From Geoalkalibacter sp. (GTDB lineage: Bacteria > Desulfobacterota > Desulfuromonadia > Desulfuromonadales > Geoalkalibacteraceae), in contig NZ_JAUWAV010000009.1 in the NCBI RefSeq assembly GCF_030605225.1, positions 1 through 64,000 of the forward strand: DNA of 64,000 nucleotides, read 5' to 3'. The notes under the pieces are model-generated. The model was not told where the DNA came from. It did no database searches and was given only the letters and a program-made list of their open reading frames with translations. Made by a program: the position numbers and the translations under genes. Below, piece after piece: positions 1 to 64,000 of this stretch (position 1 is the stretch's first letter; each line of letters opens with the position of its first letter).

Positions 1-230
1 GGGGCACAAAAGGCAAGAAAAACCCAAGGAAAAGGCTTGTCAAAGAGAAAAAACGGCAAAAAATGGATCTGAATTAACCGAAAAAACTTCCCTCGGGAAA
101 AAAGTCCGATGGGTAGGGGAGTTTTTCAACGACCTGTTAGAGTTCTGGCGCAAAGATGATTGAAATGCCCTGGCCATTGTGGTAAAAAGCGAAGTTCACA
201 CGAAAGCGGGGCGGGTTTTGCCCACTCCTT

Positions 231-250
231 GCTCCGGGAAGGCCCGGGGC
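231..250 (+). promoter_or_regulatory. Hairpin in the rpsF leader
   Basis: Eight-base arms GCTCCGGG and CCCGGGGC close on an AAGG loop, and the structure ends 12 bases before the rpsF Shine-Dalgarno (GAGGAG, 262-267). In many bacteria the rpsF leader carries an RNA structure bound by the S6:S18 dimer for feedback control. Position and stability fit that role, but I cannot confirm the characteristic CCG bulge. The preceding bases 1-230 are A-rich leader with no gene I can support. Confidence 0.4.
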
Positions 251-278
251 TATTAACCCGAGAGGAGAAATGTCGGTC

Positions 279-647
279 ATGAGAAGTTATGAAACCATGT
301 TCATCGTCCACCCCGATGTGGTCGGTGACGAGCTCAAGGCCCTGGTGGAGAAATTCAAGGGGGTCATCGTCGACCAGGGCGGCGAGGTCGTTCGCGTCGA
401 CGAGTGGGGCACCCGCACCCTGGCCTACCCTATCCAGAAGCTCAACCGCGGATCCTATTTCATCTTTTACTTCGAGGCGGGTTCCGACATGGTCGCCGAA
501 CTCGAGCGGCGCCTGCGGATCGACGACAAGATCCTGCGCTTTTGCTCCCTGCGGCTTGAGCGGGGCTTCCCCCAGCCGGCTGGCGCCGACAAGGGCCTGG
601 TCCCCGCCGAGGGCGAAGCGGCCGTCGAGGAAGAAGTCGAAGATTAA
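279..647 (+). CDS. rpsF: Small ribosomal subunit protein S6
   Basis: This is ribosomal protein S6, which binds 16S rRNA in the platform as a heterodimer with S18. The N-terminus MRSYETMFIVHPD and the central segment GTRTLAYPIQKLNRG are typical of the family. The last 20 or so residues are an acidic tail, as in many S6 proteins. I chose the ATG at 279 because it begins at the conserved MRxYE and lies 11 bases from GAGGAG. An ATG at 270 is in frame but only 2 bases from that site. Next come rpsR, a DUF2232 gene and rplI, the usual S6-S18-L9 cluster. A stable hairpin sits just upstream. Confidence 0.95.
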   Translation: MRSYETMFIVHPDVVGDELKALVEKFKGVIVDQGGEVVRVDEWGTRTLAYPIQKLNRGSYFIFYFEAGSDMVAELERRLRIDDKILRFCSLRLERGFPQPAGADKGLVPAEGEAAVEEEVED

Positions 648-677
648 TTCCCTTATTGAAATTGGAGAATAAAGACC

Positions 678-923
678 ATGGCTGCACCCAAGAGACGTTT
701 TGGCCGGCGCAAAGTGTGCCGTTTCTGTGCCGATAAGGAAGTTCAAATCGATTACAAGAAGACCGATACCCTGCGGGCCTTTGTTTCCGAGCGCGGCAAA
801 ATCGTGCCCCGTCGGATTACCGGCACCTGCGCGCCGCATCAGCGTGTTCTGACCGAGGCGATCAAGCGCGCGCGCATGGTGGCGCTGCTGCCCTACTCGT
901 CCTCTCATTCGCTGGTGGATTGA
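678..923 (+). CDS. rpsR: Small ribosomal subunit protein S18
   Basis: Ribosomal protein S18 (81 aa) is the S6 partner in the 30S platform. It contains KVCRFCADK and TGTCAPHQR, so it keeps the cysteine pair and the Cys/His pair of the zinc-binding (C+) form of S18. The core [24 protein letters not shown] is typical, as is the basic C-terminal helix. GGAG at 663-666 precedes the ATG. It lies 30 bases after rpsF in the same transcription unit. Confidence 0.96.
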
Positions 924-956
924 CAGGCGGCGCACGCTGATTCCGCGCGACGGGTC

Positions 957-1886
957 ATGGAGCAAAGAACTCTGCTAATTTTCGGCGCGGCCCTGCTGTC
1001 CACGGCATTTTTTCTGGGCGGTCAGTATGTTGCGCCTTTGGCGCTCATCTTCAATCTGTTCGGCCCCGCTCCCGCCGCCTATGCGCATATGCGCCAGGGG
1101 CCTCTGTCCGGATTGGCGGTCATCGCCCTGAGCAGCACCCTGCTGCTGTTGTTGCTGCCGCCGGTTCTCACCCTGGGTTTTTTGCTGCAATACGGCGTCG
1201 TGGCATTTTTTGTTCCATTTTTTCTGCGGCGGGGTCATTCCTGGGATCGTGCCTTGGTCCTGACGGTCTGGGCGGGCATCGCCATCGCCCTGCCCCTATT
1301 GCTGGCCGTCGCCCAGGGACAGGGCCTGAGTCCCGGTGAAATGGTGCGGCAGGAAGGTCATCAGGTCATCAGCCGGGCACTTCAGTTCTATGACGAAGGC
1401 CAACTTCCGGCTCAGGAGCGTGAGGCTCTGGAACAAACACTCTCGGCGCTGGCCGAGGTGTTCGTGCGGATCTATCCCGCGGTGACCATCGTGCTGCTCG
1501 GCGTGCTGGCCGCAGTGGTCATTTTGCTGCTGCATGCCTTCGCCAAGGGGCGCTATCTCATACCCGGGCCTGCCTTCGCGCAGTGGAAAGCGCCTGAAGT
1601 GCTGATCTGGCCGGTGATTCTTGCCGGGTTCGCCCTGCTGCTCGAGCAGGCGACGATCAAGACCCTGGCATTGAACGTACTGGTGGTGCTGCTGCCGGTC
1701 TATTTTGCCCAGGGGCTGGCGGTCGTGACTCATTACCTGCGGCGCCGCATGGTTTCCCCCATGTTTCGCTCGCTGGTTTATTTTCTGATCTTTGTTCTCA
1801 ACCCCCTGCCCATGTTTGTCACCGCCATGGGGGTGTTCGACATTTGGATCGATTTTCGCAAACCTAAACTGGAAAAAACACCGTAA
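957..1886 (+). CDS. DUF2232 (YybS-like) membrane protein
   Basis: This 309-aa integral membrane protein has about eight hydrophobic helices (near residues 7-28, 30-50, 57-80, 95-115, 165-190, 210-235, 238-260 and 275-295). Size, topology and position between rpsR and rplI match the DUF2232/YybS family often found in this ribosomal cluster. Its function is not established; some relatives look like substrate-binding subunits of ECF transporters. The start is the ATG at 957, which has no good Shine-Dalgarno, suggesting translational coupling to rpsR 33 bases upstream. I rest the family call mainly on synteny and topology. Confidence 0.75.
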   Translation: MEQRTLLIFGAALLSTAFFLGGQYVAPLALIFNLFGPAPAAYAHMRQGPLSGLAVIALSSTLLLLLLPPVLTLGFLLQYGVVAFFVPFFLRRGHSWDRALVLTVWAGIAIALPLLLAVAQGQGLSPGEMVRQEGHQVISRALQFYDEGQLPAQEREALEQTLSALAEVFVRIYPAVTIVLLGVLAAVVILLLHAFAKGRYLIPGPAFAQWKAPEVLIWPVILAGFALLLEQATIKTLALNVLVVLLPVYFAQGLAVVTHYLRRRMVSPMFRSLVYFLIFVLNPLPMFVTAMGVFDIWIDFRKPKLEKTP

Positions 1887-1901
1887 TCCTGGAGGAGACC
1901 C

Positions 1902-2351
1902 ATGGAGGTTATACTCAAAGAAGCCGTGGAAGGGCTCGGCAATATCGGCGACATCGTGAAGGTGAAGCCGGGCTACGCCCGCAATTTTTTGGTTCCCAAG
2001 GGCCTGGCGACCGAGGCCAATCCCCGCAACGTGCGTGAACTCGAGCACCAGAAGCGCATGCTGCAGCGCAAACTGGAGAAACTGTCCAAGGACGCTCAGG
2101 CGCTCAAATCTCGCATCGAGGCCTTGACCTGTTCGTTCTCGCTGCTCGCGGGCGATGAGGGCAAGCTCTTCGGATCGGTCACCAGCATGGATCTTGAAAA
2201 AAAGCTGACCGATGCCGGCATCGACATCGAGCGCAAGAAGATTCAGCTGCCCGAGCCCATCAAGCATGTCGGTGAATTTGAGGTGCCGGTGCGCCTCAAT
2301 GCCGGCGTCGTGGCGAAGATCAAGGTCAACGTGGCCGCGGCCGCTGAGTAA
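1902..2351 (+). CDS. rplI: Large ribosomal subunit protein L9
   Basis: Ribosomal protein L9 (149 aa) has two domains joined by a long helix and binds 23S rRNA at the base of the L1 stalk. The N-terminal domain carries MEVILKEAVEGLGNIGDIV and the signature GYARNFLVPKGLA. A charged helix follows at residues 41-75, then a C-terminal domain ending KVNVAAAAE. TGGAGGAG precedes the ATG. It closes the S6-S18-DUF2232-L9 unit, because an intrinsic terminator follows 20 bases after the stop codon. Confidence 0.96.
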   Translation: MEVILKEAVEGLGNIGDIVKVKPGYARNFLVPKGLATEANPRNVRELEHQKRMLQRKLEKLSKDAQALKSRIEALTCSFSLLAGDEGKLFGSVTSMDLEKKLTDAGIDIERKKIQLPEPIKHVGEFEVPVRLNAGVVAKIKVNVAAAAE

Positions 2352-2370
2352 TCGGTTCTCGGAAAAACCC

Positions 2371-2400
2371 AGGGACGGTCGCTGTCGGCCGTCCCTTTTT
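2371..2400 (+). terminator. Intrinsic terminator after rplI
   Basis: Arms GGGACGG (2372-2378) and CCGTCCC (2389-2395) enclose a ten-base loop and are followed by TTTTTC. It separates the ribosomal cluster from dnaB. dnaB begins only 24 bases later without an obvious promoter, so read-through probably supplies part of its transcription. Confidence 0.8.
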
Positions 2401-2423
2401 CTTTCCTCCTGCTTCGGTCGTTC

Positions 2424-3791
2424 ATGGAAGAGGTCAGCGCCCATCGTTTGCCGCCCCAGAGTCTTGAAGCGGAAATGTCCGTGCTCGGCGGCATTCTGCT
2501 CGATGAGCAAGCCCTGGACCGGGTTTTGGAGATTTTGCGGCCTGAAGATTTTTATCGGGAAAGCCACCGCAAGATTTTTGAAAGTCTCATCGACCTGTCG
2601 GAAAAAAACGAGCCGGCCGATCTGGTCACCCTCGCGGCCAACCTGCAAAGCCGTCAAGCGCTCGAAGCGGTGGGCGGACACGCCTATCTCGCCACTTTGG
2701 TGGATTACGTCCCCACCGCCGCCAACATTGTGTATTACTGTCGGCTGGTCAAGGAAAAGGCGATTGCCCGCCATTTGATTTCCGTCGCCACCGACATCGC
2801 CACCTCGGGATATGCAGGCGGCAGCATCGAGCAGATTCTTGATCAGGCGGAAAAAGCGATTTTCGAGATCGCCGAAAACCGCACTCGGCCCAGTTACTTT
2901 TCCGTCCGCGACATCCTCAAGGACACCTTCAAGAACATCGAGAAGCTCTACGAGCGCAAGGAACTGGTCACCGGCGTTCCCACCGGCTACACCGATCTCG
3001 ACAAGATGACCGCCGGTCTTCAGCCGGGAGATCTGGTCATCATCGCGGGACGACCCTCCATGGGCAAGACCGCCTTTTGTCTCAATGTCGCCGAGTACGC
3101 CGCGGTGAAAAGCGAACGGCGCACGCCCTGCCTGATTTTCTCCCTGGAGATGGGCAAGGAGCAGCTGGTGCAGCGTTTGTTGTGTTCCGTGGCGCGGGTC
3201 GACGCCAGCCGCATGCGCACCGGCAACCTCGGTGATTCGGATTGGCCCAAGCTGACCGATGCCGCCAGCCAGCTGAGCAGCGCCAAAATTTATATCGACG
3301 ACACGCCGGCGATCACGGTTCTCGAACTGCGTTCCAAGGCGCGCCGCCTCAAGGCCCAGGAGGACATCGGCCTGATCGTCGTCGATTATCTGCAACTCAT
3401 GCGCGGCAGCAACCCCGAGAGCCGCCAGCAGGAAATTTCGGAAATCTCGCGGTCTCTCAAGGCGTTGGCCAAGGAGCTGAGCGTGCCGGTGGTCGCCTTG
3501 TCGCAGCTCAACCGCTCTTTGGAAAACCGCACGGACAAGCGGCCGATCATGGCCGATCTGCGCGAATCGGGGGCCATCGAGCAGGACGCCGATGTCATCA
3601 TGTTCGTCTACCGCGACGAAGTTTATTGTCCCCACTGCAAGAAGCACGAGGAGTGCGGCGAAAATCATCGGGGCGCCGCCGAAATCATCATCGGCAAACA
3701 GCGCAACGGTCCCATCGGTTCCGTCAACCTGGCTTTTCGCGGCGAATTCACGCGCTTTGAAAACCTGGCCCGCCACGATGAGCGTTTCTGA
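2424..3791 (+). CDS. dnaB: Replicative DNA helicase DnaB
   Basis: DnaB is the hexameric ATPase that unwinds DNA at the replication fork. The 455-aa length is normal. The N-terminal domain (about 10-115) carries the usual SLEAEMSVLGGILLD segment. The RecA-like domain (about 180-455) has Walker A GRPSMGKTAF, Walker B LIVVDYLQLM and the arginine-finger region GKQRNGPIG. Residues 402-411 hold an unusual cysteine/histidine loop (CPHCKKHEEC) just before that region. No clear Shine-Dalgarno precedes the ATG at 2424, but the family N-terminus fits this start. Following the S6-S18-L9 cluster is a common bacterial arrangement. Confidence 0.96.
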   Translation: MEEVSAHRLPPQSLEAEMSVLGGILLDEQALDRVLEILRPEDFYRESHRKIFESLIDLSEKNEPADLVTLAANLQSRQALEAVGGHAYLATLVDYVPTAANIVYYCRLVKEKAIARHLISVATDIATSGYAGGSIEQILDQAEKAIFEIAENRTRPSYFSVRDILKDTFKNIEKLYERKELVTGVPTGYTDLDKMTAGLQPGDLVIIAGRPSMGKTAFCLNVAEYAAVKSERRTPCLIFSLEMGKEQLVQRLLCSVARVDASRMRTGNLGDSDWPKLTDAASQLSSAKIYIDDTPAITVLELRSKARRLKAQEDIGLIVVDYLQLMRGSNPESRQQEISEISRSLKALAKELSVPVVALSQLNRSLENRTDKRPIMADLRESGAIEQDADVIMFVYRDEVYCPHCKKHEECGENHRGAAEIIIGKQRNGPIGSVNLAFRGEFTRFENLARHDERF

Positions 3792-3805
3792 TTCAGCACA
3801 CTGAA

Positions 3806-3836
3806 AAGGCCCCGTGGATCTCTCCGCCGGGGCCTT
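3806..3836. terminator. Bidirectional terminator between dnaB and ntrC-like gene
   Basis: Arms AAGGCCCCG (3806-3814) and CGGGGCCTT (3828-3836) form a nine-base stem between two convergent genes. Flanking T-rich sequence lies on the plus side and A-rich sequence on the other side. Confidence 0.75.
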
Positions 3837-3862
3837 GCTCTTCCCAGACCTTTTCTTTTTCT

Positions 3863-5296
3863 TCAGCCTTCCTTGCTGATTTCAATTCCCAGAGTCTGAA
3901 TCTTTTTGCGCAAGGTGTTGCGATTGATGCCGAGAATTTCCGCGGTCCTGACCTGGTTGCCGCGGGTTTTTTCGAGGACGATGCGAATCAGCGGCCGCTC
4001 CATCTGGTGCAGCACCATTTCGTAGAGATTGTTGAGCTCCTGCACCTCGATGGCGCCGATGGCATTGCGCAGCTTGTTGGTGATCAGCGTTTCCAGGGAG
4101 CAGTCGGCGGACTCATTCTCGGACTCTCCCTGGACGGGGAAATCCTCCGGCGTCAACAGAGGGTTAGGGGAGAGCAGGGCGGCGCGCTGGATGGTGTTCT
4201 CAAGTTCGCGCACATTGCCGGGCCAGTTGAAGGCGGCCAATCGCTGATAGGCTTCGGGGGTGCAGCCCAGGGCGGCGGTGCCGAGCTTTTCCCGAGCGCT
4301 CTGAATGAAATAATCGACCAGCAGGGGAATGTCGTCGCGCCGCTCGCGCAAGGCAGGCAGGGCGATGGGTACGACGTTGAGGCGATAAAAGAGATCCTCG
4401 CGAAACTCACGGGCGCGCACCTTGTCCTTGAGATTCTGGTTGGTGGCGGCCACGATGCGCACATCGACGGGGATCGTGGCGGAGCCGCCGGTGCGGGTGA
4501 TCTCTTTTTCCTGCAGAACGCGCAGCAGCTTGGCCTGCAAATCCAGGGGCATATCGCCGATTTCGTCGAGAAACAGGGTGCCGCCGTTGGCCTGTTCAAA
4601 CTTGCCCATCTTGCGTTCGCCGGCGCCGGTAAAGGCGCCTTTTTCATGGCCGAACAATTCACTCTCGAGAAGTTCGCGGGGAATGGCCGCGCAGTTGATG
4701 GCGAGAAAGGGCTTGCCCAGGCGCGGGCTGTTGAAGTGAATCGCACGGGCGACCAGTTCCTTGCCGGTGCCGCTTTCCCCGGTGATCAGCACGGTGACGT
4801 CGGACGGGGCCACCTTGCCGAGAATCTTGTAAACCTCCTGCATGGGCTTGCTCTGGCCGATGATGGTGCGCTCGAGGCTGTATTGATCCTTGAGCTCGTT
4901 TTTCAATCGGCTGACCTCTCCGCTGATGTCCGTGGCCTTGCCGGCCTTGAGGATGATGGCGTCGATGGCATCGAGGTCGAAAGGTTTGGTGATGTAATCG
5001 TAGGCGCCGCGCTTCATGGCCTCCACGGCGTTTTTCATGGAGGATTCGGCGGTCATGATCACCACCAGGGTCTGGGGGGCCTCCTCCTGGAAGCGGCTGA
5101 GCAGGTCGAGTCCGCTGATGTCGGGCATCTTGACGTCGAGGATCGCCAGGTCATAGGTGTTCTTGCGAAACAGCCCGAGGGCCTCGTTGCCGTCCGCGGC
5201 GAGGTCGACCCGGATGCCTTTTTTGCTCAGGGCGCGCGACAGCACCCAGCGTATGCTCTCTTCGTCGTCAACGACCAGGATGCGTTCGATGGCCAT
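3863..5296 (-). CDS. NtrC-family sigma-54 response regulator
   Basis: This 477-aa protein has a receiver domain (residues 4-118; acidic pair at 10-11, phospho-acceptor D54 in ILDVKMPD, conserved lysine in YITKPFD). A sigma-54 AAA+ domain follows (about 145-370; Walker A GESGTGKE, the sigma-54 contact loop GAFTGA, Walker B LFLDEIGDM), then a Fis-type helix-turn-helix ending RNTLRKKIQTLG. It should activate sigma-54 promoters when phosphorylated by the kinase encoded 48 bases upstream. The dusB-kinase-regulator order is the classical nifR3-ntrB-ntrC arrangement. That favours NtrC itself, although the regulated targets are not visible here. Confidence 0.92.
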   Translation of the reverse strand: MAIERILVVDDEESIRWVLSRALSKKGIRVDLAADGNEALGLFRKNTYDLAILDVKMPDISGLDLLSRFQEEAPQTLVVIMTAESSMKNAVEAMKRGAYDYITKPFDLDAIDAIILKAGKATDISGEVSRLKNELKDQYSLERTIIGQSKPMQEVYKILGKVAPSDVTVLITGESGTGKELVARAIHFNSPRLGKPFLAINCAAIPRELLESELFGHEKGAFTGAGERKMGKFEQANGGTLFLDEIGDMPLDLQAKLLRVLQEKEITRTGGSATIPVDVRIVAATNQNLKDKVRAREFREDLFYRLNVVPIALPALRERRDDIPLLVDYFIQSAREKLGTAALGCTPEAYQRLAAFNWPGNVRELENTIQRAALLSPNPLLTPEDFPVQGESENESADCSLETLITNKLRNAIGAIEVQELNNLYEMVLHQMERPLIRIVLEKTRGNQVRTAEILGINRNTLRKKIQTLGIEISKEG

Positions 5297-5344
5297 GGCA
5301 GGTGGACTCTCTTTCAGAATAAGGTCGGAAGCCGAAAATATAAA

Positions 5345-6454
5345 TCAGCGATAAAAGGGCAGCGAAACGGTGAACGTCGATCCCTGCCCGGCTTGGCTCT
5401 CGACTTTGAGAAAGCCGCGGTGTTCGCTCACGATTTTCTGGCAGATCGGCAAGCCCAGGCCCCCACCGCGATTCTTGGTGGTGTAGAAGGGCGTGAAGAT
5501 CTGTTCCATCTGGGCGGGCGTCATCCCTTTGCCGTCATCGCGGATTTCGACTTCGATAAAGGGCACGGGACGATCTCCCGGCTGGTTGAGGTGGTATTCC
5601 GAGGCGACCCGCGTGCTGATTTCCACCGTGCCTTGCTGATCGAGAGCCTCGACGGCGTTTTTGATGAGATTGAGAAACAGTCGGGTCAGAAGGTTTTCGT
5701 CGCCGCGGATGGGCGGAATGCTCGGATCCAGGCGCAGGACAAAGCTCAGATCGCGAGTGCGCGCCGCTTCGCGCTGAAACAGCACGATGTCGCCGAGCAA
5801 CTTGCCGAGATCAACCTCGCCCATGACGGGTTGTCGAGGGCTGGAGAGGTCCATGAGCTCTTCAATGATGCCGTTGACCCGCTCGACCTCGCGGGTCATG
5901 ATCCGCGTGTATTCCTTGAGTCGGCTGTCCTCGGTGATTTCGCGGTCGAGCAGTTGGGCCGCGCCCTTGATGCCGCTCAGGGGATTTTTGATCTCGTGGG
6001 CGAGTCCGGCCGCCATGGTCCCGATCATGGAAAGCCGATCGGCATGACGTACCGCCTCCTCCAGTTCCCGCACCCGGGTCAGATCGCGCAGGATCAGGAC
6101 CACGCCTTCCTGCAAGCCGCTGCTGGTCAGCAGCGGCGATACCGAAACGCTGACCGGGATCGGCGGCGCCGAGGGGCGCTGCAGCAGGCTGTCCTCGAAA
6201 TTGACGAAGGCGCGTCCCTCCCGCAGGGCGGAGCGGATGAGGGAGACCAGGGTGACTTGCCCCTGAAAAAGTTCCTCGAAGGAGCGCCCCAGGCACTGGC
6301 GGCGCGACACCCCGGTGCATACCTCGGCCGCCGGGTTGAACAGACTGACGACGCCTCTTTGATCAAGGGCCACGACCGCGTCCTCGACATTTTCCACGAC
6401 GCGCACATAAAGCTGGAGATCCAGGGATTCCAGAAGGTTTTCCGCAGGGGACAT
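5345..6454 (-). CDS. NtrB-like PAS histidine kinase
   Basis: This soluble sensor kinase (369 aa) has a PAS domain (about 15-120), a HisKA dimerisation domain with phospho-acceptor H-box AHEIKNPLSGIKG, and a HATPase domain with N-box LFLNLIKNAVEAL and G-boxes DDGKGM and GGGLGLPI. No membrane segment is present, consistent with a cytoplasmic NtrB that signals nitrogen status. The open frame extends 5' over dusB. I start at the ATG at 6454 (MSPAENLLESL) because it clears the dusB stop by 5 bases and sits 11 bases after GGAG. Its partner is the NtrC-like protein immediately downstream. Confidence 0.9.
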   Translation of the reverse strand: MSPAENLLESLDLQLYVRVVENVEDAVVALDQRGVVSLFNPAAEVCTGVSRRQCLGRSFEELFQGQVTLVSLIRSALREGRAFVNFEDSLLQRPSAPPIPVSVSVSPLLTSSGLQEGVVLILRDLTRVRELEEAVRHADRLSMIGTMAAGLAHEIKNPLSGIKGAAQLLDREITEDSRLKEYTRIMTREVERVNGIIEELMDLSSPRQPVMGEVDLGKLLGDIVLFQREAARTRDLSFVLRLDPSIPPIRGDENLLTRLFLNLIKNAVEALDQQGTVEISTRVASEYHLNQPGDRPVPFIEVEIRDDGKGMTPAQMEQIFTPFYTTKNRGGGLGLPICQKIVSEHRGFLKVESQAGQGSTFTVSLPFYR

Positions 6455-6459
6455 GGACG

Positions 6460-7413
6460 TCAGGACTCCGCGAGGTAAAAGGCACGGGTCGTTTCCCGCA
6501 ATGCTTCGATGGACGTGCTGTTGTTGACGAGGGCGCGGTAGGCTGCCGCGCCGTTGAGTCCCCGGGAATACCAGCACAGATGCTTGCGCATTTCACCCAG
6601 CGTGCGCCTTGGACCGAAAAGATCCAGGTGCAGTTCGAAATGCCGCAGGGCGATTTCGAGTCGCTCCTCGGACGTAGGCAAGGGGGACTGCGCATCGCGG
6701 TTCAGGCTGTCGCGCAGCAACCAGGGATTTCCGTAGCCGCCGCGCGCGACCATGACCGCGTCGCAACCCGTTTGCGCCTGCATGGCGTGTACATCGGCGG
6801 CGCTGAAAATGTCGCCGCTGCCGATGACCGGAATGCGAAGCCGCTTTTTCAAGCTAGCGATATGCTCCCATGCGGCCTTGCCGCCAAACCCTTCGGCGCG
6901 CGTGCGCGGGTGCAGGGTGATGGCGTCGGCGCCTTCTTCCTGCGCGATGCGGCCGATCTCCAAAAAGTTGATGGAGTTCGCGTCCCAACCCGAGCGGATT
7001 TTGACCGTCAGGGGACGCGCGGTGACGCAGCGCACGGCGCGAACGATACGGGCCACTCGTAGGGGCTCGCGCAGCAAGGCTGATCCCGCGCCGCCACGCA
7101 CCACCTTTTTCACCGGACAGCCCATGTTGATATCCAGCAGGGCCCCATCGTCTTCCACCAGTGACGCGGCGCGCGCCAGAATGTCCGGCTCGGCCCCGAA
7201 CAGCTGTACCGCCAGGGGCTGCTCTTGAGCGCTGGAGCGCAGCAGTTCCCGCGTCCGCTGCCCATCAAAGAGAAGACCGTTGGCGCTCACCATTTCGCTG
7301 AAGACCAGGCCGGCGCCAAAGTCCTTGGCGATTCGGCGAAAAGGCAAGTCGCTGATGCCGGCCATGGGGGCCAGAAACACATGGTTGGAGAGGGTGAGGG
7401 AGCCGATGCGCAT
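6460..7413 (-). CDS. dusB: tRNA-dihydrouridine synthase DusB/NifR3
   Basis: This FMN-dependent enzyme reduces specific uridines in the tRNA D-loop. The start MRIGSLTLSNHVFLAPMAGI matches the family N-terminus, so I place it at the ATG at 7413 despite a weak ribosome site; the frame continues upstream. Family marks include the catalytic cysteine in NMGCPVKKV, the RGGAGSALL loop, KIRSGWD, and the FMN-phosphate region VMVARGGYGNPW. The length (317 aa) is normal. It is the first gene of a minus-strand operon with the ntrBC-like pair. In alphaproteobacteria the same gene is called nifR3 and shares an operon with ntrBC. Confidence 0.93.
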   Translation of the reverse strand: MRIGSLTLSNHVFLAPMAGISDLPFRRIAKDFGAGLVFSEMVSANGLLFDGQRTRELLRSSAQEQPLAVQLFGAEPDILARAASLVEDDGALLDINMGCPVKKVVRGGAGSALLREPLRVARIVRAVRCVTARPLTVKIRSGWDANSINFLEIGRIAQEEGADAITLHPRTRAEGFGGKAAWEHIASLKKRLRIPVIGSGDIFSAADVHAMQAQTGCDAVMVARGGYGNPWLLRDSLNRDAQSPLPTSEERLEIALRHFELHLDLFGPRRTLGEMRKHLCWYSRGLNGAAAYRALVNNSTSIEALRETTRAFYLAES

Positions 7414-7490
7414 AGAATGACAGGTTGGTTTTGCACAAATTTTGCGCATGGTAGCATGGCCAACCGATCTGGCCAAGGGAAAAAACCTTC

Positions 7491-7557
7491 TTGCGGACTC
7501 CGTCTGAATACTGTATACATTATTTGGCTTGACAATGGCGGACCTGATTGTTAAAAA
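7491..7557 (+). promoter_or_regulatory. Two candidate gltA promoters with a TGTATACA palindrome
   Basis: Two promoter-like pairs lie in the 380-base gap between dusB and gltA. P1 is TTGCGG (7491-7496), a 17-base spacer and TATACA (7514-7519). P2 is TTGACA (7529-7534), a 17-base spacer and TAAAAA (7552-7557). The palindrome TGTATACA (7512-7519) covers the P1 -10 and lies within CTGTATACATTATTT (7511-7525), which recurs exactly at 49934-49948. Either promoter would leave a leader of about 230-270 bases before gltA. I see no gene in the remaining gap (7414-7490 and 7558-7793). Confidence 0.55.
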
Positions 7558-7793
7558 TCAGAACGATATTTGGGATAAAATATTGGTTAAAGAATTGATC
7601 TGGGCCATTCGGATCACCATTCGTTTTTCTCTGTAAAACATTGTTTTTCTTTTCCGGATTTAGGCGGTCGCAAGCGGTAGCGGCTGTTTTCGAATCGTTT
7701 CGGGAGTTCTTCCGGTCGGCGTCGGGCGCAGGCCGGAAGGGCTGGTCGATGGGACCATTCTCATCGTAAATTAAATGGAAAAGGAGAGAGAGC

Positions 7794-9128
7794 ATGGCGA
7801 CACTGAAAGAGATTCTGGCGAAAAAGATTGAGGAATTCCGCCCCCGTACCGCCCGCCTGGTCAAAGAATTCGGCGATGTGAAAATCGGTGATGTGACCAT
7901 CTCGCAGGCCATCGGCGGTGCCCGCGACGTCAAGTGCCTGGTCACCGACATCTCCTACCTCGATCCGCAGGAAGGCATTCGCTTCCGCGGCAAGACCATC
8001 CCCGAAACCTTCGAGGCGCTGCCCAAGGCTCCCAAGTCCAAGTATCCCACCGTCGAGGCTTTCTGGTTTTTCCTGCTCACCGGCGACGTTCCGACCCAGG
8101 CTCAGGTCGACGCCGTGATCGCCGAGTGGAAGACCCGCCAGATCGTGCCCTCCTATGTGTGGGATGCGATCCGCGCCCTGCCGCGCGACAGCCATCCGAT
8201 GGTCATGCTCTCCGTCGGTCTGCTGGCGATGCAGAAGGACTCCAAGTTCGCCGCCTTCTACAACTCCGGCAAGTTCAACAAGAACACCGCCTGGGAATCG
8301 GTCTATGAGGATGCCAGCGATATCGTGGCGCGCATCCCCATCGTCGCCGCCTTCATCTACAACCTCAAGTATCGCAGCGACTTCCAGGTCGCCATCGATC
8401 CGAAGCTCGACATGGGCGCCAATTTCGCCCACATGATCGGCCAGTGCGAAGAGTACAAGGACGTGGCCCGCATGTATTTCATCCTGCACTCCGACCATGA
8501 GTCCGGCAACGTTTCGGCGCACACCACCCACCTGGTGCACTCGGCTCTGTCCGATCCCTACTATGCCTACTCCGCCGGCATCAACGGCCTGGCCGGCCCG
8601 CTGCACGGCCTGGCCAACCAGGAAGTGCTCGACTGGACCCTCAAGTTCCAGGAGAAATACTGCAAGGATCAGGAGCCGACCAAGGAACTGGTCACCAAGG
8701 CGCTGTGGGACACCCTCAACTCCGGTCAGGTCGTTCCCGGCTACGGTCATGCCGTTCTGCGCAAGACCGACCCGCGCTACATGTCGCAGCGTGAATTCTG
8801 CCTCAACACCCCCGGCCTGAAGGACGACAAACTGTTCAAGCTGGTCGCCATGATTTTTGAAACCGCCCCGGGCGTGCTCATGGAGCACGGCAAGGCGAAG
8901 AACCCCTGGCCCAACGTCGACGCGCAGTCCGGCGTCATCCAGTGGTACTATGGCGTGCGCGAGTGGGATTTCTACACGGTGCTCTTCGGCGTCGGCCGCG
9001 CTCTTGGCTGCATGGCCAACATCACTTGGGACCGCGGTCTGGGTTATGCCATCGAGCGTCCCAAGTCCGTGACCACCGCGATGCTGGAGAAGTGGGCCGA
9101 GGAGTCCAAGAAGGCCGCCAGCAACTAA
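7794..9128 (+). CDS. gltA: Citrate synthase, eukaryotic type
   Basis: This enzyme condenses acetyl-CoA and oxaloacetate to citrate, the entry step of the TCA cycle. The 444-aa sequence resembles mitochondrial citrate synthase rather than the usual bacterial hexameric type. It has GNVSAHTTHLVHSALSDPY with the first catalytic histidine, NGLAGPLHGLANQEVL, GYGHAVLR with the second, and the aspartate region in NPWPNVDAQSGV. Such eukaryote-like enzymes are known from Geobacter and relatives, where acetate is oxidised through the TCA cycle. AAGGAGAGAGAGC precedes the ATG. It is a single-gene unit with its own long regulatory region and a strong terminator. Confidence 0.95.
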   Translation: MATLKEILAKKIEEFRPRTARLVKEFGDVKIGDVTISQAIGGARDVKCLVTDISYLDPQEGIRFRGKTIPETFEALPKAPKSKYPTVEAFWFFLLTGDVPTQAQVDAVIAEWKTRQIVPSYVWDAIRALPRDSHPMVMLSVGLLAMQKDSKFAAFYNSGKFNKNTAWESVYEDASDIVARIPIVAAFIYNLKYRSDFQVAIDPKLDMGANFAHMIGQCEEYKDVARMYFILHSDHESGNVSAHTTHLVHSALSDPYYAYSAGINGLAGPLHGLANQEVLDWTLKFQEKYCKDQEPTKELVTKALWDTLNSGQVVPGYGHAVLRKTDPRYMSQREFCLNTPGLKDDKLFKLVAMIFETAPGVLMEHGKAKNPWPNVDAQSGVIQWYYGVREWDFYTVLFGVGRALGCMANITWDRGLGYAIERPKSVTTAMLEKWAEESKKAASN

Positions 9129-9160
9129 TCGTACTTTCTACTGTTTCATGTAATTTCTGT

Positions 9161-9189
9161 GGGGCGCCTTAGTGGCGCCCCCTTTTTTT
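9161..9189 (+). terminator. Intrinsic terminator of gltA
   Basis: A perfect eight-base stem, GGGGCGCC (9161-9168) with GGCGCCCC (9174-9181), has a five-base loop and is followed by TTTTTTT. Confidence 0.92.
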
Positions 9190-9216
9190 GTGCTGCGCTG
9201 GGGCGGGGCGCCGCAT

Positions 9217-9244
9217 AAAAAAAGCCCCGGTGGTCGCCGGGGCT
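9217..9244 (-). terminator. Intrinsic terminator of the minus-strand methyltransferase
   Basis: On the minus strand, arms AGCCCCGG and CCGGGGCT (9223-9230 and 9237-9244) are followed by a run of seven T. It ends the transcript arriving from the methyltransferase gene at 9277. Confidence 0.88.
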
Positions 9245-9276
9245 GCTGGGGCCAGGGCCCCCTGTGCGCGTAATGG

Positions 9277-10065
9277 CTATTTTTTTTCCGGACGCGTCGC
9301 GTAAATCAGCAGTTTCCTGTCGGTGTAGCTCTCCACTTCGCCGGCGAAGGTTTCCACCTGAAAATAGTCATGAAACTTGGGCGGCGCCTCGATAAAAAAC
9401 CTGTTGAGCTTCTGCACGCCCTGGCGATCCAACCCGGAGCGTTTCGCCCAGGTGACAAAGTCATGGGTCTTGGGAAAGGTGCTTGTCTGGATGTTGATGA
9501 AACCCGCCTCCTCGATCATTTTGACCCAGCCTTTTTCGGTGAAGGCCTGCACGTGCGTCGGATCGCGCATCTGCTCCATGGTCTGATAGAGTTCGGCGAT
9601 TTCGGGATCCTCGGGCAGCAGGGTGTCGATGATCACCATGCGTCCGCCGCGGCGCAGCACGCGGAAAAATTCCTTGAGCGCCAGCGGCACGTCAGGAAAG
9701 TGGTGAGGTGCGATGCGGCAGGTCAGCAAGGTGAAGGATCCCGCGGGGAAGGGTAGGTCTTCGGCGTCGGCCTCGCGAAAAGTGACGTTCTCGATCCCCC
9801 CCTCCTCGCTGATAAATTCCTGTGCTTTTTTCAGAATCTGCATGGTCAGGTCGGAGGCGACCACGCTTCGCACCAGGGGCGCGAAGAAAAGAGCCGTGTG
9901 CCCGCCGCCGGTGGCGACGTCAAGCATCAGATCGTCGGGCGTCGGTTTGAGCAGTCGCGCGGCCTCGACGAGATCATCGCCGCGCGCAAATCCCTCATCG
10001 TGAACATAGCGCTCGGCGGTTCGGGTGAATTGTTCTCTGACGCGGTCCTTAAAACCCTTGTCCAT
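9277..10065 (-). CDS. Class I SAM-dependent methyltransferase (UbiE/COQ5-like fold)
   Basis: This 262-aa methyltransferase has a Rossmann core. Motif I is LDVATGGGHTALFF, followed by a motif-II-like ASDLTMQIL, a motif-III-like READAEDLPFPAGSF and RVLRRGGRMVIIDTLLPED. It resembles the UbiE/arsenite-methyltransferase superfamily, but nothing seen fixes the substrate. The frame continues far upstream, but AGGAGAACCCC stands directly before the ATG at 10065, which I take as the start. It lies 146 bases after a DoxX-family gene in the same orientation, and that gap contains a candidate promoter. Confidence 0.82.
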   Translation of the reverse strand: MDKGFKDRVREQFTRTAERYVHDEGFARGDDLVEAARLLKPTPDDLMLDVATGGGHTALFFAPLVRSVVASDLTMQILKKAQEFISEEGGIENVTFREADAEDLPFPAGSFTLLTCRIAPHHFPDVPLALKEFFRVLRRGGRMVIIDTLLPEDPEIAELYQTMEQMRDPTHVQAFTEKGWVKMIEEAGFINIQTSTFPKTHDFVTWAKRSGLDRQGVQKLNRFFIEAPPKFHDYFQVETFAGEVESYTDRKLLIYATRPEKK

Positions 10066-10135
10066 GGGGTTCTCCTGATGTGCGTTGCAGGGTCCAAGGG
10101 CCTCGGGTGCCCTGGCCCGAAAAAAAAGAAACGGG

Positions 10136-10164
10136 AGCATAGCACGAAAAATGACCCTTGGGAA
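10136..10164 (-). promoter_or_regulatory. Candidate promoter of the methyltransferase gene
   Basis: On the minus strand, TTCCCA (10164-10159), a 17-base spacer and TATGCT (10141-10136) preceded by TGC form an extended -10 promoter candidate about 65 bases before the start codon. Confidence 0.38.
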
Positions 10165-10211
10165 GAAATCCCCGCCACCTGTCCACGGGCTTCGGATTCC
10201 GGGACAAGGTC

Positions 10212-10661
10212 TTAGAGTTCGCTTATCCATTTGTCGATGGAAAACCGGCCGGGACCTGTGATCATCAGGGTCAGGCTCATGGCCGCCAGGGCCAGGTTGA
10301 ATTCGAGGCCGTGCCCGAGTTCGGGGACACAAGACCAGTTGAGGAAAAAGCCGTGGGGGAGATGGACCTTGAACATAGCGACCGCCATGACGGTCGTCAG
10401 GCCCAGCGCCGCGACGCGGGTCAGAACACCCAGGAGTACTCCCACTCCGCCGAAGAATTCGGCGACCATGGCCAGCAGCGCCGCGGCCATGGGGATGCCC
10501 AGGGCTTGCTCGAAGTGGGCGAGACTCGCCTCCAGACCGGCGCCGCCAAACCAGCCGAACAGTTTTTGTCCGCCGTGCGCGATGAACACCAGCGCCAGTC
10601 CCAGGCGCAAAACCACAAGGCCCGCCGAATCCAGGGTGTTGAAAAGTTTGCCCAATCCCAT
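10212..10661 (-). CDS. DoxX-family membrane protein
   Basis: This small four-helix membrane protein (149 aa) carries DoxX-family marks: LRLGLALVFIAHGGQKLFGWFGG at the first helix, EFFGGVGVLLGVLTRVAALGL in the centre and FNLALAAMSLTLMITGPGRFSIDKW at the end. DoxX relatives occur in redox and thiol-stress contexts, but the biochemical role is uncertain. The start is the ATG at 10661, eight bases after GGAAGGA. The frame stays open upstream, but those codons lack family similarity. Confidence 0.85.
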   Translation of the reverse strand: MGLGKLFNTLDSAGLVVLRLGLALVFIAHGGQKLFGWFGGAGLEASLAHFEQALGIPMAAALLAMVAEFFGGVGVLLGVLTRVAALGLTTVMAVAMFKVHLPHGFFLNWSCVPELGHGLEFNLALAAMSLTLMITGPGRFSIDKWISEL

Positions 10662-11028
10662 CCACACATTCCTTCCCAGGCTTGATTCACCCGTTCCAAT
10701 TGTAGCGGAAAACGGCGTTCTTGCAGGGGAGATTTCGTGACTGCCGCCATGCGGACGAACCGGAACGAAATTTGCAAATATTTGCTGAGTTTTTGAGGCT
10801 TCAGGTCGGCGGCCTTGCGTCTTTGCGTCTTCGCCGGCCAACGCCCCGGGCGGAAAATCGTCCATGGGGTCAAGCTGGATTGACAAGAAACTATCCTCTT
10901 CGCCGTGAATCGCTCGGCTTTCAGGCCTTGCCTTTTTTCCCGCGGCGTGTTTTTCTTTCGCGTCATTTTCAGGACGGCAGGGCGGGCCTGCTGTTTCTTC
11001 AAGGGCTCATGCACGGGGGTGTCAACGG
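10662..11028. other. Intergenic region between divergent doxX-like and permease genes
   Basis: I find no convincing gene in these 367 bases. On the minus strand a TACAAT hexamer (10704-10699) with CTGCAA 16 bases upstream is a weak promoter candidate for the DoxX gene. A TTGACA occurs at 10880-10885 on the plus strand without a matching -10. The stretch around 10815-10840 repeats the phrase GCGTCTT, which may be degenerate intergenic repeat material. Confidence 0.4.
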
Positions 11029-12021
11029 ATGGATGCGGTACTGAAGGTCGCCGGAGATCTCGCGACCGGGCTTTGGCGCGAATTTACGTATATTTTGCCT
11101 TACTTGGCCTTCGGTGTTTTTCTCGAAGCGGTCATCCGGACCTTCAAGTGGCACGTCAAGATCCGCAAGGCTCTGACCCGTTATGGTTCCCTTTCCATTC
11201 TTTTCGCCACGCTGCTGGGCGTCATGAGTCCGCTGTGCGCCTGCGCCACCTTGCCCCTGGTGATTTCGCTGCTGGTGGCCGGGTTACCGCTGGCGCCGGC
11301 CATGGCCTTGCTGGTGACCTCGCCCCTCATGAGCCCCGCATCCTACACCATGCTCTCCGGAATGCTTGGTCTGGGATGGGCGAACCTGGTGCTGTTCTGC
11401 GCGCTGTTTCTGGGACTTTTCACCGGCGTGATCACCCATTTGCTGCGGAACCGAGGTTTTTCCGAGGGCGAAATTTTTCGTGAAAAGCTGCCCGCGGGCG
11501 ATTTTCACGACCCCGATTATCCGGTGGAGAAGCTGCGTTGCGAATGCGGCCAGCAGTTGTCGCACCGCGTGGATCGCTGCACGCACAACAAGTTTCTGGT
11601 TTTTCTCGCCCGCTTCTGGGAAGGCGCGGTGCGTATCGGCAAATTTGCCATGATCGGTTTGGTCATCGAGGTCGTGGTGAGCATGCTGGTGCCCAACCAC
11701 TGGATTGTCGCCCTGCTCTCGGGGGAGGGAATCTGGCCGATCCTGACCCTGACCTTCGCAACGATTCCCCTGCACCTGCCTCAGGTTACGGCCGCGTCCA
11801 TGATCTTCGGTTTTTTTCTGCCCGAGCCAGGAGAACTCATTCCGCTGGCCAAGGGACCGGGAATCGCCATGCTGGTCGGCGGCCCGGTGACCGCCTTGCC
11901 CGTCATGGGGGTGTTCTTGTCCATGTTTTTCAAGCGCGTGGTGCTGCTCTACCTGACGCTGTGCGTGAGCGGCACCCTGCTGCTGGCCTTCATTTTCCGG
12001 CTGATTCCTCTGCCTTTCTGA
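11029..12021 (+). CDS. ArsP/DUF318-type permease, probable Cu/Zn efflux transporter (SO_0444-like)
   Basis: This 330-aa permease has about eight membrane helices in two halves. Its signature CACATLPLVISLLVAGLP and the second-half repeat PLHLPQVTAASMIFGF belong to the PF03773 permease family, which includes ArsP. A hydrophilic centre (about residues 150-200) carries HDPDYP, CECG and a CTHN segment. Cysteine- and histidine-rich linkers of this kind occur in SO_0444-type copper/zinc exporters, so I prefer metal efflux over organoarsenical export. GGGGG lies nine bases before the ATG at 11029. Function within the family is inferred. Confidence 0.72.
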   Translation: MDAVLKVAGDLATGLWREFTYILPYLAFGVFLEAVIRTFKWHVKIRKALTRYGSLSILFATLLGVMSPLCACATLPLVISLLVAGLPLAPAMALLVTSPLMSPASYTMLSGMLGLGWANLVLFCALFLGLFTGVITHLLRNRGFSEGEIFREKLPAGDFHDPDYPVEKLRCECGQQLSHRVDRCTHNKFLVFLARFWEGAVRIGKFAMIGLVIEVVVSMLVPNHWIVALLSGEGIWPILTLTFATIPLHLPQVTAASMIFGFFLPEPGELIPLAKGPGIAMLVGGPVTALPVMGVFLSMFFKRVVLLYLTLCVSGTLLLAFIFRLIPLPF

Positions 12022-12063
12022 CGCATCGCCCTTTGCGACAGATCCTCCGACGGCGCCCGCGGA

Positions 12064-12720
12064 TCAGGATTCCGCGGGCGCTGTTTTGTCGATGGCATCC
12101 AGGCGCTCTTCCAACCATTGCAGCAACTCGTGGAGATGCCGAAGGGCTTCGGCTGGCACATCGTCGAGGGAGCGCAGGGCGATCTCCAGACGTCGCGCGG
12201 TTTGCAGGCAGGCGCGATAATGCAGGGCGGGATCGGCCGGCGGCGGAGCGATCTCGGCCGCGGTTTCCTTGAAGAGTTTGAGCAGGGTGGGGTGGCTGCG
12301 TTCTTCCTCGACCACCGCCTTGCGCAGTTGTGCGTATTGCTCGTCGGGAAAATGTTTTTCTTCCTGGGCCTGGCGCAGCAGATCCACGGCACGGAAATCC
12401 GGCAGAGGGCGAAGTTCCTGCTTGCGCGCCAAAATCTGCGGTTCGTTGTTTTCCAGAAAATGATAGGCCAGCAGCAACTTCTCCGCGGTTGCCTTGCGCA
12501 GGCGGATCTCGCGGGCGCAGTATTCGTCGAAATCGGCGTAGCCCCAGTCGCGATAAAGCCCGCGGTTGCGCACGGTCACCAGGCGCTCCCCCAGATCGAC
12601 CCAGGAGGATTTGAAGCGTTTGGCGCAATCCAGGGCCTGATAGCGTTCCGAACCCGGTTCGATGTGGCGCATGATCTGTTCGATGTGCTGCTCGGCTTTT
12701 GACTTTGGTTGTGTGTCCAT
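12064..12720 (-). CDS. Conserved hypothetical protein, charged and helical
   Basis: I do not recognise this 218-aa protein. The N-terminal half (about residues 15-100) contains AKRFKSSWVDLGERL, WGYADFDEYC and RLRKATAEKLLLAYHFLE. This pattern resembles DNA-associated helical modules in which a protein is tested for repeated growth on a lattice, but that is only an impression. The second half is rich in E, R and A with likely coiled-coil character. There is no signal peptide or membrane helix. GGAAGG lies seven bases before the ATG at 12720. It stands alone between two plus-strand genes. Confidence 0.7.
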   Translation of the reverse strand: MDTQPKSKAEQHIEQIMRHIEPGSERYQALDCAKRFKSSWVDLGERLVTVRNRGLYRDWGYADFDEYCAREIRLRKATAEKLLLAYHFLENNEPQILARKQELRPLPDFRAVDLLRQAQEEKHFPDEQYAQLRKAVVEEERSHPTLLKLFKETAAEIAPPPADPALHYRACLQTARRLEIALRSLDDVPAEALRHLHELLQWLEERLDAIDKTAPAES

Positions 12721-12862
12721 TATAGGCCTTCCGCAAGGGATTTTAAGCGGCGGGGAGCATAACACAGGGCTTCGTTCGTGCAAAGAGAGCTCTTGGCCGC
12801 CGCCCGCAATGGTGATAGGGTGCGTCGAGCAATGAATTGGGGCGCACAGGAGGTATGACCGC

Positions 12863-14065
12863 ATGTCACGCTCGTTGGTCGTTGGCCCGGAAACTGTCAG
12901 AATGCTTGAACTTGGCCATCCTTGGGTGATCGCCGACCGCTACACCAAGCTTTGGCCGCGGGGTCGCTCGGGAGATGTGGTGAGGTTGACGAGCGGGGAC
13001 GGACGCTTTCTCGCCACCGCCCTGCTGGATCCCGAGGATCGGGTCGTGGCGCGGGTGCTCGAATTCGCGCCCATGCAGCTTGACGCCGATTGGCTTCGCA
13101 AGCGCCTGATGCAGGCTTTACGGCGCCGTGAGCAGGCCGATCTGAGCCGGACCAACGCCTATCGCCTGGTCAACGGCGAAGGCGACGGGCTGCCTGGCCT
13201 GGTGGTTGAGCGCTACGATGCCTATCTGCTGGTGCAGCTCTATGCCCGCTGCTGGGAGATGCATCTGGAGGTGCTTCTTGCGGCTTTGGCCGAGACGGTG
13301 CACCCCGCGGGCATTTATCTCAAGACCCGCCCCCGCCGGACCCGCGAGCTGGCCGCCAAGGGCCAGACCGGCAAACTGGGGCGGTTGGTCTGGGGCAAAA
13401 AGGCTTCGTTTCCCATGCGGGTTCAGGAGAACGGCCTGTACTTTCTCGTCGATCTGGAAGAGGGCCTGCACACCGGGCTGTTCCTCGATCAGCGCCGCAA
13501 TCGCGAGGATTTCATGCGGCGCGTGAAAGAGCGCCGCGTGCTCAATCTGTTTGCCTTTACCGGGGCTTTTTCCGTGGCGGCGGCCGCGGCGGGCGCCCGC
13601 CGGGTGGTCAGCGTGGATGCGGCGGGAGCTTATCTCGCGCGGGCGCAGGACAATTTTCGCATCAACCGGACGGATCCGCGAAATCACGAATTCATCACCG
13701 GCGACTGTTTTCAGGTAGTGGCCGATTTCGTCAAGGAAAACCGGCGCTTCGATGCGGTTCTCATGGACCCGCCGTCCTTTTCCACCACGCGCCAGAGCCA
13801 ATTCACCACGCGCGGCGGCACCAGCGATCTGGTGGCGCAGTCCCTGCGCCTGCTGACGCCGGGGGGGCTGCTGATCTGCTCCTCCAACCATCAAAAGGTT
13901 GATGTCGCCGATTTCCTCAAGGAAATTCGTCGCGGCGCCCTCCAGGCCGGACAAGAGCCGCGGGTGCTCGCCAGCTATGGGCAGCCCGAGGATTTTCCCT
14001 ATGCCGTCACCTTCCCCGAAGGGCGCTATCTGAAATACCTGGTGATGGAGGCCCTGGCCGTCTAG
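12863..14065 (+). CDS. RlmI-like 23S rRNA (cytosine-C5) methyltransferase
   Basis: This 400-aa protein has an N-terminal PUA domain (about 1-80, including GHPWVIADRY), a central EEHEE-type domain (NGEGDGLPGLVVERYD) and a C-terminal Rossmann methyltransferase domain (about 190-390). The latter has NLFAFTGAFSVAAAAAGA and the catalytic stretch LMDPPSFS. This order matches the RlmI/YccW family that methylates 23S rRNA. GLFLDQRRNRE is also a family hallmark. GGAGG precedes the ATG. The exact target nucleotide in this organism is inferred from the family. Confidence 0.88.
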   Translation: MSRSLVVGPETVRMLELGHPWVIADRYTKLWPRGRSGDVVRLTSGDGRFLATALLDPEDRVVARVLEFAPMQLDADWLRKRLMQALRRREQADLSRTNAYRLVNGEGDGLPGLVVERYDAYLLVQLYARCWEMHLEVLLAALAETVHPAGIYLKTRPRRTRELAAKGQTGKLGRLVWGKKASFPMRVQENGLYFLVDLEEGLHTGLFLDQRRNREDFMRRVKERRVLNLFAFTGAFSVAAAAAGARRVVSVDAAGAYLARAQDNFRINRTDPRNHEFITGDCFQVVADFVKENRRFDAVLMDPPSFSTTRQSQFTTRGGTSDLVAQSLRLLTPGGLLICSSNHQKVDVADFLKEIRRGALQAGQEPRVLASYGQPEDFPYAVTFPEGRYLKYLVMEALAV

Positions 14066-14080
14066 CCGGTGGATAATTCC

Positions 14081-14109
14081 TTGCCTTCCCCTGCTTCATT
14101 TGCTAAAAG
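14081..14109 (+). promoter_or_regulatory. Candidate fabI promoter
   Basis: TTGCCT (14081-14086), a 17-base spacer and TAAAAG (14104-14109) with TGC directly before it form a plausible extended -10 promoter about 48 bases before the fabI start. Confidence 0.5.
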
Positions 14110-14156
14110 AGCCTATTCGGCACCGCGTGCCATACCATTGGAGGAGTTGCCCAACC

Positions 14157-14927
14157 ATGTCGTTTCTCGAAGGAAAGCGCGGCATTATCTTCGGTGTAGC
14201 CAATGACAAGAGCATTGCCTGGGGCATTTCCCAGGCCCTGAAGAATGCCGGTGCGGAACTGGCCTTTACCTACCTCAACGAGGCCCTGGAAAAGCGGGTG
14301 CGGCCTCTGGCCGAAAGTCTCGGCTCGACCCTGATTCTGCCCTGCGACGTGCAGAAGGACGAAGAAATCGACCAGGTTTTCGCCGATGTGGAGAAAGCTT
14401 GGGGCGGGCTTGATTTTGTCATCCACTCGGTGGCCTTCGCCGATCGGGAAGATCTCAAGCGGCCGTTCAGCCAGACCTCCCGCGCGGGTTTCAATCTGGC
14501 CATGGACATCAGTGCTTATTCCCTGGTGGCGGTGAGCCGTCGCGCGATTCCGCTGCTGAAAAACGGCGGCAGTATTCTCACCCTGTCCTATCTCGGCGCC
14601 CAGCGCGCGGTGCCCAACTACAACGTCATGGGGGTCGCCAAGGCCGCTCTTGAGGCCTCGGTGCGCTATCTGGCCGCCGAACTCGGTCCGGCCGGCATCC
14701 GCGTCAACGCCATTTCAGCCGGGCCCATCAAGACGTTGGCCGCCTCGGGTATCGGCCAATTCAAGGAAAAGCTCAAACTGATGGACGACTACGCTCCCCT
14801 GCGGCGCACCGTGACCCAGGAAGAGGTGGGCAAGTCGGCCCTGTATTTTGTCTCCGATCTGGCAAGCGGCGTCACCGGCGAGGTTCATTTCGTCGATGCG
14901 GGCTTCAATATCGTTGTCAGCGCTTAA
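14157..14927 (+). CDS. fabI: Enoyl-[acyl-carrier-protein] reductase (NADH)
   Basis: FabI reduces trans-2-enoyl-ACP in the last step of each fatty-acid elongation cycle. It is an atypical short-chain dehydrogenase with GVANDKSIAWGISQAL binding NADH, VHSVAFADREDL, and the catalytic Tyr-x6-Lys in NYNVMGVAKAALE. Residues near GPIKTLAASGI form the substrate-binding loop. The 256-aa length is typical. GGAGGAG (14140-14146) fixes the start at the ATG at 14157; the frame is open for 19 more codons upstream. hflX follows 75 bases later. Confidence 0.95.
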   Translation: MSFLEGKRGIIFGVANDKSIAWGISQALKNAGAELAFTYLNEALEKRVRPLAESLGSTLILPCDVQKDEEIDQVFADVEKAWGGLDFVIHSVAFADREDLKRPFSQTSRAGFNLAMDISAYSLVAVSRRAIPLLKNGGSILTLSYLGAQRAVPNYNVMGVAKAALEASVRYLAAELGPAGIRVNAISAGPIKTLAASGIGQFKEKLKLMDDYAPLRRTVTQEEVGKSALYFVSDLASGVTGEVHFVDAGFNIVVSA

Positions 14928-14957
14928 AGTCGCGTGCCTTTCGCTTTCGTCAACCAG

Positions 14958-14979
14958 GGGGCCGGGTGCGGCCCCTGTT
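14958..14979 (+). terminator. Weak terminator-like hairpin between fabI and hflX
   Basis: Arms GGGGCC and GGCCCC with a six-base loop are followed by only a short interrupted T stretch (TGTTTG). It may give partial termination. Confidence 0.35.
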
Positions 14980-15002
14980 TGCACTTCGCGGAATGACCCG
15001 TT

Positions 15003-16664
15003 TTGCTTGACGGCAACCTGACCGGGCTCAAACCGAGCCAAATCAAGGCCCTGGAGCGCATCGACCGGCGCCGTATTCCGGCGACGCAGGTGGTGACGGC
15101 GGAACTGGCGCGGTTTCTCACCGAACTCTCTTTTGATCTGCGCCGCCAGGTCGGCATTCTGGTCGACCGCCAGGGGGAGATCCTGCATGTCATCGTCGGC
15201 GATGACCGGGAAATCCTCCTCCCCAACCTCGCGCGCTTCGGTCTGGGGCGCAGCGGCTTGCGCGGCCTGCGCTGCATTCACACCCACCTCAAGGGCGAAA
15301 GCCTCACCCAGGACGACCTCACCGACCTCGCCCTGCTGCGTCTCGATTTCATGGTGGCCATCGCTGTCGGCGAGCGCGGCCTGCCGGGGCGCGTCCACTA
15401 TGCCCATCTGTTGCCGAGCAATCCCGAAGGAAAAAGTGTCGAGGTTCTCAGCCTGCCCTCGGTCCATGAATTCGATCTCGATTTCTTGCGATTCATCGCC
15501 TCGCTGGAATCCGAGATGGAACGGAAGATGGCCGAAACCTTCGATTTGTCCGATACTCGGGAAAAGGCCATCCTGATTTCCGCCGGCGGCGAGCCGCGTC
15601 CCGAACTCGAGGATTCCCTCAACGAACTCGCCGAGTTGGCGCGTACCGCCGATGTGGTGGTGCTTGATCGCGTAGTGCAGCGCACCCAGAAGATCCATCC
15701 GCGTTTTCTCATGGGCGAGGGCAAGATGCGCGAGGTGATCATCCGCGCCCTGCAGCAGGGGGCGACCCTGCTGATTTTCGATCAGGATCTCTCCCCCGGG
15801 CAGGTGCGCTCCATTTCCGAGATGACGGACATGAAGGTCATCGACCGCACCCAGCTGATCCTTGACATCTTCGCGCGGCGCGCCCATACCCTGGACGGCA
15901 AGGTGCAGGTCGAGGTGGCGCAGCTCAAATATCTGATGCCGCGGCTGCTCGGCAAGGGCACCGCCATGTCGCGGCTCATGGGCGGCATCGGCGGACGCGG
16001 TCCCGGCGAAACCAAGCTCGAAATCGATCGGCGGCGCATCCGCGAGCGTCTCACGCGTCTGGAAAAACAATTGGAAGAGCTCGCCCGCGGCCGTCGCCAG
16101 CGTCGTCAGCGGCGCATTCGCGCCGAGGTGCCCATCGTCTCCATCGTCGGTTACACCAATGCCGGCAAGTCGACGCTGCTCAATGCCCTGACCCAGAGCG
16201 CGGTGTTCACCGAGGATCTGCTCTTCGCCACCCTCGATACGGCCACCCGACGCCTGCGTTTTCCCGAGGAGCGCGAAGTCATCATCACCGACACCGTCGG
16301 TTTTATCCGCAAGCTGCCCAAGAGCCTGCTCGGCGCCTTCAAGGCCACCCTGGAAGAGCTTGAGGACGCGGATCTGCTGTTGCATGTGGTGGATATCTCC
16401 GCCGAGCGCTTCGAGGAGCAGATCGCCGCCGTCGAGCGCATTTTGCAGGATCTCGAGCTGGCCGGCATCCCCCGGCTGCTGGTGTTCAACAAGATCGACC
16501 GCTTGCCCCCCGGCGAGGTTGGTGCCCTGTGCCGCCGTTTTGATGCCATCCCCGTCAGCGCCCTGGAGCGCGCCACGTTTACTGCGCTGCTTGAAGAATT
16601 GCAGCGGCGCTTCTGGCCGCGGGACGCCGATCCCGCGGATTTGAAGCCGGATCCTTCCCTGTAG
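15003..16664 (+). CDS. hflX: GTPase HflX
   Basis: HflX is a ribosome-associated GTPase that splits stalled or inactive ribosomes. The 553-aa protein is longer than E. coli HflX because of an N-terminal extension of about 180 residues. The HflX domain (about 190-360) has the glycine-rich SRLMGGIGGRGPGETKLE. The G domain (about 375-540) has G1 GYTNAGKSTLL, G3 DTVGFIRKLP and G4 NKID. The open frame begins at 14997, so initiation is most likely at the TTG at 15003 (MLDGNLTGLKPSQ); no ATG fits the N-terminal family sequence. GGAATG just upstream is a modest ribosome site. Confidence 0.93.
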   Translation: MLDGNLTGLKPSQIKALERIDRRRIPATQVVTAELARFLTELSFDLRRQVGILVDRQGEILHVIVGDDREILLPNLARFGLGRSGLRGLRCIHTHLKGESLTQDDLTDLALLRLDFMVAIAVGERGLPGRVHYAHLLPSNPEGKSVEVLSLPSVHEFDLDFLRFIASLESEMERKMAETFDLSDTREKAILISAGGEPRPELEDSLNELAELARTADVVVLDRVVQRTQKIHPRFLMGEGKMREVIIRALQQGATLLIFDQDLSPGQVRSISEMTDMKVIDRTQLILDIFARRAHTLDGKVQVEVAQLKYLMPRLLGKGTAMSRLMGGIGGRGPGETKLEIDRRRIRERLTRLEKQLEELARGRRQRRQRRIRAEVPIVSIVGYTNAGKSTLLNALTQSAVFTEDLLFATLDTATRRLRFPEEREVIITDTVGFIRKLPKSLLGAFKATLEELEDADLLLHVVDISAERFEEQIAAVERILQDLELAGIPRLLVFNKIDRLPPGEVGALCRRFDAIPVSALERATFTALLEELQRRFWPRDADPADLKPDPSL

Positions 16665-16697
16665 ATTGGTTTTTCGCTTTTCAGGAGGTTGTTTCCG

Positions 16698-18374
16698 ATG
16701 CGCGTATTGATTTTCCTTTTGTTCATCGTTGTTTGGCTGAGCGGCTGTCAGCTGCCCGGAGCTCAGCCGTCTCTTTCCTCATCTCCCCCGGTCCTCTCCC
16801 CTGTCGCCCCCAAGGAAGCGCCGCCCGCCTCCCCGGAAGTTTCCTCGCGCCGCGACTTGGCTGTCGTGGAAGAGCAAGAGGAGCTTGCCTTGGCGGATGA
16901 GCCCGAACCCTTCGCGGATGAGGCCACGGAGGAGGAACTCTATCTGCTGGGCGCCGCGCCCCTGTTTCCGGACGGGGAGGGGGAAACGGTGCGTCGCGAG
17001 GAAGCCTTGTTTGACTTTCCCGTGGTGGAGAATGCCCAGGTCCGCTATTTTCTCGATCTTTACAGCGGTCCGGCGCGGGGTACCTTCGCCCGCTGGCTGG
17101 AGCGCTCGGGCCGCTATGTCCCCATGATGCGGCAGGTGTTCGCCGAACATGGCGTGCCTCAGGATCTGGTGTATCTGGCCATGATCGAATCGGGCTTCAA
17201 CAGTCGCGCCCAGAGCTGGGCTCAAGCCATGGGTCCCTGGCAGTTTACCGAACGAACCGGGCGCAATTACGGATTGCAGGGCGACTGGTGGTTCGATGAG
17301 CGTCGCGATCCCGAAAAATCCACCCATGCGGCGGCGCGCCATCTGCGCGACCTGCACCGGCAGTTCGACGGCGACTGGTATCTGGCCGTGGCGGCCTACA
17401 ATGCCGGAAGCGGACGCCTTCAGGGGGCGATCCGCAGTTCGGGAACCCGCGATTTCTGGGAACTTGCGCGCGCCGAGCACCTGCAGAAGGAAACCCGTCA
17501 GTTCGTGCCCAAGTTGCTAGCCGCTCTGATGATCGCCAAGGAACCCGAGAAATACGGGTTCACGAATCTCAACTACCTTGAGCCGCTGGTCTACGACGTG
17601 GTGAAGATTCCTGCCGCGACCGACCTGGAAGTCGTCGCGGAGTTGTGCGGCGTGTCCTACGAGGAGATCAAGGCTCTCAACCCGGAGCTCAAGCGCTGGA
17701 GCACCCCGCCGGGGCGCAAGAACCACGCCCTGCGCATCCCCGCCGGCACCAAGGAGCGCTTCACCCAGGCCTATGCCAAGATTCCCGCCAATGAGCGACT
17801 GCGTTACGCCAGGCATCGGGTGCAGGCCGGCGACACCCTGAACAAGGTGGCCAAGCAGTACAATATTCGCGTCGAGGACATCGTGGCGCTTAATCGTATC
17901 GACAATGCGCGCTCGCTGCGGGTCGGCACGGATCTGATCCTGCCCCTCAAGGCCGGCTACACCCAGCGCCCCGTCAAGGAGCTTGCCGAGAACGCCGATC
18001 GTCCGCGTCAGCGCACCTACACCGTGAAAAAAGGCGACAGCCTCTGGTCCATCGCGCGGCGCTTCGAGGTCAGCGAGCGTGATCTGCGGGAGTGGAACAA
18101 GCTGAGTTCGAACAGTCATCTGCAACCGGGTCAGGTTCTCACCGTTGCCGCCGCCCCGGCGCGCGCGCCCGCCAAGGCCGCCGGGCCGAGCAAAAGTAAG
18201 GCCGCCAATCCTGTGGTGTACACCGTCAAGCCCGGTGATACGCTCTGGGACATCGGGCGGCGCTACCAGGTGCAGGCGCGCGATATTCTGAACTGGAACA
18301 ATCTGCCCCAGGGGCATGTGCTGCGTCCCGGCGATCAGTTGACGCTGCATGTGCATGCGGACCAACGTGGTTGA
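16698..18374 (+). CDS. MltD-like lytic transglycosylase with three LysM domains
   Basis: This murein-cleaving lipoprotein has 558 aa. The signal peptide ends with lipobox LSGCQ, so it should be anchored to a membrane, probably the outer one. After a Pro/Ser/Ala-rich linker comes the SLT domain (about 120-290) with catalytic glutamate in MIESGFNSRA and AQAMGPWQF, AAYNAGSGR. Three LysM peptidoglycan-binding repeats follow (HRVQAGDTLNKVAK, YTVKKGDSLWSIAR and YTVKPGDTLWDIGR). AGGAGG (16683-16688) selects the ATG at 16698. The order SLT then LysM matches MltD. The last 26 bases overlap the next gene. Confidence 0.92.
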   Translation: MRVLIFLLFIVVWLSGCQLPGAQPSLSSSPPVLSPVAPKEAPPASPEVSSRRDLAVVEEQEELALADEPEPFADEATEEELYLLGAAPLFPDGEGETVRREEALFDFPVVENAQVRYFLDLYSGPARGTFARWLERSGRYVPMMRQVFAEHGVPQDLVYLAMIESGFNSRAQSWAQAMGPWQFTERTGRNYGLQGDWWFDERRDPEKSTHAAARHLRDLHRQFDGDWYLAVAAYNAGSGRLQGAIRSSGTRDFWELARAEHLQKETRQFVPKLLAALMIAKEPEKYGFTNLNYLEPLVYDVVKIPAATDLEVVAELCGVSYEEIKALNPELKRWSTPPGRKNHALRIPAGTKERFTQAYAKIPANERLRYARHRVQAGDTLNKVAKQYNIRVEDIVALNRIDNARSLRVGTDLILPLKAGYTQRPVKELAENADRPRQRTYTVKKGDSLWSIARRFEVSERDLREWNKLSSNSHLQPGQVLTVAAAPARAPAKAAGPSKSKAANPVVYTVKPGDTLWDIGRRYQVQARDILNWNNLPQGHVLRPGDQLTLHVHADQRG

Positions 18375-19131
18375 GCCGCAGCGCGCCCTGTTTCTCCATC
18401 GCCTGGAGGGTGCGCTGCCCGGTGGTTACGAACGGCTGTATTTCGGCAGCGAGTTCTGCTGCTGGAGTTTTCCCGACGCGGCGCGCATCGAGGATGCCCT
18501 GGGCGCGGCTCGGCAGGCTGGGCTGGCCTTCACCCTGGCGACGCCGGTGCTCGCCGAGGATTTTCTCGAGGTGCTGCGAGCAACGCTGATCCGTCTTGGC
18601 CCGGCCTTGCAGCGCGGCGATGAAATTCTGCTCTCCGACTGGGGTGCTCTCGCACTGGCGCGCGCGGCCTGCCCGCAGATCCCTCTGGTGCTGGGGCGGG
18701 TGCTCTCGGGACAAAAGCGCGGCCCGCAGATCCTGGATCTCGATCTGAGCGCCGCCGCCCTGGATTATTTCCGCCGCGGCAGTTTTTACGGCGCGGAAGC
18801 CCGAGCCCTGCTCGCCGAGCAGGGCATCGCGCGGATCGAGCTCGACAATCTGGTGCAGGGCGTGGCCGCTCTGCCCGGGGGGCTGAGCGCCTCCTTGCAT
18901 CATCCCTACCTCTTCGTCACCTCCAGTCGCAGTTGCCCCTGGCGCGAGCCGGGAAGCCGCGGGCCTTGCGGCGTACCCTGCGGCGAGGTGTTTTTCCTGA
19001 CTTCCGAGCGGGAGCCGGGCGTTCTTCTGCAATGCGCTAATACCCAATTCCTGCACAACCCGACCTTGCCCGCGGATTTTGCCGCCCTGGGCATCGATCG
19101 ACTGGTGTTTCATCCCCGCCTGCCGCGCTGA
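18349..19131 (+). CDS. Possible U32-peptidase-like protein
   Basis: This soluble protein (260 aa) overlaps the mltD-like gene by 26 bases. The first half is a TIM-barrel-like run of alternating helices and strands. The segment LVLGRVLSGQKRGPQI, a cysteine pattern (RSCPW, GPCGVPCGE, LLQCANTQF) and the ending LPADFAALGIDRLVFHPR recall the C-terminal layout of U32-family proteins such as YhbV, which may bind an iron-sulfur cluster. I make that assignment from pattern only. Starts at 18349, 18355 or the GTG at 18367 are all possible. Overlap with mltD implies translational coupling. Confidence 0.6.
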   Translation: MCMRTNVVEPQRALFLHRLEGALPGGYERLYFGSEFCCWSFPDAARIEDALGAARQAGLAFTLATPVLAEDFLEVLRATLIRLGPALQRGDEILLSDWGALALARAACPQIPLVLGRVLSGQKRGPQILDLDLSAAALDYFRRGSFYGAEARALLAEQGIARIELDNLVQGVAALPGGLSASLHHPYLFVTSSRSCPWREPGSRGPCGVPCGEVFFLTSEREPGVLLQCANTQFLHNPTLPADFAALGIDRLVFHPRLPR

Positions 19132-19168
19132 GCGGTGTCCGTGGCCCAGCGCCGCCTCGAGGAAGTTT

Positions 19169-19197
19169 TTGACATTTCAGGGGCGGATTGTTAAACT
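19169..19197 (+). promoter_or_regulatory. Strong sigma-70-type promoter of the TPR-Smr pair
   Basis: TTGACA (19169-19174), exactly 17 bases and TAAACT (19192-19197) preceded by TGT form a near-consensus promoter. The predicted start near 19204 leaves a leader of about 37 bases before the gene at 19241. Confidence 0.75.
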
Positions 19198-19240
19198 CAC
19201 TGGCCGCTTGATACCCCACGGGAAAGGAAGCCCCCGTCCT

Positions 19241-19966
19241 ATGTTCAACCTCGCCATCTCCCTTGCTCTGTGCCTTCTCACCACGGTGGTTCTGGTCAAT
19301 CCGGTCGGCCTTGATCTCTGGCTGGCGTCGCTCATCGCCCTGGTTCTTTTTACGCTCTGCTACCTGTTGCTGACCCGTACCGTCATGAAGAAGGTGGCGA
19401 ATCTCATGGAATCGGCGCAGCGCGATCTGCAGGGGGGCCGTGTCGACAAGGCGGTCAAGACCCTGGAGTCGGGTTATCGCTTCGCCAACTGGCAGTTTTA
19501 CGTCAAGGCGCAGATCAATTCGCAGATCGGCACGCTGCTCTATCTCAAGCGCGATTTCGCCAAAGCCTTCGAATATCTGCAAAAAGGATTCGTGCGGCAC
19601 TGGGTGGGCATGGCGATGCTCGCCATCTGCTACATGAAGCGCAACCAGACCACCAAGATGGTCGAAACCTTTGAAAAGGCCGTGGCCGCCAACAAGAAGG
19701 AAGCGCTTCTCTGGGCTCTTTATGCCTATTGCCTGGAAAAAGTCGGCGACAAGGAAAAGGCCGAGCAGGTTCTGGAAAAGGGCCTTAAGAAGGTCGGCGG
19801 CGATGAGCGGCTTTCCGCCAATCTTGAAGCCCTCAAGGAGGGGCGGCGCATGAAGATGCGCGCTTTTGGCGATCTCTGGTATCAGTTCCACCTGGAAAAG
19901 CCCGGCGCGGTGGTCAAGGAACAGACCCGCGCCGTCATGGGGCGGCGCAAGATCGTGCGGCGCTAG
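19241..19966 (+). CDS. Membrane-anchored TPR-repeat protein
   Basis: This 241-aa protein has two N-terminal membrane helices (about 3-20 and 26-46) and then a helical repeat domain (about 55-200). The repeats read as tetratricopeptide units (IGTLLYLKRDFAKAFEYLQKG, ALYAYCLEKVGDKEKAEQVLEKGL). The family is a conserved scaffold of unknown function in this lineage; it resembles membrane-tethered TPR assembly factors. GGAAAGGAAG lies before the ATG at 19241. A near-consensus promoter sits just upstream, and an Smr gene follows after 19 bases. Confidence 0.78.
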   Translation: MFNLAISLALCLLTTVVLVNPVGLDLWLASLIALVLFTLCYLLLTRTVMKKVANLMESAQRDLQGGRVDKAVKTLESGYRFANWQFYVKAQINSQIGTLLYLKRDFAKAFEYLQKGFVRHWVGMAMLAICYMKRNQTTKMVETFEKAVAANKKEALLWALYAYCLEKVGDKEKAEQVLEKGLKKVGGDERLSANLEALKEGRRMKMRAFGDLWYQFHLEKPGAVVKEQTRAVMGRRKIVRR

Positions 19967-19985
19967 CCCGGCGCGGAGTGGATCC

Positions 19986-20690
19986 ATGGCACGCAAGAAA
20001 AGGCAGCGTCCGTGCGCCGAAACCAAATCGCCCGAGTTTGCTCACAACCCCTTCAGGGAGCTGAAGGGGTTGTCTGTTTCACCCCCACCCGACCATGAAC
20101 CGCCAAAGCCAGCCGCATCTCGCCCCTCACCGGCGCCGCAGCGGGAGGAGGTGCTCTTTCTGGAGGAGATGGCGTTGTTGCGCGTTTCGCGGTCCAAGCA
20201 TCGGGCTGTCGAAGAAAGCGAGGACCGCCCCCCCGAGGACGAGTGCGGCGACGCCGATCCGCATCAGGTGTCGCCTGATGTCACGGGCGAGGATGAGCAG
20301 AGCCTTTTCTTGAGGGCGCTTGGGGTGATGGAGCGCACCTTCGTCGACGAGATTCCCGATGAGCCGCGACCGCCGCAGGCGTCGCCGCGCCGTATGCGCG
20401 AATTGGAGCGGGGGCGGCTCAAGCCCGACGCCGAACTCGATCTTCATGGGTTCGATCGAGCCCGTGCCCGCGAGCGGGTGCGGCACTTTCTCGACAACAG
20501 CCGTCACCAGGGATTGCGCACGGTTCTCATCATCACCGGGGCAGGTCTGCATTCCAGCGAGGAACCCGTTCTGCGCGGCGACCTGGAGCGCTTTCTCGCC
20601 GAGGAAGGGCGGCGCTGGGCGCTTGAGTGGGGACGCGCTCCGCGTCGCCTTGGCGGCGAGGGGGCCTTGGTGATTTTTCTGCGAAAATGA
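19986..20690 (+). CDS. Smr-domain protein
   Basis: A stand-alone Smr (MutS2 C-terminal-like) protein of 234 aa. Residues 1-140 are acidic, proline-rich and probably disordered. The Smr domain (about 145-234) carries the signature DLHGFDRARARERV, the loop LIITGAGLHS and the final GGEGALVIFLRK. Smr domains are nicking or RNA-cleaving nucleases, and recent work links them to collided ribosomes. The substrate here is unknown. It is the second gene after the promoter at 19169 and ends in a bidirectional terminator shared with rne. Confidence 0.85.
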   Translation: MARKKRQRPCAETKSPEFAHNPFRELKGLSVSPPPDHEPPKPAASRPSPAPQREEVLFLEEMALLRVSRSKHRAVEESEDRPPEDECGDADPHQVSPDVTGEDEQSLFLRALGVMERTFVDEIPDEPRPPQASPRRMRELERGRLKPDAELDLHGFDRARARERVRHFLDNSRHQGLRTVLIITGAGLHSSEEPVLRGDLERFLAEEGRRWALEWGRAPRRLGGEGALVIFLRK

Positions 20691-20715
20691 AAAGGCTGCG
20701 CAAAGGCAGCCTTTT
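20690..20715. terminator. Bidirectional terminator between the smr and rne genes
   Basis: AAAAGGCTGC and GCAGCCTTTT form an inverted repeat with a six-base loop, serving both convergent transcripts. Confidence 0.85.
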
Positions 20716-20721
20716 CTTGTT

Positions 20722-23001
20722 TCAGGATTCGCTGTTCGGCTCGGTCGCTTCCTGGCCGGCGCCGCCCCGGTCGGGGTCCGCCGGGGCTTTTTTTCTGCTC
20801 GATGCGCGCCTCGGGCGTGGCTTTGTCTTGGTTTCGCCGGGTTCTGTCTGTGTCTCGGGCGTTGCTGAATCCGTCGAAGCCTTTGGCTTCCGCGGCGCTT
20901 TCGCCTTGGGCGATTTTGCATCCGGCTTGGTGTTCGATGGGGCCTCTGGCGTTTCCTCGGCAGACTCCGCCGTTTTCTTGACGCGGCCGCGGCGCGCGCG
21001 GGCCGGACTCTTTTTCTCCTCGGCCGGTTTTTCCGCGTCGTCCTGCGGCAACTCCGCGGGCGGCACGGGTTGAGGTTCCGTTGTCGTCGCCGTGGGCGAT
21101 GCGGAGGCAGGGGCGACGGAGACGTTGATGGCCTCTGTTTTCTTGCGGCGCCGGGAGCGGGATTTTTTCTTGGTTTTTCCCGCCGGCGCGGCCGCTTCGT
21201 CCTTATGTTCGGCCGGGGTCGTTGTCGCGGGGGGCACGGGCTCCGCGACGGACGCTTCCGCCGCCTCGGGTTCCTCACCCTCACCGCTCACCTCTTCTTC
21301 GGCGCCGGTTTCCAAAGTTTCACCGCTCAGGGATTTTTTGCGGCGACGGCGACGGCGTTTCTTTTTGCCGGGTTTTTCCTCGGGGTCCGTTTCCTGAGGG
21401 CCCGCGGCGGCTTCTTCCCGGATTTCCTCGACCACCGGGGTTGGTTCCGCAAGGGCGGGCGGCTCCAACGGCGTGCCTGGCTCCGGCGGAAGGAACTCGG
21501 GTTTCTCCCGCGTTTCTTCCTCTTTCTCGCGGCGCACCAGATTCAGGTTCGATTGGTGGGGGAGCAACCCGGCGCGGCCATGAAGAATGATCTTCATGTC
21601 GTATTTTTGCTCCATGGCCACCAGTTCCTCGCGCTTGTGGTTGAGCAGAAAATCGGCGACATCGAGGGGGACAAAGCCTTCGGCCTGGAGGATCTGCCCC
21701 TTGGCGACCGCGGTCTGGATGCGACGCAGAAAGGCGACGCCCTGCGCCTCGGCGCTCTTGATGCGCCCGCGCCCCTGGCAGTGCGGACATTCCAGATAGG
21801 AAGCCGCGGCCAGCATGGGTTTGAGGCGCTGGCGGCTCATTTCGAGCAGGCCGAACTGGCTGATGCGCCCCACGGTGACCCGCGCCTTATCCTTCTGCAG
21901 GGCATCGCGCAGCGTCTTTTCCACCGCCTTGATGTGCTTGCGGTCGCGCATGTCGATGAAGTCGATGACGATCAGGCCGGCCAGATCGCGCAGTCGCAGT
22001 TGGCGGGCGATCTCGACCGCCGCTTCCAGGTTGGTTTTGCTGGCGGTGGCTTCGATGCCCTGCTCGCCGGCCATCTTGCCCGAGTTGACGTCGATGGCGA
22101 CCAGCGCCTCCGTGGCGTCAAGAACGATGGAGCCACCCGAGGGCAGGAGCACCTTGTTGTGCGCCATGGTTTCGATCTGCTCTTCGATCTGGTAGCGCGA
22201 AAAGATCGGCCGGCGTTCCTGGTGCAGCTTGACCAGGCGCAGCTTGTCGGGCATGAGCATGCGGAAGAACTCGCGCGCTTCCTCGAATACGGCGGGATCG
22301 TCGACCAGCACCTCTTCGGTGTCCTCGGTGAAATAGTCGCGGATGCAGCGGATGATCAGGTTGGATTCGCGAAACACCAGGCTCGGCGCCTTGAGTTGGC
22401 GACTGCGTTCCTCGATGCCGCGGTAGATCTTGACCAGGTTGTCGAAATCGCGGCGCAATTCCTCGGGGGTCTTGCCGATGCCGGCGGTACGCACGATGTA
22501 GCCCATGTCCTCGGGCAGGTCGAGTTCGGCCATGGCTTTTTTGAGCTTTTTGCGCTCGGCCTCCTCCTCGATCTTGCGCGAAACGCCCTTGGTGGGGCTT
22601 TCGGGCATGAGCACCATGTAGCGCCCGGGCAGGGAGAGAAAGGTGGTCAGGGCCGCGCCCTTGGTGCCGCGCTCTTCCTTGAGAACCTGGACGAGGATTT
22701 CCTGGCCGGGACGCAGGATCTCGTTGATGCGGGCGCGGCTGCGGCCGTTGATGTCGCTTTTGGGAAAAAGCGCGGGGTGGATTTCCCCCATCTGCAAAAA
22801 TCCCAGCCGCTCCGCGCCATAATCGACGAAAGCGGCCTGCAGACCGCTTTCCACGCGAACGACCAGGGCCTTGTAGACATTGCCCCGGGTCTGTTCCTTG
22901 CCGGTGATTTCGATGTCGAGTTCGGTGAGAAACCCATCCTCGACGATGGCCACCCGATGTTCCTCGGGATGGGTGGCGTTGATCAGCATTTTGCGACTCA
23001 T
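20722..23001 (-). CDS. rne: Ribonuclease E/G
   Basis: This endoribonuclease initiates mRNA decay and processes rRNA and tRNA precursors. The 759-aa protein has the N-terminal catalytic half: S1 domain about 38-125 with RGNVYKALVVRVESGLQAAFVDYG, 5'-sensor region, DNase-I-like domain with IDVNSGK and VIDFIDMRD. The CPHCQGRG Zn-link follows near residue 405. The last 270 or so residues (about 490-759) are low-complexity K/R/E/P/A-rich. Such tails scaffold degradosomes in other bacteria. A tail this long favours an RNase E-like role over the shorter RNase G. GGATCGATTCC precedes the ATG. Confidence 0.93.
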   Translation of the reverse strand: MSRKMLINATHPEEHRVAIVEDGFLTELDIEITGKEQTRGNVYKALVVRVESGLQAAFVDYGAERLGFLQMGEIHPALFPKSDINGRSRARINEILRPGQEILVQVLKEERGTKGAALTTFLSLPGRYMVLMPESPTKGVSRKIEEEAERKKLKKAMAELDLPEDMGYIVRTAGIGKTPEELRRDFDNLVKIYRGIEERSRQLKAPSLVFRESNLIIRCIRDYFTEDTEEVLVDDPAVFEEAREFFRMLMPDKLRLVKLHQERRPIFSRYQIEEQIETMAHNKVLLPSGGSIVLDATEALVAIDVNSGKMAGEQGIEATASKTNLEAAVEIARQLRLRDLAGLIVIDFIDMRDRKHIKAVEKTLRDALQKDKARVTVGRISQFGLLEMSRQRLKPMLAAASYLECPHCQGRGRIKSAEAQGVAFLRRIQTAVAKGQILQAEGFVPLDVADFLLNHKREELVAMEQKYDMKIILHGRAGLLPHQSNLNLVRREKEEETREKPEFLPPEPGTPLEPPALAEPTPVVEEIREEAAAGPQETDPEEKPGKKKRRRRRRKKSLSGETLETGAEEEVSGEGEEPEAAEASVAEPVPPATTTPAEHKDEAAAPAGKTKKKSRSRRRKKTEAINVSVAPASASPTATTTEPQPVPPAELPQDDAEKPAEEKKSPARARRGRVKKTAESAEETPEAPSNTKPDAKSPKAKAPRKPKASTDSATPETQTEPGETKTKPRPRRASSRKKAPADPDRGGAGQEATEPNSES

Positions 23002-23252
23002 GGAATCGATCCTTTGCGGGGCGCGCCGGGGGGCCGCCCCTGAGATGGTTTGACGTCGGCCTGACTGAAGGCGACGCTAGGTCCGGGCTCGACGGCCGTC
23101 ACCTGGGCGGCAGCACGGGGCTGCTCCTCAAAGGTGGACGCTCTCCGGAGGCTCCGGCGGAATAAATCAGGTAGTGACCTCAAGGGTTGAGGCATCTGCC
23201 CGGATTCTCGTGAAATTTTCCTCGGCCAGGGCCCGAGTCTGGGCAGAATATA
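23002..23252 (-). promoter_or_regulatory. Long structured rne leader and its extended -10 promoter
   Basis: No gene lies in this stretch. On the minus strand TATATT (23252-23247) preceded by TGT is an extended -10 promoter with a poor -35. It predicts an rne leader of about 240 bases. The leader contains strong hairpins such as GCAGC-CCCGT-GCTGC and CCGGAG-C-CTCCGG. E. coli rne has a long leader through which RNase E limits its own synthesis, so a similar role is plausible here. Confidence 0.5.
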
Positions 23253-23312
23253 ACAGACTCGCATGGCTTTGAATAGGGCCAAGCTCTGAAAAAGTGTACT
23301 CATTTTAAATGT

Positions 23313-23341
23313 TTTAAGCGCTCCGGGGCCTGTGCTATAAA
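23313..23341 (+). promoter_or_regulatory. Promoter immediately in front of the ABC-F gene
   Basis: TTTAAG (23313-23318), 17 bases and TATAAA (23336-23341) preceded by TGC form an extended -10 promoter. The ATG starts at 23349, so the transcript should begin at or within a base or two of the start codon. Confidence 0.6.
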
Positions 23342-23348
23342 AGAGGGC

Positions 23349-25271
<1,923 letters not shown>

Positions 25272-26594
25272 ATGCTGAACCTGGACGGGGCGCCATTTGT
25301 CGTGACCGTCGCCGGCGAGAAGGGCGGGGTGGGCAAAACGACCGTCGCCACCAATCTGGCCGTTTACCTCAAGGCCCTGCGCGAGGATCTGCCGGTCACC
25401 ATCGCCTCCTTCGACAATCATTTCAGCGTCGATGCCATGTTCGCCATCGGCGGCAGCGGCGGCCATCCAGTATCGCGGCTGTTTGAGGCCGATGCTGCCG
25501 CGCAGGCGACGCTAGGTGAATACGGCGTGCGCTTTTTTGCCTCTGAGCGACAATTGAATCCACCCGATGGAGATACGGGTCGATTGGCGGCCATGCTCGG
25601 CGCATCACGCCTGGGAGGGGTGCTGGTTCTCGATACGCGGCCGATTCTCGATTATTTCACCCGCAGCGCCCTGGCCGCGGCCGATCTGGTGCTGACGCCG
25701 GTCAAGGACCGCGCCTCTCTGGTCAACGTCGCGTCGCTGCGACGCGCCCTGCGCGAGGAAGGCGGCGACGAAGGGGCGCTGTGGCTGCTGCCGAGTCTCA
25801 TCGATGCTCGGCTGCGTTTGCGCGAGGGTTTGGGCGTGCAGGAGTTTCTGGAGCTTTCCGCGCGCGAGCGCGGCTACCAGTTGGCGCCGACGGCTCTGGC
25901 CAAAAGTCCCAAGGTCGAGAGTCTGGCCCTGGGGGCCGCGCGGCGGATTTTCCCGGTACTGACCCATGCCCGCGGCACCCTGGTGCATCACCAACTGCGT
26001 GAACTCGCAAACTTTGTGCTGCAGCGGCTGGATGCGACGCCTTTGCCCAGAAGTCGACGTCTTGCGGCACAAGGAAGTACTTACCGCCAAAGCCGGGTGC
26101 GCCTGACGCGACTCGCGGGCGGCTGCCCTCTGTGCGGGGCGATCCCCGAGGGGGAAGGCACCTGGTTCTGCGAGGATACGGCGCGCCGTCGGCAGCACCT
26201 CGTTCATCACTCCTGTCTGGTGTCCCTGCTGGGCTCCGAGGCCTTGAATCTCGAAGCTGTCGGCGCGCGCCTCTTGGTGCTGGAAAAGCCGGAGCCCGGC
26301 CGACTGCAGGACATGCCGGCGTTTCTGCGCCGCTATGATGCGCTCGGTCGCCTTGTTGAGGAGCCGGACAGGGTGGCCTTGGAGCCCGCGGCTCTCCAAA
26401 CCCTGCTGCGGGCCCTCACCGGCCGATTGCCGGAGGAATTGCCCGCGACGCGCCTTTTTCTGGTTCCCGGCGCGACGGATTCGCCGGATTGCCCGTCGGG
26501 GGCGGGATATGCGTCTTTTGTCGCCTTGCGGCGGCGGGTTCTGCGCCCCTGGCGCCCTTGCGGCGACCGATGCACAAAGGAGGATAGGGGATGA
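25272..26594 (+). CDS. ParA/MinD-like ATPase with C-terminal cysteine/histidine region
   Basis: This protein has a deviant-Walker P-loop ATPase domain (about 8-250). Walker A is GEKGGVGKTTVATNLA with the signature lysine, and LVLDTRPILDYF is the Walker-B-like stretch, but the switch residues differ from canonical ParA. The C-terminal 190 residues contain GCPLCGAIP (about 282) and WFCED followed by HH..C, a likely zinc site. I do not know a characterised homologue with this pairing. Its ATG directly follows the ABC-F stop codon, and its end overlaps the next gene by four bases. It may be a cargo- or ribosome-linked ATPase. Confidence 0.75.
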   Translation: MLNLDGAPFVVTVAGEKGGVGKTTVATNLAVYLKALREDLPVTIASFDNHFSVDAMFAIGGSGGHPVSRLFEADAAAQATLGEYGVRFFASERQLNPPDGDTGRLAAMLGASRLGGVLVLDTRPILDYFTRSALAAADLVLTPVKDRASLVNVASLRRALREEGGDEGALWLLPSLIDARLRLREGLGVQEFLELSARERGYQLAPTALAKSPKVESLALGAARRIFPVLTHARGTLVHHQLRELANFVLQRLDATPLPRSRRLAAQGSTYRQSRVRLTRLAGGCPLCGAIPEGEGTWFCEDTARRRQHLVHHSCLVSLLGSEALNLEAVGARLLVLEKPEPGRLQDMPAFLRRYDALGRLVEEPDRVALEPAALQTLLRALTGRLPEELPATRLFLVPGATDSPDCPSGAGYASFVALRRRVLRPWRPCGDRCTKEDRG

Positions 26595-27586
26595 AGCTGG
26601 AGACGTTTCAGGATCTGTTGCGCATGGCCGGCGGCTTTCAACCCGCCAAGATCTTTCTGGTCGCCAACGACCTCGATCTGTTTACCTTGCTCGGCGGGGA
26701 ACGCGACGCGGAGGACCTGGCGGCCCAACTGGGCGTGCAGCCCCGCGCCCTGGGCATCCTGCTCGATGCCCTGACGGCCATGGGGCTGCTGCAAAAAAGC
26801 GCGGCGGGTTACCGCAACGCCGAGCTGGCGCAGACCTGGCTCAGCGCCGGACCGGGCTATCGCGGCCACATCTTCAAGCATCTGCATCATTGCTGGCAGG
26901 CCTGGAACGGGCTGGAGCGGATCCTGCGGGAAGGCAACCTGGTGACGCCCATGGAGAAAGAGATTCTGGTGGACAGTGAGCGCTGGAATCATATTTTCAT
27001 CAACGGCATGGACGACGTCACCCGCGAACTCGCGCCGCAGGTGGTGGCTCAGCTCGATTTGGCCGATGTCGATGTTCTCATGGACCTTGGCGGCGGGCCC
27101 GGCACCTACGTCGCCGCCTTTCTCGCGCGCTTTCCCCATCTGCGCGAAGTGCGGCTCTTTGATCTGCCCGAAACCCTTGAGGTGGCCCGGGAAAAACTCG
27201 CCGCCCGCGGGCTGCTTGAGCGCGTGAATCTGATCCCCGGTGATTTCTTGCGCAATGAACTCGGTGAGGGGCTCGATGCGGTGTGGGTTTCCCAGGTGCT
27301 TCACTCACAGAGCAAGGAGGGTTGTCGGCTGGTGCTGGAGAAGGTTTGGCGCGCCCTCAACCCCGGGGGGCGCGTGCTGGTGCACGAATTTTTCCTCGGC
27401 GAGGATCGCGCCGCGCCTCTGCGGCCGGCCATTTTCTCGGTGCACATGCTGGTCATGACCGAGGGCGGGCGGGCCTACAGTCACGCCGAGATCGCGCGGC
27501 TGCTCGAACAGATCGGCTTTGAGGCGGTGGAAACGCTCGCGGTCAGCGAAGACACCGGCCTGGTGATGGGCCGCAAGCCTCGCTGA
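26591..27586 (+). CDS. SAM-dependent O-methyltransferase (plant-type dimerisation fold)
   Basis: This 331-aa protein has an N-terminal winged-helix dimerisation domain (about 1-95; QPAKIFLVANDLDLF, LGVQPRALGILLDALTAMGLL) and a C-terminal Rossmann methyltransferase domain (about 150-331). Motif I is LMDLGGGPGTYVAAFLARFP, with LFDLPETLEVARE and NPGGRVLVHEFF downstream. This is the O-methyltransferase family 2 layout, related to hydroxyneurosporene and acetylserotonin methyltransferases. The acceptor is unknown. Its ATG overlaps the preceding stop as ATGA, so it is translated with the ParA-like gene. Confidence 0.85.
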   Translation: MKLETFQDLLRMAGGFQPAKIFLVANDLDLFTLLGGERDAEDLAAQLGVQPRALGILLDALTAMGLLQKSAAGYRNAELAQTWLSAGPGYRGHIFKHLHHCWQAWNGLERILREGNLVTPMEKEILVDSERWNHIFINGMDDVTRELAPQVVAQLDLADVDVLMDLGGGPGTYVAAFLARFPHLREVRLFDLPETLEVAREKLAARGLLERVNLIPGDFLRNELGEGLDAVWVSQVLHSQSKEGCRLVLEKVWRALNPGGRVLVHEFFLGEDRAAPLRPAIFSVHMLVMTEGGRAYSHAEIARLLEQIGFEAVETLAVSEDTGLVMGRKPR

Positions 27587-27634
27587 AGGGGGAGCCGCAA
27601 GCTGCGGCGTCCCGGGTGGGCTCGCGATTCGCCA

Positions 27635-27662
27635 TTGACAATAAGTTTGTATTAATTATATG
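27635..27662 (+). promoter_or_regulatory. Candidate promoter of the DUF4388-like gene
   Basis: TTGACA (27635-27640), a 16-base spacer and TATATG (27657-27662). The predicted start lies after the in-frame ATG at 27660, which argues for the later ATG at 27717 as the true start codon. Confidence 0.5.
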
Positions 27663-27716
27663 GTTGGCAAGGATTTGCGGCATTCAAGGCCCGCGTTTTC
27701 TGGAGTGAGCAACCGC

Positions 27717-28670
27717 ATGATTCTTCTGCCGCGCGGCAATCCCGTCAAGGAAAAACTCAATCCCGCCCGCGTCGATTTACCCGGAGCCCTGCGCAAGCTG
27801 CATGAGGGAAAATTTACCGGTTATTTGCGCTTTGACGGCGAGGGCGGGGTCGGTATTTTGATTTTCGAACGGGGCAAGCTGGTCAGTGCCCTGTTCGAGG
27901 AGCAGGCCGAGCGCCTGGTCGCCTACGACGCCATCGGGCGAATCTTTGAAATGTCGCAGCTCGGCAAGGCGACCCTCGACATCTACCAGATCTCACCGGA
28001 ACTGGCCCTGAGCATCCACGCCCTACTGCACGGCGAGGTGCTTTATCGCGGCCAGGAGCTCAAGCTCATCGACATCAAGGGGCTTTTGGGACGTATCCGC
28101 GAAGAGCGGCTCAACGGTTGCCTGCGCATTTATGCCGGGTCGCGCATCGCATTGATCTTTTATGATCGGGGCAACGCGCTGGGGTTTTTTCACGATGGCG
28201 CGACGGACATCGAAACGACCGCCGATGTGTCCATGTCCATCGCGCGGTTGCCCGGCGCCAAGATCGATCTGCTCGCCACGGCCGGTTTCGACGACCTACA
28301 TCTGGCCGACCTTCAAGCCTCGGCCGATCTGGCAGCCCTCTGGCAGCGCGCCCGCAAGCAGGTGCAGGAACGCCGTCGCCTGCAGGAAGCCGAAGAGGGG
28401 CGCGCCCTGGAGGAGCGCGAGACCCTGCGTCGCAGGCAGGTTCTGGAATTTCTCCGCGACAGCGCGACGCGCCATCTGGGCAAGGTCGGCGGCTCTCTGG
28501 CGGACAAGGAATTCGACAAGGCCGTCAGCGCCAGCGCTCAGATCACCGAGGCCACCCTGGTTAACTTTTATGTAGGCCTCGGCAAGGCCGCGCGCCTTTT
28601 GGCCGGGGCCTCGGCGGTCACGCGCATGCTCGAAGAGATGAAGTCCGGGGTCAAGCCACTTCTCAAATAA
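27717..28670 (+). CDS. DUF4388/PATAN-like protein with two repeats
   Basis: I recognise only the fold type. Residues 15-100 (LPGALRKLHEGKFTGYLRF, LIFERGKLVSALFEE) and 110-200 (IKGLLGRIREERLNGCLRI, LIFYDRGNALGFFHDG) are two versions of one module, similar to DUF4388/PATAN domains found in bacterial signalling proteins. A charged helix near 215-260 and a helical C-terminus follow. There is no catalytic motif and no membrane segment. The ATG at 27717 follows GGAG by 11 bases and lies downstream of a promoter candidate. The next gene, a seven-helix membrane protein, starts 22 bases later. Confidence 0.6.
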   Translation: MILLPRGNPVKEKLNPARVDLPGALRKLHEGKFTGYLRFDGEGGVGILIFERGKLVSALFEEQAERLVAYDAIGRIFEMSQLGKATLDIYQISPELALSIHALLHGEVLYRGQELKLIDIKGLLGRIREERLNGCLRIYAGSRIALIFYDRGNALGFFHDGATDIETTADVSMSIARLPGAKIDLLATAGFDDLHLADLQASADLAALWQRARKQVQERRRLQEAEEGRALEERETLRRRQVLEFLRDSATRHLGKVGGSLADKEFDKAVSASAQITEATLVNFYVGLGKAARLLAGASAVTRMLEEMKSGVKPLLK

Positions 28671-28692
28671 AGCAGCCGAAGGAATTGCGTTC

Positions 28693-29379
28693 ATGAATCT
28701 GAGTCTTGTGCAGGTCGGTTTCTGGTTGATCGCCGGAGCGGTTTCCTTTTATTTCAGCCTCAACAACGCCCGCGTCTGGACCAGCATCTGCCTGGGGTTT
28801 TTCCTGATTCTGGTCGGCGAGATCATTCCCACCGCCTTGCCTTTTCTGCCGGGCCTCGATATTCCGCAGGTGCGGGCCATGGGGTCGATCATCGGCACCA
28901 TCGCCATCATGGTCATGACCCACGGCTTCATGGAATATTATGTGTTTTCCCGCACCCTGGAGCTGGAGGGCAGGAGGCGATTCGTTTATCTGGGCACGCT
29001 GCTGGTCATCGCGGGATCCCTGGGTTTCGTGCTCGTCAATCCCCCTCCCTCGAGCCGCACCCTGGAGATCATCCATATCATCGCCAACGCCAACTGGGTG
29101 TTTCTCTCCATCATCAACATCGACATGATCCGCAAAATCTACCTCAACATCAAGGAGACGCCCATCGCTCAGGGTTTTCTCGCCTTCATGGCGGTCTTCG
29201 TGTTCATCTTTCTGTGGAAGGGGTCGCTGCTCTACATGCAGGTCTATGACCTGCACAGCCTGGCGGCGGACTATCCGCTACGCTTTCAGCTTTCGCAATT
29301 CTGCGCTAATCTGGGCAACGTGCTCGCCAGTCTTTGCGTCGGCGCGACCTTTCTCTATCTGGCACGCTTGCTGCGCTGA
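28693..29379 (+). CDS. Seven-helix membrane protein of unknown function
   Basis: This 228-aa integral membrane protein has seven hydrophobic segments (about 5-22, 32-52, 65-85, 100-118, 125-145, 158-178 and 205-225). Charged residues sit in short loops (RTLELEGRRR, DMIRKIYLNIKETP). I do not recognise the family; the topology recalls bacterial seven-helix sensory modules. GAAGGAATTGCGTTC precedes the ATG. It follows the DUF4388-like gene by 22 bases, and a strong terminator ends the pair, so the two probably act together. Confidence 0.65.
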   Translation: MNLSLVQVGFWLIAGAVSFYFSLNNARVWTSICLGFFLILVGEIIPTALPFLPGLDIPQVRAMGSIIGTIAIMVMTHGFMEYYVFSRTLELEGRRRFVYLGTLLVIAGSLGFVLVNPPPSSRTLEIIHIIANANWVFLSIINIDMIRKIYLNIKETPIAQGFLAFMAVFVFIFLWKGSLLYMQVYDLHSLAADYPLRFQLSQFCANLGNVLASLCVGATFLYLARLLR

Positions 29380-29402
29380 GAAGCTGCGGGATCAAGGCAA
29401 GG

Positions 29403-29438
29403 AAAAAGCCGCTGCCCCAGGGGGCAAGCGGCTTTTTT
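29403..29438. terminator. Bidirectional terminator
   Basis: A long interrupted stem (GCCGCT with AGCGGC outside, GCCCC with GGGGC inside) is flanked by AAAAA and TTTTTT. It ends the membrane-protein gene and faces the small zinc-ribbon gene on the minus strand. Confidence 0.88.
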
Positions 29439-29466
29439 CATCGAGGGGCGTCGGCGGCGGAGAGAA

Positions 29467-29682
29467 TCAGGCGCGATTGCCGCGGCTTTTGAGCTCGTGG
29501 CCGCAGCGGCTGCAGAACATCTTGATCAAGGTGCCTTCTCGGTCGGGCTGCGCGCGGGTTTTCCTGGCGCTGCTCGCCGATTCGTCGTCCTTGCCGATGT
29601 TGCGCGAGGTCGGCGTTGCCAATCCTTCGCGATGCTCCATGCCGAAGCAGTTGGGACAGGTGACCTGGTCGCGGGCTTTCAT
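29467..29682 (-). CDS. Small zinc-ribbon protein
   Basis: This 71-aa protein contains CPNC near residue 9 and FCSRCGHE near residue 57, the two knuckles of a four-cysteine zinc ribbon, separated by a basic, Ser/Arg-rich middle. Function is unknown; such proteins often bind nucleic acid. GAGGAG lies five bases before the ATG at 29682, which I prefer to an in-frame ATG at 29694. It is a single gene facing a terminator. Confidence 0.65.
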   Translation of the reverse strand: MKARDQVTCPNCFGMEHREGLATPTSRNIGKDDESASSARKTRAQPDREGTLIKMFCSRCGHELKSRGNRA

Positions 29683-29775
29683 AGGACTCCTCAAGTTAAA
29701 AAATATTATGGTCTTTTAACAAAAAAGGAAGAAAAAGTAAAGAAAATCATGGATCTATGCGGTCGGCTTTTTCCG

Positions 29776-29805
29776 TTGCCGGGTCTCTGAGCGCTATGCT
29801 ATAAA
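29776..29805 (+). promoter_or_regulatory. Candidate nadC promoter
   Basis: TTGCCG (29776-29781), an 18-base spacer and TATAAA (29800-29805) with TGC before it; the start would fall about 27 bases before the nadC ATG. The -10 context TGCTATAAA recurs in front of the ABC-F gene. Confidence 0.6.
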
Positions 29806-29838
29806 AAACTGTTTTCATAAAACTTTCAGGGGTTTTTC

Positions 29839-30660
29839 ATGTTTGAGATCGAGCGCATCATCCGTACCGCCCTTCTTGAGGATATCGGCGCGGGCGATCT
29901 GACCACCGAGGCCACCATCGCCGCGGGAACCCAGGCGGCGGCGCGTCTGGTCGCCAAGGAGGCGTTCACCCTGGCGGGCATCGAGGTGGCGCGTCAGGTT
30001 TTTGCGACCGTCGATCCGCGGATCAGCTTTGTCGCGCGCAAAAGCGACGGCCAGGCGGTGCTTAAGGGCGAACTTTTGGCCGAGATGCAGGGGGATGCGG
30101 CATCCCTGCTCAAGGGGGAACGGGTCGCCCTCAATCTCCTGCAGCGCATGAGCGGCGTGGCCACCCTGACCGCGCGTTTCGTCGCGGCGGTGAGCGGCAC
30201 CCGGGCCCAGATCGTCGATACCCGAAAAACCACTCCCGGTCTGCGTATCCTTGAAAAATACGCGGTACGCATGGGCGGGGGGCGCAATCACCGCTACGCG
30301 CTCTACGACGGCGTGCTCATCAAGGAAAATCATATCGCCGCGGCCGGCGGCATCGGCCCGGCAGTCGAGCGGGCGCGCCTTCGGCTGTCCCACATCCACA
30401 AGATCGAAATCGAAACGCGCAACCTCGACGAGGTTCGGCAGGCCCTTGCCGCCGGGGTCGATGTGATTCTTCTCGACAACATGGAGCCCGCCGGGCTGCG
30501 CGAAGCCGTGACACTCGTCGCCGGGCGCGCGGTCACCGAAGCCTCGGGCGGCGTCAGCCTGGAGAGCGTGCGCGCCATCGCCGAGAGCGGCGTCGATCTG
30601 ATTTCCGTGGGAGCCTTGACCCACTCCTATCGGGCGGTGGATATTTCCATGCTGTTCTGA
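29839..30660 (+). CDS. nadC: Nicotinate-nucleotide pyrophosphorylase (quinolinate phosphoribosyltransferase)
   Basis: NadC converts quinolinate and PRPP to nicotinate mononucleotide, the third step of de novo NAD synthesis. The 273-aa sequence has LLEDIGAGDLTTEATI at the start, NLLQRMSGVAT, and the substrate-binding block DTRKTTPGLR, KYAVRMGGGRNHRYAL, LIKENHI. The C-terminal barrel has LLDNMEP and SGGV. AGGGG precedes the ATG at 29839. Three cofactor genes follow in line (nadC, birA, coaX), a compact vitamin/cofactor unit. Confidence 0.96.
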   Translation: MFEIERIIRTALLEDIGAGDLTTEATIAAGTQAAARLVAKEAFTLAGIEVARQVFATVDPRISFVARKSDGQAVLKGELLAEMQGDAASLLKGERVALNLLQRMSGVATLTARFVAAVSGTRAQIVDTRKTTPGLRILEKYAVRMGGGRNHRYALYDGVLIKENHIAAAGGIGPAVERARLRLSHIHKIEIETRNLDEVRQALAAGVDVILLDNMEPAGLREAVTLVAGRAVTEASGGVSLESVRAIAESGVDLISVGALTHSYRAVDISMLF

Positions 30661-30711
30661 GGGCGCGGACATGGTATTGCGCCCTTGGCCCTTTTTTCCT
30701 TTCGAGTCTTC

Positions 30712-31704
30712 ATGACGAGCGCCCCGCAAAATTCCCAGGACCGTCTTCTCTCCTTGTTGCGTGAGCAGGCCGGGGCTTGGATTTCCGGTGAGGAGCTGAG
30801 CCGGCGGCTGGGGGTTTCGCGCACCGCCGTGTGGAAGCAGATACGCGCCTTGCGGCGGCGCAACTGCCGGATTGAAGCCGCGGCGGCGCGCGGTTACCGT
30901 TTGCTGGAGATGCCCGATCTGGTGACGCCGGGAGAAATCCTGCCCGGGTTGCAGACCCGCTTGGTGGGGCGAGAACTGGTGTTCTTCGCTGAAACCGACT
31001 CGACCAACGTCCAGGCGCAGCGTCTGGGGGAAGAGGGGGCGCCCGACGGCACGGTGGTGGTGGCTGACGCGCAGAGTGCCGGCAAGGGGCGTCTGGGGCG
31101 GCGCTGGCATTCCCCGCCGGGCGTCAATCTGCATCTCTCGGTGCTGCTGCGGCCCGCCGTGCCGCCGCAGCGCGCGCCCCAGCTCAGTTTTGTCGCCGCC
31201 CTGGCCGTGGCGCGCGCGATCAGCGAGTATTCCGGGGTGGCGGTGGAGGTCAAATGGCCCAACGACCTGCTGCTCGATGGTCGCAAGGTCGCCGGGCTGC
31301 TCAGCGAGATGAACGCCGAGAGCGAGCGCATTCATTATGTGGTGCTGGGCATGGGCATCAACGTCAACATGGATGCCGACCAGTTTCCCGACGATCTGCG
31401 CTATCCCGCCACCTCCCTCAAACTGGCGACCGGCCGCGGCTGGCCGCGCGCTTCCCTGGCGCGACTGCTGTTGCGACACCTCGACCAGCTCTACGCACAG
31501 TTTCTCGGGGAAGGCTTCGCCCCCATCGCCCGCCAGTGGGAATTGCTCTGCGCCTGGCGGGGGCGCCGGATCGAGGTGGATCGCGGCGGCGATCGGGTCC
31601 AGGGCCTGTTCGCCGGGATCGACGAGCAAGGCGCCTTGCTTCTTGACCAGGGAGCGGGGGAACCCCTCAGAATTTACGCGGGCGACGTGCGCCCCCTGGC
31701 CTAG
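30712..31704 (+). CDS. birA: Bifunctional biotin operon repressor / biotin-protein ligase
   Basis: This protein has 330 aa. The N-terminal winged helix (about 5-65; [26 protein letters not shown]) suggests it also acts as a biotin-responsive repressor. The ligase domain (about 75-260) has ETDSTN, the biotinyl-AMP loop [10 protein letters not shown] and KWPNDLLL. The C-terminal SH3-like domain (about 280-330) follows. It attaches biotin to carboxylase carrier proteins. The ATG at 30712 matches the family start. The ribosome site is weak, consistent with coupling to nadC 51 bases upstream. Confidence 0.94.
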
Positions 31705-31750
31705 GGATTTTTCCGACAACCGAAAACCTTCAACCGACGACAGAATTTTT

Positions 31751-32524
31751 ATGCTTCTTGCCATCGACATCGGCAACACCAACACGGTTCTGGGGCTCTA
31801 CGACGGCAGTCGTCTGACGCGCAGCTGGCGCATCAACACGGACAAGGCGCGCACCGTCGATGAGTACGCCATCGTCATTCACGACCTGTTTCGCCTTTCC
31901 GACATTCATTTTCGCGACATTCACGACGTCATCCTGTCCTGCGTGGTGCCTCCCTTGCTGTTTACCTTCGAGCAGCTCTGTCGCCAGTATTTCGGCAAAA
32001 AACCGCAGATCGTCGGGCCGGGCATCAAGACCGGCATGCCGATTCATTACGACAACCCCAAGGAAGTCGGCGCCGATCGCATCGTCAACGCGGTGGCGGC
32101 CTACGAGCGTTACCATCGCAGCCTGATCATCGTCGATTTCGGCACCGCCACCACCTTTGATTTCATCTCGGCGCGCGGCGAGTACCAGGGCGGAGCCATC
32201 GCGCCGGGCGTGGGGATTTCCGCCGAGGCCCTCTTCGAGCGAGCAAGCAAGCTGCCGCGGGTGGAAATCGCCCGGCCCGCCCAGGTGATCGCCAAGACCA
32301 CCGTCGCCAGCATGCAGGCGGGCATTTTCTTCGGCTACGTGGGCCTGGTCGACGGCATCGTCAGCCGCATGAAGAGCGAATCCCGGGAAGAGCCCCTGGT
32401 GGTCGCCACCGGCGGCCTGGCGGCGCTGATCGCGGAGAGCTCCAAGACCATCGACGAGGTCGCCCCGGATTTGACCCTGGAGGGCCTGCGCATCATTCAC
32501 GGCCGTAACCGCGGCGCTTTTTGA
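31751..32524 (+). CDS. coaX: Type III pantothenate kinase
   Basis: CoaX phosphorylates pantothenate in the first step of CoA synthesis. Unlike CoaA it is not inhibited by CoA, and it belongs to the ASKHA superfamily. The 257-aa protein starts [15 protein letters not shown], with PHOSPHATE-type motif [10 protein letters not shown], substrate region [15 protein letters not shown], and adenosine motif [13 protein letters not shown]. The ATG is at 31751, 46 bases after birA; birA and coaX are adjacent in many bacteria. The stop codon overlaps a promoter -35 for the next gene. Confidence 0.95.
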
Positions 32525-32549
32525 CAGCCTGCCCGGCCGGTGCTAGACT
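32521..32549 (+). promoter_or_regulatory. Strong promoter of the EF-G paralogue overlapping the coaX stop codon
   Basis: TTGACA (32521-32526) includes the coaX stop codon TGA. After 17 bases comes TAGACT (32544-32549), with TGC just upstream. The predicted start near 32556 leaves a leader of about 147 bases before the EF-G gene. Confidence 0.75.
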
Positions 32550-32702
32550 TGTCCGGTCTTTTGAGAAATCCCAATTATTTCAGGGAGGTGACGGAACTCA
32601 GCGAAGTTGTGCCCTGGTCAGGGTGATCCGGCCCGGATGTCTTTTCCAACAAGGTTGTCATGCGACACAAGGTCGCCACGCAATGGAGTGAAAGGAGAAA
32701 CC

Positions 32703-34781
32703 ATGGGAAAGTACGACACCACGAAGATCAGAAACCTGGGAATTGTCGCTCACGGCGGGGCGGGTAAGACCTCGCTGGTCGAGGCGATCCTCTTCGACAC
32801 GGGCATGGTCGATCGTCTCGGTCGGGTCGATGATGGAACCTCGAACATGGATTTCGAGCCCGAGGAGATCAAGCGCGGCATTACCCTGAGTTCAAGTCTT
32901 CATCACTGCGAATGGCAAGGTCACAGCCTGCACATCGTCGATACTCCCGGTTTTTCCAATTTTCTGCATGATACCCGCAACTGCCTGCGCATTCTCGGCG
33001 GCGCCGTGGTGATCGTCTCGGCGATTTCCGGCGTCAAGGCCCAGACCCAGAAAATCTGGGAATGGTGCGAGGAGTTCGAGGTGCCGCGCATCGCCTTTGT
33101 CAACAAGATGGACCGCGAGCGCGCCAATTTTCTGCGTGCCGTGGATGACATGGCCAAATCCCTGGGCAACCGCCCGGTGGTGGTGGTCATGCCCATCGGC
33201 GCCGAGTCCGAGTTCCGCGGCATCATCGATCTGGTGCGCATGAAGGCGCGCATTTTCCAGTTCGACGAGAAGGGCACCTACGAGGAAGGCGAAATTCCCG
33301 CCGACTATCTGGAGGAGGCGCGGCGTCTGCGCGCCCTGCTGCTTGAAGCGGTGGCCGACGCCGACGACGAGTTGATGGAGAAATATCTCGAAAGCGAAAC
33401 GCTCAGCGAAGCCGAAATCCTGCGCGGCCTGCGCGAAGGCACCCTGACCGGCACCTTCACGCCGGTGCTGTGCGGCAGCGCCACGGCGAATATCGGTATC
33501 CGCCAACTGCTCGACTACATCGTCTATTGCCTGCCCTCGCCCATCGACAAGGGCGAGCAGCACGGCAAGCATCCCGTGACCGGCGCCGACGAAGTGCGCC
33601 AGCCCAGTGAAGAGGGGCCGTTTTCCGCCATGGTCTTCAAGACCATCAGCGATCCCTATACGGGCAAGCTGACCCTGCTGCGGGTCTATTCGGGCAGCCT
33701 CAAGTCCGATTCCAGCGTCTACAACCCCAACAAGGACGTGACCGAGCGCGTCGGGCAGATCTTCGAAATGGAGGGCAAGAAGCAAAAGCCCATCCCTCTG
33801 GCCGTGGCCGGCGATATCGTCGCCATTCCCAAGCTCAAATCGACGAGCACCGGCGACACCCTGTGCGATGAGGCCAAGCCGATCATCTTCGAGAGTCCCA
33901 TGCCCCTGAAGCCGGTCATCAGCTTTGCCTTGCAGACCAAGAGCAAGGGCGATGAGGACAAGCTGAGCCTGGCGCTGCACAAGCTGATCGAGGAAGATCC
34001 CACCCTGCAGCTCAGCCGCGATGAGGACACGCGGGAGATGATCCTCTCCGGCATGGGTCAGGTGCACCTCGAGGTCGCCGTCGAGAAGCTCAAGCGCAAA
34101 TTTGGCGTGGAAGTTGAATTGAAGGAGCCCAAGGTGCCGTACCGCGAGACCATTTCCGGGCGCACCCGGGTGCAGGGCAAGTACAAGAAACAGTCCGGCG
34201 GCCGCGGTCAGTTCGGCGACGTGTGGATCGAAATGGAGCCCCTGCCGCGCGGCGGCGGCTATGAGTTCGTCGACAAGATCGTCGGCGGGGTGGTGCCGCG
34301 TCAGTATATTCCCGCCGTCGACAAGGGCATCCAGGAAGCCTCGCACCACGGCATTCTGGCAGGTTATCCGGTGGTCGATTTTCGCGTGGCCCTGGTCGAT
34401 GGTTCGCACCATAGCGTCGATTCGTCGGAGATGGCCTTCAAGGTGGCCGGATCGCTGGCGTTCAAAAAGGCGCTGGAGGCGTGCAAGCCGGTGCTGCTCG
34501 AGCCTTTGATGGTCATGGAAATCACGGTGCCCGATGACTGCATGGGCGATGTCATCGGCGATATGAACTCGCGGCGCGGCAAGGTGCTCGGCGTTGAGCC
34601 CAAGGCCGGCAGTCAGCTGATCCGGGTGCAGGTGCCCATGGCCGAGGTGTTGCGTTATGCGCCGGAACTGCGTTCCATGACCTCGGATCGCGGCATGTTC
34701 ACCATGGAGTTCAGTCACTACGAAGAGGTGCCGCCGCATCTCACCGCGCGGCTGCTTGCCGAGCTGAAAAAAGCCGAGTAG
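32703..34781 (+). CDS. Elongation factor G paralogue (EF-G2/FusA2 type)
   Basis: This translational GTPase of 692 aa has the five-domain EF-G order. The G domain has a P-loop AHGGAGKTS, switch region RGITL, DTPGF and NKMD. Domain IV has YKKQSGGRGQFGDVW and the C-terminal domain has RRGKVLG. The P-loop differs from the AHxDAGKTT of canonical EF-G and is typical of the second EF-G class found beside the main one. GGAG lies before the ATG at 32703. Canonical fusA normally sits in the str operon, so this copy is likely specialised (for example in ribosome recycling); that is inference. Confidence 0.9.
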   Translation: MGKYDTTKIRNLGIVAHGGAGKTSLVEAILFDTGMVDRLGRVDDGTSNMDFEPEEIKRGITLSSSLHHCEWQGHSLHIVDTPGFSNFLHDTRNCLRILGGAVVIVSAISGVKAQTQKIWEWCEEFEVPRIAFVNKMDRERANFLRAVDDMAKSLGNRPVVVVMPIGAESEFRGIIDLVRMKARIFQFDEKGTYEEGEIPADYLEEARRLRALLLEAVADADDELMEKYLESETLSEAEILRGLREGTLTGTFTPVLCGSATANIGIRQLLDYIVYCLPSPIDKGEQHGKHPVTGADEVRQPSEEGPFSAMVFKTISDPYTGKLTLLRVYSGSLKSDSSVYNPNKDVTERVGQIFEMEGKKQKPIPLAVAGDIVAIPKLKSTSTGDTLCDEAKPIIFESPMPLKPVISFALQTKSKGDEDKLSLALHKLIEEDPTLQLSRDEDTREMILSGMGQVHLEVAVEKLKRKFGVEVELKEPKVPYRETISGRTRVQGKYKKQSGGRGQFGDVWIEMEPLPRGGGYEFVDKIVGGVVPRQYIPAVDKGIQEASHHGILAGYPVVDFRVALVDGSHHSVDSSEMAFKVAGSLAFKKALEACKPVLLEPLMVMEITVPDDCMGDVIGDMNSRRGKVLGVEPKAGSQLIRVQVPMAEVLRYAPELRSMTSDRGMFTMEFSHYEEVPPHLTARLLAELKKAE

Positions 34782-34830
34782 CCGGCCGCAAATTGTCACT
34801 TTTCGCAAGGAACCAGGAGGACCGATCAGG

Positions 34831-35856
34831 ATGGCCGACAAGGACGATCTGAAAATCGACATCGAAGAGGAGGAAAATCCCTCCGATGAGGCGATGGCCG
34901 TCGGGGGAGGCGACCCCGGTCGGACCGATGGGTCGAGCCAGCCGATCGAGCCGGGGAGAAAAGGGGCCTCGCAACGGCTGTTGCTGTTGCTGATCCTGTT
35001 GCTGCTGGTCGTGGTCGGAGCGGCTGCCTGGGTTTATTTCAGCGGCACCCAGGCGCCCGCTCCGCCGCCTCGGGCCGGCGGCGTGGTGCCGACGCAAAGC
35101 AAGACCCTGCCCGTGCCGGCACGCGACGCGACGGGCGAGGCACCGGCGACGCCGCCGGTGGAAAAACCCACCATGGCGGCCGCGGCCGAGGAAAAAACCG
35201 CGCCCGCGTCGGCGGCGGACGAGAAGAAAACCGACGCTGCGCAGCCCGCGACCTCCTTGCCCGTGGTTGCGACCCCGGCGCCTGTACCGGCAGCGCCGAC
35301 TCCTGCTCCGGTCGCGCGGGAGGCCGCGCCCGAGGCATCCGCACCGCCTGTCGCCGAAGTCGCGGCGACTCCGCCGGTCGCGGTTTCCACCGCGGCGCCG
35401 CCCGCCGGTCGCTTCACGGTTCAGGTCGGTGCCTTTGCGACGGAACCGGTGATCGCGCAAACCCAGGCCAAGATTCGTGGCCTTGGTTACGAACCGCGCA
35501 TGCGTCAGATCCAGACCCGAGGCGAAATGTGGCGCCTGCGCGTGGGTACCTTCTTCCCCAGTCAGGGCGAGGCCAAAATGGGCGAAATCCGCCTCCAGGG
35601 CGGAGAGCCGTTTTTTCTCATGGACGGCGATCTCATGGTGGTCTATGCCGGTTCCTTCCAGAGCCGCGAGCGTGCCGCCCAGCTTGCCCGGCGCTTGCGG
35701 GCGGTCGGCATTCACGTGGCCGAGGAGCGGGTCGGCGGACAGGTGCCTCTCACCCTGGTGCGCTTCGGTGACTTCCTGACCCGCGCGGAGGCCGAGCAGG
35801 CCGCCGCCGCCGCCAAAGCCAAGGGGATGGAGGCGCAGATCATCAAGCTTCGCTGA
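34831..35856 (+). CDS. Inner-membrane protein with two SPOR domains
   Basis: This 341-aa protein has an acidic cytoplasmic N-terminus (1-47), one membrane helix (about 49-70), a long Ala/Pro-rich periplasmic linker (about 75-190), and two SPOR-type peptidoglycan-binding repeats (about 192-262 and 268-341). The first begins FTVQVGAFATEPV. SPOR domains bind denuded glycan strands at the division site, so a septal function is likely. CAGGAGG precedes the ATG. It follows the EF-G paralogue by 49 bases. Confidence 0.85.
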   Translation: MADKDDLKIDIEEEENPSDEAMAVGGGDPGRTDGSSQPIEPGRKGASQRLLLLLILLLLVVVGAAAWVYFSGTQAPAPPPRAGGVVPTQSKTLPVPARDATGEAPATPPVEKPTMAAAAEEKTAPASAADEKKTDAAQPATSLPVVATPAPVPAAPTPAPVAREAAPEASAPPVAEVAATPPVAVSTAAPPAGRFTVQVGAFATEPVIAQTQAKIRGLGYEPRMRQIQTRGEMWRLRVGTFFPSQGEAKMGEIRLQGGEPFFLMDGDLMVVYAGSFQSRERAAQLARRLRAVGIHVAEERVGGQVPLTLVRFGDFLTRAEAEQAAAAAKAKGMEAQIIKLR

Positions 35857-35876
35857 TCTGCATCGGTACACCAGGC

Positions 35877-36911
35877 ATGACCGAGTCCTCCTTGCCCCGG
35901 CGCATACGGATTTCCCCTGCGGTTGCCCGGATTCTCGCCGAGGATGCCCCCCACTCGGTGCGGCTCGATGCCGCTCGGGGGGCGTTGCCCCTGGGCGGCC
36001 GCGACCTACTGACGGTGCTGATGTTTTTGCACCGGCGCCCCGACGAGGACCTTCGGCGGGAGGCCCTGCGGACCCTGCGCTCCCTGCCCGGCAGCCTGCT
36101 GCGCGAGGTCATCGACGATCCCCAGACTCCGGAGCAACTGCTGCATCTGATCGCCCGCGCCCGTCTCGGCGATGCGGAGATCATCTCCGCCGTGATCGCC
36201 AATCCGGCGACGGCCGATGCAACCTTGCTGGGCATTGCTCGTCAGGGCGACGGGGCGGCGATCCAATGCCTGGCGCAAAATGCCCGGCGCCTCGCGGCTT
36301 GCCCGGAGATCGCCGCGGCCATAGCCTCCAACCCCAAGGCCGATCCTTCCCTGCGCCGGCATTTGGCGGTTGAGACCGCCGACGAATCGCCGGTTCCTGC
36401 CTCGGTCGATGTGTCGGCCACCGAGCCGTCTTTGACGCAGGAGGACGAAGAGATCGCCGATGTGGAGAACGGCGAGGCGCAAGAGGACGAAATCAATCCG
36501 TCCAAGTACCAGCTGTCCCTGGAGATGCCGGTGGCCGAAAAGATCAAGATGGCCCTGACCGGCGACAAGGAATGGCGCACCATTCTCTTGCGGGACTCGA
36601 ACAAGCTGGTGTGCGGGGCGGTGCTCAAGAATCCGCGCATCACGGATGGCGAGGTGCTGGCCGTGGCGCGCAACCGCAGCTCCAACGATGAACTCATCCG
36701 CCTGATCCTGCTCAACATCGAGTGGATCAAGGTGCCTGAAATCCGCAAAGCCCTGGTGGTGCATCCCCGCACTCCGCTGCCCAAGGCCCTGCGCTTCCTC
36801 ACGGGCTTGTCGGAAAAGGAATTGAAACACCTGGCCAAAAGCCGTAATGTGTCCCAGGTCATCGCCAACAGCGCCCGGCGCATGCTGATGGCCAAGGAAA
36901 AAAAGAGCTAG
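35877..36911 (+). CDS. Helical-repeat protein of unknown function
   Basis: This 344-aa soluble protein has two blocks of short helical repeats (about 40-160 and 225-340), split by an acidic linker (about 165-215; QEDEEIADVENGEAQEDE). The repeats carry a consensus like I..NP.T.D..LL.IAR (IISAVIANPATADATLLGIAR, VCGAVLKNPRITDGEVLAVAR), similar to leucine-rich variant or HEAT-like folds. I know no function. It begins 20 bases after the SPOR gene, and the ATG at 35877 has a modest AGG site. Confidence 0.65.
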   Translation: MTESSLPRRIRISPAVARILAEDAPHSVRLDAARGALPLGGRDLLTVLMFLHRRPDEDLRREALRTLRSLPGSLLREVIDDPQTPEQLLHLIARARLGDAEIISAVIANPATADATLLGIARQGDGAAIQCLAQNARRLAACPEIAAAIASNPKADPSLRRHLAVETADESPVPASVDVSATEPSLTQEDEEIADVENGEAQEDEINPSKYQLSLEMPVAEKIKMALTGDKEWRTILLRDSNKLVCGAVLKNPRITDGEVLAVARNRSSNDELIRLILLNIEWIKVPEIRKALVVHPRTPLPKALRFLTGLSEKELKHLAKSRNVSQVIANSARRMLMAKEKKS

Positions 36912-36941
36912 CCGAAAACAATCTCTTCAGGAGTTTGCACG

Positions 36942-37412
36942 ATGCAGCAAGGGGAAATCGTTGCCGTCTGCACCAGCCCCGGCAAAGGCGAGCGCAAGAC
37001 AGATGTCGGCCAGGGGCTTCTGGTCGCCGGATTTGGCCTGCAAGCCGACGGTCATGGTGGGGATTGGCATCGCCAGGTCAGCCTGCTCGGCATGGAGAGC
37101 ATCGCGAAGATGCGTGCCGCGGGCCTCGACGTGGGACCGGGCGATTTTGCCGAAAACCTCACCACCCGCGGTCTCGACCTCTGTCGCCTGCCCCTGGGCA
37201 CGGTGCTGCGGGTGGGTGCCGAGGCGGTTCTGGAAATCACCCAGATCGGCAAGATCTGCCATGATCGCTGCGCCATCTATTATCAGGCCGGTGATTGCGT
37301 GATGCCCAAGGAAGGGATTTTCGCCGTGGTGCGCCGGGGCGGTCCGGTGGTGAAGGGCGATACGGTGACCGTTCTGGAACTGGGCAACGGGACATCGACG
37401 GCGACGCCATGA
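36942..37412 (+). CDS. MOSC-domain protein
   Basis: This 156-aa stand-alone MOSC domain belongs to the family whose members bind molybdenum cofactor and carry sulfur to it (MOCO sulfurase C-terminus, YiiM-like). Seen are GFGLQADGHGGDWHRQVSLLG, GPGDFAENLTTRGLDL and a single key cysteine in KICHDRCAIYY, matching the conserved MOSC cysteine position. CAGGAG lies eight bases before the ATG at 36942. It overlaps mogA by four bases, linking it to molybdopterin assembly. Confidence 0.88.
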   Translation: MQQGEIVAVCTSPGKGERKTDVGQGLLVAGFGLQADGHGGDWHRQVSLLGMESIAKMRAAGLDVGPGDFAENLTTRGLDLCRLPLGTVLRVGAEAVLEITQIGKICHDRCAIYYQAGDCVMPKEGIFAVVRRGGPVVKGDTVTVLELGNGTSTATP

Positions 37413-37906
37413 ACGCGCAACGATTTTCCATCGGCATTCTGACCCTGTCGGACAAGGGGGCGCGCGGCGAGCGCGAGGATGAAAGCGGCCGCGTCCTTGC
37501 CGAAATGGTCGCCGCTTTGGGCGAGGTGCGCCGTTACGAGGTCATCGCCGACGAGGAGGAGCTCATCGTCAAAAGGCTCGTTGACTGGTGCGACGCCGAA
37601 AAACTCGATCTGATCCTCACCACCGGCGGCACCGGCCTCACGCCCCGCGATGTGACGCCCCAGGCCACCGCTCGGGTGCTGGATTACGAGGTGCCGGGCA
37701 TGGCCGAAGCCATGCGCGCCGCGAGCCTGGTCAAGACTCCTCATGCGATGCTTTCCCGCGCTCTGGCCGGAGTGCGTCGGCGCACCCTGATCGTCAATCT
37801 GCCCGGAAGCCCCAAGGGGGTGCGGGAAAATCTCGAGGTCGTGCTGCCGGCCTTGCCCCATGCCCTGGCCAAGCTCAAGGGCGATCCCTCCGACTGCGCG
37901 CGCTGA
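37409..37906 (+). CDS. mogA: MogA/MoaB-family molybdopterin adenylyltransferase
   Basis: This 165-aa protein activates molybdopterin by adenylation before metal insertion. It has ILTLSDKGARGEREDESG at the N-terminus, LILTTGGTGLTPRDVTP, and the catalytic region VRRRTLIVNLPGSPKGVREN. The ATG overlaps the MOSC stop codon as ATGA, so the two are co-translated. MogA and MoaB are close paralogues; the length and MOSC partner favour a Mo-cofactor role. The symbol is by family. Confidence 0.9.
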   Translation: MNAQRFSIGILTLSDKGARGEREDESGRVLAEMVAALGEVRRYEVIADEEELIVKRLVDWCDAEKLDLILTTGGTGLTPRDVTPQATARVLDYEVPGMAEAMRAASLVKTPHAMLSRALAGVRRRTLIVNLPGSPKGVRENLEVVLPALPHALAKLKGDPSDCAR

Positions 37907-37937
37907 TCCTTTTTCGTCGCGAATGAGGCCAGACGTC

Positions 37938-38660
37938 ATGCCGAAAAAAATCCTCCTCGCCGCTGCCGACGACGACTTGCTTTGCTGGCCCGAGGGGTTC
38001 TTTCATCGCGAGGAGTTTACGCTGCTGCGGGCTCGGGACGCGCACCGGGCCCTGCTCCTCGTGGAGCAGGAGGAACCCGCCCTGGCTGTGGTCGGACTCG
38101 ATCTTGCGCCCACGGGAGGCGTCGCTCTCTGCCGCCAAATCAAAAAGGATTTTCTGCTGCGCCCGACCCGTCTGGTGCTTCTGGTTCCACGCGGCGAGGA
38201 GGATCGCGAATCGTGCCGCGCCAGCGGCGCCGATGCCATCCTGACTCTGCCCGTGGACGGCATGCTGCTGCACGACACCTGTCGACGCCTGCTCAACCTG
38301 CCTGATCCCGGCCGGCTGGCGCGCCGCGCCGCCCTGCGGATTCCCCTGCGCTACCGTCGGTTGCCTTCCGGCGAATACGAGTGCGGCAGCACGGTCAATC
38401 TCAGCACCGGCGGTTTGTTTCTCGAAGCCGAAGTCCTGTATCCGCGCGACAGCCTGCTCGAACTGGTGCTCGATTTGAGCCCTTGCGGCGGCCCCTTGCT
38501 CAAGGCGCAGGGGCGGGTGGCCTGGGTCAATCATCCCGAATGGGTGAACAAGCCGCTGTTTCCTTTCGGCATGGGCCTGGAGCTGATCGATCTGCCCCTG
38601 GGCGAGTTGGAGCTTCTCGAAGTCCTGGTGTCTCGTCGGATCGACGAGGAATCCGTCTGA
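37938..38660 (+). CDS. Degenerate receiver-PilZ protein
   Basis: This 240-aa protein has a receiver-like N-terminus (about 1-118). It keeps an acidic patch (AADDDLL) and an aspartate in VVGLDLAP, but lacks the usual lysine that follows the fifth strand (TLPVDGML), so phosphorylation is doubtful. The C-terminal PilZ domain (about 128-235) has R..R (RIPLRYRR) and NLSTGG, the two c-di-GMP-binding motifs. It is probably a c-di-GMP effector. GAGG lies nine bases before the ATG at 37938. A sigma-54 activator and an EAL protein follow. Confidence 0.82.
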   Translation: MPKKILLAAADDDLLCWPEGFFHREEFTLLRARDAHRALLLVEQEEPALAVVGLDLAPTGGVALCRQIKKDFLLRPTRLVLLVPRGEEDRESCRASGADAILTLPVDGMLLHDTCRRLLNLPDPGRLARRAALRIPLRYRRLPSGEYECGSTVNLSTGGLFLEAEVLYPRDSLLELVLDLSPCGGPLLKAQGRVAWVNHPEWVNKPLFPFGMGLELIDLPLGELELLEVLVSRRIDEESV

Positions 38661-38692
38661 CCTTCGCCTGGGTCCCCTCAGCCTCCCTGGGT

Positions 38693-38722
38693 TTGTCCTA
38701 TTCCCCTCCCATGCGCTATAGT
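38693..38722 (+). promoter_or_regulatory. Candidate promoter of the PAS sigma-54 activator
   Basis: TTGTCC (38693-38698), 18 bases, TATAGT (38717-38722). The transcript would begin near 38729, about 35 bases before the chosen GTG start at 38764. Confidence 0.55.
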
Positions 38723-38763
38723 GGCTGATGTTACCGCAAGGAAACCTGCAAGGGAGGCAGACC

Positions 38764-40125
38764 GTGACTGCGGCGTCACCGGAAATATTCCGATCCATCG
38801 TCTACGAAATGCAGGAGGGCGTGATTTTTCTCGACCCCCTGGATTGCATTCAGATCATCAACCCCGCCGCGGAGCGCATTCGCAAGGTCCGCGCGGATCG
38901 AATCCTCGGTCAGCATGTCTGCAACCTTCACCCGCCGTCCTCGCACAAGCGCATTCTCGAGTTGCTCGAAAGCCTCAAGCAGGGCATGGTGTCGTCGCGC
39001 AATCGCGTGGTCAGCGCCCAGGGGCGTTTTTTCGACAACTCCTATTCGGCGGTGCGCGCACCGGACGGCGCTTATCTCGGCACCTTGCTCATCAGTCGCG
39101 ATATCACGGAAAATAAAACCCTCTCCGAGGAAAACCAGCGCTTGCGGCGTTATCTCAGCCAGCCCCGCGAGTCGGATTCCTTCATCGCGCAAAGCCCGGC
39201 CATCAAGGCCGCCCTGGATATGGTCGAGGTGGTGGCGACCCTGGATTCCACCGTGCTGCTGACGGGAGAAAGCGGCACCGGCAAGGAGCATTTCGTCGAC
39301 ATTCTTCATGCCCTGAGCCCCAGGCGCGGTGCTCCCCTGGTCAAGATCAACTGCGCGGCCCTGCCGGAAAATCTCATCGAGTCCGAACTCTTCGGCCATC
39401 GCAGGGGCGCCTTCACCGGTGCCGTGGCGGATCAGCCCGGTAAATTCAGCCAGGCCGACGGCGGCACCCTGTTTCTCGACGAGATCGGTGAACTGCCCTT
39501 GTCCAGTCAGGCCAAGCTGCTGCGCGTGTTGCAGGAAAAATCCGTGCAGTCGGTGGGCGCCCAAAAAGAGTTGCGCGTCGATGTGCGCATCATTGCCGCC
39601 ACCAACCGCAAGCTGGCCGAGGAAGTCATGGCCGGCCGCTTCCGCGAAGACCTCTATTACCGCCTCAACGTCATCAATATCGCCATCCCGCCCCTGCGCG
39701 AACGGCGCGAGGACATTCTGCCCCTGGCCGAATATTTTCTCACGCAATTCGCCCGCCGGATGGAACGGCCCCTGCCGAGACTTTCGCCCCAGGCGCGCGA
39801 GCATCTTCAGCGCCACCCCTGGCCGGGCAACGTGCGCCAGCTCAAGCACGCCATGGAACGGGCGGTGGCCCTGAGCAAGGGGGAGATCATCCTGCCGGAT
39901 GATCTCCCCGAGGATCTGATCGGCGACCGCTCTGTCCCGAGTCCTGGCCCCGCCTTTCATCCCGGCCAGTCCCTGCGCGGCGCCGTGGAGCATTTTGAGC
40001 GCGAATACCTGCGGCGCGCCCTGGAATACCATCAGGGACGGCGGCTGGAAACCGCCAAGGCCTTGGGCATCTCCAGAAAGAATCTTTGGGAAAAATTACA
40101 GCGTCTGGGATTGGAGGACCTTTAA
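38764..40125 (+). CDS. PAS-containing sigma-54-dependent transcriptional activator
   Basis: This one-component enhancer-binding protein has 453 aa. It carries an N-terminal PAS domain (about 10-115; EMQEGVIFLDPLDCIQIINPAAERI), a sigma-54 AAA+ domain (about 130-370; Walker A GESGTGKE, GAFTGA loop, Walker B LFLDEIGEL), and a Fis-type helix-turn-helix ending SRKNLWEKLQRLG. There is no receiver domain, so the PAS domain probably senses a ligand directly. An ATG at 38728 is in frame but lies within the promoter. GGGAGG six bases before the GTG at 38764 makes that the better start. c-di-GMP genes flank it. Confidence 0.9.
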   Translation: MTAASPEIFRSIVYEMQEGVIFLDPLDCIQIINPAAERIRKVRADRILGQHVCNLHPPSSHKRILELLESLKQGMVSSRNRVVSAQGRFFDNSYSAVRAPDGAYLGTLLISRDITENKTLSEENQRLRRYLSQPRESDSFIAQSPAIKAALDMVEVVATLDSTVLLTGESGTGKEHFVDILHALSPRRGAPLVKINCAALPENLIESELFGHRRGAFTGAVADQPGKFSQADGGTLFLDEIGELPLSSQAKLLRVLQEKSVQSVGAQKELRVDVRIIAATNRKLAEEVMAGRFREDLYYRLNVINIAIPPLRERREDILPLAEYFLTQFARRMERPLPRLSPQAREHLQRHPWPGNVRQLKHAMERAVALSKGEIILPDDLPEDLIGDRSVPSPGPAFHPGQSLRGAVEHFEREYLRRALEYHQGRRLETAKALGISRKNLWEKLQRLGLEDL

Positions 40126-40181
40126 AGGAAATCAATCTTCTGTTATGTTTTAAGTGTTTTTAAACTTTCGAGGGGGATGCG

Positions 40182-42293
40182 ATGTCTTCGTTCCCGAAAT
40201 CCGTTCGTTCCCAGGAACCAGGCCCGGCGCGGCGCAAGGGATCGAGGTCCAGACGTTTTCTGATTCTGGGCCTGGCCGGCCTGTGGACGTTGCTGCTGGT
40301 CTGGGGACTTTTCTGGAATCTCGAAAGACTGCGCGAAAACACCCTGGCCCTGGCCACCGCCCAGGCGCGAACCTTTGCCGACCATGTGCTGGTCTACCGT
40401 CATTGGAACGCCAAGCATGGCGGCATCTACGTCGAGGTTTCCGACTCCACCCCGCCCAACCCCTACCTGGCCGATTTGCCCGAGCGCGATCTGCGCACCC
40501 CGTCCGGGCGTCAACTGACCATGGTCAATCCCGCCTACATGATGCGCGAGATTTTTTCCCTCGAAAAGCAGATGTACGGCTTGAGCGGGCGGATCACCGC
40601 CTTGCATCCCCTCAACCCCGACAATGTCCCCGATAGCTGGGAGATGAGCGCCTTGCTGGCCCTGGTCGAAGGTTCCTCCGAGGTCAGCGACGTCGTGCAG
40701 GTGGGCGATAGGGAAATTTTGCGCCTCATGCGGCCTTTGCTGATGGAGGCGGAATGTCTTTTCTGCCATGCCCACCACGGCTATGGGCTCGGTGAGATAC
40801 GCGGCGGGCTCAGCACCCAGGTGGATCTGCAACCTTGGTGGGCGATCGGCCGCGCTCATCGCTGGGGCCTGGGGGGTGGCGCCCTGTTGCTGTGGCTGTT
40901 GGGTCTGGCCGCCCTCGGCGCCGGCGAGAGGCAGTTGCGCCGCCAGGAAAACCGGCGATTGCGGCTCGAGGAAAATCTGCGTTATCTGGAGCATTTCGAC
41001 AGTCTGACCGGTCTTGCCAATCAGTCCCAGTTTTTCGGCAAACTCGATCTGTTTCTCAAGCAGCGCCGTGCGCCCGAGGATCTGGTGGCCGTCGTCCTGC
41101 TCGATCTGGAGGATTTTCGCCGCATCAACAACGCCCTGGGGCGCTCCCAGGGCGATCAGCTGCTGCGGATCGGAGCCCAACGCCTGAGGGTCGGCGTCGG
41201 TGAATTCGGCTGGGTTTTCTATTTCGGCAACGGCGTGTTTGCGCTGTTGTTGCCTTTCGTGCAACAGGCCGATGAGGCCGGAAGTATCGCCTATCGCGCC
41301 TTGGCTGAGCTTGAACGCCCCTGCCTGGTCGATCAGGGGGATGTTCACCTGAGCGCCCATTGCGGCCTTGCCCTGGCGCCGCGCGACGGCATCACCGCGG
41401 CGGATGTGCTGCGCCATGCCGAAATCGCCCTGCACGCCGCAAAGGCCGGGCAGGGCGAGCGGGTGCGGTTTTTCAATCGTGATTTGGGCTTTCAGGCCGT
41501 GGAACGGGTGCAGCTCGAAGTCGATTTGCGCAAGGCGCTGGAGCGCGATGAGCTGTTTGTTCTTTATCAGCCGCAGATCGAGGCAGAAAGCGGCGCGGTC
41601 AAGGGCGCCGAGGCTCTGGTGCGCTGGCGGCATCCCACGCGGGGCATCCTTGGGCCAGATCGCTTTATCGCCCTGGCTGAAACCTCCGGGCTGATCGTGC
41701 CCCTTGGCGAATGGGTGCTGTGGGCCGTTTGCCGTCAGATACGCCGGTGGCGGGAGCAAAACCTCGAGGTGCCGCCCATCGCGGTCAATCTTGCCGCCGC
41801 GCAGTTTCGGCAGGGCAATCTTGCGTCTCTGCTGGCCAGGATTCTTGAGGAAACAGGGATCGCCGCGTCTTGCCTGTCCCTCGAAGTCACGGAGAGCGCG
41901 CTGATGTATGACCTTGAGCAGGCCAGAAGCATCCTGGGCCAGCTGCGTAGCATGGGGCTGCATCTCGCCGTGGACGATTTCGGCACCGGCTATTCTTCCC
42001 TCAGTTACCTGAAAAACTTCCCCCTGGATTGTCTCAAGATCGATCGCGCCTTTGTGCGCGATCTGCCCGGCGATGCCGGCAGCGCCGCCATTGTCACCGC
42101 CGTTGTGGCGCTCGGCCGCAGCCTAGGTCTACTCACCCTCGCCGAGGGGGTGGATGCGCCCGCGCAGTATGAATTTCTCCGCCAGGCCGGTTGCACGCGT
42201 TTTCAGGGCTTTTTGTTCAGCGAGCCCCTCTCGGCCGCTGAATTCATTCGGCGTCTGCATTCACGGGACGCGCGGCGGATTGTGTATAATTAA
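40182..42293 (+). CDS. Heme-c DUF3365 sensor with degenerate GGDEF and intact EAL domain
   Basis: This 703-aa membrane protein has a first helix at about 27-48 and a periplasmic DUF3365 (Tll0287-like) domain (about 50-225) with a heme-c attachment motif CLFCH at residues 192-196. A second helix sits at about 231-248, then GGDEF (about 270-430) and EAL (about 440-690) domains. The GGDEF signature is replaced by GNGVF (349-353), so cyclase activity is probably lost. The EAL residues are intact (EAL 477-479, DDFGTGYSS, TLAEGV). It should degrade c-di-GMP in response to a heme-sensed redox or gas signal. GAGGGGG precedes the ATG. Confidence 0.9.
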   Translation: MSSFPKSVRSQEPGPARRKGSRSRRFLILGLAGLWTLLLVWGLFWNLERLRENTLALATAQARTFADHVLVYRHWNAKHGGIYVEVSDSTPPNPYLADLPERDLRTPSGRQLTMVNPAYMMREIFSLEKQMYGLSGRITALHPLNPDNVPDSWEMSALLALVEGSSEVSDVVQVGDREILRLMRPLLMEAECLFCHAHHGYGLGEIRGGLSTQVDLQPWWAIGRAHRWGLGGGALLLWLLGLAALGAGERQLRRQENRRLRLEENLRYLEHFDSLTGLANQSQFFGKLDLFLKQRRAPEDLVAVVLLDLEDFRRINNALGRSQGDQLLRIGAQRLRVGVGEFGWVFYFGNGVFALLLPFVQQADEAGSIAYRALAELERPCLVDQGDVHLSAHCGLALAPRDGITAADVLRHAEIALHAAKAGQGERVRFFNRDLGFQAVERVQLEVDLRKALERDELFVLYQPQIEAESGAVKGAEALVRWRHPTRGILGPDRFIALAETSGLIVPLGEWVLWAVCRQIRRWREQNLEVPPIAVNLAAAQFRQGNLASLLARILEETGIAASCLSLEVTESALMYDLEQARSILGQLRSMGLHLAVDDFGTGYSSLSYLKNFPLDCLKIDRAFVRDLPGDAGSAAIVTAVVALGRSLGLLTLAEGVDAPAQYEFLRQAGCTRFQGFLFSEPLSAAEFIRRLHSRDARRIVYN
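42285..42290 (+). promoter_or_regulatory. Extended -10 element before the DUF502 gene
   Basis: TATAAT with TGTG immediately upstream, inside the last codons of the EAL gene. A TTCACG lies 19 bases upstream. It would give the DUF502 gene its own start about 70 bases before the ATG. Confidence 0.42.
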
Positions 42294-42366
42294 GACGGTG
42301 CTTTGTCGCCGGGGCCCGCCCTGGCGGGATGTTCGACAGCTTTCAGCGCGGCAAAGGAGTGCCCCG

Positions 42367-43041
42367 ATGAAGAAAGGATCTCCATCTGCGGCCGAGGAGC
42401 ACAAGGCGGGATGGGGCCGCCGCATCGGCCATCATCTCAAGGCCAAGATGGTGGCCGGTTTGCTGGTGGTGATTCCCGTCGGGGTCACCATTTTCATTCT
42501 GCGCTTTCTTTTCAATCTCGCCGACGGCGTGCTCGCGCCTTACATCCATCGCGCCGCCGTGTTCCTGTTCGGCGAGCAGGGACGCTATATCCCCGGCCTG
42601 GGCATGTTTGCCGGGGTTCTCGTCATCTATCTCACCGGCCTGGTGGCTTCCAACGTGCTGGGACGACGGCTGGTGGATACCTGGGATCGGGTTCTGTCGC
42701 GCATTCCCCTGGTCAAATCCATCTATACCTCCTCCAAGCAGCTCATCTCGGTCTTGTCTCCCGGCGCGCGCGAATCCTTCCGGCGGGCCGTTTATGTGGA
42801 ATTTCCCAAGGAGGACACCTTCTCCATTGCCTTTATCACCAACGCCGTGCCGAGCGCCTCGGGAAAAACCTATTACACGGTGTTCATCCCCACCTCGCCC
42901 AACCCGACGTCCGGCTATGTCCTGATTCTTGAGGAGCACAAGGTGTACCCGACGGAATACTCCGTCGAGGAAGCCATGAAGGTCATCATGAGCGGCGGCA
43001 TCGTCGTGCCGCGCGAGATCGTCGCCCAGAAGCTACAGTAG
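42367..43041 (+). CDS. DUF502 family membrane protein
   Basis: This 224-aa protein has two membrane helices (about 28-50 and 75-98) and a conserved cytoplasmic or extracytoplasmic domain. Typical DUF502 sequence includes AGLLVVIPVGVTIFILRFLF, RIPLVKSIYTSSKQL and PTSPNPTSGYVLILEE. AGGAG lies nine bases before the ATG at 42367. Function is not established in the family. It is downstream of the c-di-GMP phosphodiesterase and may be co-transcribed with it. Confidence 0.88.
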   Translation: MKKGSPSAAEEHKAGWGRRIGHHLKAKMVAGLLVVIPVGVTIFILRFLFNLADGVLAPYIHRAAVFLFGEQGRYIPGLGMFAGVLVIYLTGLVASNVLGRRLVDTWDRVLSRIPLVKSIYTSSKQLISVLSPGARESFRRAVYVEFPKEDTFSIAFITNAVPSASGKTYYTVFIPTSPNPTSGYVLILEEHKVYPTEYSVEEAMKVIMSGGIVVPREIVAQKLQ

Positions 43042-43489
43042 CTATTGAGAACTTGGGCTGCTTGGGGGGGGCGGGGCCCGGCCATCGCCGCTGGTGGTGC
43101 CGCGGGATGCCGGCGCAGCCTGCGGCAGATGCAGCACGGGCGCTCTTTCTATTCGTTCTTCAAGGCCGTGCCCAGGGCTTTGCACAGTCTCTGTGGATAG
43201 CGTTGTGAAAAGCCCGCGGATGCGTTGCATGACCGGCCTAGAGTCAGGACTTCCAGCGTTTTGCCAAAAAAATAGACAGATATTTTCTGTGGTGTCGCCG
43301 CCGTGAAGTGCGTGGCTTTCAAATTGACGGTGCGCGAACATCCATGCTATCAGGAATCCGGTAGTGCGATATCCGGAAGGCTCGACCTGTTTTTTTTATC
43401 CGCGCGTCATCGCCATTCGGGAGCTTCACCTGAAGGAGGATGCCGGCATCAAAACGGCCTGAGGGGCCAGAGGGCGGCAGGCGAAACCA
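43042..43489 (+). other. Leader region of the cysteine-cluster gene, with promoter and hairpins
   Basis: No convincing gene lies in these 448 bases. A promoter candidate is TTGACG (43324-43329), 18 bases, TATCAG (43348-43353) with TGC before it. Downstream TCCGG and CCGGA can pair, then a small AGG/CCT hairpin is followed by TTTTTTTT (about 43390-43397). This may attenuate transcription before the gene at 43490. Plus-strand open frames through 43303-43539 show no protein-like features. Confidence 0.45.
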
Positions 43490-44206
43490 ATGTGGCGACC
43501 GTTGTGGGAAAAACTGCGCCGGGATCAGGAGCTCTTTGACCGGCATTGCGAGGGTTTGCTGGCGGATCTCGCCGGACGCGGCGTGCCCGTGCATTGCCGG
43601 CGCGGCTGCCGCGATTGCTGTACCCTGAGCGTCAGCGCCACCCTGAGCGAAGCGCTGCTCGTCGCCCGAAGCCTCAAGCCCGAGCAGGCGGACGCGGTCC
43701 GCGCCCATGCGCGGCGGCTCGTGGAGATTGCTTGCGGCGCGCGCGATTTCAAGGCCTATCTGCGCACTTCTCGAGCGCAGCTTGGCCTTTGCCCGCTGCT
43801 GGACGAAAAAGGCTGCTGCGGCATCTACCCCCGGCGACCCTTTGCCTGTCGCGCCCTGCTCTCCACCCGCGACAGCGCCTGGTGCGCGGTGGATTTCAGC
43901 AGTCTGCACCCCGCCGAGAAACAAGCCTTCATGAGCGGGCTCGACCAGACGGTCGTGGCCTTTCCCACCCATTATGTCGCCGCCGCCCAGGATCTGGGTC
44001 GTCTGCTGGAGGAGCGCGCCGCCGCCGCCATGGCCGAGCGATTCGGGTTCTCTCTACGCGGCAACCTGTCTTTCCTGATCTTTCTTGAGCAGCAGATCGG
44101 TCTGAGCGACCTCGTACCCCAGGGCCTTGACGCGACCCGCCGGGCCCTGGTCGAGGCCGGTCTGGATCTGCCGTTCGTGGTTCACGTCGATCCGCTGGAC
44201 ACCTAG
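43490..44206 (+). CDS. YkgJ-family cysteine-cluster protein
   Basis: This 238-aa protein has the metal-chelating cysteine cluster of the YkgJ/CxxCxxCC family: HCRRGCRDCC (about 37-46), LCPLLDEKGCCGIYPRRPFACR (about 100-120) and a further cysteine in WCAVDFS. Such proteins probably bind iron-sulfur or zinc; a catalytic role is not defined. The remaining C-terminal half is helical. The ATG at 43490 has only a weak ribosome site. A small membrane protein with its own zinc knuckle follows 29 bases later. Confidence 0.8.
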   Translation: MWRPLWEKLRRDQELFDRHCEGLLADLAGRGVPVHCRRGCRDCCTLSVSATLSEALLVARSLKPEQADAVRAHARRLVEIACGARDFKAYLRTSRAQLGLCPLLDEKGCCGIYPRRPFACRALLSTRDSAWCAVDFSSLHPAEKQAFMSGLDQTVVAFPTHYVAAAQDLGRLLEERAAAAMAERFGFSLRGNLSFLIFLEQQIGLSDLVPQGLDATRRALVEAGLDLPFVVHVDPLDT

Positions 44207-44235
44207 ATTCCGTCAATTTGAATGGGAGGTGGGAC

Positions 44236-44577
44236 ATGGAGGACAAGACCGTGGAAATGCCCGAGGCCGCCGAGGATTACTCCCAATACGCGCCGGGGAT
44301 GAAGATCTTGCGCCGACGGCGCTGGTGTTTGTTCGGGCTGGTGCTGATCTACATTCCGGTGATGTGGCTGACCCTGGAGCTGTCCGGTTCGGACCGGGTG
44401 GCCGGCATGGTGTTCGGTGTGTGGATTTTGCTGGTGGCCATCGCCGTGGTCTTTGCCGCTTTCGCCAAATGCCCCCGTTGCGGCAATTTCTTCCACATGC
44501 AGGGGTTCATGCCCCTGTATCTGCGTCGCTGTCTGCATTGTGAGCTGCATGTGACGGCGGACAAGAAAAAACACTGA
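44236..44577 (+). CDS. Small two-helix membrane protein with C-terminal zinc ribbon
   Basis: This 113-aa protein has an acidic, short N-terminus, two membrane helices (about 28-48 and 55-75), and a cytoplasmic zinc ribbon (CPRCGNFF near 79 and RCLHCEL near 102). Function is unknown; the zinc knuckle resembles that of small translation- or membrane-quality factors. GGGAGG lies before the ATG at 44236. It shares direction with the cysteine-cluster gene and may be co-transcribed. Confidence 0.65.
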   Translation: MEDKTVEMPEAAEDYSQYAPGMKILRRRRWCLFGLVLIYIPVMWLTLELSGSDRVAGMVFGVWILLVAIAVVFAAFAKCPRCGNFFHMQGFMPLYLRRCLHCELHVTADKKKH

Positions 44578-44591
44578 TTTTTTTCTCCGTC
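44553..44591. terminator. Possible bidirectional terminator between convergent genes
   Basis: GACGG and CCGTC form the base of a stem whose upper part pairs AAGAAAAAA with TTTTTTTCT. The stem is AT-rich, so strength is uncertain. Confidence 0.4.
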
Positions 44592-44596
44592 GAGTT

Positions 44597-46837
44597 TCAG
44601 CTCCGCCCGCTTTCCTGCTCCTGCCAGGGCAGTTTCACGTACACCTGGGTGCCCTTGCCCAGGCGGCTCTTGACCCATACCTGTCCCCCGTGGCCTTCGA
44701 TCACGTGCTTGACGATGCTCATGCCCAGGCCTGTGCCGTCCACGGCGGTGGTGGAGTTGTCGGCGCGGTAGAAGCGATCGAAGATGCGCGCGCTCTGTTC
44801 CGGCGTCATGCCGATGCCCTGATCGCTGATTTCGATGAGATAGCCGTCGCTTTCGCGCCGCCCGCTGATGCGGATGATTCCGCCGCCGGGCGCGTACTTG
44901 ATGGCGTTGCTGATGATGTTTTCCAGGGCCTGTTCGATTTTGCCGCGATCGAGGGCCAAAATCGCCGGTTCCTCGGGCAGAGCGAGTTCGAAATGGTGCT
45001 TTTGCGTGAGATTTCGGCCGAAAATTTCGGCATCGCGCAGCAGTTCATGAATGTCCACCGGCTCTTTTTCGATGGGGATTTCACGGCCGAGTTCGATGCG
45101 GCTCAGATCGAGCAGGTCGTTGACGATGCGTGAGAGCGCCCAGGATTTTTTGTTGATGTAGGCCAGGGCCTCCTGGGCGGTTTCCGCGGGCAGTTCCTTT
45201 TCGTTGAGCAGCAGTTCCGAATAGCCGATGATGGATGCCAGGGGCGTGCTCAGTTCATGGGCCGCGGTGCAGATGAACTCGCTCTTCATGCGGTCCATGG
45301 TGCGCTCATCGGTCACGTCGTGGATGATGAAGATCATCCCGGCGGCACCTCCCACGCGGGTCTGGATGAGGGAGGTGCGGCCCTCCATGATGCGGCGCGC
45401 CCCGGCGCCGTTACTCAGTTCGAAGTCGAAGCGCAGCCCGCTTTTGCCCTGATTGAGGGCGGCAACCATGGCTTCGCGCAGGTTGGGGAAGGGAATGACC
45501 CGATCGAACACCTCGCCGCTCACCCGTTTCAGCGACAATCCAAGAAGTTCCTCGGCGGGTTTGCTCAAGAGCACGATGCGCCCATGGGGATCGGTGACGA
45601 TGAGGACTTCCTCGACGGAGGTCAGCACGCTGTCGATGCGGTTACGGATGCCGCTGGCGACGAAGTGACCGGCCGGCACCGCGAGCAGCATCATCATGAG
45701 CGCCGTGAGTCCCGTCCAGTAGCCCATGCGGTTCATGGCGCCGCGCAGGCGCAGCTGGCTGTCCTTGAGATCGCTTTCGTAGTAACCGGCGCCGATGACC
45801 CAGTCCCAGGGTTCGAAATAGGAGATCGCCACCACCTTGTTGCGCGGCCTGTCCTCGCCGGGATTTTGCCAGGGGTAGCTCACGAAGGTGACCGGGATCT
45901 TGGCGCCTCGCGCGGTTTCTTCCATCTCCAGGGCTTTTCCGACGATCTCCTGAATGAAATGATGCCCAGCGGCATCGACCTCCTCCCAGAGGTTTTCGCC
46001 GTCGCGGCGCCCGCCCTGGGAAATGATGTAGGTCCCGCGCTGATTGCCCTTGCCCCCCAATACGTAGACATAGCCCGTCTTGCCGACGATGATGTCCATG
46101 ATGCCGCGGCGCAGGCTCTCCAGGCTCTCCTGCTTCACCCCGACGTAGAGGGCGCCGACCACCTCGGTGCCCTGGCTGTTCCAGATCGGCTCATAGGCGG
46201 TGATATGCCAGGCGTTGACCACGAAGGCGCGGCCCTGGAAGGTCTTGCCCTGCAACAGGGCCGCGACCACCGGATCGGGACGGCCGTCGGGCATTCTGGC
46301 GGGAAGGTAGGTGCCGATGGCGCGCCGCCCCTCGGTGTCGATGACGTTGGTCGCCACGCGCAGCATGTCGCCTTCCTTGTTCATGCGCTGAAAAAGCGTC
46401 ACGGTCCCGCCGACCAGGTCGCTGACCTGATCGATGACGGGCGCGCGGACATGGGGCGCATCGATCTGCCCGAGCCACCGGCCGCCCACCAGCATGCGCG
46501 GCAACGCCACCCGGCGAACTTCCTGGGTGTATTGGTTCATGGCGCTCCAGGTGACGGATTCCGCGGAAAAGCTCACCTGACCCTCTTGACCGAGGACGTA
46601 TTCGGCCACGCGCAGATTGCTGTTGATGGTGATTTGCAGGGCTTCCTGGGCGGCTCGGCACATGAGGTAGACATCCTGCGCGATTTTCTGCGCCTCGCTG
46701 CGCGCCTGCCGGTCGATCTCCTGGGCGAAGAATTTTTGCAGGGCCTGCTTCTGGGTCAGGGCGACCCCGGCGGCCACCAGGGCGGTCACCAAAATCGGCA
46801 GAATGGCCATGCTGGTGATGCGGATCCCGATCCTCAC
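44597..46837 (-). CDS. Membrane sensor histidine kinase (Cache-PAS-HisKA-HATPase)
   Basis: This kinase has 746 aa. It has an N-terminal helix (about 8-28), a large periplasmic Cache-type domain (about 30-370) containing GKTGYVYVLG and FVSYPWQNPG, and a second helix (about 378-398). A PAS domain (about 405-510), HisKA with the H-box AAHELSTPLASI, and HATPase with NIISNAIKYAP, DQGIGM and GTGLGMSI follow. Such proteins sense small molecules in the periplasm. The start is the GTG at 46837 (MRIGIRITS), with GAGGAC about ten bases upstream. No response regulator is adjacent, so it may act on a distant partner. Confidence 0.92.
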   Translation of the reverse strand: MRIGIRITSMAILPILVTALVAAGVALTQKQALQKFFAQEIDRQARSEAQKIAQDVYLMCRAAQEALQITINSNLRVAEYVLGQEGQVSFSAESVTWSAMNQYTQEVRRVALPRMLVGGRWLGQIDAPHVRAPVIDQVSDLVGGTVTLFQRMNKEGDMLRVATNVIDTEGRRAIGTYLPARMPDGRPDPVVAALLQGKTFQGRAFVVNAWHITAYEPIWNSQGTEVVGALYVGVKQESLESLRRGIMDIIVGKTGYVYVLGGKGNQRGTYIISQGGRRDGENLWEEVDAAGHHFIQEIVGKALEMEETARGAKIPVTFVSYPWQNPGEDRPRNKVVAISYFEPWDWVIGAGYYESDLKDSQLRLRGAMNRMGYWTGLTALMMMLLAVPAGHFVASGIRNRIDSVLTSVEEVLIVTDPHGRIVLLSKPAEELLGLSLKRVSGEVFDRVIPFPNLREAMVAALNQGKSGLRFDFELSNGAGARRIMEGRTSLIQTRVGGAAGMIFIIHDVTDERTMDRMKSEFICTAAHELSTPLASIIGYSELLLNEKELPAETAQEALAYINKKSWALSRIVNDLLDLSRIELGREIPIEKEPVDIHELLRDAEIFGRNLTQKHHFELALPEEPAILALDRGKIEQALENIISNAIKYAPGGGIIRISGRRESDGYLIEISDQGIGMTPEQSARIFDRFYRADNSTTAVDGTGLGMSIVKHVIEGHGGQVWVKSRLGKGTQVYVKLPWQEQESGRS

Positions 46838-46957
46838 GCCCTGGTGTCCTCGCCAAAGGGGTGGTGAAACCTCGCCCGTCGGCGAGGAGAGATTTTAATG
46901 ATACACCAGATTGGACGGTTGTTTGGGCGAAAGCAGAGAAAAATAAAAGGCGGGGTG

Positions 46958-48013
46958 CTAATTAGGTAAGGCTTCGCGTGGCCAGGCATTGAGGATGGCG
47001 TTGATCAGCGTGGCCAGGGGAATGGCGAAAAACACGCCCCAAAAACCCCAGATGCCGCCGAAGACGAGGATCGCGGCGATGATGGCGACGGGATGCAGGT
47101 TGACCGCTTCGGAAAGCAGCAACGGCGCCAGCAGATTGCCGTCGAGCAACTGGATGATGGCGTAGGCGATGAGGACATAGAAAAACTGCTGGTTGAGACC
47201 CCACTGAAAATAGGCGACCAGCGCCACGGGCAGGGTGACCACCGCCGCGCCGACGTAGGGAATCAGGACCGAAATGCCGACGAGAAAACCCAGCAGCATG
47301 GCGTAATTGATGTCGAGCAGCCAGAAGGTGGTGCCCGTCACGATCCAGACGATGAAGATTTCGAGGATCTTGCCGCGAATGTAGTTGCCGATCTGGCCGT
47401 TGACCTCGCGCCAGACGGTGCGCGCCAGGGTGCGCTCCTGGGGCAGGAAGCTCTGCAGCCATTGCAGAATGCGTTCCTTGTCCTTGAGAAAGAAAAACAC
47501 CAGGATCGGCATGAGCACCAGATAGACCAGCAGGGTGACCAGGCCCAGCACCGAGCTCATGGACACGCTGAGCAGCTTCTGCGCCTGGCGCACCACCTCG
47601 GCGCGCAAGGTGGTGGCGATTTCATGGAGCTGGTTTTCGGAGATCAGGCGCGGGTAGCGCTCCGGCAGGGTCATGAGCGCCGTCTGGGCTTCACTGATCA
47701 TGACCGGCAATTGCTGGATGAGCTGCGTGACCTGCTTGATCAACAGCGGCACCAGCCAGAAAAAGCCGATGAAGAGCAGGGTGAGAAACAACGAAAACAC
47801 CAGGATCACCGCGGCCAGGCGCGGGACTCCCAGGCGTCCCATGGAGCGCACCGGCGCCTCAAGCAGGTAGGCGATGACCAGGCTGGCGAAGAAAGGCACC
47901 AGCATGTGGCCGAAGAGCAGCACGACGACCAGGCCCGCCACCAACAGAGCCAGGAGAATCACGACCTGCTGATCGGAGAGCTGACGACGGAACCAGTTGG
48001 AGATGATTTTCAT
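46958..48013 (-). CDS. AI-2E family transporter
   Basis: This 351-aa membrane protein (PF01594, YdiK/PerM-like) has about eight helices and the family core YLVLMPILVFFFLKDKERIL and a C-terminal GGIWGFWGVFFAIPLATL. Family members include the AI-2 exporter TqsA but also transporters of other substrates, so the substrate is not known. The ATG at 48013 has a weak ribosome site. It is encoded 120 bases upstream of the histidine kinase in the same direction. Confidence 0.88.
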   Translation of the reverse strand: MKIISNWFRRQLSDQQVVILLALLVAGLVVVLLFGHMLVPFFASLVIAYLLEAPVRSMGRLGVPRLAAVILVFSLFLTLLFIGFFWLVPLLIKQVTQLIQQLPVMISEAQTALMTLPERYPRLISENQLHEIATTLRAEVVRQAQKLLSVSMSSVLGLVTLLVYLVLMPILVFFFLKDKERILQWLQSFLPQERTLARTVWREVNGQIGNYIRGKILEIFIVWIVTGTTFWLLDINYAMLLGFLVGISVLIPYVGAAVVTLPVALVAYFQWGLNQQFFYVLIAYAIIQLLDGNLLAPLLLSEAVNLHPVAIIAAILVFGGIWGFWGVFFAIPLATLINAILNAWPREALPN

Positions 48014-48119
48014 GGGACGCTCGAAACACTTCGGGGTCGTGATTTTTCAGAGGCAGGTATCTTATCACAAACCGGCGGGAAGAAAAGAGATTCTCGGAGG
48101 GCGCGCAAGGGCCTCAGCC

Positions 48120-48147
48120 TTGACATGCCCCCTCGGGAGGGTAAGAA
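48120..48147 (+). promoter_or_regulatory. Promoter of the M24 peptidase gene
   Basis: TTGACA (48120-48125), 16 bases, TAAGAA (48142-48147). It predicts a leader of about 42 bases. Confidence 0.5.
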
Positions 48148-48195
48148 TGTGCCATCCCTTGCCTGGATTGTTCAACTCACTCTGGAGGTTTTCCC

Positions 48196-49386
48196 ATGCG
48201 CATCACCCCCCTCGCCGAACTTGAGCGTCGTTTTCAGGCCCTGCAGCAGCAGATGAGCGTCGTCGGCCTTGATGCCGTGCTGGTGCTGCAAAATGCCGAC
48301 CTCTTCTATTTCACCGGATCCATCCAGCAGGGCGTGCTCTATGTGCCCTCCTCCGGCGAACCCATCTACATGGTGCGCAAGGACTATACGCGGGCGCGCA
48401 TGGAGTGCGGCCTCAAGGAACTGGTGCCGTTTCGCAGTCCCAAGGACATCCCCGGCATCCTCGCCGATTTCAACCGCCGGCTGCCCAAGCAGATCGGCTA
48501 TGAACTCGATGTCCTGCCGGCGGCAACCTTCGAGCGTTTGCACAAGGTGTTCGGCGCGGCCGAGGCGAAGGATGCCAGCCACCTCATCCGTACCGTGCGC
48601 GCCGTTAAGTCCGATTACGAAATCGAGATCATGAAGGATGCCGCGCTGATGGTCGACCGGGTCTGCCAACGGGCGAAAGAGGTCATCCGTGTTGGCATGA
48701 CCGACCTCGAACTGGCCGCCGAACTGGAATTCACGGCCCGCAAACTCGGCCACCAGGGCATCACGCGCATGCGCGGTTTCAACTCCGAGCTGTTTTACGG
48801 GCACATCTTCTCCGGGGCCGACAGTGCCGCGCCGGCCTTTCTCGATGCGCCCCTCGGCGGCATCGGCGTCAATCCCAGCATCGGCCAGGGGGCGAGCTAC
48901 AAGCGCATCGAAGCCAATCAGCCCATCATCGTTGATTTCGCCGGTGCCTTTGACGGTTATCTGGTCGATCAGACCCGGGTTTTTTGTGTCGGCGGATTGC
49001 CCGAGCCGCTCGCCAAGGCTTACGAGGACATGATCGCCATCGAGCGGCGCTTAAAAGAGCTGGCGCGGCCCGGCGCGGTCTGGGGCGAACTCTACGAGGC
49101 CTGCTGCGCCCTCGCTGCGGAGTTGGGTCACAAGGAGCACTTCATGGGGGCGCCCGGCGCTCAGGTGTCCTTCATCGGGCACGGCATCGGCGTGGAAATC
49201 GACGAGTATCCTTTCATCGCCCGTGGCTTCAAGGACCAGGTGCTGGAAGAAAACATGACCTTCGCCTTCGAGCCCAAGGTGGTTTATCCGGGCCTTGGCG
49301 CGGTGGGGGTGGAAAACACCTTCTGGGTGGCCGCCGACGGCCTCAAGCACCTGACCTTTACCAGCGAGGAGTTGGTGGTTCTCTAG
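48196..49386 (+). CDS. M24 family Xaa-Pro-type aminopeptidase
   Basis: This two-domain metallopeptidase has 396 aa. It has an N-terminal creatinase-like domain (about 5-150) and a C-terminal pita-bread domain (about 165-396). The metal ligands are visible as the two aspartates in VDFAGAFDGYLVDQTR, the histidine in GHGIGVEIDEYPF, and glutamates in FEPKVV and GVENTFW. It should remove N-terminal residues from Pro-containing peptides. CTGGAGG precedes the ATG at 48196. Confidence 0.92.
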   Translation: MRITPLAELERRFQALQQQMSVVGLDAVLVLQNADLFYFTGSIQQGVLYVPSSGEPIYMVRKDYTRARMECGLKELVPFRSPKDIPGILADFNRRLPKQIGYELDVLPAATFERLHKVFGAAEAKDASHLIRTVRAVKSDYEIEIMKDAALMVDRVCQRAKEVIRVGMTDLELAAELEFTARKLGHQGITRMRGFNSELFYGHIFSGADSAAPAFLDAPLGGIGVNPSIGQGASYKRIEANQPIIVDFAGAFDGYLVDQTRVFCVGGLPEPLAKAYEDMIAIERRLKELARPGAVWGELYEACCALAAELGHKEHFMGAPGAQVSFIGHGIGVEIDEYPFIARGFKDQVLEENMTFAFEPKVVYPGLGAVGVENTFWVAADGLKHLTFTSEELVVL

Positions 49387-49403
49387 GTACTACAAGACAG
49401 GGG

Positions 49404-49450
49404 CATCCCCCAATCCCCGAGCCGTCCTTGGCGGGCGGGGTTGGGGGATG
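49404..49450. repeat. Large inverted repeat after the M24 peptidase gene
   Basis: CATCCCCCAATCCCC (49404-49418) and GGGGTTGGGGGATG (49437-49450) pair with a single bulged base over an 18-base loop that itself contains CCG/CGG. There is no T run, so it is either a protective mRNA 3' hairpin or a mobile intergenic repeat. Confidence 0.6.
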
Positions 49451-49473
49451 GGCCCAATAGGCTCGGCACGCGC

Positions 49474-49833
49474 CTAGAAGCGATAGCAAAAATAATCCGA
49501 GGCGCTGTAATCGAACAGGGAGACGGTGTTGTCCAGCACATGGCCGCTGAAATGGCAGCCGCTCTGATGGTCGAAGCCGTCAAACAGCCGCCCGTGGACG
49601 CTGAAGCACAGGTGTTGGCCGGTTTCGGTCAGAATGCAGAAGTTGGCTCCCTGGGGGTCGCGTTTCACCTTGCAGTTTCTTTCCGGACCGTGCTTGAAAA
49701 CGTGTTGAAAGAGCAGGTTCTCCTCTCCCTTGAGGCTTTTTTCCCGCGAACGGTCATAGAGAACCCTGATGCTTTGATTGCCGATGACCGAACCCGCCAG
49801 ATACGCCAATCTCGCCCGTTTGTCCGCGTTCAT
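49474..49833 (-). CDS. Small hypothetical protein sharing a promoter motif with gltA
   Basis: I do not recognise this 119-aa protein. It is basic at the N-terminus (MNADKRARLAYLAGSVIG), has several scattered cysteines and histidines, and ends with aromatic residues (SDYFCYRF). There is no signal peptide or membrane helix. GGAGGAGAAGG lies just before the ATG at 49833. Its upstream region, on the minus strand, contains the same 15-base element as the citrate synthase promoter, so the two may be controlled together. Confidence 0.65.
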   Translation of the reverse strand: MNADKRARLAYLAGSVIGNQSIRVLYDRSREKSLKGEENLLFQHVFKHGPERNCKVKRDPQGANFCILTETGQHLCFSVHGRLFDGFDHQSGCHFSGHVLDNTVSLFDYSASDYFCYRF

Positions 49834-49933
49834 CCTTCTCCTCCTTCGCACTGCGTGTTTTCGTCCTCGGCCCCCGTGGCCGCGGATCGACACGAAATTC
49901 TCTTTATGGAAAATAATGTCATATGTGGATTTA

Positions 49934-49967
49934 AAATAATGTATACAGAATATTTCTGAAAAAGCAA
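49934..49967 (-). promoter_or_regulatory. Promoter with a second copy of the 15-base gltA element
   Basis: On the minus strand TTGCTT (49967-49962), 16 bases and TATACA (49945-49940) form a promoter. The -10 lies within CTGTATACATTATTT (49948-49934), identical to 7511-7525. The next 100 bases towards the start codon hold a leader with no gene. Confidence 0.55.
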
Positions 49968-50007
49968 GAAAGGGGAAAAAATTCCTGAAATGATAAATCG
50001 TGAAAAG

Positions 50008-50035
50008 AAAAAAGGGCGCCGGCGGCGCCCTTTTT
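50008..50035 (-). terminator. Terminator of the outer-membrane protein gene
   Basis: A perfect GGGCGCC/GGCGCCC stem is flanked by six A and five T; on the minus strand the A run becomes the terminal T run. Confidence 0.9.
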
Positions 50036-50052
50036 CATGGTGTGGGGAAAAT

Positions 50053-51561
50053 TTAGAAGTCGATGCTCAGCATGGCGGCGAGTCGTGCTTCACGAGGGAT
50101 GTCATCGCCATCGAACTCTTCCTTCTCGGTGGCCACGGCGCCGGCCAGATCCAAGCGCAGGGCCCAGAGGTTCAGGCCCAGGCCCGCGGTGTAGACCCAG
50201 TCGATGTCGCTGTTCGCCAGGTTCTTGTAGGCGCCGGCGCGCAAAGCCAGCACGCGGAAGGCATCCCATTCCAAGCCGAAGGACGCATAACGGGTCTTGT
50301 AGGAAGAGAAGGTCGTGCCGTTTTCCGTGAGATCGAGATCCGCCGCCAGGGTCAGGGTGGTGAAGGGGATGAAGGCCACTCCCGCGCGCACCTGGGGATC
50401 GAGGCGCGTATCGCTGACGGTGGTGGTGACCGTTTGGCCGTTGGAGAGGGTCGTGGTTTTGGTGAATCCGTCGAATTTGGGGGCGTTGAGATTGCGGCCC
50501 ACCAGGCCGAAATTGACGTATTTGTAGCGGCCGAGCAGACCCAAATCGATGCCGAAATTGGCCGATTGGTTGTAATCGTCGTCCATTTGGCGGATGACCT
50601 CGTCAGTGTTGTCATCGAAGACAAAGATTTGTGTGCCGTAAACCCGGCCCAGCATGAATTTCAGGCTGGCGCCCAAAGACCAGTTCTCGTTGAGTGCGTG
50701 GCCGTAGCTGAGGGGAATTTCCATGAGTCCGAAGCCATCAAGGGCGACGGTGGTGCGATTGTTTTTCAAGGCAGTTGCTGCATCGCCACCGGGCTCATTC
50801 GCGGCAGCTACCAGCAGGTCGACGCTCTGCTGGGCCTGATCGGGGCGTATGCCCTGCTGGCGTGCCAGAAAATCCACGCGCTGGATGGCGGTTTGATCAA
50901 AATTAGCCGCTGCCAGCTGCGCCTGCTGTTCAGCAGTGAAGAGCAGTGTTGCACCATCATTGCCGGTGATTTCGGGAAGAGCGCTGATGTCGGCGCCCAG
51001 ATTGCCGTTGATGCCAAAATTCTCGCTGTCGATTTCAACCACGCGCCCAGTGCCTTGCACATAGGTGCGCACACCCATGCCAAAACGGCCGATGCGCGCT
51101 CCCAATCCGGCGTTTAGATCCGCAGTGATGGCGTTGCCGGGATCATCGAGACCGGACAAGCCACCAACAATCTCCACCAGATCCTGCAGGTCGCTTTGGC
51201 TTTGGACGCCTGTGCTGAGGCGGTCAATATCCATATTGGCGAGGGGATCGAGATACTTGCCGAACTCGTTGTGCAGGCGATAGCCCAGACCGGCGTCAAG
51301 ATCGATGCCCCAGAACTTGCGGCCGCAATCATTGTTGTCGCAATCAAAGCGCTGACCCTGCTCGTCGCGCAGGTTGAAAAAGCCGAAGGCCGCCGGGTTG
51401 TAGTACTGAGCGGTGGTGTCGGTGACCGCCGCGACGCCCGCGCCGCCCATGCCGAGGGCGCGTGGCCCGACGGGTACGAAATCCTGGGCCGCGACCGGCG
51501 CCGAGGCCAAACCGCAAGCCAGGGCGGTGGCGGCTACGATTGTTTTTTTGAAAAGCGCCAT
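50053..51561 (-). CDS. TraF/FadL-like outer-membrane beta-barrel protein
   Basis: This 502-aa protein has a signal peptide (about 1-32, ending APVAAQ) and the typical start of the chromosomal 'conjugal transfer protein TraF'/OMPP1 family: GPRALGMGGAGVAAVTDTTAQYYNPAA. The rest alternates short hydrophobic strands with acidic loops and ends with phenylalanine (MLSIDF), a mark of outer-membrane barrels. Conjugation genes are absent here, so TraF is only a family name. GGAGGGAG precedes the ATG at 51561; the frame is open further upstream. It is last in a minus-strand run after pncB. Confidence 0.8.
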   Translation of the reverse strand: MALFKKTIVAATALACGLASAPVAAQDFVPVGPRALGMGGAGVAAVTDTTAQYYNPAAFGFFNLRDEQGQRFDCDNNDCGRKFWGIDLDAGLGYRLHNEFGKYLDPLANMDIDRLSTGVQSQSDLQDLVEIVGGLSGLDDPGNAITADLNAGLGARIGRFGMGVRTYVQGTGRVVEIDSENFGINGNLGADISALPEITGNDGATLLFTAEQQAQLAAANFDQTAIQRVDFLARQQGIRPDQAQQSVDLLVAAANEPGGDAATALKNNRTTVALDGFGLMEIPLSYGHALNENWSLGASLKFMLGRVYGTQIFVFDDNTDEVIRQMDDDYNQSANFGIDLGLLGRYKYVNFGLVGRNLNAPKFDGFTKTTTLSNGQTVTTTVSDTRLDPQVRAGVAFIPFTTLTLAADLDLTENGTTFSSYKTRYASFGLEWDAFRVLALRAGAYKNLANSDIDWVYTAGLGLNLWALRLDLAGAVATEKEEFDGDDIPREARLAAMLSIDF

Positions 51562-51601
51562 GAAAAAACTCCCTCCACATTGAGATTTTGTGATTAGGGG
51601 G

Positions 51602-51630
51602 TTTTTATCATGTTGTTTGTTGTAGCACAA
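51602..51630 (-). promoter_or_regulatory. Candidate promoter of the outer-membrane protein gene
   Basis: On the minus strand TTGTGC (51630-51625), 17 bases and TAAAAA (51607-51602) lie in an AT-rich gap after pncB, suggesting that the barrel gene has its own start. Confidence 0.42.
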
Positions 51631-51646
51631 GAAAATTTTAATAAAT

Positions 51647-53083
51647 TTAATTTTTCTCGCTGCTGCCATCAAGGCCTTGCATGAGTTGGCCGCGCAGGTC
51701 GTGCAACCCTTGGGTGATGGAGATCTTGTAGACATGGGGATTGGTCAGGCGCAGGCAGCCGGCGGGCAACCGTCGCAACTGCGCGGCACAGCGGTCGGCG
51801 GCCTGGTCGAGGCTCTCCGGCGGGACGACCATTTCGCCCCCTTCCATGACCAGCTGATGGAGCGGTTCAAAACGCACACCGGAGGGCAGGAGTTTGTTGC
51901 GGGCGGGATTTGTCGGGTCATAAACCACCTCGCCGACCTGGGGCGAATCGCCTTCGTGGCCGATCAGATCGAGGTGAAAGGTGCCGTCGGGTTCCACCAC
52001 GCGCCAGATTTTTTTGCGGTCGGGAAGAGTGGCCTTGGCGATGTCCGAGGTCGTTTTCATCTTGGGTTTGCCATCGAGCCGCACCAGCTTGTAGACGCCG
52101 CCCAACGCGCCGCCCCCTTCGCCCTGGCAGGTGGCCAGGCGTGTGCCGACCCCGTAGATGTCGATGCGGCCGCCTTCGTTACGGATGGATTGAATCACCT
52201 CCTCGTCAAGTTCGTTGGAGGCGACGATCTTCACCCCGGGAAAACCGGCCTCATCGAACAGGCGCCGCGCCTCGCGGCTGAGATAGGCGAGATCGCCCGA
52301 ATCCAGGCGGATGCCGAGCATCTCGTGACCCTTGGCGCGCAGTTCCCGCGCGACGGTGATGGCATGAGGAATGCCGCTCTTGAGGGTGTCGAAGGTGTCG
52401 ACCAGCAGCACGCAGCTGTCGGGAAAGCACTCGGCGTAGGCGCGAAAGGCGCTCAGTTCATCGGGAAAGGCCATCACCCAGCTGTGGGCGTGGGTGCCCT
52501 TGACCGGCAGGCCGAAGGTTTGCCCGCCCAGCACGTTGCTGGTGCTGCGCACTCCGCCGATGCAAGCGGCGCGAGCCACGCTCAGTCCGCCATCGGGGCC
52601 TTGGGCGCGCCGCAGGCCGAATTCGATGACCGTGCCTTCGGGTTGCGCGGCGACCGTCAGACGCGCCGCCTTGGTCGCCACCAGGGTTTGAAAATTGATC
52701 AGGTTGAGCAGGGCCGTTTCGACGAACTGCGCCTCGGCCAGGGTTCCCTCCACGGTGAGCAGGGGCTCGTGGGGAAACACCAGGCTTCCCTCGGGCGGCG
52801 CGCTGACCCTCCCGCGAAAACGAAAATCCCTTAGAAAATCGATGAATTTGGTCTTGAAAATGCCGAGTCCGGCGAGATAGCGCAGATCCGCGTCGGTGAA
52901 GCGCAGGTCGCGCAGATACTCCAGGGCGGGCGCCAGGCCGGCGAACACCGCGTAGCTGCCGCGAAAGGGCAGGGTGCGAAAAAACAAATCGAAAGTCGCC
53001 GGCAGCTCATGCATGCCCTCGTCGAGATAGCCGGCAAGCATGGTCAGTTCGTAGAGATCGGTCATCAGGGCCGGGTAGCGCAT
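51647..53083 (-). CDS. pncB: Nicotinate phosphoribosyltransferase
   Basis: This enzyme makes nicotinate mononucleotide from nicotinic acid and PRPP, salvaging the pyridine ring for NAD. The 478-aa sequence starts MTDLYELTMLAGYL, and has the family block EFGLRRAQGPDGGLSVARAA, STSNVLGG, KGTHAHSWVMAF and IRLDSGDLAYLS. AGGAGG lies before the ATG at 53083. It follows the sirtuin gene by 15 bases; sirtuins release nicotinamide, so the two probably serve NAD recycling. Confidence 0.95.
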   Translation of the reverse strand: MRYPALMTDLYELTMLAGYLDEGMHELPATFDLFFRTLPFRGSYAVFAGLAPALEYLRDLRFTDADLRYLAGLGIFKTKFIDFLRDFRFRGRVSAPPEGSLVFPHEPLLTVEGTLAEAQFVETALLNLINFQTLVATKAARLTVAAQPEGTVIEFGLRRAQGPDGGLSVARAACIGGVRSTSNVLGGQTFGLPVKGTHAHSWVMAFPDELSAFRAYAECFPDSCVLLVDTFDTLKSGIPHAITVARELRAKGHEMLGIRLDSGDLAYLSREARRLFDEAGFPGVKIVASNELDEEVIQSIRNEGGRIDIYGVGTRLATCQGEGGGALGGVYKLVRLDGKPKMKTTSDIAKATLPDRKKIWRVVEPDGTFHLDLIGHEGDSPQVGEVVYDPTNPARNKLLPSGVRFEPLHQLVMEGGEMVVPPESLDQAADRCAAQLRRLPAGCLRLTNPHVYKISITQGLHDLRGQLMQGLDGSSEKN

Positions 53084-53098
53084 GGCGCCTCCTAGGCG

Positions 53099-53932
53099 CT
53101 AGAGGGTGGCGAGGGTGCGGGCGATGCCTTCCAGGCCGGTCAGGCCTCCGCAACTCAGGCTGAGATGGGGCGCCGCAATTTGCCCCTCGCGGGGATTGAT
53201 GCGGATGACCTTGGCGCCGTAGCGATAGCCGAGTTCCTCGCTGAGATAGCGGATGGTGGGAATCGCCGTGCCCGCGCCCATCTCCACCACGGCCAGGCGC
53301 TCATCGCGGTGATCGCAGAGAAAGGCGTCGAAGTTGTGCTCCTGTCGGCGCGTGCGGTCGCTGAGCCAGGAAAAATCGCTGAACATGAGGATATTGGGGC
53401 GCGCCGTGCCGCCGCAGTGGATGCAGCGGGGAATCGTTTGGGCGCGCATGGTGTTAAGATCGACGTCGATCTGTTCCTGATTGGGCCAGATGGCACTGCC
53501 GCAGGGTTCGAGGCACTGCAGGTGGTGAATGGAGCCATGCACCTCGAGGATTTTCGCCTCGTCGAAGCCGGCCTTCTGAAACTGCCCATCGACGTTGGAG
53601 GTCACCACGAAATGGTCCAGTTGGAAGCGGGCGATCCATTCCAGCAGCAGGGCAAATCCGGCGTGGGGCAGGGTTTTTCGGTAAAGGTTGGTGCGATGGC
53701 CGTAGAAACCCCAGCCGAAGGCCGGATCGCTGCGGAAGTGATAGGGATTGGCGGCATCGACGAAGCTCAGGCCGAGCCGCTCGTACATGGGATAGGCCTT
53801 CCAGAAGCCGTGGTCGCCGCGAAAGTCGGGCAAGCCGGAATCCACGCCCATGCCGGCACCGGCGGTGATGACCAGGGCCTCGGCCTCGGCGATCGCCTTG
53901 GCCGCTTCACGGAATCTGTCCTCAAGATTCAT
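53099..53932 (-). CDS. Sir2-family NAD-dependent deacylase
   Basis: This sirtuin has 277 aa. The NAD-binding motif is GAGMGVDSGLPDFRG, the ribose-binding stretch is TSNVDGQFQKAG, and the catalytic histidine lies in EVHGSIH. Zinc cysteines appear as a C-x3-C and a C-x2-C pair (LQCLEPCG, CIHCGG), slightly different from the usual two C-x2-C pairs. It removes acyl groups from lysines using NAD. GGGGG lies upstream of the ATG. It is translated just before pncB, giving an NAD-cycling unit. Confidence 0.9.
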   Translation of the reverse strand: MNLEDRFREAAKAIAEAEALVITAGAGMGVDSGLPDFRGDHGFWKAYPMYERLGLSFVDAANPYHFRSDPAFGWGFYGHRTNLYRKTLPHAGFALLLEWIARFQLDHFVVTSNVDGQFQKAGFDEAKILEVHGSIHHLQCLEPCGSAIWPNQEQIDVDLNTMRAQTIPRCIHCGGTARPNILMFSDFSWLSDRTRRQEHNFDAFLCDHRDERLAVVEMGAGTAIPTIRYLSEELGYRYGAKVIRINPREGQIAAPHLSLSCGGLTGLEGIARTLATL

Positions 53933-54051
53933 GGCTTTCCCCCTTTCATCGGCGGTGGAATTCCCGGGACGCAGACGAAGGGCTAATTCCCCCTCCAGGC
54001 GGCTTTCGGCTTTGATCCGCGTTGATCCTGAAAATCCGCGTCCCCAAGTCT

Positions 54052-54537
54052 TTATGAAATCGCCACACTGACGGCTACCGGTTTAAGCACGCGCAGCAGG
54101 TCGTTCGGAGTGATCTCGACGAGAAAGCCGCGCTTGCCGCCGTTGATGTAGATGCGCGGCAACTCGGCGATGCTTGCTTCCATATAGACCGGCATGGCTT
54201 TGCGTACGGCAAAGGGCGAGGTGCCGCCCACCAGATAGCCCGTATGGCGGTGGGCCGCATCGGGGGCGCAGGCGCTGACGCCGCGTGCGCCGATCTGCCG
54301 GGCCAACTCCCGGGTCGACACCTGGCGATCGCCGTGCATGAGGACGATCAGAGGGTTTTTCCCATCATCTTCCATGATCAGGGTCTTGATCACCGCATGC
54401 TCATCCACGCCCAGTTCCCGCGCCGAGACGGCGGTGCCGCCCTTTTCCTCGTAGGTGTAGAGACGGGGGATGAAGTCGACGTTTTCCTGGCGCAGCAGGC
54501 GCACGGCAGGGGTGACGGGGGTTTTGTCCTTGGCCAT
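54052..54537 (-). CDS. ybaK: Cys-tRNA(Pro)/Cys-tRNA(Cys) deacylase YbaK
   Basis: This 161-aa trans-editing enzyme hydrolyses mischarged Cys-tRNA(Pro). YbaK-family marks include TPAVRLLRQENVDF at the start, the catalytic lysine in AVIKTLIM, GYLVGGTSPFAVRKAMPVYME and GKRGFLVEITP. Length and order match EbsC/YbaK. AGGATTTCTT lies before the ATG. It lies between a rhomboid protease gene and the sirtuin on the minus strand, probably in one run. Confidence 0.92.
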   Translation of the reverse strand: MAKDKTPVTPAVRLLRQENVDFIPRLYTYEEKGGTAVSARELGVDEHAVIKTLIMEDDGKNPLIVLMHGDRQVSTRELARQIGARGVSACAPDAAHRHTGYLVGGTSPFAVRKAMPVYMEASIAELPRIYINGGKRGFLVEITPNDLLRVLKPVAVSVAIS

Positions 54538-54599
54538 AAGAAATCCTGCAAATCAGGGAAGACGGATTCTCCCGTCCTCGCGCATCCAGGCGTTTTGTC

Positions 54600-55334
54600 C
54601 TAAAACCACGACCAGACAAGGCCGAGCAGACTCAGCACCACCAGGGCCGTGCAGAAGATCGCAAGGCCCTTGAGCAGGGGAGCGATGCGGCGCTGGGCGG
54701 GAAAGCGCACGGGCATGAGCAGGCCGAGGATCGCTCCGCCGACGGCCCCGCCCAGGTGGCCGGCGTTGTCCGCGCCCACCAGCAGGCCGAAAATAAACGC
54801 GAACACCGCCCACTGAGCCATGAAGTTGCGCATTTGGATGGCGATGGAGGTGCCGATGCGGTGGTAGTAAGCCACGGAAAAACCGATCAGCCCGAACAGC
54901 GCTCCCGAAGCGCCGACCACCGGCGTCATGGGGTGCCAGAACAGACCGGCGAGAGTGCCGGTGATGGCGGTAAAGACGTAGAGGACGATGAAGGGCGCCT
55001 TGCCGATTTCAAATTCCAGGCGCGGCCCCACCATGTAGAGCACCACCATGTTGAAGGCCAGGTGAATCAGGCCGCCGTGGGTGAAGGCGTAAGTGATGCA
55101 GCGCCACCACTGGTTCTGATTGAGGACCAGGGGCCAGAACTGAGCGCCCCAGTGAACGAGCAACTGAGTCGGCGGACTCATGATGGCTTTCATCTGCAAG
55201 CCCATGACCGTGCCGTGCAGCACCATGAGGGTGAAGAGAATCAGGTTGATGAAAATCAGGGTGCGGGCCACGGACAGATCCTCGGATCGTCCACTGCCGG
55301 AGAGATAGCGTTTGAACGTGCGTTGCCAGGTCAC
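54600..55334 (-). CDS. Rhomboid-family intramembrane serine protease
   Basis: This membrane protease has 244 aa and about six helices. The Ser nucleophile is in GASGALFGLIGF and the His in NAGHLGGAVGGAI; the HGGLIHLAFNMVVLY block provides the WR/HxxxN region. It cleaves membrane proteins inside the bilayer. The frame is open well upstream with an ATG at 55355, but AAGGAG lies nine bases before the GTG at 55334 (VTWQRTFKRYL). The sequence between the two starts is the ribosome site itself, so I use the GTG. Confidence 0.88.
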   Translation of the reverse strand: MTWQRTFKRYLSGSGRSEDLSVARTLIFINLILFTLMVLHGTVMGLQMKAIMSPPTQLLVHWGAQFWPLVLNQNQWWRCITYAFTHGGLIHLAFNMVVLYMVGPRLEFEIGKAPFIVLYVFTAITGTLAGLFWHPMTPVVGASGALFGLIGFSVAYYHRIGTSIAIQMRNFMAQWAVFAFIFGLLVGADNAGHLGGAVGGAILGLLMPVRFPAQRRIAPLLKGLAIFCTALVVLSLLGLVWSWF

Positions 55335-55506
55335 CAGTAAGAACTCCTTTTTCATGCGAGGATGCCCAAAGACTACCCCAGGGCCTGGAAATCGGCAAGG
55401 CGAAGCTGGTGCTGTCCGCCATTTTGGCCCTGGGCGCGGTGGCGCGGGGCGAGTAAACTGGTTTCTGATGTAGCGGGAGTTTTTCCCTGGATGAAAGGAG
55501 CAGAGA

Positions 55507-56319
55507 ATGCGCGTCGCCTGTGTGCAAATGTGTTCCGGGGCCGAGGTTGCGGTCAATCTTGATGCGGCCGCGACACTTCTGGCGGAGGCAGCAGGCCAGG
55601 GGGCGCGGCTGGCGCTGCTGCCGGAAAATTTCTCCTTCATGAGCCCCGATTCCAGTCTTAAGCGCGGGATCGCGGAAGAGGTCGGACCTGCCGTGGTGCT
55701 GCCCTTTCTCGCCGAGATGGCCCGTCGCCACGCCCTCTATGTGGTCGGAGGCTCGCTGCTGTTGGCCGGCAAGGAGGGCAAGCTGCGCAACGCCTGCCCG
55801 GTGTTCGCTCCGGACGGGAGTTGCCTGGCGGTTTATGACAAGATCCATCTCTTCGATGTCGATCTGCCCAACGAGAGCCACCGTGAGTCCGAGCTGATCG
55901 AACCCGGCGTCGAGCCGCGGGCGGTGGATATCGAGGGGTGGCTCCTGGGGCTGAGCATCTGCTACGACCTGCGTTTTCCCGAGCTTTATCGTCGGTATGC
56001 CCGGGACGGCTGTCAACTGCTCAGCGTGCCCTCCGCCTTTACCGTTCCCACCGGGCAAGCTCACTGGGAGATCTTGCTGCGCGCCCGCGCCATCGAAAAC
56101 CAGGCCTATGTGCTGGCCCCCGCCCAGGGTGGAATCCATCCGGGCGGGCGGCGCACCTGGGGGCATACCCTGATCATCGACCCCTGGGGCACGGTTCTCG
56201 CCGAATTGCGCGAGGCGCCGGCGGGACAGGGCGGCGTGGTGTTGGCGGATCTGGATGCGCAGCGCCTGTGGGAGGTGCGTGGCCGCCTGCCGGCGCTCGG
56301 ACATCGGCGCCTGGACTAG
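55507..56319 (+). CDS. Nitrilase-superfamily carbon-nitrogen hydrolase
   Basis: This 270-aa protein has the Glu-Lys-Cys triad: LLPENFSF, YDKIHLFDVDLPNE and LSICYDLRFPELYRR. The sequence is closest to the Nit1/Nit2 (omega-amidase or deaminated-glutathione amidase) branch of the superfamily. Substrate is inferred only. AAAGGAGCAGAGA precedes the ATG. It lies downstream of no obvious partner; the rhomboid gene is divergent. Confidence 0.9.
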   Translation: MRVACVQMCSGAEVAVNLDAAATLLAEAAGQGARLALLPENFSFMSPDSSLKRGIAEEVGPAVVLPFLAEMARRHALYVVGGSLLLAGKEGKLRNACPVFAPDGSCLAVYDKIHLFDVDLPNESHRESELIEPGVEPRAVDIEGWLLGLSICYDLRFPELYRRYARDGCQLLSVPSAFTVPTGQAHWEILLRARAIENQAYVLAPAQGGIHPGGRRTWGHTLIIDPWGTVLAELREAPAGQGGVVLADLDAQRLWEVRGRLPALGHRRLD

Positions 56320-56338
56320 AAAAAACCGCGGCCTGCCC

Positions 56339-56366
56339 TTGGGATTAGGGAATTTTTCCCTATAAT
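56339..56366 (+). promoter_or_regulatory. Promoter of the L,D-transpeptidase gene
   Basis: TTGGGA (56339-56344), 16 bases and a consensus TATAAT (56361-56366). The start would fall about 80 bases before the ATG at 56452. Confidence 0.6.
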
Positions 56367-56451
56367 TAAACCCATGGCGCAAGAAAATCCCTTTGCCGTG
56401 GGCGGCAAACAAAGTAGAATTGTTTGAGGTTTTTAATTTTGTGGGGCATTT

Positions 56452-58176
56452 ATGAACCGTCTTCGGTACCCTTTACTTCTTTCCGCAATCTTGACCTTGA
56501 TGCTGGCCCTTGTGTCCCGCTCCGCGCCGGGTGAGCCCATATCGCAGGGCGCGGGGGCGCCAATTCAGGACCTTTTGATCGGCGCCCCCAAGGTCGGGCT
56601 CGTCGTGGGCGAGGAGAGGATCCTTCCGCATGACGAGGTGCCCACCTTTTATGCCCAGCGCGATCACGCGCCCGCCTGGTTCGACGCAGGGGCCCTCTCT
56701 CCGCAGGCGGAACCGCTGTTGTCCGAGCTGCGGGCCGCCGACCAGCATGGGTTGAATACCCAGGATTATCATCTGGCGGCCATCGCCGTCTTGCTGGCCA
56801 AGGTTCAAGGCGCGGCGCCTCAGGACCTCCTCGCGGATTCCTTGTCGGCGGCGCAACTCGATGTGTTGCTCACCCATGCCTTTTTGCTGCATGCCGCGCG
56901 ACTGACATCCGGTCAGGTCGACCCCAATCGCCTGTTCCCCGGTGAATGGCAGGTGCAGCTGCGCAAGGCCGATGGGGTTGCGGTGCTTGGCGCCGCCCTG
57001 GCAAGCGGGCAGGTCGGCGAAGCGCTGCGCGGCCTGAGCCCTCCTCAATCGGGGTATGCCAAGCTGCGCGAGGTTTTGGGCGATTATCGGCGGATCGCCG
57101 AGCAGGGGGGCTGGCCCGAGGTGCCGGACGGCCCTACGCTGCGGCGCGGCGAGAGCGATCCGCGGGTGCCGCTGCTGCGCGAACGTTTGTGGATCAGCGG
57201 CGATCTCAAGGCGCTGCCCGAGGAGCAGGGTGACCTCTACGACGCCGAAACCGCGGCCGCCGTTTGGCGTTTTCAGCGGCGCCACGGCTTGAGCGCCGAT
57301 CGCGTCGTCGGCCCCAAGACCCTCGCCGAGCTCAATCGCCCGGTGGAGGAGCGCATCCGCCAGATCGAACTCAACCTGGAGCGTTACCGCTGGCTGCCCA
57401 AGGACCTGGGGCGGCGGCATATCCGCGTGAATATCGCCGATTTTACCCTGCAGGTGATCGAAGCAGAGCAGGTGGTGATGCGCATGCCCGTGGTGGTCGG
57501 CACCCATGTGCGTAAAACGCCGGTGTTTTCCGGGCGCATGACCTATCTCGAATTCGCCCCCTATTGGGGTGTGCCGCCGACCATTCTCGCCAAGGACAAG
57601 CTGCCGCGCCTGCGCAAGGATCCCGGCTATTTCGATGCCAACCATTATGAAATCCTGCCCTGGCAAGGACCGCCCGGCGCGCGGATTCACCCCGATGACA
57701 TCGACTGGCGGCGGGTGACGGCGCGCAGTTTCCCCGGCCTGCTGCGGCAGCGGCCCGGCCCCTGGAATCCCCTGGGCCAGGTGAAATTCATGTTCCCCAA
57801 CGAATTTGATATCTACCTGCACGACACGCCCGACCGCCATCTGTTCCGCCAGGCGCAGCGCACCTTCAGCTCGGGCTGCATCCGCATTCAGCGCCCAGCC
57901 GACCTGGCCCAGTACCTGCTCGAGGACGACCCCCAGTGGGATTGCGAGCGTCTGCACCTGGCTCTCAATGCCTCCGAACCCCAGCGGGTCATGCTCCGGC
58001 GGCCGATGCCCGTGCATCTGCTCTACTTCACCGCCTGGGTCGATGCCGAAGGGATCGTGCAGTTTCGCCGCGACCTCTATGAGCGCGACGCCGTCCTCGA
58101 TCTGGCCCTGCGCAAGCATCAGGATGCCTCGCGCCTCGCGCGGCTTTCCCCTGAAGGTCCGACTCTCGGCAACTAA
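56452..58176 (+). CDS. L,D-transpeptidase (YcbB/LdtD-like)
   Basis: This periplasmic enzyme of 574 aa makes 3-3 peptidoglycan cross-links. It has an N-terminal signal or anchor (about 5-24), a scaffold domain, a peptidoglycan-binding domain (about 240-300; YDAETAAAVWRFQRRHGL), and a YkuD catalytic domain (about 325-520) with HDTP and the cysteine motif SSGCIRI. The inserted loop between them is typical of the LdtD group. The ATG at 56452 follows an AT-rich leader without a strong ribosome site. It stands alone with its own promoter. Confidence 0.92.
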   Translation: MNRLRYPLLLSAILTLMLALVSRSAPGEPISQGAGAPIQDLLIGAPKVGLVVGEERILPHDEVPTFYAQRDHAPAWFDAGALSPQAEPLLSELRAADQHGLNTQDYHLAAIAVLLAKVQGAAPQDLLADSLSAAQLDVLLTHAFLLHAARLTSGQVDPNRLFPGEWQVQLRKADGVAVLGAALASGQVGEALRGLSPPQSGYAKLREVLGDYRRIAEQGGWPEVPDGPTLRRGESDPRVPLLRERLWISGDLKALPEEQGDLYDAETAAAVWRFQRRHGLSADRVVGPKTLAELNRPVEERIRQIELNLERYRWLPKDLGRRHIRVNIADFTLQVIEAEQVVMRMPVVVGTHVRKTPVFSGRMTYLEFAPYWGVPPTILAKDKLPRLRKDPGYFDANHYEILPWQGPPGARIHPDDIDWRRVTARSFPGLLRQRPGPWNPLGQVKFMFPNEFDIYLHDTPDRHLFRQAQRTFSSGCIRIQRPADLAQYLLEDDPQWDCERLHLALNASEPQRVMLRRPMPVHLLYFTAWVDAEGIVQFRRDLYERDAVLDLALRKHQDASRLARLSPEGPTLGN

Positions 58177-58204
58177 AAAACCAGTCCCTGCATATTCCAA
58201 AAGC

Positions 58205-58234
58205 AAAACGCCGTCGCGATGCCTCGCGACGGCG
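58205..58234 (-). terminator. Terminator of the alkaline phosphatase gene
   Basis: A perfect ten-base stem CGCCGTCGCG/CGCGACGGCG with a six-base loop is followed on the minus strand by TTTT GC TTTT. Confidence 0.85.
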
Positions 58235-58264
58235 CCTTGAGCCCATCAATCCGCAAGTGATTCT

Positions 58265-59848
58265 CTAGCGGGCGCCTCCGACACTTTTCCCCGAAACAAA
58301 GGAATTGCGGGGCATTCCGGGCAGCCAGCCTTCGTATTGCCAATCGAGAGCAAAGTCCTTCATGGCTTCGAAAATGTGGGTGTTGTCGACGATGGTGGTG
58401 CCGGGATACCAGGCCCCTTCATAGAGGCTGAAAAGCTCGGCGGCCGCTCCTTGGACGTAGAGGCTCACCAGTTCGTTGGTGTGGCTGCCGGTGCCGTAGG
58501 TGACCTTGGGCTCGACACCGGGCGCGGCGGATTGATTCCAAGCGAGAATTTCATTGGCGGCCGGCAGTTCCCCCTTGCCCAGGGGCAGGGCGGGGTTCAG
58601 GCGCATGTAGCTGTTGCCGTGGTCACTGGTCACGAGGAGCAGGGTGTTGCTCCAATCCAGTTGGTCACCGGGCTGGTTGATGAAGGTGATTGCGGCCTTG
58701 ACGGCCTCGTGCAGGTCGTGCACCGTGCCCATCATCCAAAAATAGTCGTTGGCATGATTCGCCCAGTCGATATCGCCCTGCTCAACCATCAGGAACAGGC
58801 CGTTTTCGTTGGTACTAAGCACTTCCAGGGCAGCCGTGGTGGCGGTGGCGAGAGTCGGGTTTTCGATGGTGGCAGCTTCAACGGTCGGCTGGCCGGGATT
58901 GTGGAAAACCAGGGGTGGCTCGAAATTGCCGCCGGCGCCGCCAAACAGACCGAAAAGCTTCTGGCCGTTTTTCTTGGCCTCTTTGGCGCCGGCTAGCAGC
59001 GCCTGGTTGGCATCGACACCCGGCTGACGGTCGACGAAGACATATTCGCTGCCGGCCTGCAACTCATCGTAGAGCGCCCGCGACATGAAGCCGGAGTTGT
59101 AATCGATATGGCCGCCGCCGATGACCACCTCGGGTTGGGTCACCTGAATGATTTCGTCGGCGATGCCCAGCCCCTGGTAGCCGCCGCGGCCGGTGAAGTA
59201 GTTGTTGCGGCTGACATTGTGGGAAACGAAGGCCGCCGGGGTCGCATGGCTGAAGGGCACGGTGCTGACCACGCCGATGGACATTCCGCGTTGCTCGCGC
59301 ACCAGCTCGGCGATGGTTTTCACCGCGCCGTCGGAGGGATCCTTGGAACGCCAGGCGATGTTGCCGTCGTCGGTTTTAACGCCGGCGGCTATGGCCGTGC
59401 CCGCGGAGGCCGAGTCGGTGGCAAAGCGCGGGCGCAGGAAATAATTGTCCTCGCCGGTTTTGTCCAGGGGATAGCGCTCGAAACCGCCGCGATTGGCGTC
59501 ATAGCCGACGGCCGGATCGAAGTTGTCGTAGGCGAAGGGCGCGGCACCGAGTTGACGGGCATAGCCGTTGTAGGTCGTGACGTCCCAGGTGGCCACCGGT
59601 ACTTCATAGTCGAGTTGGTTCCACACCAGACCGAAGTCTTCCCCGGTCAGGTAGCGGCTGTAGGCGACTTCATGCTCAAGTTGCATGCCGTCGCCGATGA
59701 ACAGGATGATGTTTTTGACTTGCGCGGCCTTGTGCGGTGGCGTCGCCATGCCTCGATTGCCGTTGTTTGCGAAGCACAGCCCAGGGATGAGCAGCGCCAG
59801 CAAGGCGAGGTTGATGGCTTTTCTTTTACCGCGAATCTTGCAGATCAT
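58265..59848 (-). CDS. Secreted alkaline phosphatase (PhoA family)
   Basis: This 527-aa phosphomonoesterase has a signal peptide (about 1-27, LALLALLIPGLCFA). The catalytic serine lies in DSASAGTA, and metal ligands are seen in FIGDGM, EQGDIDWANHAND, TSDHGN and GTGSHTNE. The sequence belongs to the alkaline phosphatase superfamily, PhoA branch, with a long central insert. GGAGG lies before the ATG. Upstream direct repeats of GGTTGACGA suggest phosphate-responsive control. Confidence in the family is high; substrate range is unknown. Confidence 0.92.
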   Translation of the reverse strand: MICKIRGKRKAINLALLALLIPGLCFANNGNRGMATPPHKAAQVKNIILFIGDGMQLEHEVAYSRYLTGEDFGLVWNQLDYEVPVATWDVTTYNGYARQLGAAPFAYDNFDPAVGYDANRGGFERYPLDKTGEDNYFLRPRFATDSASAGTAIAAGVKTDDGNIAWRSKDPSDGAVKTIAELVREQRGMSIGVVSTVPFSHATPAAFVSHNVSRNNYFTGRGGYQGLGIADEIIQVTQPEVVIGGGHIDYNSGFMSRALYDELQAGSEYVFVDRQPGVDANQALLAGAKEAKKNGQKLFGLFGGAGGNFEPPLVFHNPGQPTVEAATIENPTLATATTAALEVLSTNENGLFLMVEQGDIDWANHANDYFWMMGTVHDLHEAVKAAITFINQPGDQLDWSNTLLLVTSDHGNSYMRLNPALPLGKGELPAANEILAWNQSAAPGVEPKVTYGTGSHTNELVSLYVQGAAAELFSLYEGAWYPGTTIVDNTHIFEAMKDFALDWQYEGWLPGMPRNSFVSGKSVGGAR

Positions 59849-59887
59849 TGGTTTTCCTCCCTTTTTCCACAGGTTTTTGCCGTTGAA

Positions 59888-59994
59888 TGACGAGGGTTGA
59901 CGACAGCAGGAGCGATGGGCTAAAGGGAAAATAGGAAGGAAGGATTATGGGATTGTTGTCCGGGGGTTAAACTTTGATGAGTCCTGGTTGACGA
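59888..59994 (-). promoter_or_regulatory. TCGTCAACC repeats upstream of the alkaline phosphatase gene
   Basis: On the minus strand TCGTCAACC occurs at 59994-59986 and 59903-59895, and TCGTCA again at 59893-59888, ten bases after the latter. Adjacent TGTCGTCA/CTCGTCAT resembles, loosely, the direct repeats of PhoB boxes. A CATAAT lies near the middle of the gap. Confidence 0.4.
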
Positions 59995-59995
59995 T

Positions 59996-61162
59996 TTAAA
60001 TCAAATCCTTAAGCCAGCGAAAGGCGACAAAGGTGCCGGCGGTGGACCCCAGGGAGGAGAGGAAGAACACCAGCAGCACCCGCGCCAGGCGATTGCTCCA
60101 CCAGCCGCGCCAGGAAACCAGGTCGTCGCCGACGCGCTCCATGTCGCGCACCGTCGGCGGCGCGACCATGACCTGCACCAGACCGGTGACGAATCCCGCG
60201 CCGATGGTTGGGTTGAGGGAAGTGACCGGCGCGGCGCAAAAGGCGCTAATAATGGTCAGGGGATGGCCCAGGGCGATCAGCGCCCCCAGGGCCGAGAGCC
60301 CCCCGTTGGCCAGTACCCAGGCGGTTGCGGCACCGGCCATCTGGTCGCGATTACCGAGAAAAAAACCCAGCACGAAAAGGGATACCACCACCGCCGGAAT
60401 GATCCAGGGAAGGATTTTGGAGATGACCGGCTTGGGCGGCACCCGGGAAATCTCGCGGATGGTTTCCTCGCTGATGTCGCGCTCGAGCAGTTGCAAAATG
60501 CCGGGAACATGGGCGGCGCCGACCACCGCCACGATTTTTTGGCCCGGCGCGTTGCGGATGTGGTAGGCCATGTAGGTGTCGCGCTCATCCACCAGAATGG
60601 TTTTTACCGAGGGCAGCATGCGGCTCATTTCCTCGAGCATGGCCGAGAGAGTGTCGGTCTGGCGCAGGCGTGCCAACTCCTCCTCGCTGACCTTGTGTGA
60701 TTCGAAGAGGCTGGCCACCAGCGACCCCATGAGTTGCGCCTTCTTCCACAGGCTGGTTTTGCGCCACACCCGCAGCAGGGTGGTGCGAATGTTGCGGTCC
60801 ACCAGTTCCACCCGCGCGCCCAGCCCTTCGGCGGCCTCGGCCGCGGCCGCCAATTCCGCGCCGGGACGGATGCCGGTCTGTAAGCCCATCCGTTTCTGAA
60901 AAGCGGCCAGGGCCAGATTGGTCATGAGGTAGGGCACCTGGCCGCGCTTGATGACCTCGCGCAGGTTGAGGGATTCCCACTGGTTGCTGTTTTTGAGAGC
61001 CTGCAGGCGTTGAGCGTCCAGTTCGACGCAGACGGTCTCGGGCTGCTCCTCGCGGATAACCCGCGAGACGGTTTCCACGGATTCCCGGGAAATATGCGCC
61101 GTGCCGATGAGGATGATGTCCTTGTCGGCGATGGCAATGCGATGAATGTCGGATTGTTCCAT
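59996..61162 (-). CDS. TraB/PrgY-family membrane protein
   Basis: This 388-aa protein has an N-terminal TIKI/TraB domain (about 1-230) with the signature GTAHISRESVETV and the second conserved site AHVPGI. Four hydrophobic segments in the C-terminal 140 residues follow. Bacterial TraB/PrgY proteins reduce peptide pheromone activity in Enterococcus and may be metallopeptidases; the function here is unknown. The ATG at 61162 starts at MEQSDIHR; the frame extends 16 codons upstream. Confidence 0.85.
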   Translation of the reverse strand: MEQSDIHRIAIADKDIILIGTAHISRESVETVSRVIREEQPETVCVELDAQRLQALKNSNQWESLNLREVIKRGQVPYLMTNLALAAFQKRMGLQTGIRPGAELAAAAEAAEGLGARVELVDRNIRTTLLRVWRKTSLWKKAQLMGSLVASLFESHKVSEEELARLRQTDTLSAMLEEMSRMLPSVKTILVDERDTYMAYHIRNAPGQKIVAVVGAAHVPGILQLLERDISEETIREISRVPPKPVISKILPWIIPAVVVSLFVLGFFLGNRDQMAGAATAWVLANGGLSALGALIALGHPLTIISAFCAAPVTSLNPTIGAGFVTGLVQVMVAPPTVRDMERVGDDLVSWRGWWSNRLARVLLVFFLSSLGSTAGTFVAFRWLKDLI

Positions 61163-61282
61163 GGAAAAGCCGGTCCCTTCGAAAACGTTTTCAGCGCGGC
61201 ATGGTACCACAGGTGGGCGGGGAAAGCGAAAAGGATTCCTTGGCCGGATTGGCGCGTCGCCGGCGGAAGGCGTGAGGAATTG

Positions 61283-61291
61283 TGATATAAT
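61283..61291 (+). promoter_or_regulatory. Extended -10 promoter of the small gene
   Basis: TGATATAAT is a perfect extended -10. The transcript would begin near 61298, giving a 125-base leader that holds a CGAACC-CT-GGTTCG hairpin (61335-61348). Confidence 0.55.
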
Positions 61292-61422
61292 GAGTCATGT
61301 ATTGGCGGTGCAGGAACAATGGCCAAAAATTTCCCGAACCCTGGTTCGAGAGTCGGGATCGGTCGACGAAAGGTTTAAAGTCAGGGATCATTCGAAACGC
61401 TTAGGAATAGCGGGAGGACGTC

Positions 61423-61635
61423 ATGAAAAAAGATCGGTTCGATTATCTTTGTCAGGAAGCACAGGCCGGAAACGATGCCTTTGTGTTCAATCCCCTGCGC
61501 GAGGAAGACGGCCGGGTGTTGAGTTGTTCCATCGATCATCTGGTGGTGGAAACCAGTGACGGAGACAAGCGTTGCTGGGATTTTCGCGAATGTGATGAGA
61601 TCAGTCGCGACAAGGGAGAGTTTCCTTATCGGTAA
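61423..61635 (+). CDS. Small conserved hypothetical protein
   Basis: I do not recognise this acidic 70-aa protein. It has a predicted beta-rich core (VLSCSIDHLVVETSDGDKRCWDFREC) and charged termini. There is no membrane segment. GGGAGG lies before the ATG at 61423. It has its own promoter, a structured 125-base leader and a terminator shared with the 6S RNA gene on the opposite strand, so it is a self-contained unit. Confidence 0.75.
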   Translation: MKKDRFDYLCQEAQAGNDAFVFNPLREEDGRVLSCSIDHLVVETSDGDKRCWDFRECDEISRDKGEFPYR

Positions 61636-61672
61636 ATCGCCCGGCCGGTCCTCTGTCCCCAGCCGGGACGAC

Positions 61673-61704
61673 AAAAAGGCGCTCGCGATCGCGGCGCCTT
61701 TTTT
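61673..61704. terminator. Bidirectional terminator shared by the small gene and 6S RNA
   Basis: AAAAAGGCGC and GCGCCTTTTTT flank a self-complementary CGCGATCGCG centre. It serves the plus-strand small gene and the minus-strand 6S RNA. Confidence 0.88.
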
Positions 61705-61900
61705 ATGTGCCCTCTCCACGCCTACCGTGGGACATTGGCCTCACAACGAGAACCAAAAAGGTGGGTTCTCCGGGCGACACATCAGGCGTCCCGCTACGGG
61801 GCGGGCTGGCTCACAGCATCACGAGAGGAGATCCCGAGAAAAAATTATTCCGCGTGGGCGTTCTTGACCTCACCTGTAGGGCAGAGAGTGGCTTGTTTAC
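61705..61900 (-). ncRNA. ssrS: 6S RNA
   Basis: This is a probable 6S RNA, which binds sigma-70 RNA polymerase by mimicking an open promoter. Length is about 196 bases. The 5' GCC(A)CUCUC..CCUAC pairs with 3' GUAGG..GAGAGGGC to make the closing stem. The centre holds two bubble strands, the 3' one with a small GAGAACC/GGUUCUC hairpin, as in E. coli 6S. The terminal arm ends in a hairpin CGUCCCG/CGGGGCG-like. A near-consensus promoter and a terminator bracket it. All three forward frames here are open by chance. Assignment rests on layout, not on an alignment search. Confidence 0.72.
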
Positions 61901-61905
61901 GGTTG

Positions 61906-61934
61906 AGTATAGGAGATCGTTCGCGCCCTGGCAA
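61906..61934 (-). promoter_or_regulatory. 6S RNA promoter
   Basis: On the minus strand TTGCCA (61934-61929), exactly 17 bases and TATACT (61911-61906) give a strong sigma-70-type promoter with a predicted start near 61900. Confidence 0.72.
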
Positions 61935-62154
61935 GAGACAAATTGCCCTGTTGGGGGAGTGCTGTGGCGACAAATCGACCAACGGTCCAAGGTTTGCCTA
62001 AATTTTCAGCTTCGTGTGCCAAAAGTTCAGCAGCCGGATGGCCTCTCGTCGCAAGCGGGAGGCTAAGTTATTTATTTGATGCCTTTTTTATTGTTGTCTG
62101 GGGTGGCATGGCTTGTGCGACAGGAGCACCCAGATGAGAGGGGAAAGGTGTTGA
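61935..62154 (+). other. Intergenic region before the GAF-PAS kinase
   Basis: No gene is convincing here. GCCTCTCG and CGGGAGGC (62041-62063) form a stem and are followed by an AT-rich stretch with TTTTTT at about 62083-62088, which could stop a plus-strand transcript. I see no clear promoter for the kinase. Confidence 0.4.
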
Positions 62155-63729
62155 ATGGACGCAACGCGGGACAACAAAAGTGACAGGCTGCTCAAGGCCC
62201 TCATCGAAATCGGCCAGGAACTGGCCTCCTCGACGACCCTCGAAACCCTGCTGGGGCGGATTCTGGATATCTCGCGCGATGTCTTTCACTTTGAAAATGC
62301 CATCATCCGCCTGCTCGACGAGGACACCGGCACCCTGGTGAGCGCCGCCTCCTATGGCTACGAGGAGCCGGCCTTCAGCCAGCCCCTCGCCCTCGGCCAG
62401 GGAGTCATGGGCAAGGTGGCCGCGAGCGGTCGTCCCTTGCTGATCAATGATCTGGGCGAGGAGACCGACTACGTCGCGGGCATCAGCAACGCGCGCTCAG
62501 AGCTGGCCGTGCCCCTGGTGGCGCGAGACAAGGTGGTCGGCGTGTTCAACGTCGAGAGTCCGCGGCCGGCGGCTTTCAGCCGCGAGGATCTGGAATTACT
62601 GATGATTGTCGGCCGCCAGGCCGCCACCGCCATTGAAAACGCCCGCCTCTACCAGAACCTCAGCCGCGTCTCCAATCAGTACCGCGATCTGCACCAGTTC
62701 AACAGCCGCATTCTCAAAAGCGTCAATCTCGGCATCTACACCGTGGATGCCGGCATGCGCATCACGTCCTGGAACCATCGCATGGAGGACATGAGCGGGC
62801 TCACCGAGGGCGAGACCCTGGGGCGTGATCTGCTCGGGCTGTTTCCGCAACTCGAAGAGGAGGGCGTGGCGCAGCGCATCCGTCAGGTGCTGGCCACGGG
62901 AACCCCGGAAAAACTGCGGCTGACCCATCGCGATTTTCGCGGCGAAGAGCGCTTTCAGAAACGACGCATCGCGCCGCTCAAGGATGGCGAGCTGACCACC
63001 GGCGCGGTGGTCATCGTCGAGGACGTCACCGAATTCCGTCGGCTGCTCGACCAGATCGTGCAATCTGAGAAGCTTGCCGAACTCGGTCGGCTTTCGGCGG
63101 GGATTGCCCATGAGATCAACAATCCCCTGAGCGTCATTTCCTACGCCGTGCAGCTGTTGCTGCGCGAGGACCCTCTGGCACCCTTTCAGCAGGAACTGCT
63201 GGAACGCATCGACAGCGAGACGGATCGCCTCAAGGCGCTGACGGGGGGGTTGTTGTCGTTCTCGCGCGGACGTGAAACCCTCAAACGCTTCACCGATCTC
63301 AACGAAATCGCCCGTGATGTCCTGCGCTTGGTGAAATTCGAGCTGACCCGCAACAACATCACGGCTCAGGAAGACTTCTCCGCGCTGCCCGTGGTGCTCG
63401 CCGATCCCAACAAGCTCAAGCAGGTCATCATCAATCTGGTGATGAACGCCATCCAGGCCATGAAAAGAGACGGCGTCATCCGCCTGCGTTCACGGACGCC
63501 CGCGCCGGGGTGGGTGGAACTGGCGATTTCCGACACGGGTCCGGGAATTGCCCCCGATATCCAGAAAACGATTTTCGAACCCTTCTTCACCACGCGAAAA
63601 GAGGGCGAAGGCACTGGCCTGGGTCTTTATATTTGCAGCACGATCGTCAACGACCACGGCGGCAAGCTGCTGCTTGAATCGGCAGTGGGCGCCGGAGCGA
63701 CTTTTCGCCTTCAACTGCCCGTCGAATAG
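62155..63729 (+). CDS. Soluble GAF-PAS histidine kinase
   Basis: This 524-aa kinase has no membrane helix. A GAF domain (about 15-165; FHFENAIIRLLDEDTG, AVPLVARDKVVGVFNVES) is followed by a PAS domain (about 185-300), HisKA with H-box SAGIAHEINNPLSVI, and HATPase with IINLVMNAIQAM, SDTGPGI and GEGTGLGLYI. It is probably the sensor of a two-component pair whose regulator lies beyond the window. AAAGGTG lies before the ATG. A sigma-54-like promoter lies about 100 bases after the gene, which suggests that the downstream partner is a sigma-54 system. Confidence 0.92.
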   Translation: MDATRDNKSDRLLKALIEIGQELASSTTLETLLGRILDISRDVFHFENAIIRLLDEDTGTLVSAASYGYEEPAFSQPLALGQGVMGKVAASGRPLLINDLGEETDYVAGISNARSELAVPLVARDKVVGVFNVESPRPAAFSREDLELLMIVGRQAATAIENARLYQNLSRVSNQYRDLHQFNSRILKSVNLGIYTVDAGMRITSWNHRMEDMSGLTEGETLGRDLLGLFPQLEEEGVAQRIRQVLATGTPEKLRLTHRDFRGEERFQKRRIAPLKDGELTTGAVVIVEDVTEFRRLLDQIVQSEKLAELGRLSAGIAHEINNPLSVISYAVQLLLREDPLAPFQQELLERIDSETDRLKALTGGLLSFSRGRETLKRFTDLNEIARDVLRLVKFELTRNNITAQEDFSALPVVLADPNKLKQVIINLVMNAIQAMKRDGVIRLRSRTPAPGWVELAISDTGPGIAPDIQKTIFEPFFTTRKEGEGTGLGLYICSTIVNDHGGKLLLESAVGAGATFRLQLPVE

Positions 63730-63830
63730 TCTGTTGAAAAAATAATCAAGAGACTGGATTTGTGCCATTGGAATAGGCGGGTGTTGACGGTGGATATTTT
63801 CAAGATATTGAAATAGATAGGTTTTTGTTT

Positions 63831-63847
63831 TTGGTACAGCCTGTGCT
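63831..63847 (+). promoter_or_regulatory. Sigma-54-type promoter
   Basis: TGGTACAGCCTGTGCT (63832-63847) keeps the invariant GG and GC exactly ten bases apart, and agrees with TGGCACG-N4-TTGCW at most other positions. The start would fall near 63858, in front of two hairpins. Confidence 0.6.
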
Positions 63848-63857
63848 AAACCCTTAG

Positions 63858-63917
63858 GCAGGTGAGGGCAGGCGCATAGATTCCAGTCAGCCATCCTCAC
63901 CGGCAAAAATTTTTTTT
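63858..63917 (+). terminator. Hairpin with T-run after the sigma-54 promoter
   Basis: GGTGAGG (63861-63867) pairs with CCTCACC (63895-63901); GGC/GCC pair within the loop. GGCAAAAATTTTTTTT follows. It may end the kinase transcript and also the sigma-54 transcript after about 60 bases. Confidence 0.55.
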
Positions 63918-63961
63918 ATCACCTCACGGCTGACAACGGCGTCGGCGGGTTTGGGAAAAAG

Positions 63962-63996
63962 TCAGGGCAAAGGCGCCCCTGCTGCTTTTTTGAACA
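63962..63996 (+). terminator. Second terminator-like hairpin at the window edge
   Basis: CAGGG pairs with CCCTG, with CTGCTTTTTT after the stem. The window ends before its context is clear. Confidence 0.4.
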
Positions 63997-64000
63997 AAGC

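Follow-up and report, generated by a model that had tools for sequence, protein, structure and literature searches.

Regulators such as PdhR, LldR, CitO, and McbR combine a GntR DNA-binding domain with an FCD ligand domain, and they usually serve one pathway, while autoregulation is common among them. In Geobacter, two regulators have been connected with the citrate synthase gene gltA. Firstly, HgtR (GSU3364) down-regulates gltA, atpG, and nuoA according to the available part of PMC7726332, and excerpts of two further papers state that it represses, or may repress, genes of the citric acid cycle or of acetate metabolism (PMC7894505, PMC8691401). Secondly, the GntR-family regulator GSU3370 of Geobacter sulfurreducens is named as a protein that binds the gltA promoter in the accessible text of PMC10599522, citing Ueki and Lovley 2010. 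HgtR and GSU3370 are different genes. The system proposed here likewise centers on a GntR-family protein and on gltA, but a wide regulon of TCA-cycle and energy genes, autoregulation, and the palindrome, all reported below for the predicted reader, are not found in the portion of PMC10599522 that was available. A literature search with the letters of the palindrome yielded no relevant paper, and a search of the openly accessible literature on GntR regulators, operators, and TCA regulons in Geobacter and Desulfuromonas recognized nothing on the site beyond PMC10599522; the site may already be in print. The palindrome stands in front of most citric-acid-cycle and energy genes of this Geoalkalibacter and its relatives, where it most likely represents the docking site for one GntR-family regulator.

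The window, i.e., the whole stretch of 64,000 nucleotides that was analyzed, carries gltA (7794-9128, + strand; citrate synthase, Pfam PF00285) divergently from dus, encoding a tRNA-dihydrouridine synthase (6460-7416, - strand; Pfam PF01207), an arrangement also present in the genomes G028, G030, G001, G015, G063, and G064. A first-pass annotation of this DNA had pointed out the 15-mer CTGTATACATTATTT, with two exact copies at 7511-7525 (+ strand) and 49934-49948 (- strand), as a repeat beyond chance of which it had found no further copy. This description is borne out, as these are the only exact copies both in the window and in the whole genome (3,709,786 bases, 3.71 Mb), through which the 15-mer is not scattered. 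Since only about 0.0005 exact copies are expected per genome from the base composition of the window on both strands, the repeat is not attributable to chance; with up to three mismatches, the window contains 3 matches where 0.14 are expected, a number that none of 100 shuffles attained. The 15-mer is nevertheless not cut at natural borders, and the functional unit is an overlapping 15-bp palindrome, TGTATACWGTATACA, found from a listing of near matches across the genome. In front of gltA, the predicted operator TGAATACTGTATACA (7505-7519, + strand) has one mismatch to TGTATACWGTATACA and is conserved among relatives, and its right part corresponds to the first nine bases of the 15-mer. The TTATTT tail of the 15-mer was dropped as part of the operator because it is not conserved among relatives: among 80 gltA loci and 14 loci of orthologues of the second gene (see below), the exact 15-mer including this tail is kept only in L071 (GltA identity 99%), L181 (100% identity), and the own genome (L182). 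The bare octamer TGTATACA, to which the first-pass annotation had drawn attention as the palindrome shared by both copies, was also discarded as the unit, since it is not over-represented (16 copies in the genome versus about 17 expected from composition, and 0 copies of its reversed-letter control); the enriched unit is TGTATACWGTATACA.

With up to one mismatch, TGTATACWGTATACA occurs at six sites in the genome versus 0.045 expected, and all of them are located at regulon genes. Perfect copies precede icd, followed by mdh (C24:55033), and a gene encoding a GntR/FCD regulator (C15:71072), while the remaining sites are those of gltA (C9:7505, one mismatch) and, with at most one mismatch, of glyQ (C4:3183), the fumarate hydratase gene fum together with a divergent thiolase gene (C4:110021), and an NAD(P)H oxidoreductase gene at a contig end (C38:42696). 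This oxidoreductase, presumably SfrAB-like, was recognized from its first 32 residues, which matched other loci, and its domains were determined from the gene in the corresponding position of L212. Two mismatches add seven further places, one of which (C38:42703) overlaps the site at C38:42696, whereas the others precede sdhC (C6:102486), acnB (C14:75248), the operon of the ATP synthase B/B' subunit (atpF; C25:56378), an atpZ-type gene followed by atpB (C40:10252), nuoA (C40:18510), and a small gene followed by a rubrerythrin-like gene (C35:30632). All 12 distinct sites with up to two mismatches (12/12) lie at TCA-cycle or energy genes, glyQ, rubrerythrin, or the GntR/FCD regulator gene, the genes having been read as open reading frames and then named by Pfam or NCBIfam. 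Operator TGTATACWGTATACA would thereby tie gltA to icd-mdh, acnB, sdh, fum, nuo, two atp operons, and the NAD(P)H oxidoreductase gene, and the same operator would also act at glyQ, the rubrerythrin-like operon, and the small gene at 49474-49833 of the window.

A scan with GltA gave 216 matching stretches, and the best 80 loci were analyzed, the closest of which belongs to a Geoalkalibacter MAG (99% identity). Within 600 bp upstream of gltA (355 bp for L095), the palindrome is present with up to three mismatches in 62 of these best 80 loci and with up to two in 50, while at three mismatches shuffles give about 0.95 per 80 loci and the reversed pattern gives 3. Conservation upstream of gltA, by which the first-pass annotation had proposed to judge the element, thus holds for the palindrome and not for the TTATTT tail. 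The site is missing in 18 of the 80 loci, 13 of which are labelled Betaproteobacteria, Burkholderiales, Sterolibacterium, Proteobacteria, or Acidobacteria/Acidobacteriota; the others carry the labels Desulfuromonadaceae or Desulfuromonadales (L105, L111, and L136), Deltaproteobacteria (L133), and uncultured bacterium (L095).

The palindrome also marks the same kinds of genes in relatives. Sites with up to one mismatch were assigned in ten genomes (the own genome, G001, G015, G028, G030, G063, G064, G113, G117, and G188), and 66 of 66 lie at a TCA and energy gene set formed by gltA, icd, mdh, acnB, sdhC, fum, nuoA, atpF/b', atpZ-atpB, glyQ, and the genes of the NAD(P)H oxidoreductase, rubrerythrin, and GntR regulator. 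Among the site-bearing relatives, GlyQ is 91-96% identical in five loci and the AtpZ-like protein 73-82% identical in four. In G113, G117, and G188, 11 further places with two mismatches were examined, leaving out an overlapping second match beside the regulator site of G188. Eight are of regulon type, namely gltA, acnB, fum, atpF twice, the oxidoreductase gene, and a succinyl-CoA:acetate CoA-transferase gene twice, the latter named by NCBIfam in L244 and by Pfam acetyl-CoA hydrolase/transferase domains in L248; of the other three, L247 and L251 lie inside coding open reading frames and L249 fits no clear class. This CoA-transferase carries out the reaction by which Geobacter closes its TCA cycle, and it joins the predicted regulon in two Geobacter-type genomes. 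The operator is most likely conserved in much of Desulfuromonadia.

The position of the operator with respect to promoter boxes, which are consensus predictions throughout, differs between genes and lineages. In front of gltA, 9 bp separate the end of the palindrome from a downstream TTGACA-N17-TAAAAA promoter (7529-7557, + strand), whose predicted -35 box TTGACA lies at 7529-7534 and whose predicted -10 box TAAAAA lies at 7552-7557. This layout is conserved in the closest relatives (L071-L076, L091, L113, L122, and L135), several relatives having TAGAAC- or TAGAAG-like -10 boxes. According to the first-pass annotation, both copies of the 15-mer coincide with a promoter -10; owing to the location of the predicted boxes, this placement was dropped for gltA, where the palindrome lies upstream of the -35 box, while an overlap of the second copy with a weak -10 box is plausible. 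Among the 62 gltA loci with the site, the operator precedes TTGACA-N17-TAGAAC-like boxes in 10, including the closest relatives, and follows a TTG...TATAA/TATAC box in 51; one locus fits both layouts, and none fits neither; shuffled flanks fit these patterns at 0.3% and 5%, respectively, and these nulls are descriptive because the patterns were set after viewing the sequences. Thus, the operator lies downstream of the -10 box in Geobacter-type gltA loci and upstream of the -35 box here. Elsewhere in this genome, the site overlaps the predicted promoter of the GntR gene, icd, fum, and acnB, lies downstream of that of sdhC, and is located upstream of the -35 box of nuoA, as in gltA, while consensus prediction found no clear promoter for the atp, glyQ, rubrerythrin, and oxidoreductase genes.

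The best candidate for the reader of the palindrome is the GntR/FCD regulator itself, encoded at G000:C15:70335-71057 as a protein of 241 residues, with the perfect palindrome at C15:71072 directly before its gene. The protein contains an N-terminal GntR winged helix (PF00392, E 2.1e-19, residues 18-79) and a C-terminal FCD ligand domain (PF07729, E 5.4e-27, residues 89-208), the same combination as in PdhR, LldR, CitO, and McbR. Unlike these one-pathway regulators, however, it seems to cover most of the TCA cycle together with complex I and ATP synthase. Among 88 genomes of the order, 71 contain a match to the regulator (E <= 1e-30), as do 141 of 167 genomes of the class at E <= 1e-40, nearly always in one copy. 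In the 30 best-scoring of the 71 order genomes with a hit, including the own genome, the exact palindrome is present in the promoter of the regulator gene in 30 of 30 loci, always between or over a TTGAC-type -35 box and a TACAAT- or TACACT-type -10 box. Such a position over the regulator's own promoter boxes has the layout of autorepression, and because of this perfect copy in its own promoter, the regulator is predicted to be autoregulated.

Motif and gene occur together as well. In 55 genomes, a set made up of all 17 order genomes without a regulator hit plus 38 of the 71 that have such a hit, the motif (up to one mismatch) and the regulator gene are both present in 38, both absent in 15, and present as motif only in 2, with no genome having the gene only. 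The Fisher test gives p of about 1e-11, a value that overstates independence because the genomes are related, the absences covering about four lineages. In the same genomes, the palindrome has 349 matches versus 2 for the reversed-letter control. The genomes G063 and G064, which belong to one family, deserve mention here: 10 of 10 of their sites with up to one mismatch (L269-L278) lie at regulon genes, and the search for a regulator orthologue in them found only relatives with 26-40% identity. Their fragmented assemblies may lack the contigs concerned, or another protein may read the motif there. Another GntR/PdhR-like regulator (L044:7248-8021), encoded 2.2 kb from the C15 site, was set aside as the reader since the palindrome adjoins the other GntR gene.

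From this sequence evidence, it is proposed with good confidence that the palindrome serves as operator for a GntR/FCD protein that regulates central metabolism as well as its own gene, the protein encoded at G000:C15:70335-71057 being the likely reader. This protein is probably the orthologue of GSU3370, an assignment that draws partly on assumed locus tags. Its Geobacter orthologue (L195) lies beside selA-ispD-ispF-glnS, genes recognized by eye, and the same neighborhood is seen in L197; ispF and ispD are taken here to be GSU3367 and GSU3368, and the order assumed for GSU3366-3370 would place GSU3370 in this neighborhood. In genomes with both genes on one contig, the GntR gene is located about 150 kb to more than 1 Mb from groEL, a distance too variable to help in placing GSU3364. 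As regards the site itself, GT..AC palindromes are typical of the GntR family, and the GT and AC boxes of TGTATACWGTATACA are arranged with dyad symmetry, but their spacing differs from the usual FadR-type rule, and the GntR half-site rule is matched only loosely (available part of PMC4494728). What has been observed directly is the motif together with its positions, its conservation, and its joint occurrence with the regulator gene, while binding, the direction of regulation, the dimer, and the ligand are inferred; a footprint over TTTTGTATACAGTAT would tell which protein reads the site.

Mechanistically, a dimer of the GntR/FCD protein would bind TGTATACWGTATACA. At sites located inside the region of the -35 and -10 boxes or directly after it, as in the regulator gene, icd, fum, acnB, sdhC, and Geobacter-type gltA, the bound protein would block RNA polymerase, while sites just upstream of the -35 box, as in gltA and nuoA here, could serve for either blocking or activation. 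A ligand of the FCD domain, perhaps an intermediate of the TCA cycle, would release or switch the regulator. A broader reading, put forward tentatively and judged to have somewhat less than an even chance of holding as a whole, combines three elements: the gltA operator would have shifted between lineages, leaving a position downstream of the -10 box (Geobacter-type) for one just upstream of the -35 box (this lineage); in acetate-oxidizing Desulfuromonadia, one autoregulated GntR/FCD protein would switch the oxidative TCA cycle together with complex I, ATP synthase, and an NAD(P)H oxidoreductase throughout the class; and this protein would repress gltA in Geobacter-type loci and possibly activate it in this lineage. 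The gltA promoter would then be a natural case of operator relocation, in which a single protein may have opposite effects on a key enzyme in sister orders. Acetate oxidation via the TCA cycle supplies the electrons that these bacteria transfer to metals and electrodes, and a site marking gltA, acnB, icd-mdh, sdh, fum, nuo, and atp would provide a testable regulon with a named candidate regulator.

The second copy of the 15-mer belongs to a further predicted operator, AATATTCTGTATACA (49940-49954, - strand), with three mismatches to TGTATACWGTATACA, whose likely target is a small conserved gene at 49474-49833 (- strand) encoding 119 amino acids. With up to three mismatches, the palindrome occurs at 19 places in the genome (7 for the reversed-letter control and about 17.6 expected); because this level is dominated by chance, the site at 49940 cannot be judged from its own genome and has to be assessed by conservation. 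A match to the gene was found in 14 of the 58 genomes searched, including itself, L181 and L182 being near-identical members of the 14. Upstream of these orthologues and at a similar distance, the palindrome is found with up to three mismatches in 9 of 14 and with up to four in 11 of 14, versus 0.07 and 0.72 expected from pair shuffles. These counts argue against the view that only the gltA site is a real operator and that the copy at 49940-49954 is weak or decaying and without regulatory effect. This view is considered unlikely, in spite of the three mismatches to the consensus and of the three orthologue regions (L186, L187, and L192) where the best match has five to six, and the copy at 49940-49954 is very probably also a real site. 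Concerning the protein, its family (alignment A1, 11 of the 14 members) has LFDG- and SHFSG-like positions that are invariant or nearly so. No Pfam match was obtained for this member, 1 of 11 family members gave a weak Pfam hit (E 0.094) and none a convincing one, a family profile had no match in the PDB, and the single-sequence fold was uninformative (mean pLDDT 40).

The first-pass annotation had considered a shared operator plausible, with HgtR as its reader. The shared operator is upheld by the gltA copy in 62 of 80 loci, by the second copy in 9 to 11 of 14 orthologues, and by the palindrome genome-wide, while HgtR is not the best-supported reader. If the palindrome were the binding site of HgtR (GSU3364 family), the GntR gene would be merely another target. 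The operons of the HgtR targets reported in the accessible text of PMC7726332 (gltA, atpG, and nuoA), which are also predicted targets here despite HgtR being a different gene, do carry the motif in this genome (C9:7505, C25:56378, and C40:18510), and the position downstream of the -10 box in Geobacter-type gltA is a place for a repressor. However, the motif is perfect in all 30 GntR-gene promoters inspected and tracks the presence of that gene, and GSU3370 is the GntR protein named as binding the gltA promoter (available part of PMC10599522). An HgtR site is therefore regarded as quite improbable, and HgtR is kept as a possible reader or second regulator because the counterparts of its reported targets carry the motif. 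That both copies are a chance or compositional match of AT-rich -10 regions is very improbable: TGTATACA is no commoner than its composition predicts and the second site is three mismatches off the palindrome, but the minute expectation for the exact 15-mer, the conservation upstream of both genes, and the site-to-gene specificity of 66/66 speak against it. The GntR/FCD regulator thus remains the preferred reader.

Three further observations can be added. Geobacter-like citrate synthases with 82-84% identity and without the operator are present in L114, L115, L123-L125, L129, L132, L138, L144, L145, and L147. These 11 loci are labelled Betaproteobacteria, Burkholderiales, Sterolibacterium, or Proteobacteria; they may stem from a transfer of the gene that left the regulatory site behind, or the bins may be mislabelled. 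At L046:5244-8300 (G000:C21), a gene for a formate dehydrogenase alpha subunit contains an in-frame TGA, as expected for selenocysteine, and has the half-match TGTATACACTGTATG upstream. Finally, downstream of a copy of TGTATACA, an open reading frame of 483 residues (L054:5610-7058, G000:C62) encodes a secreted-looking protein with Asn/Asp/Ser-rich repeats (NSDNSLNTADSFNTTD).
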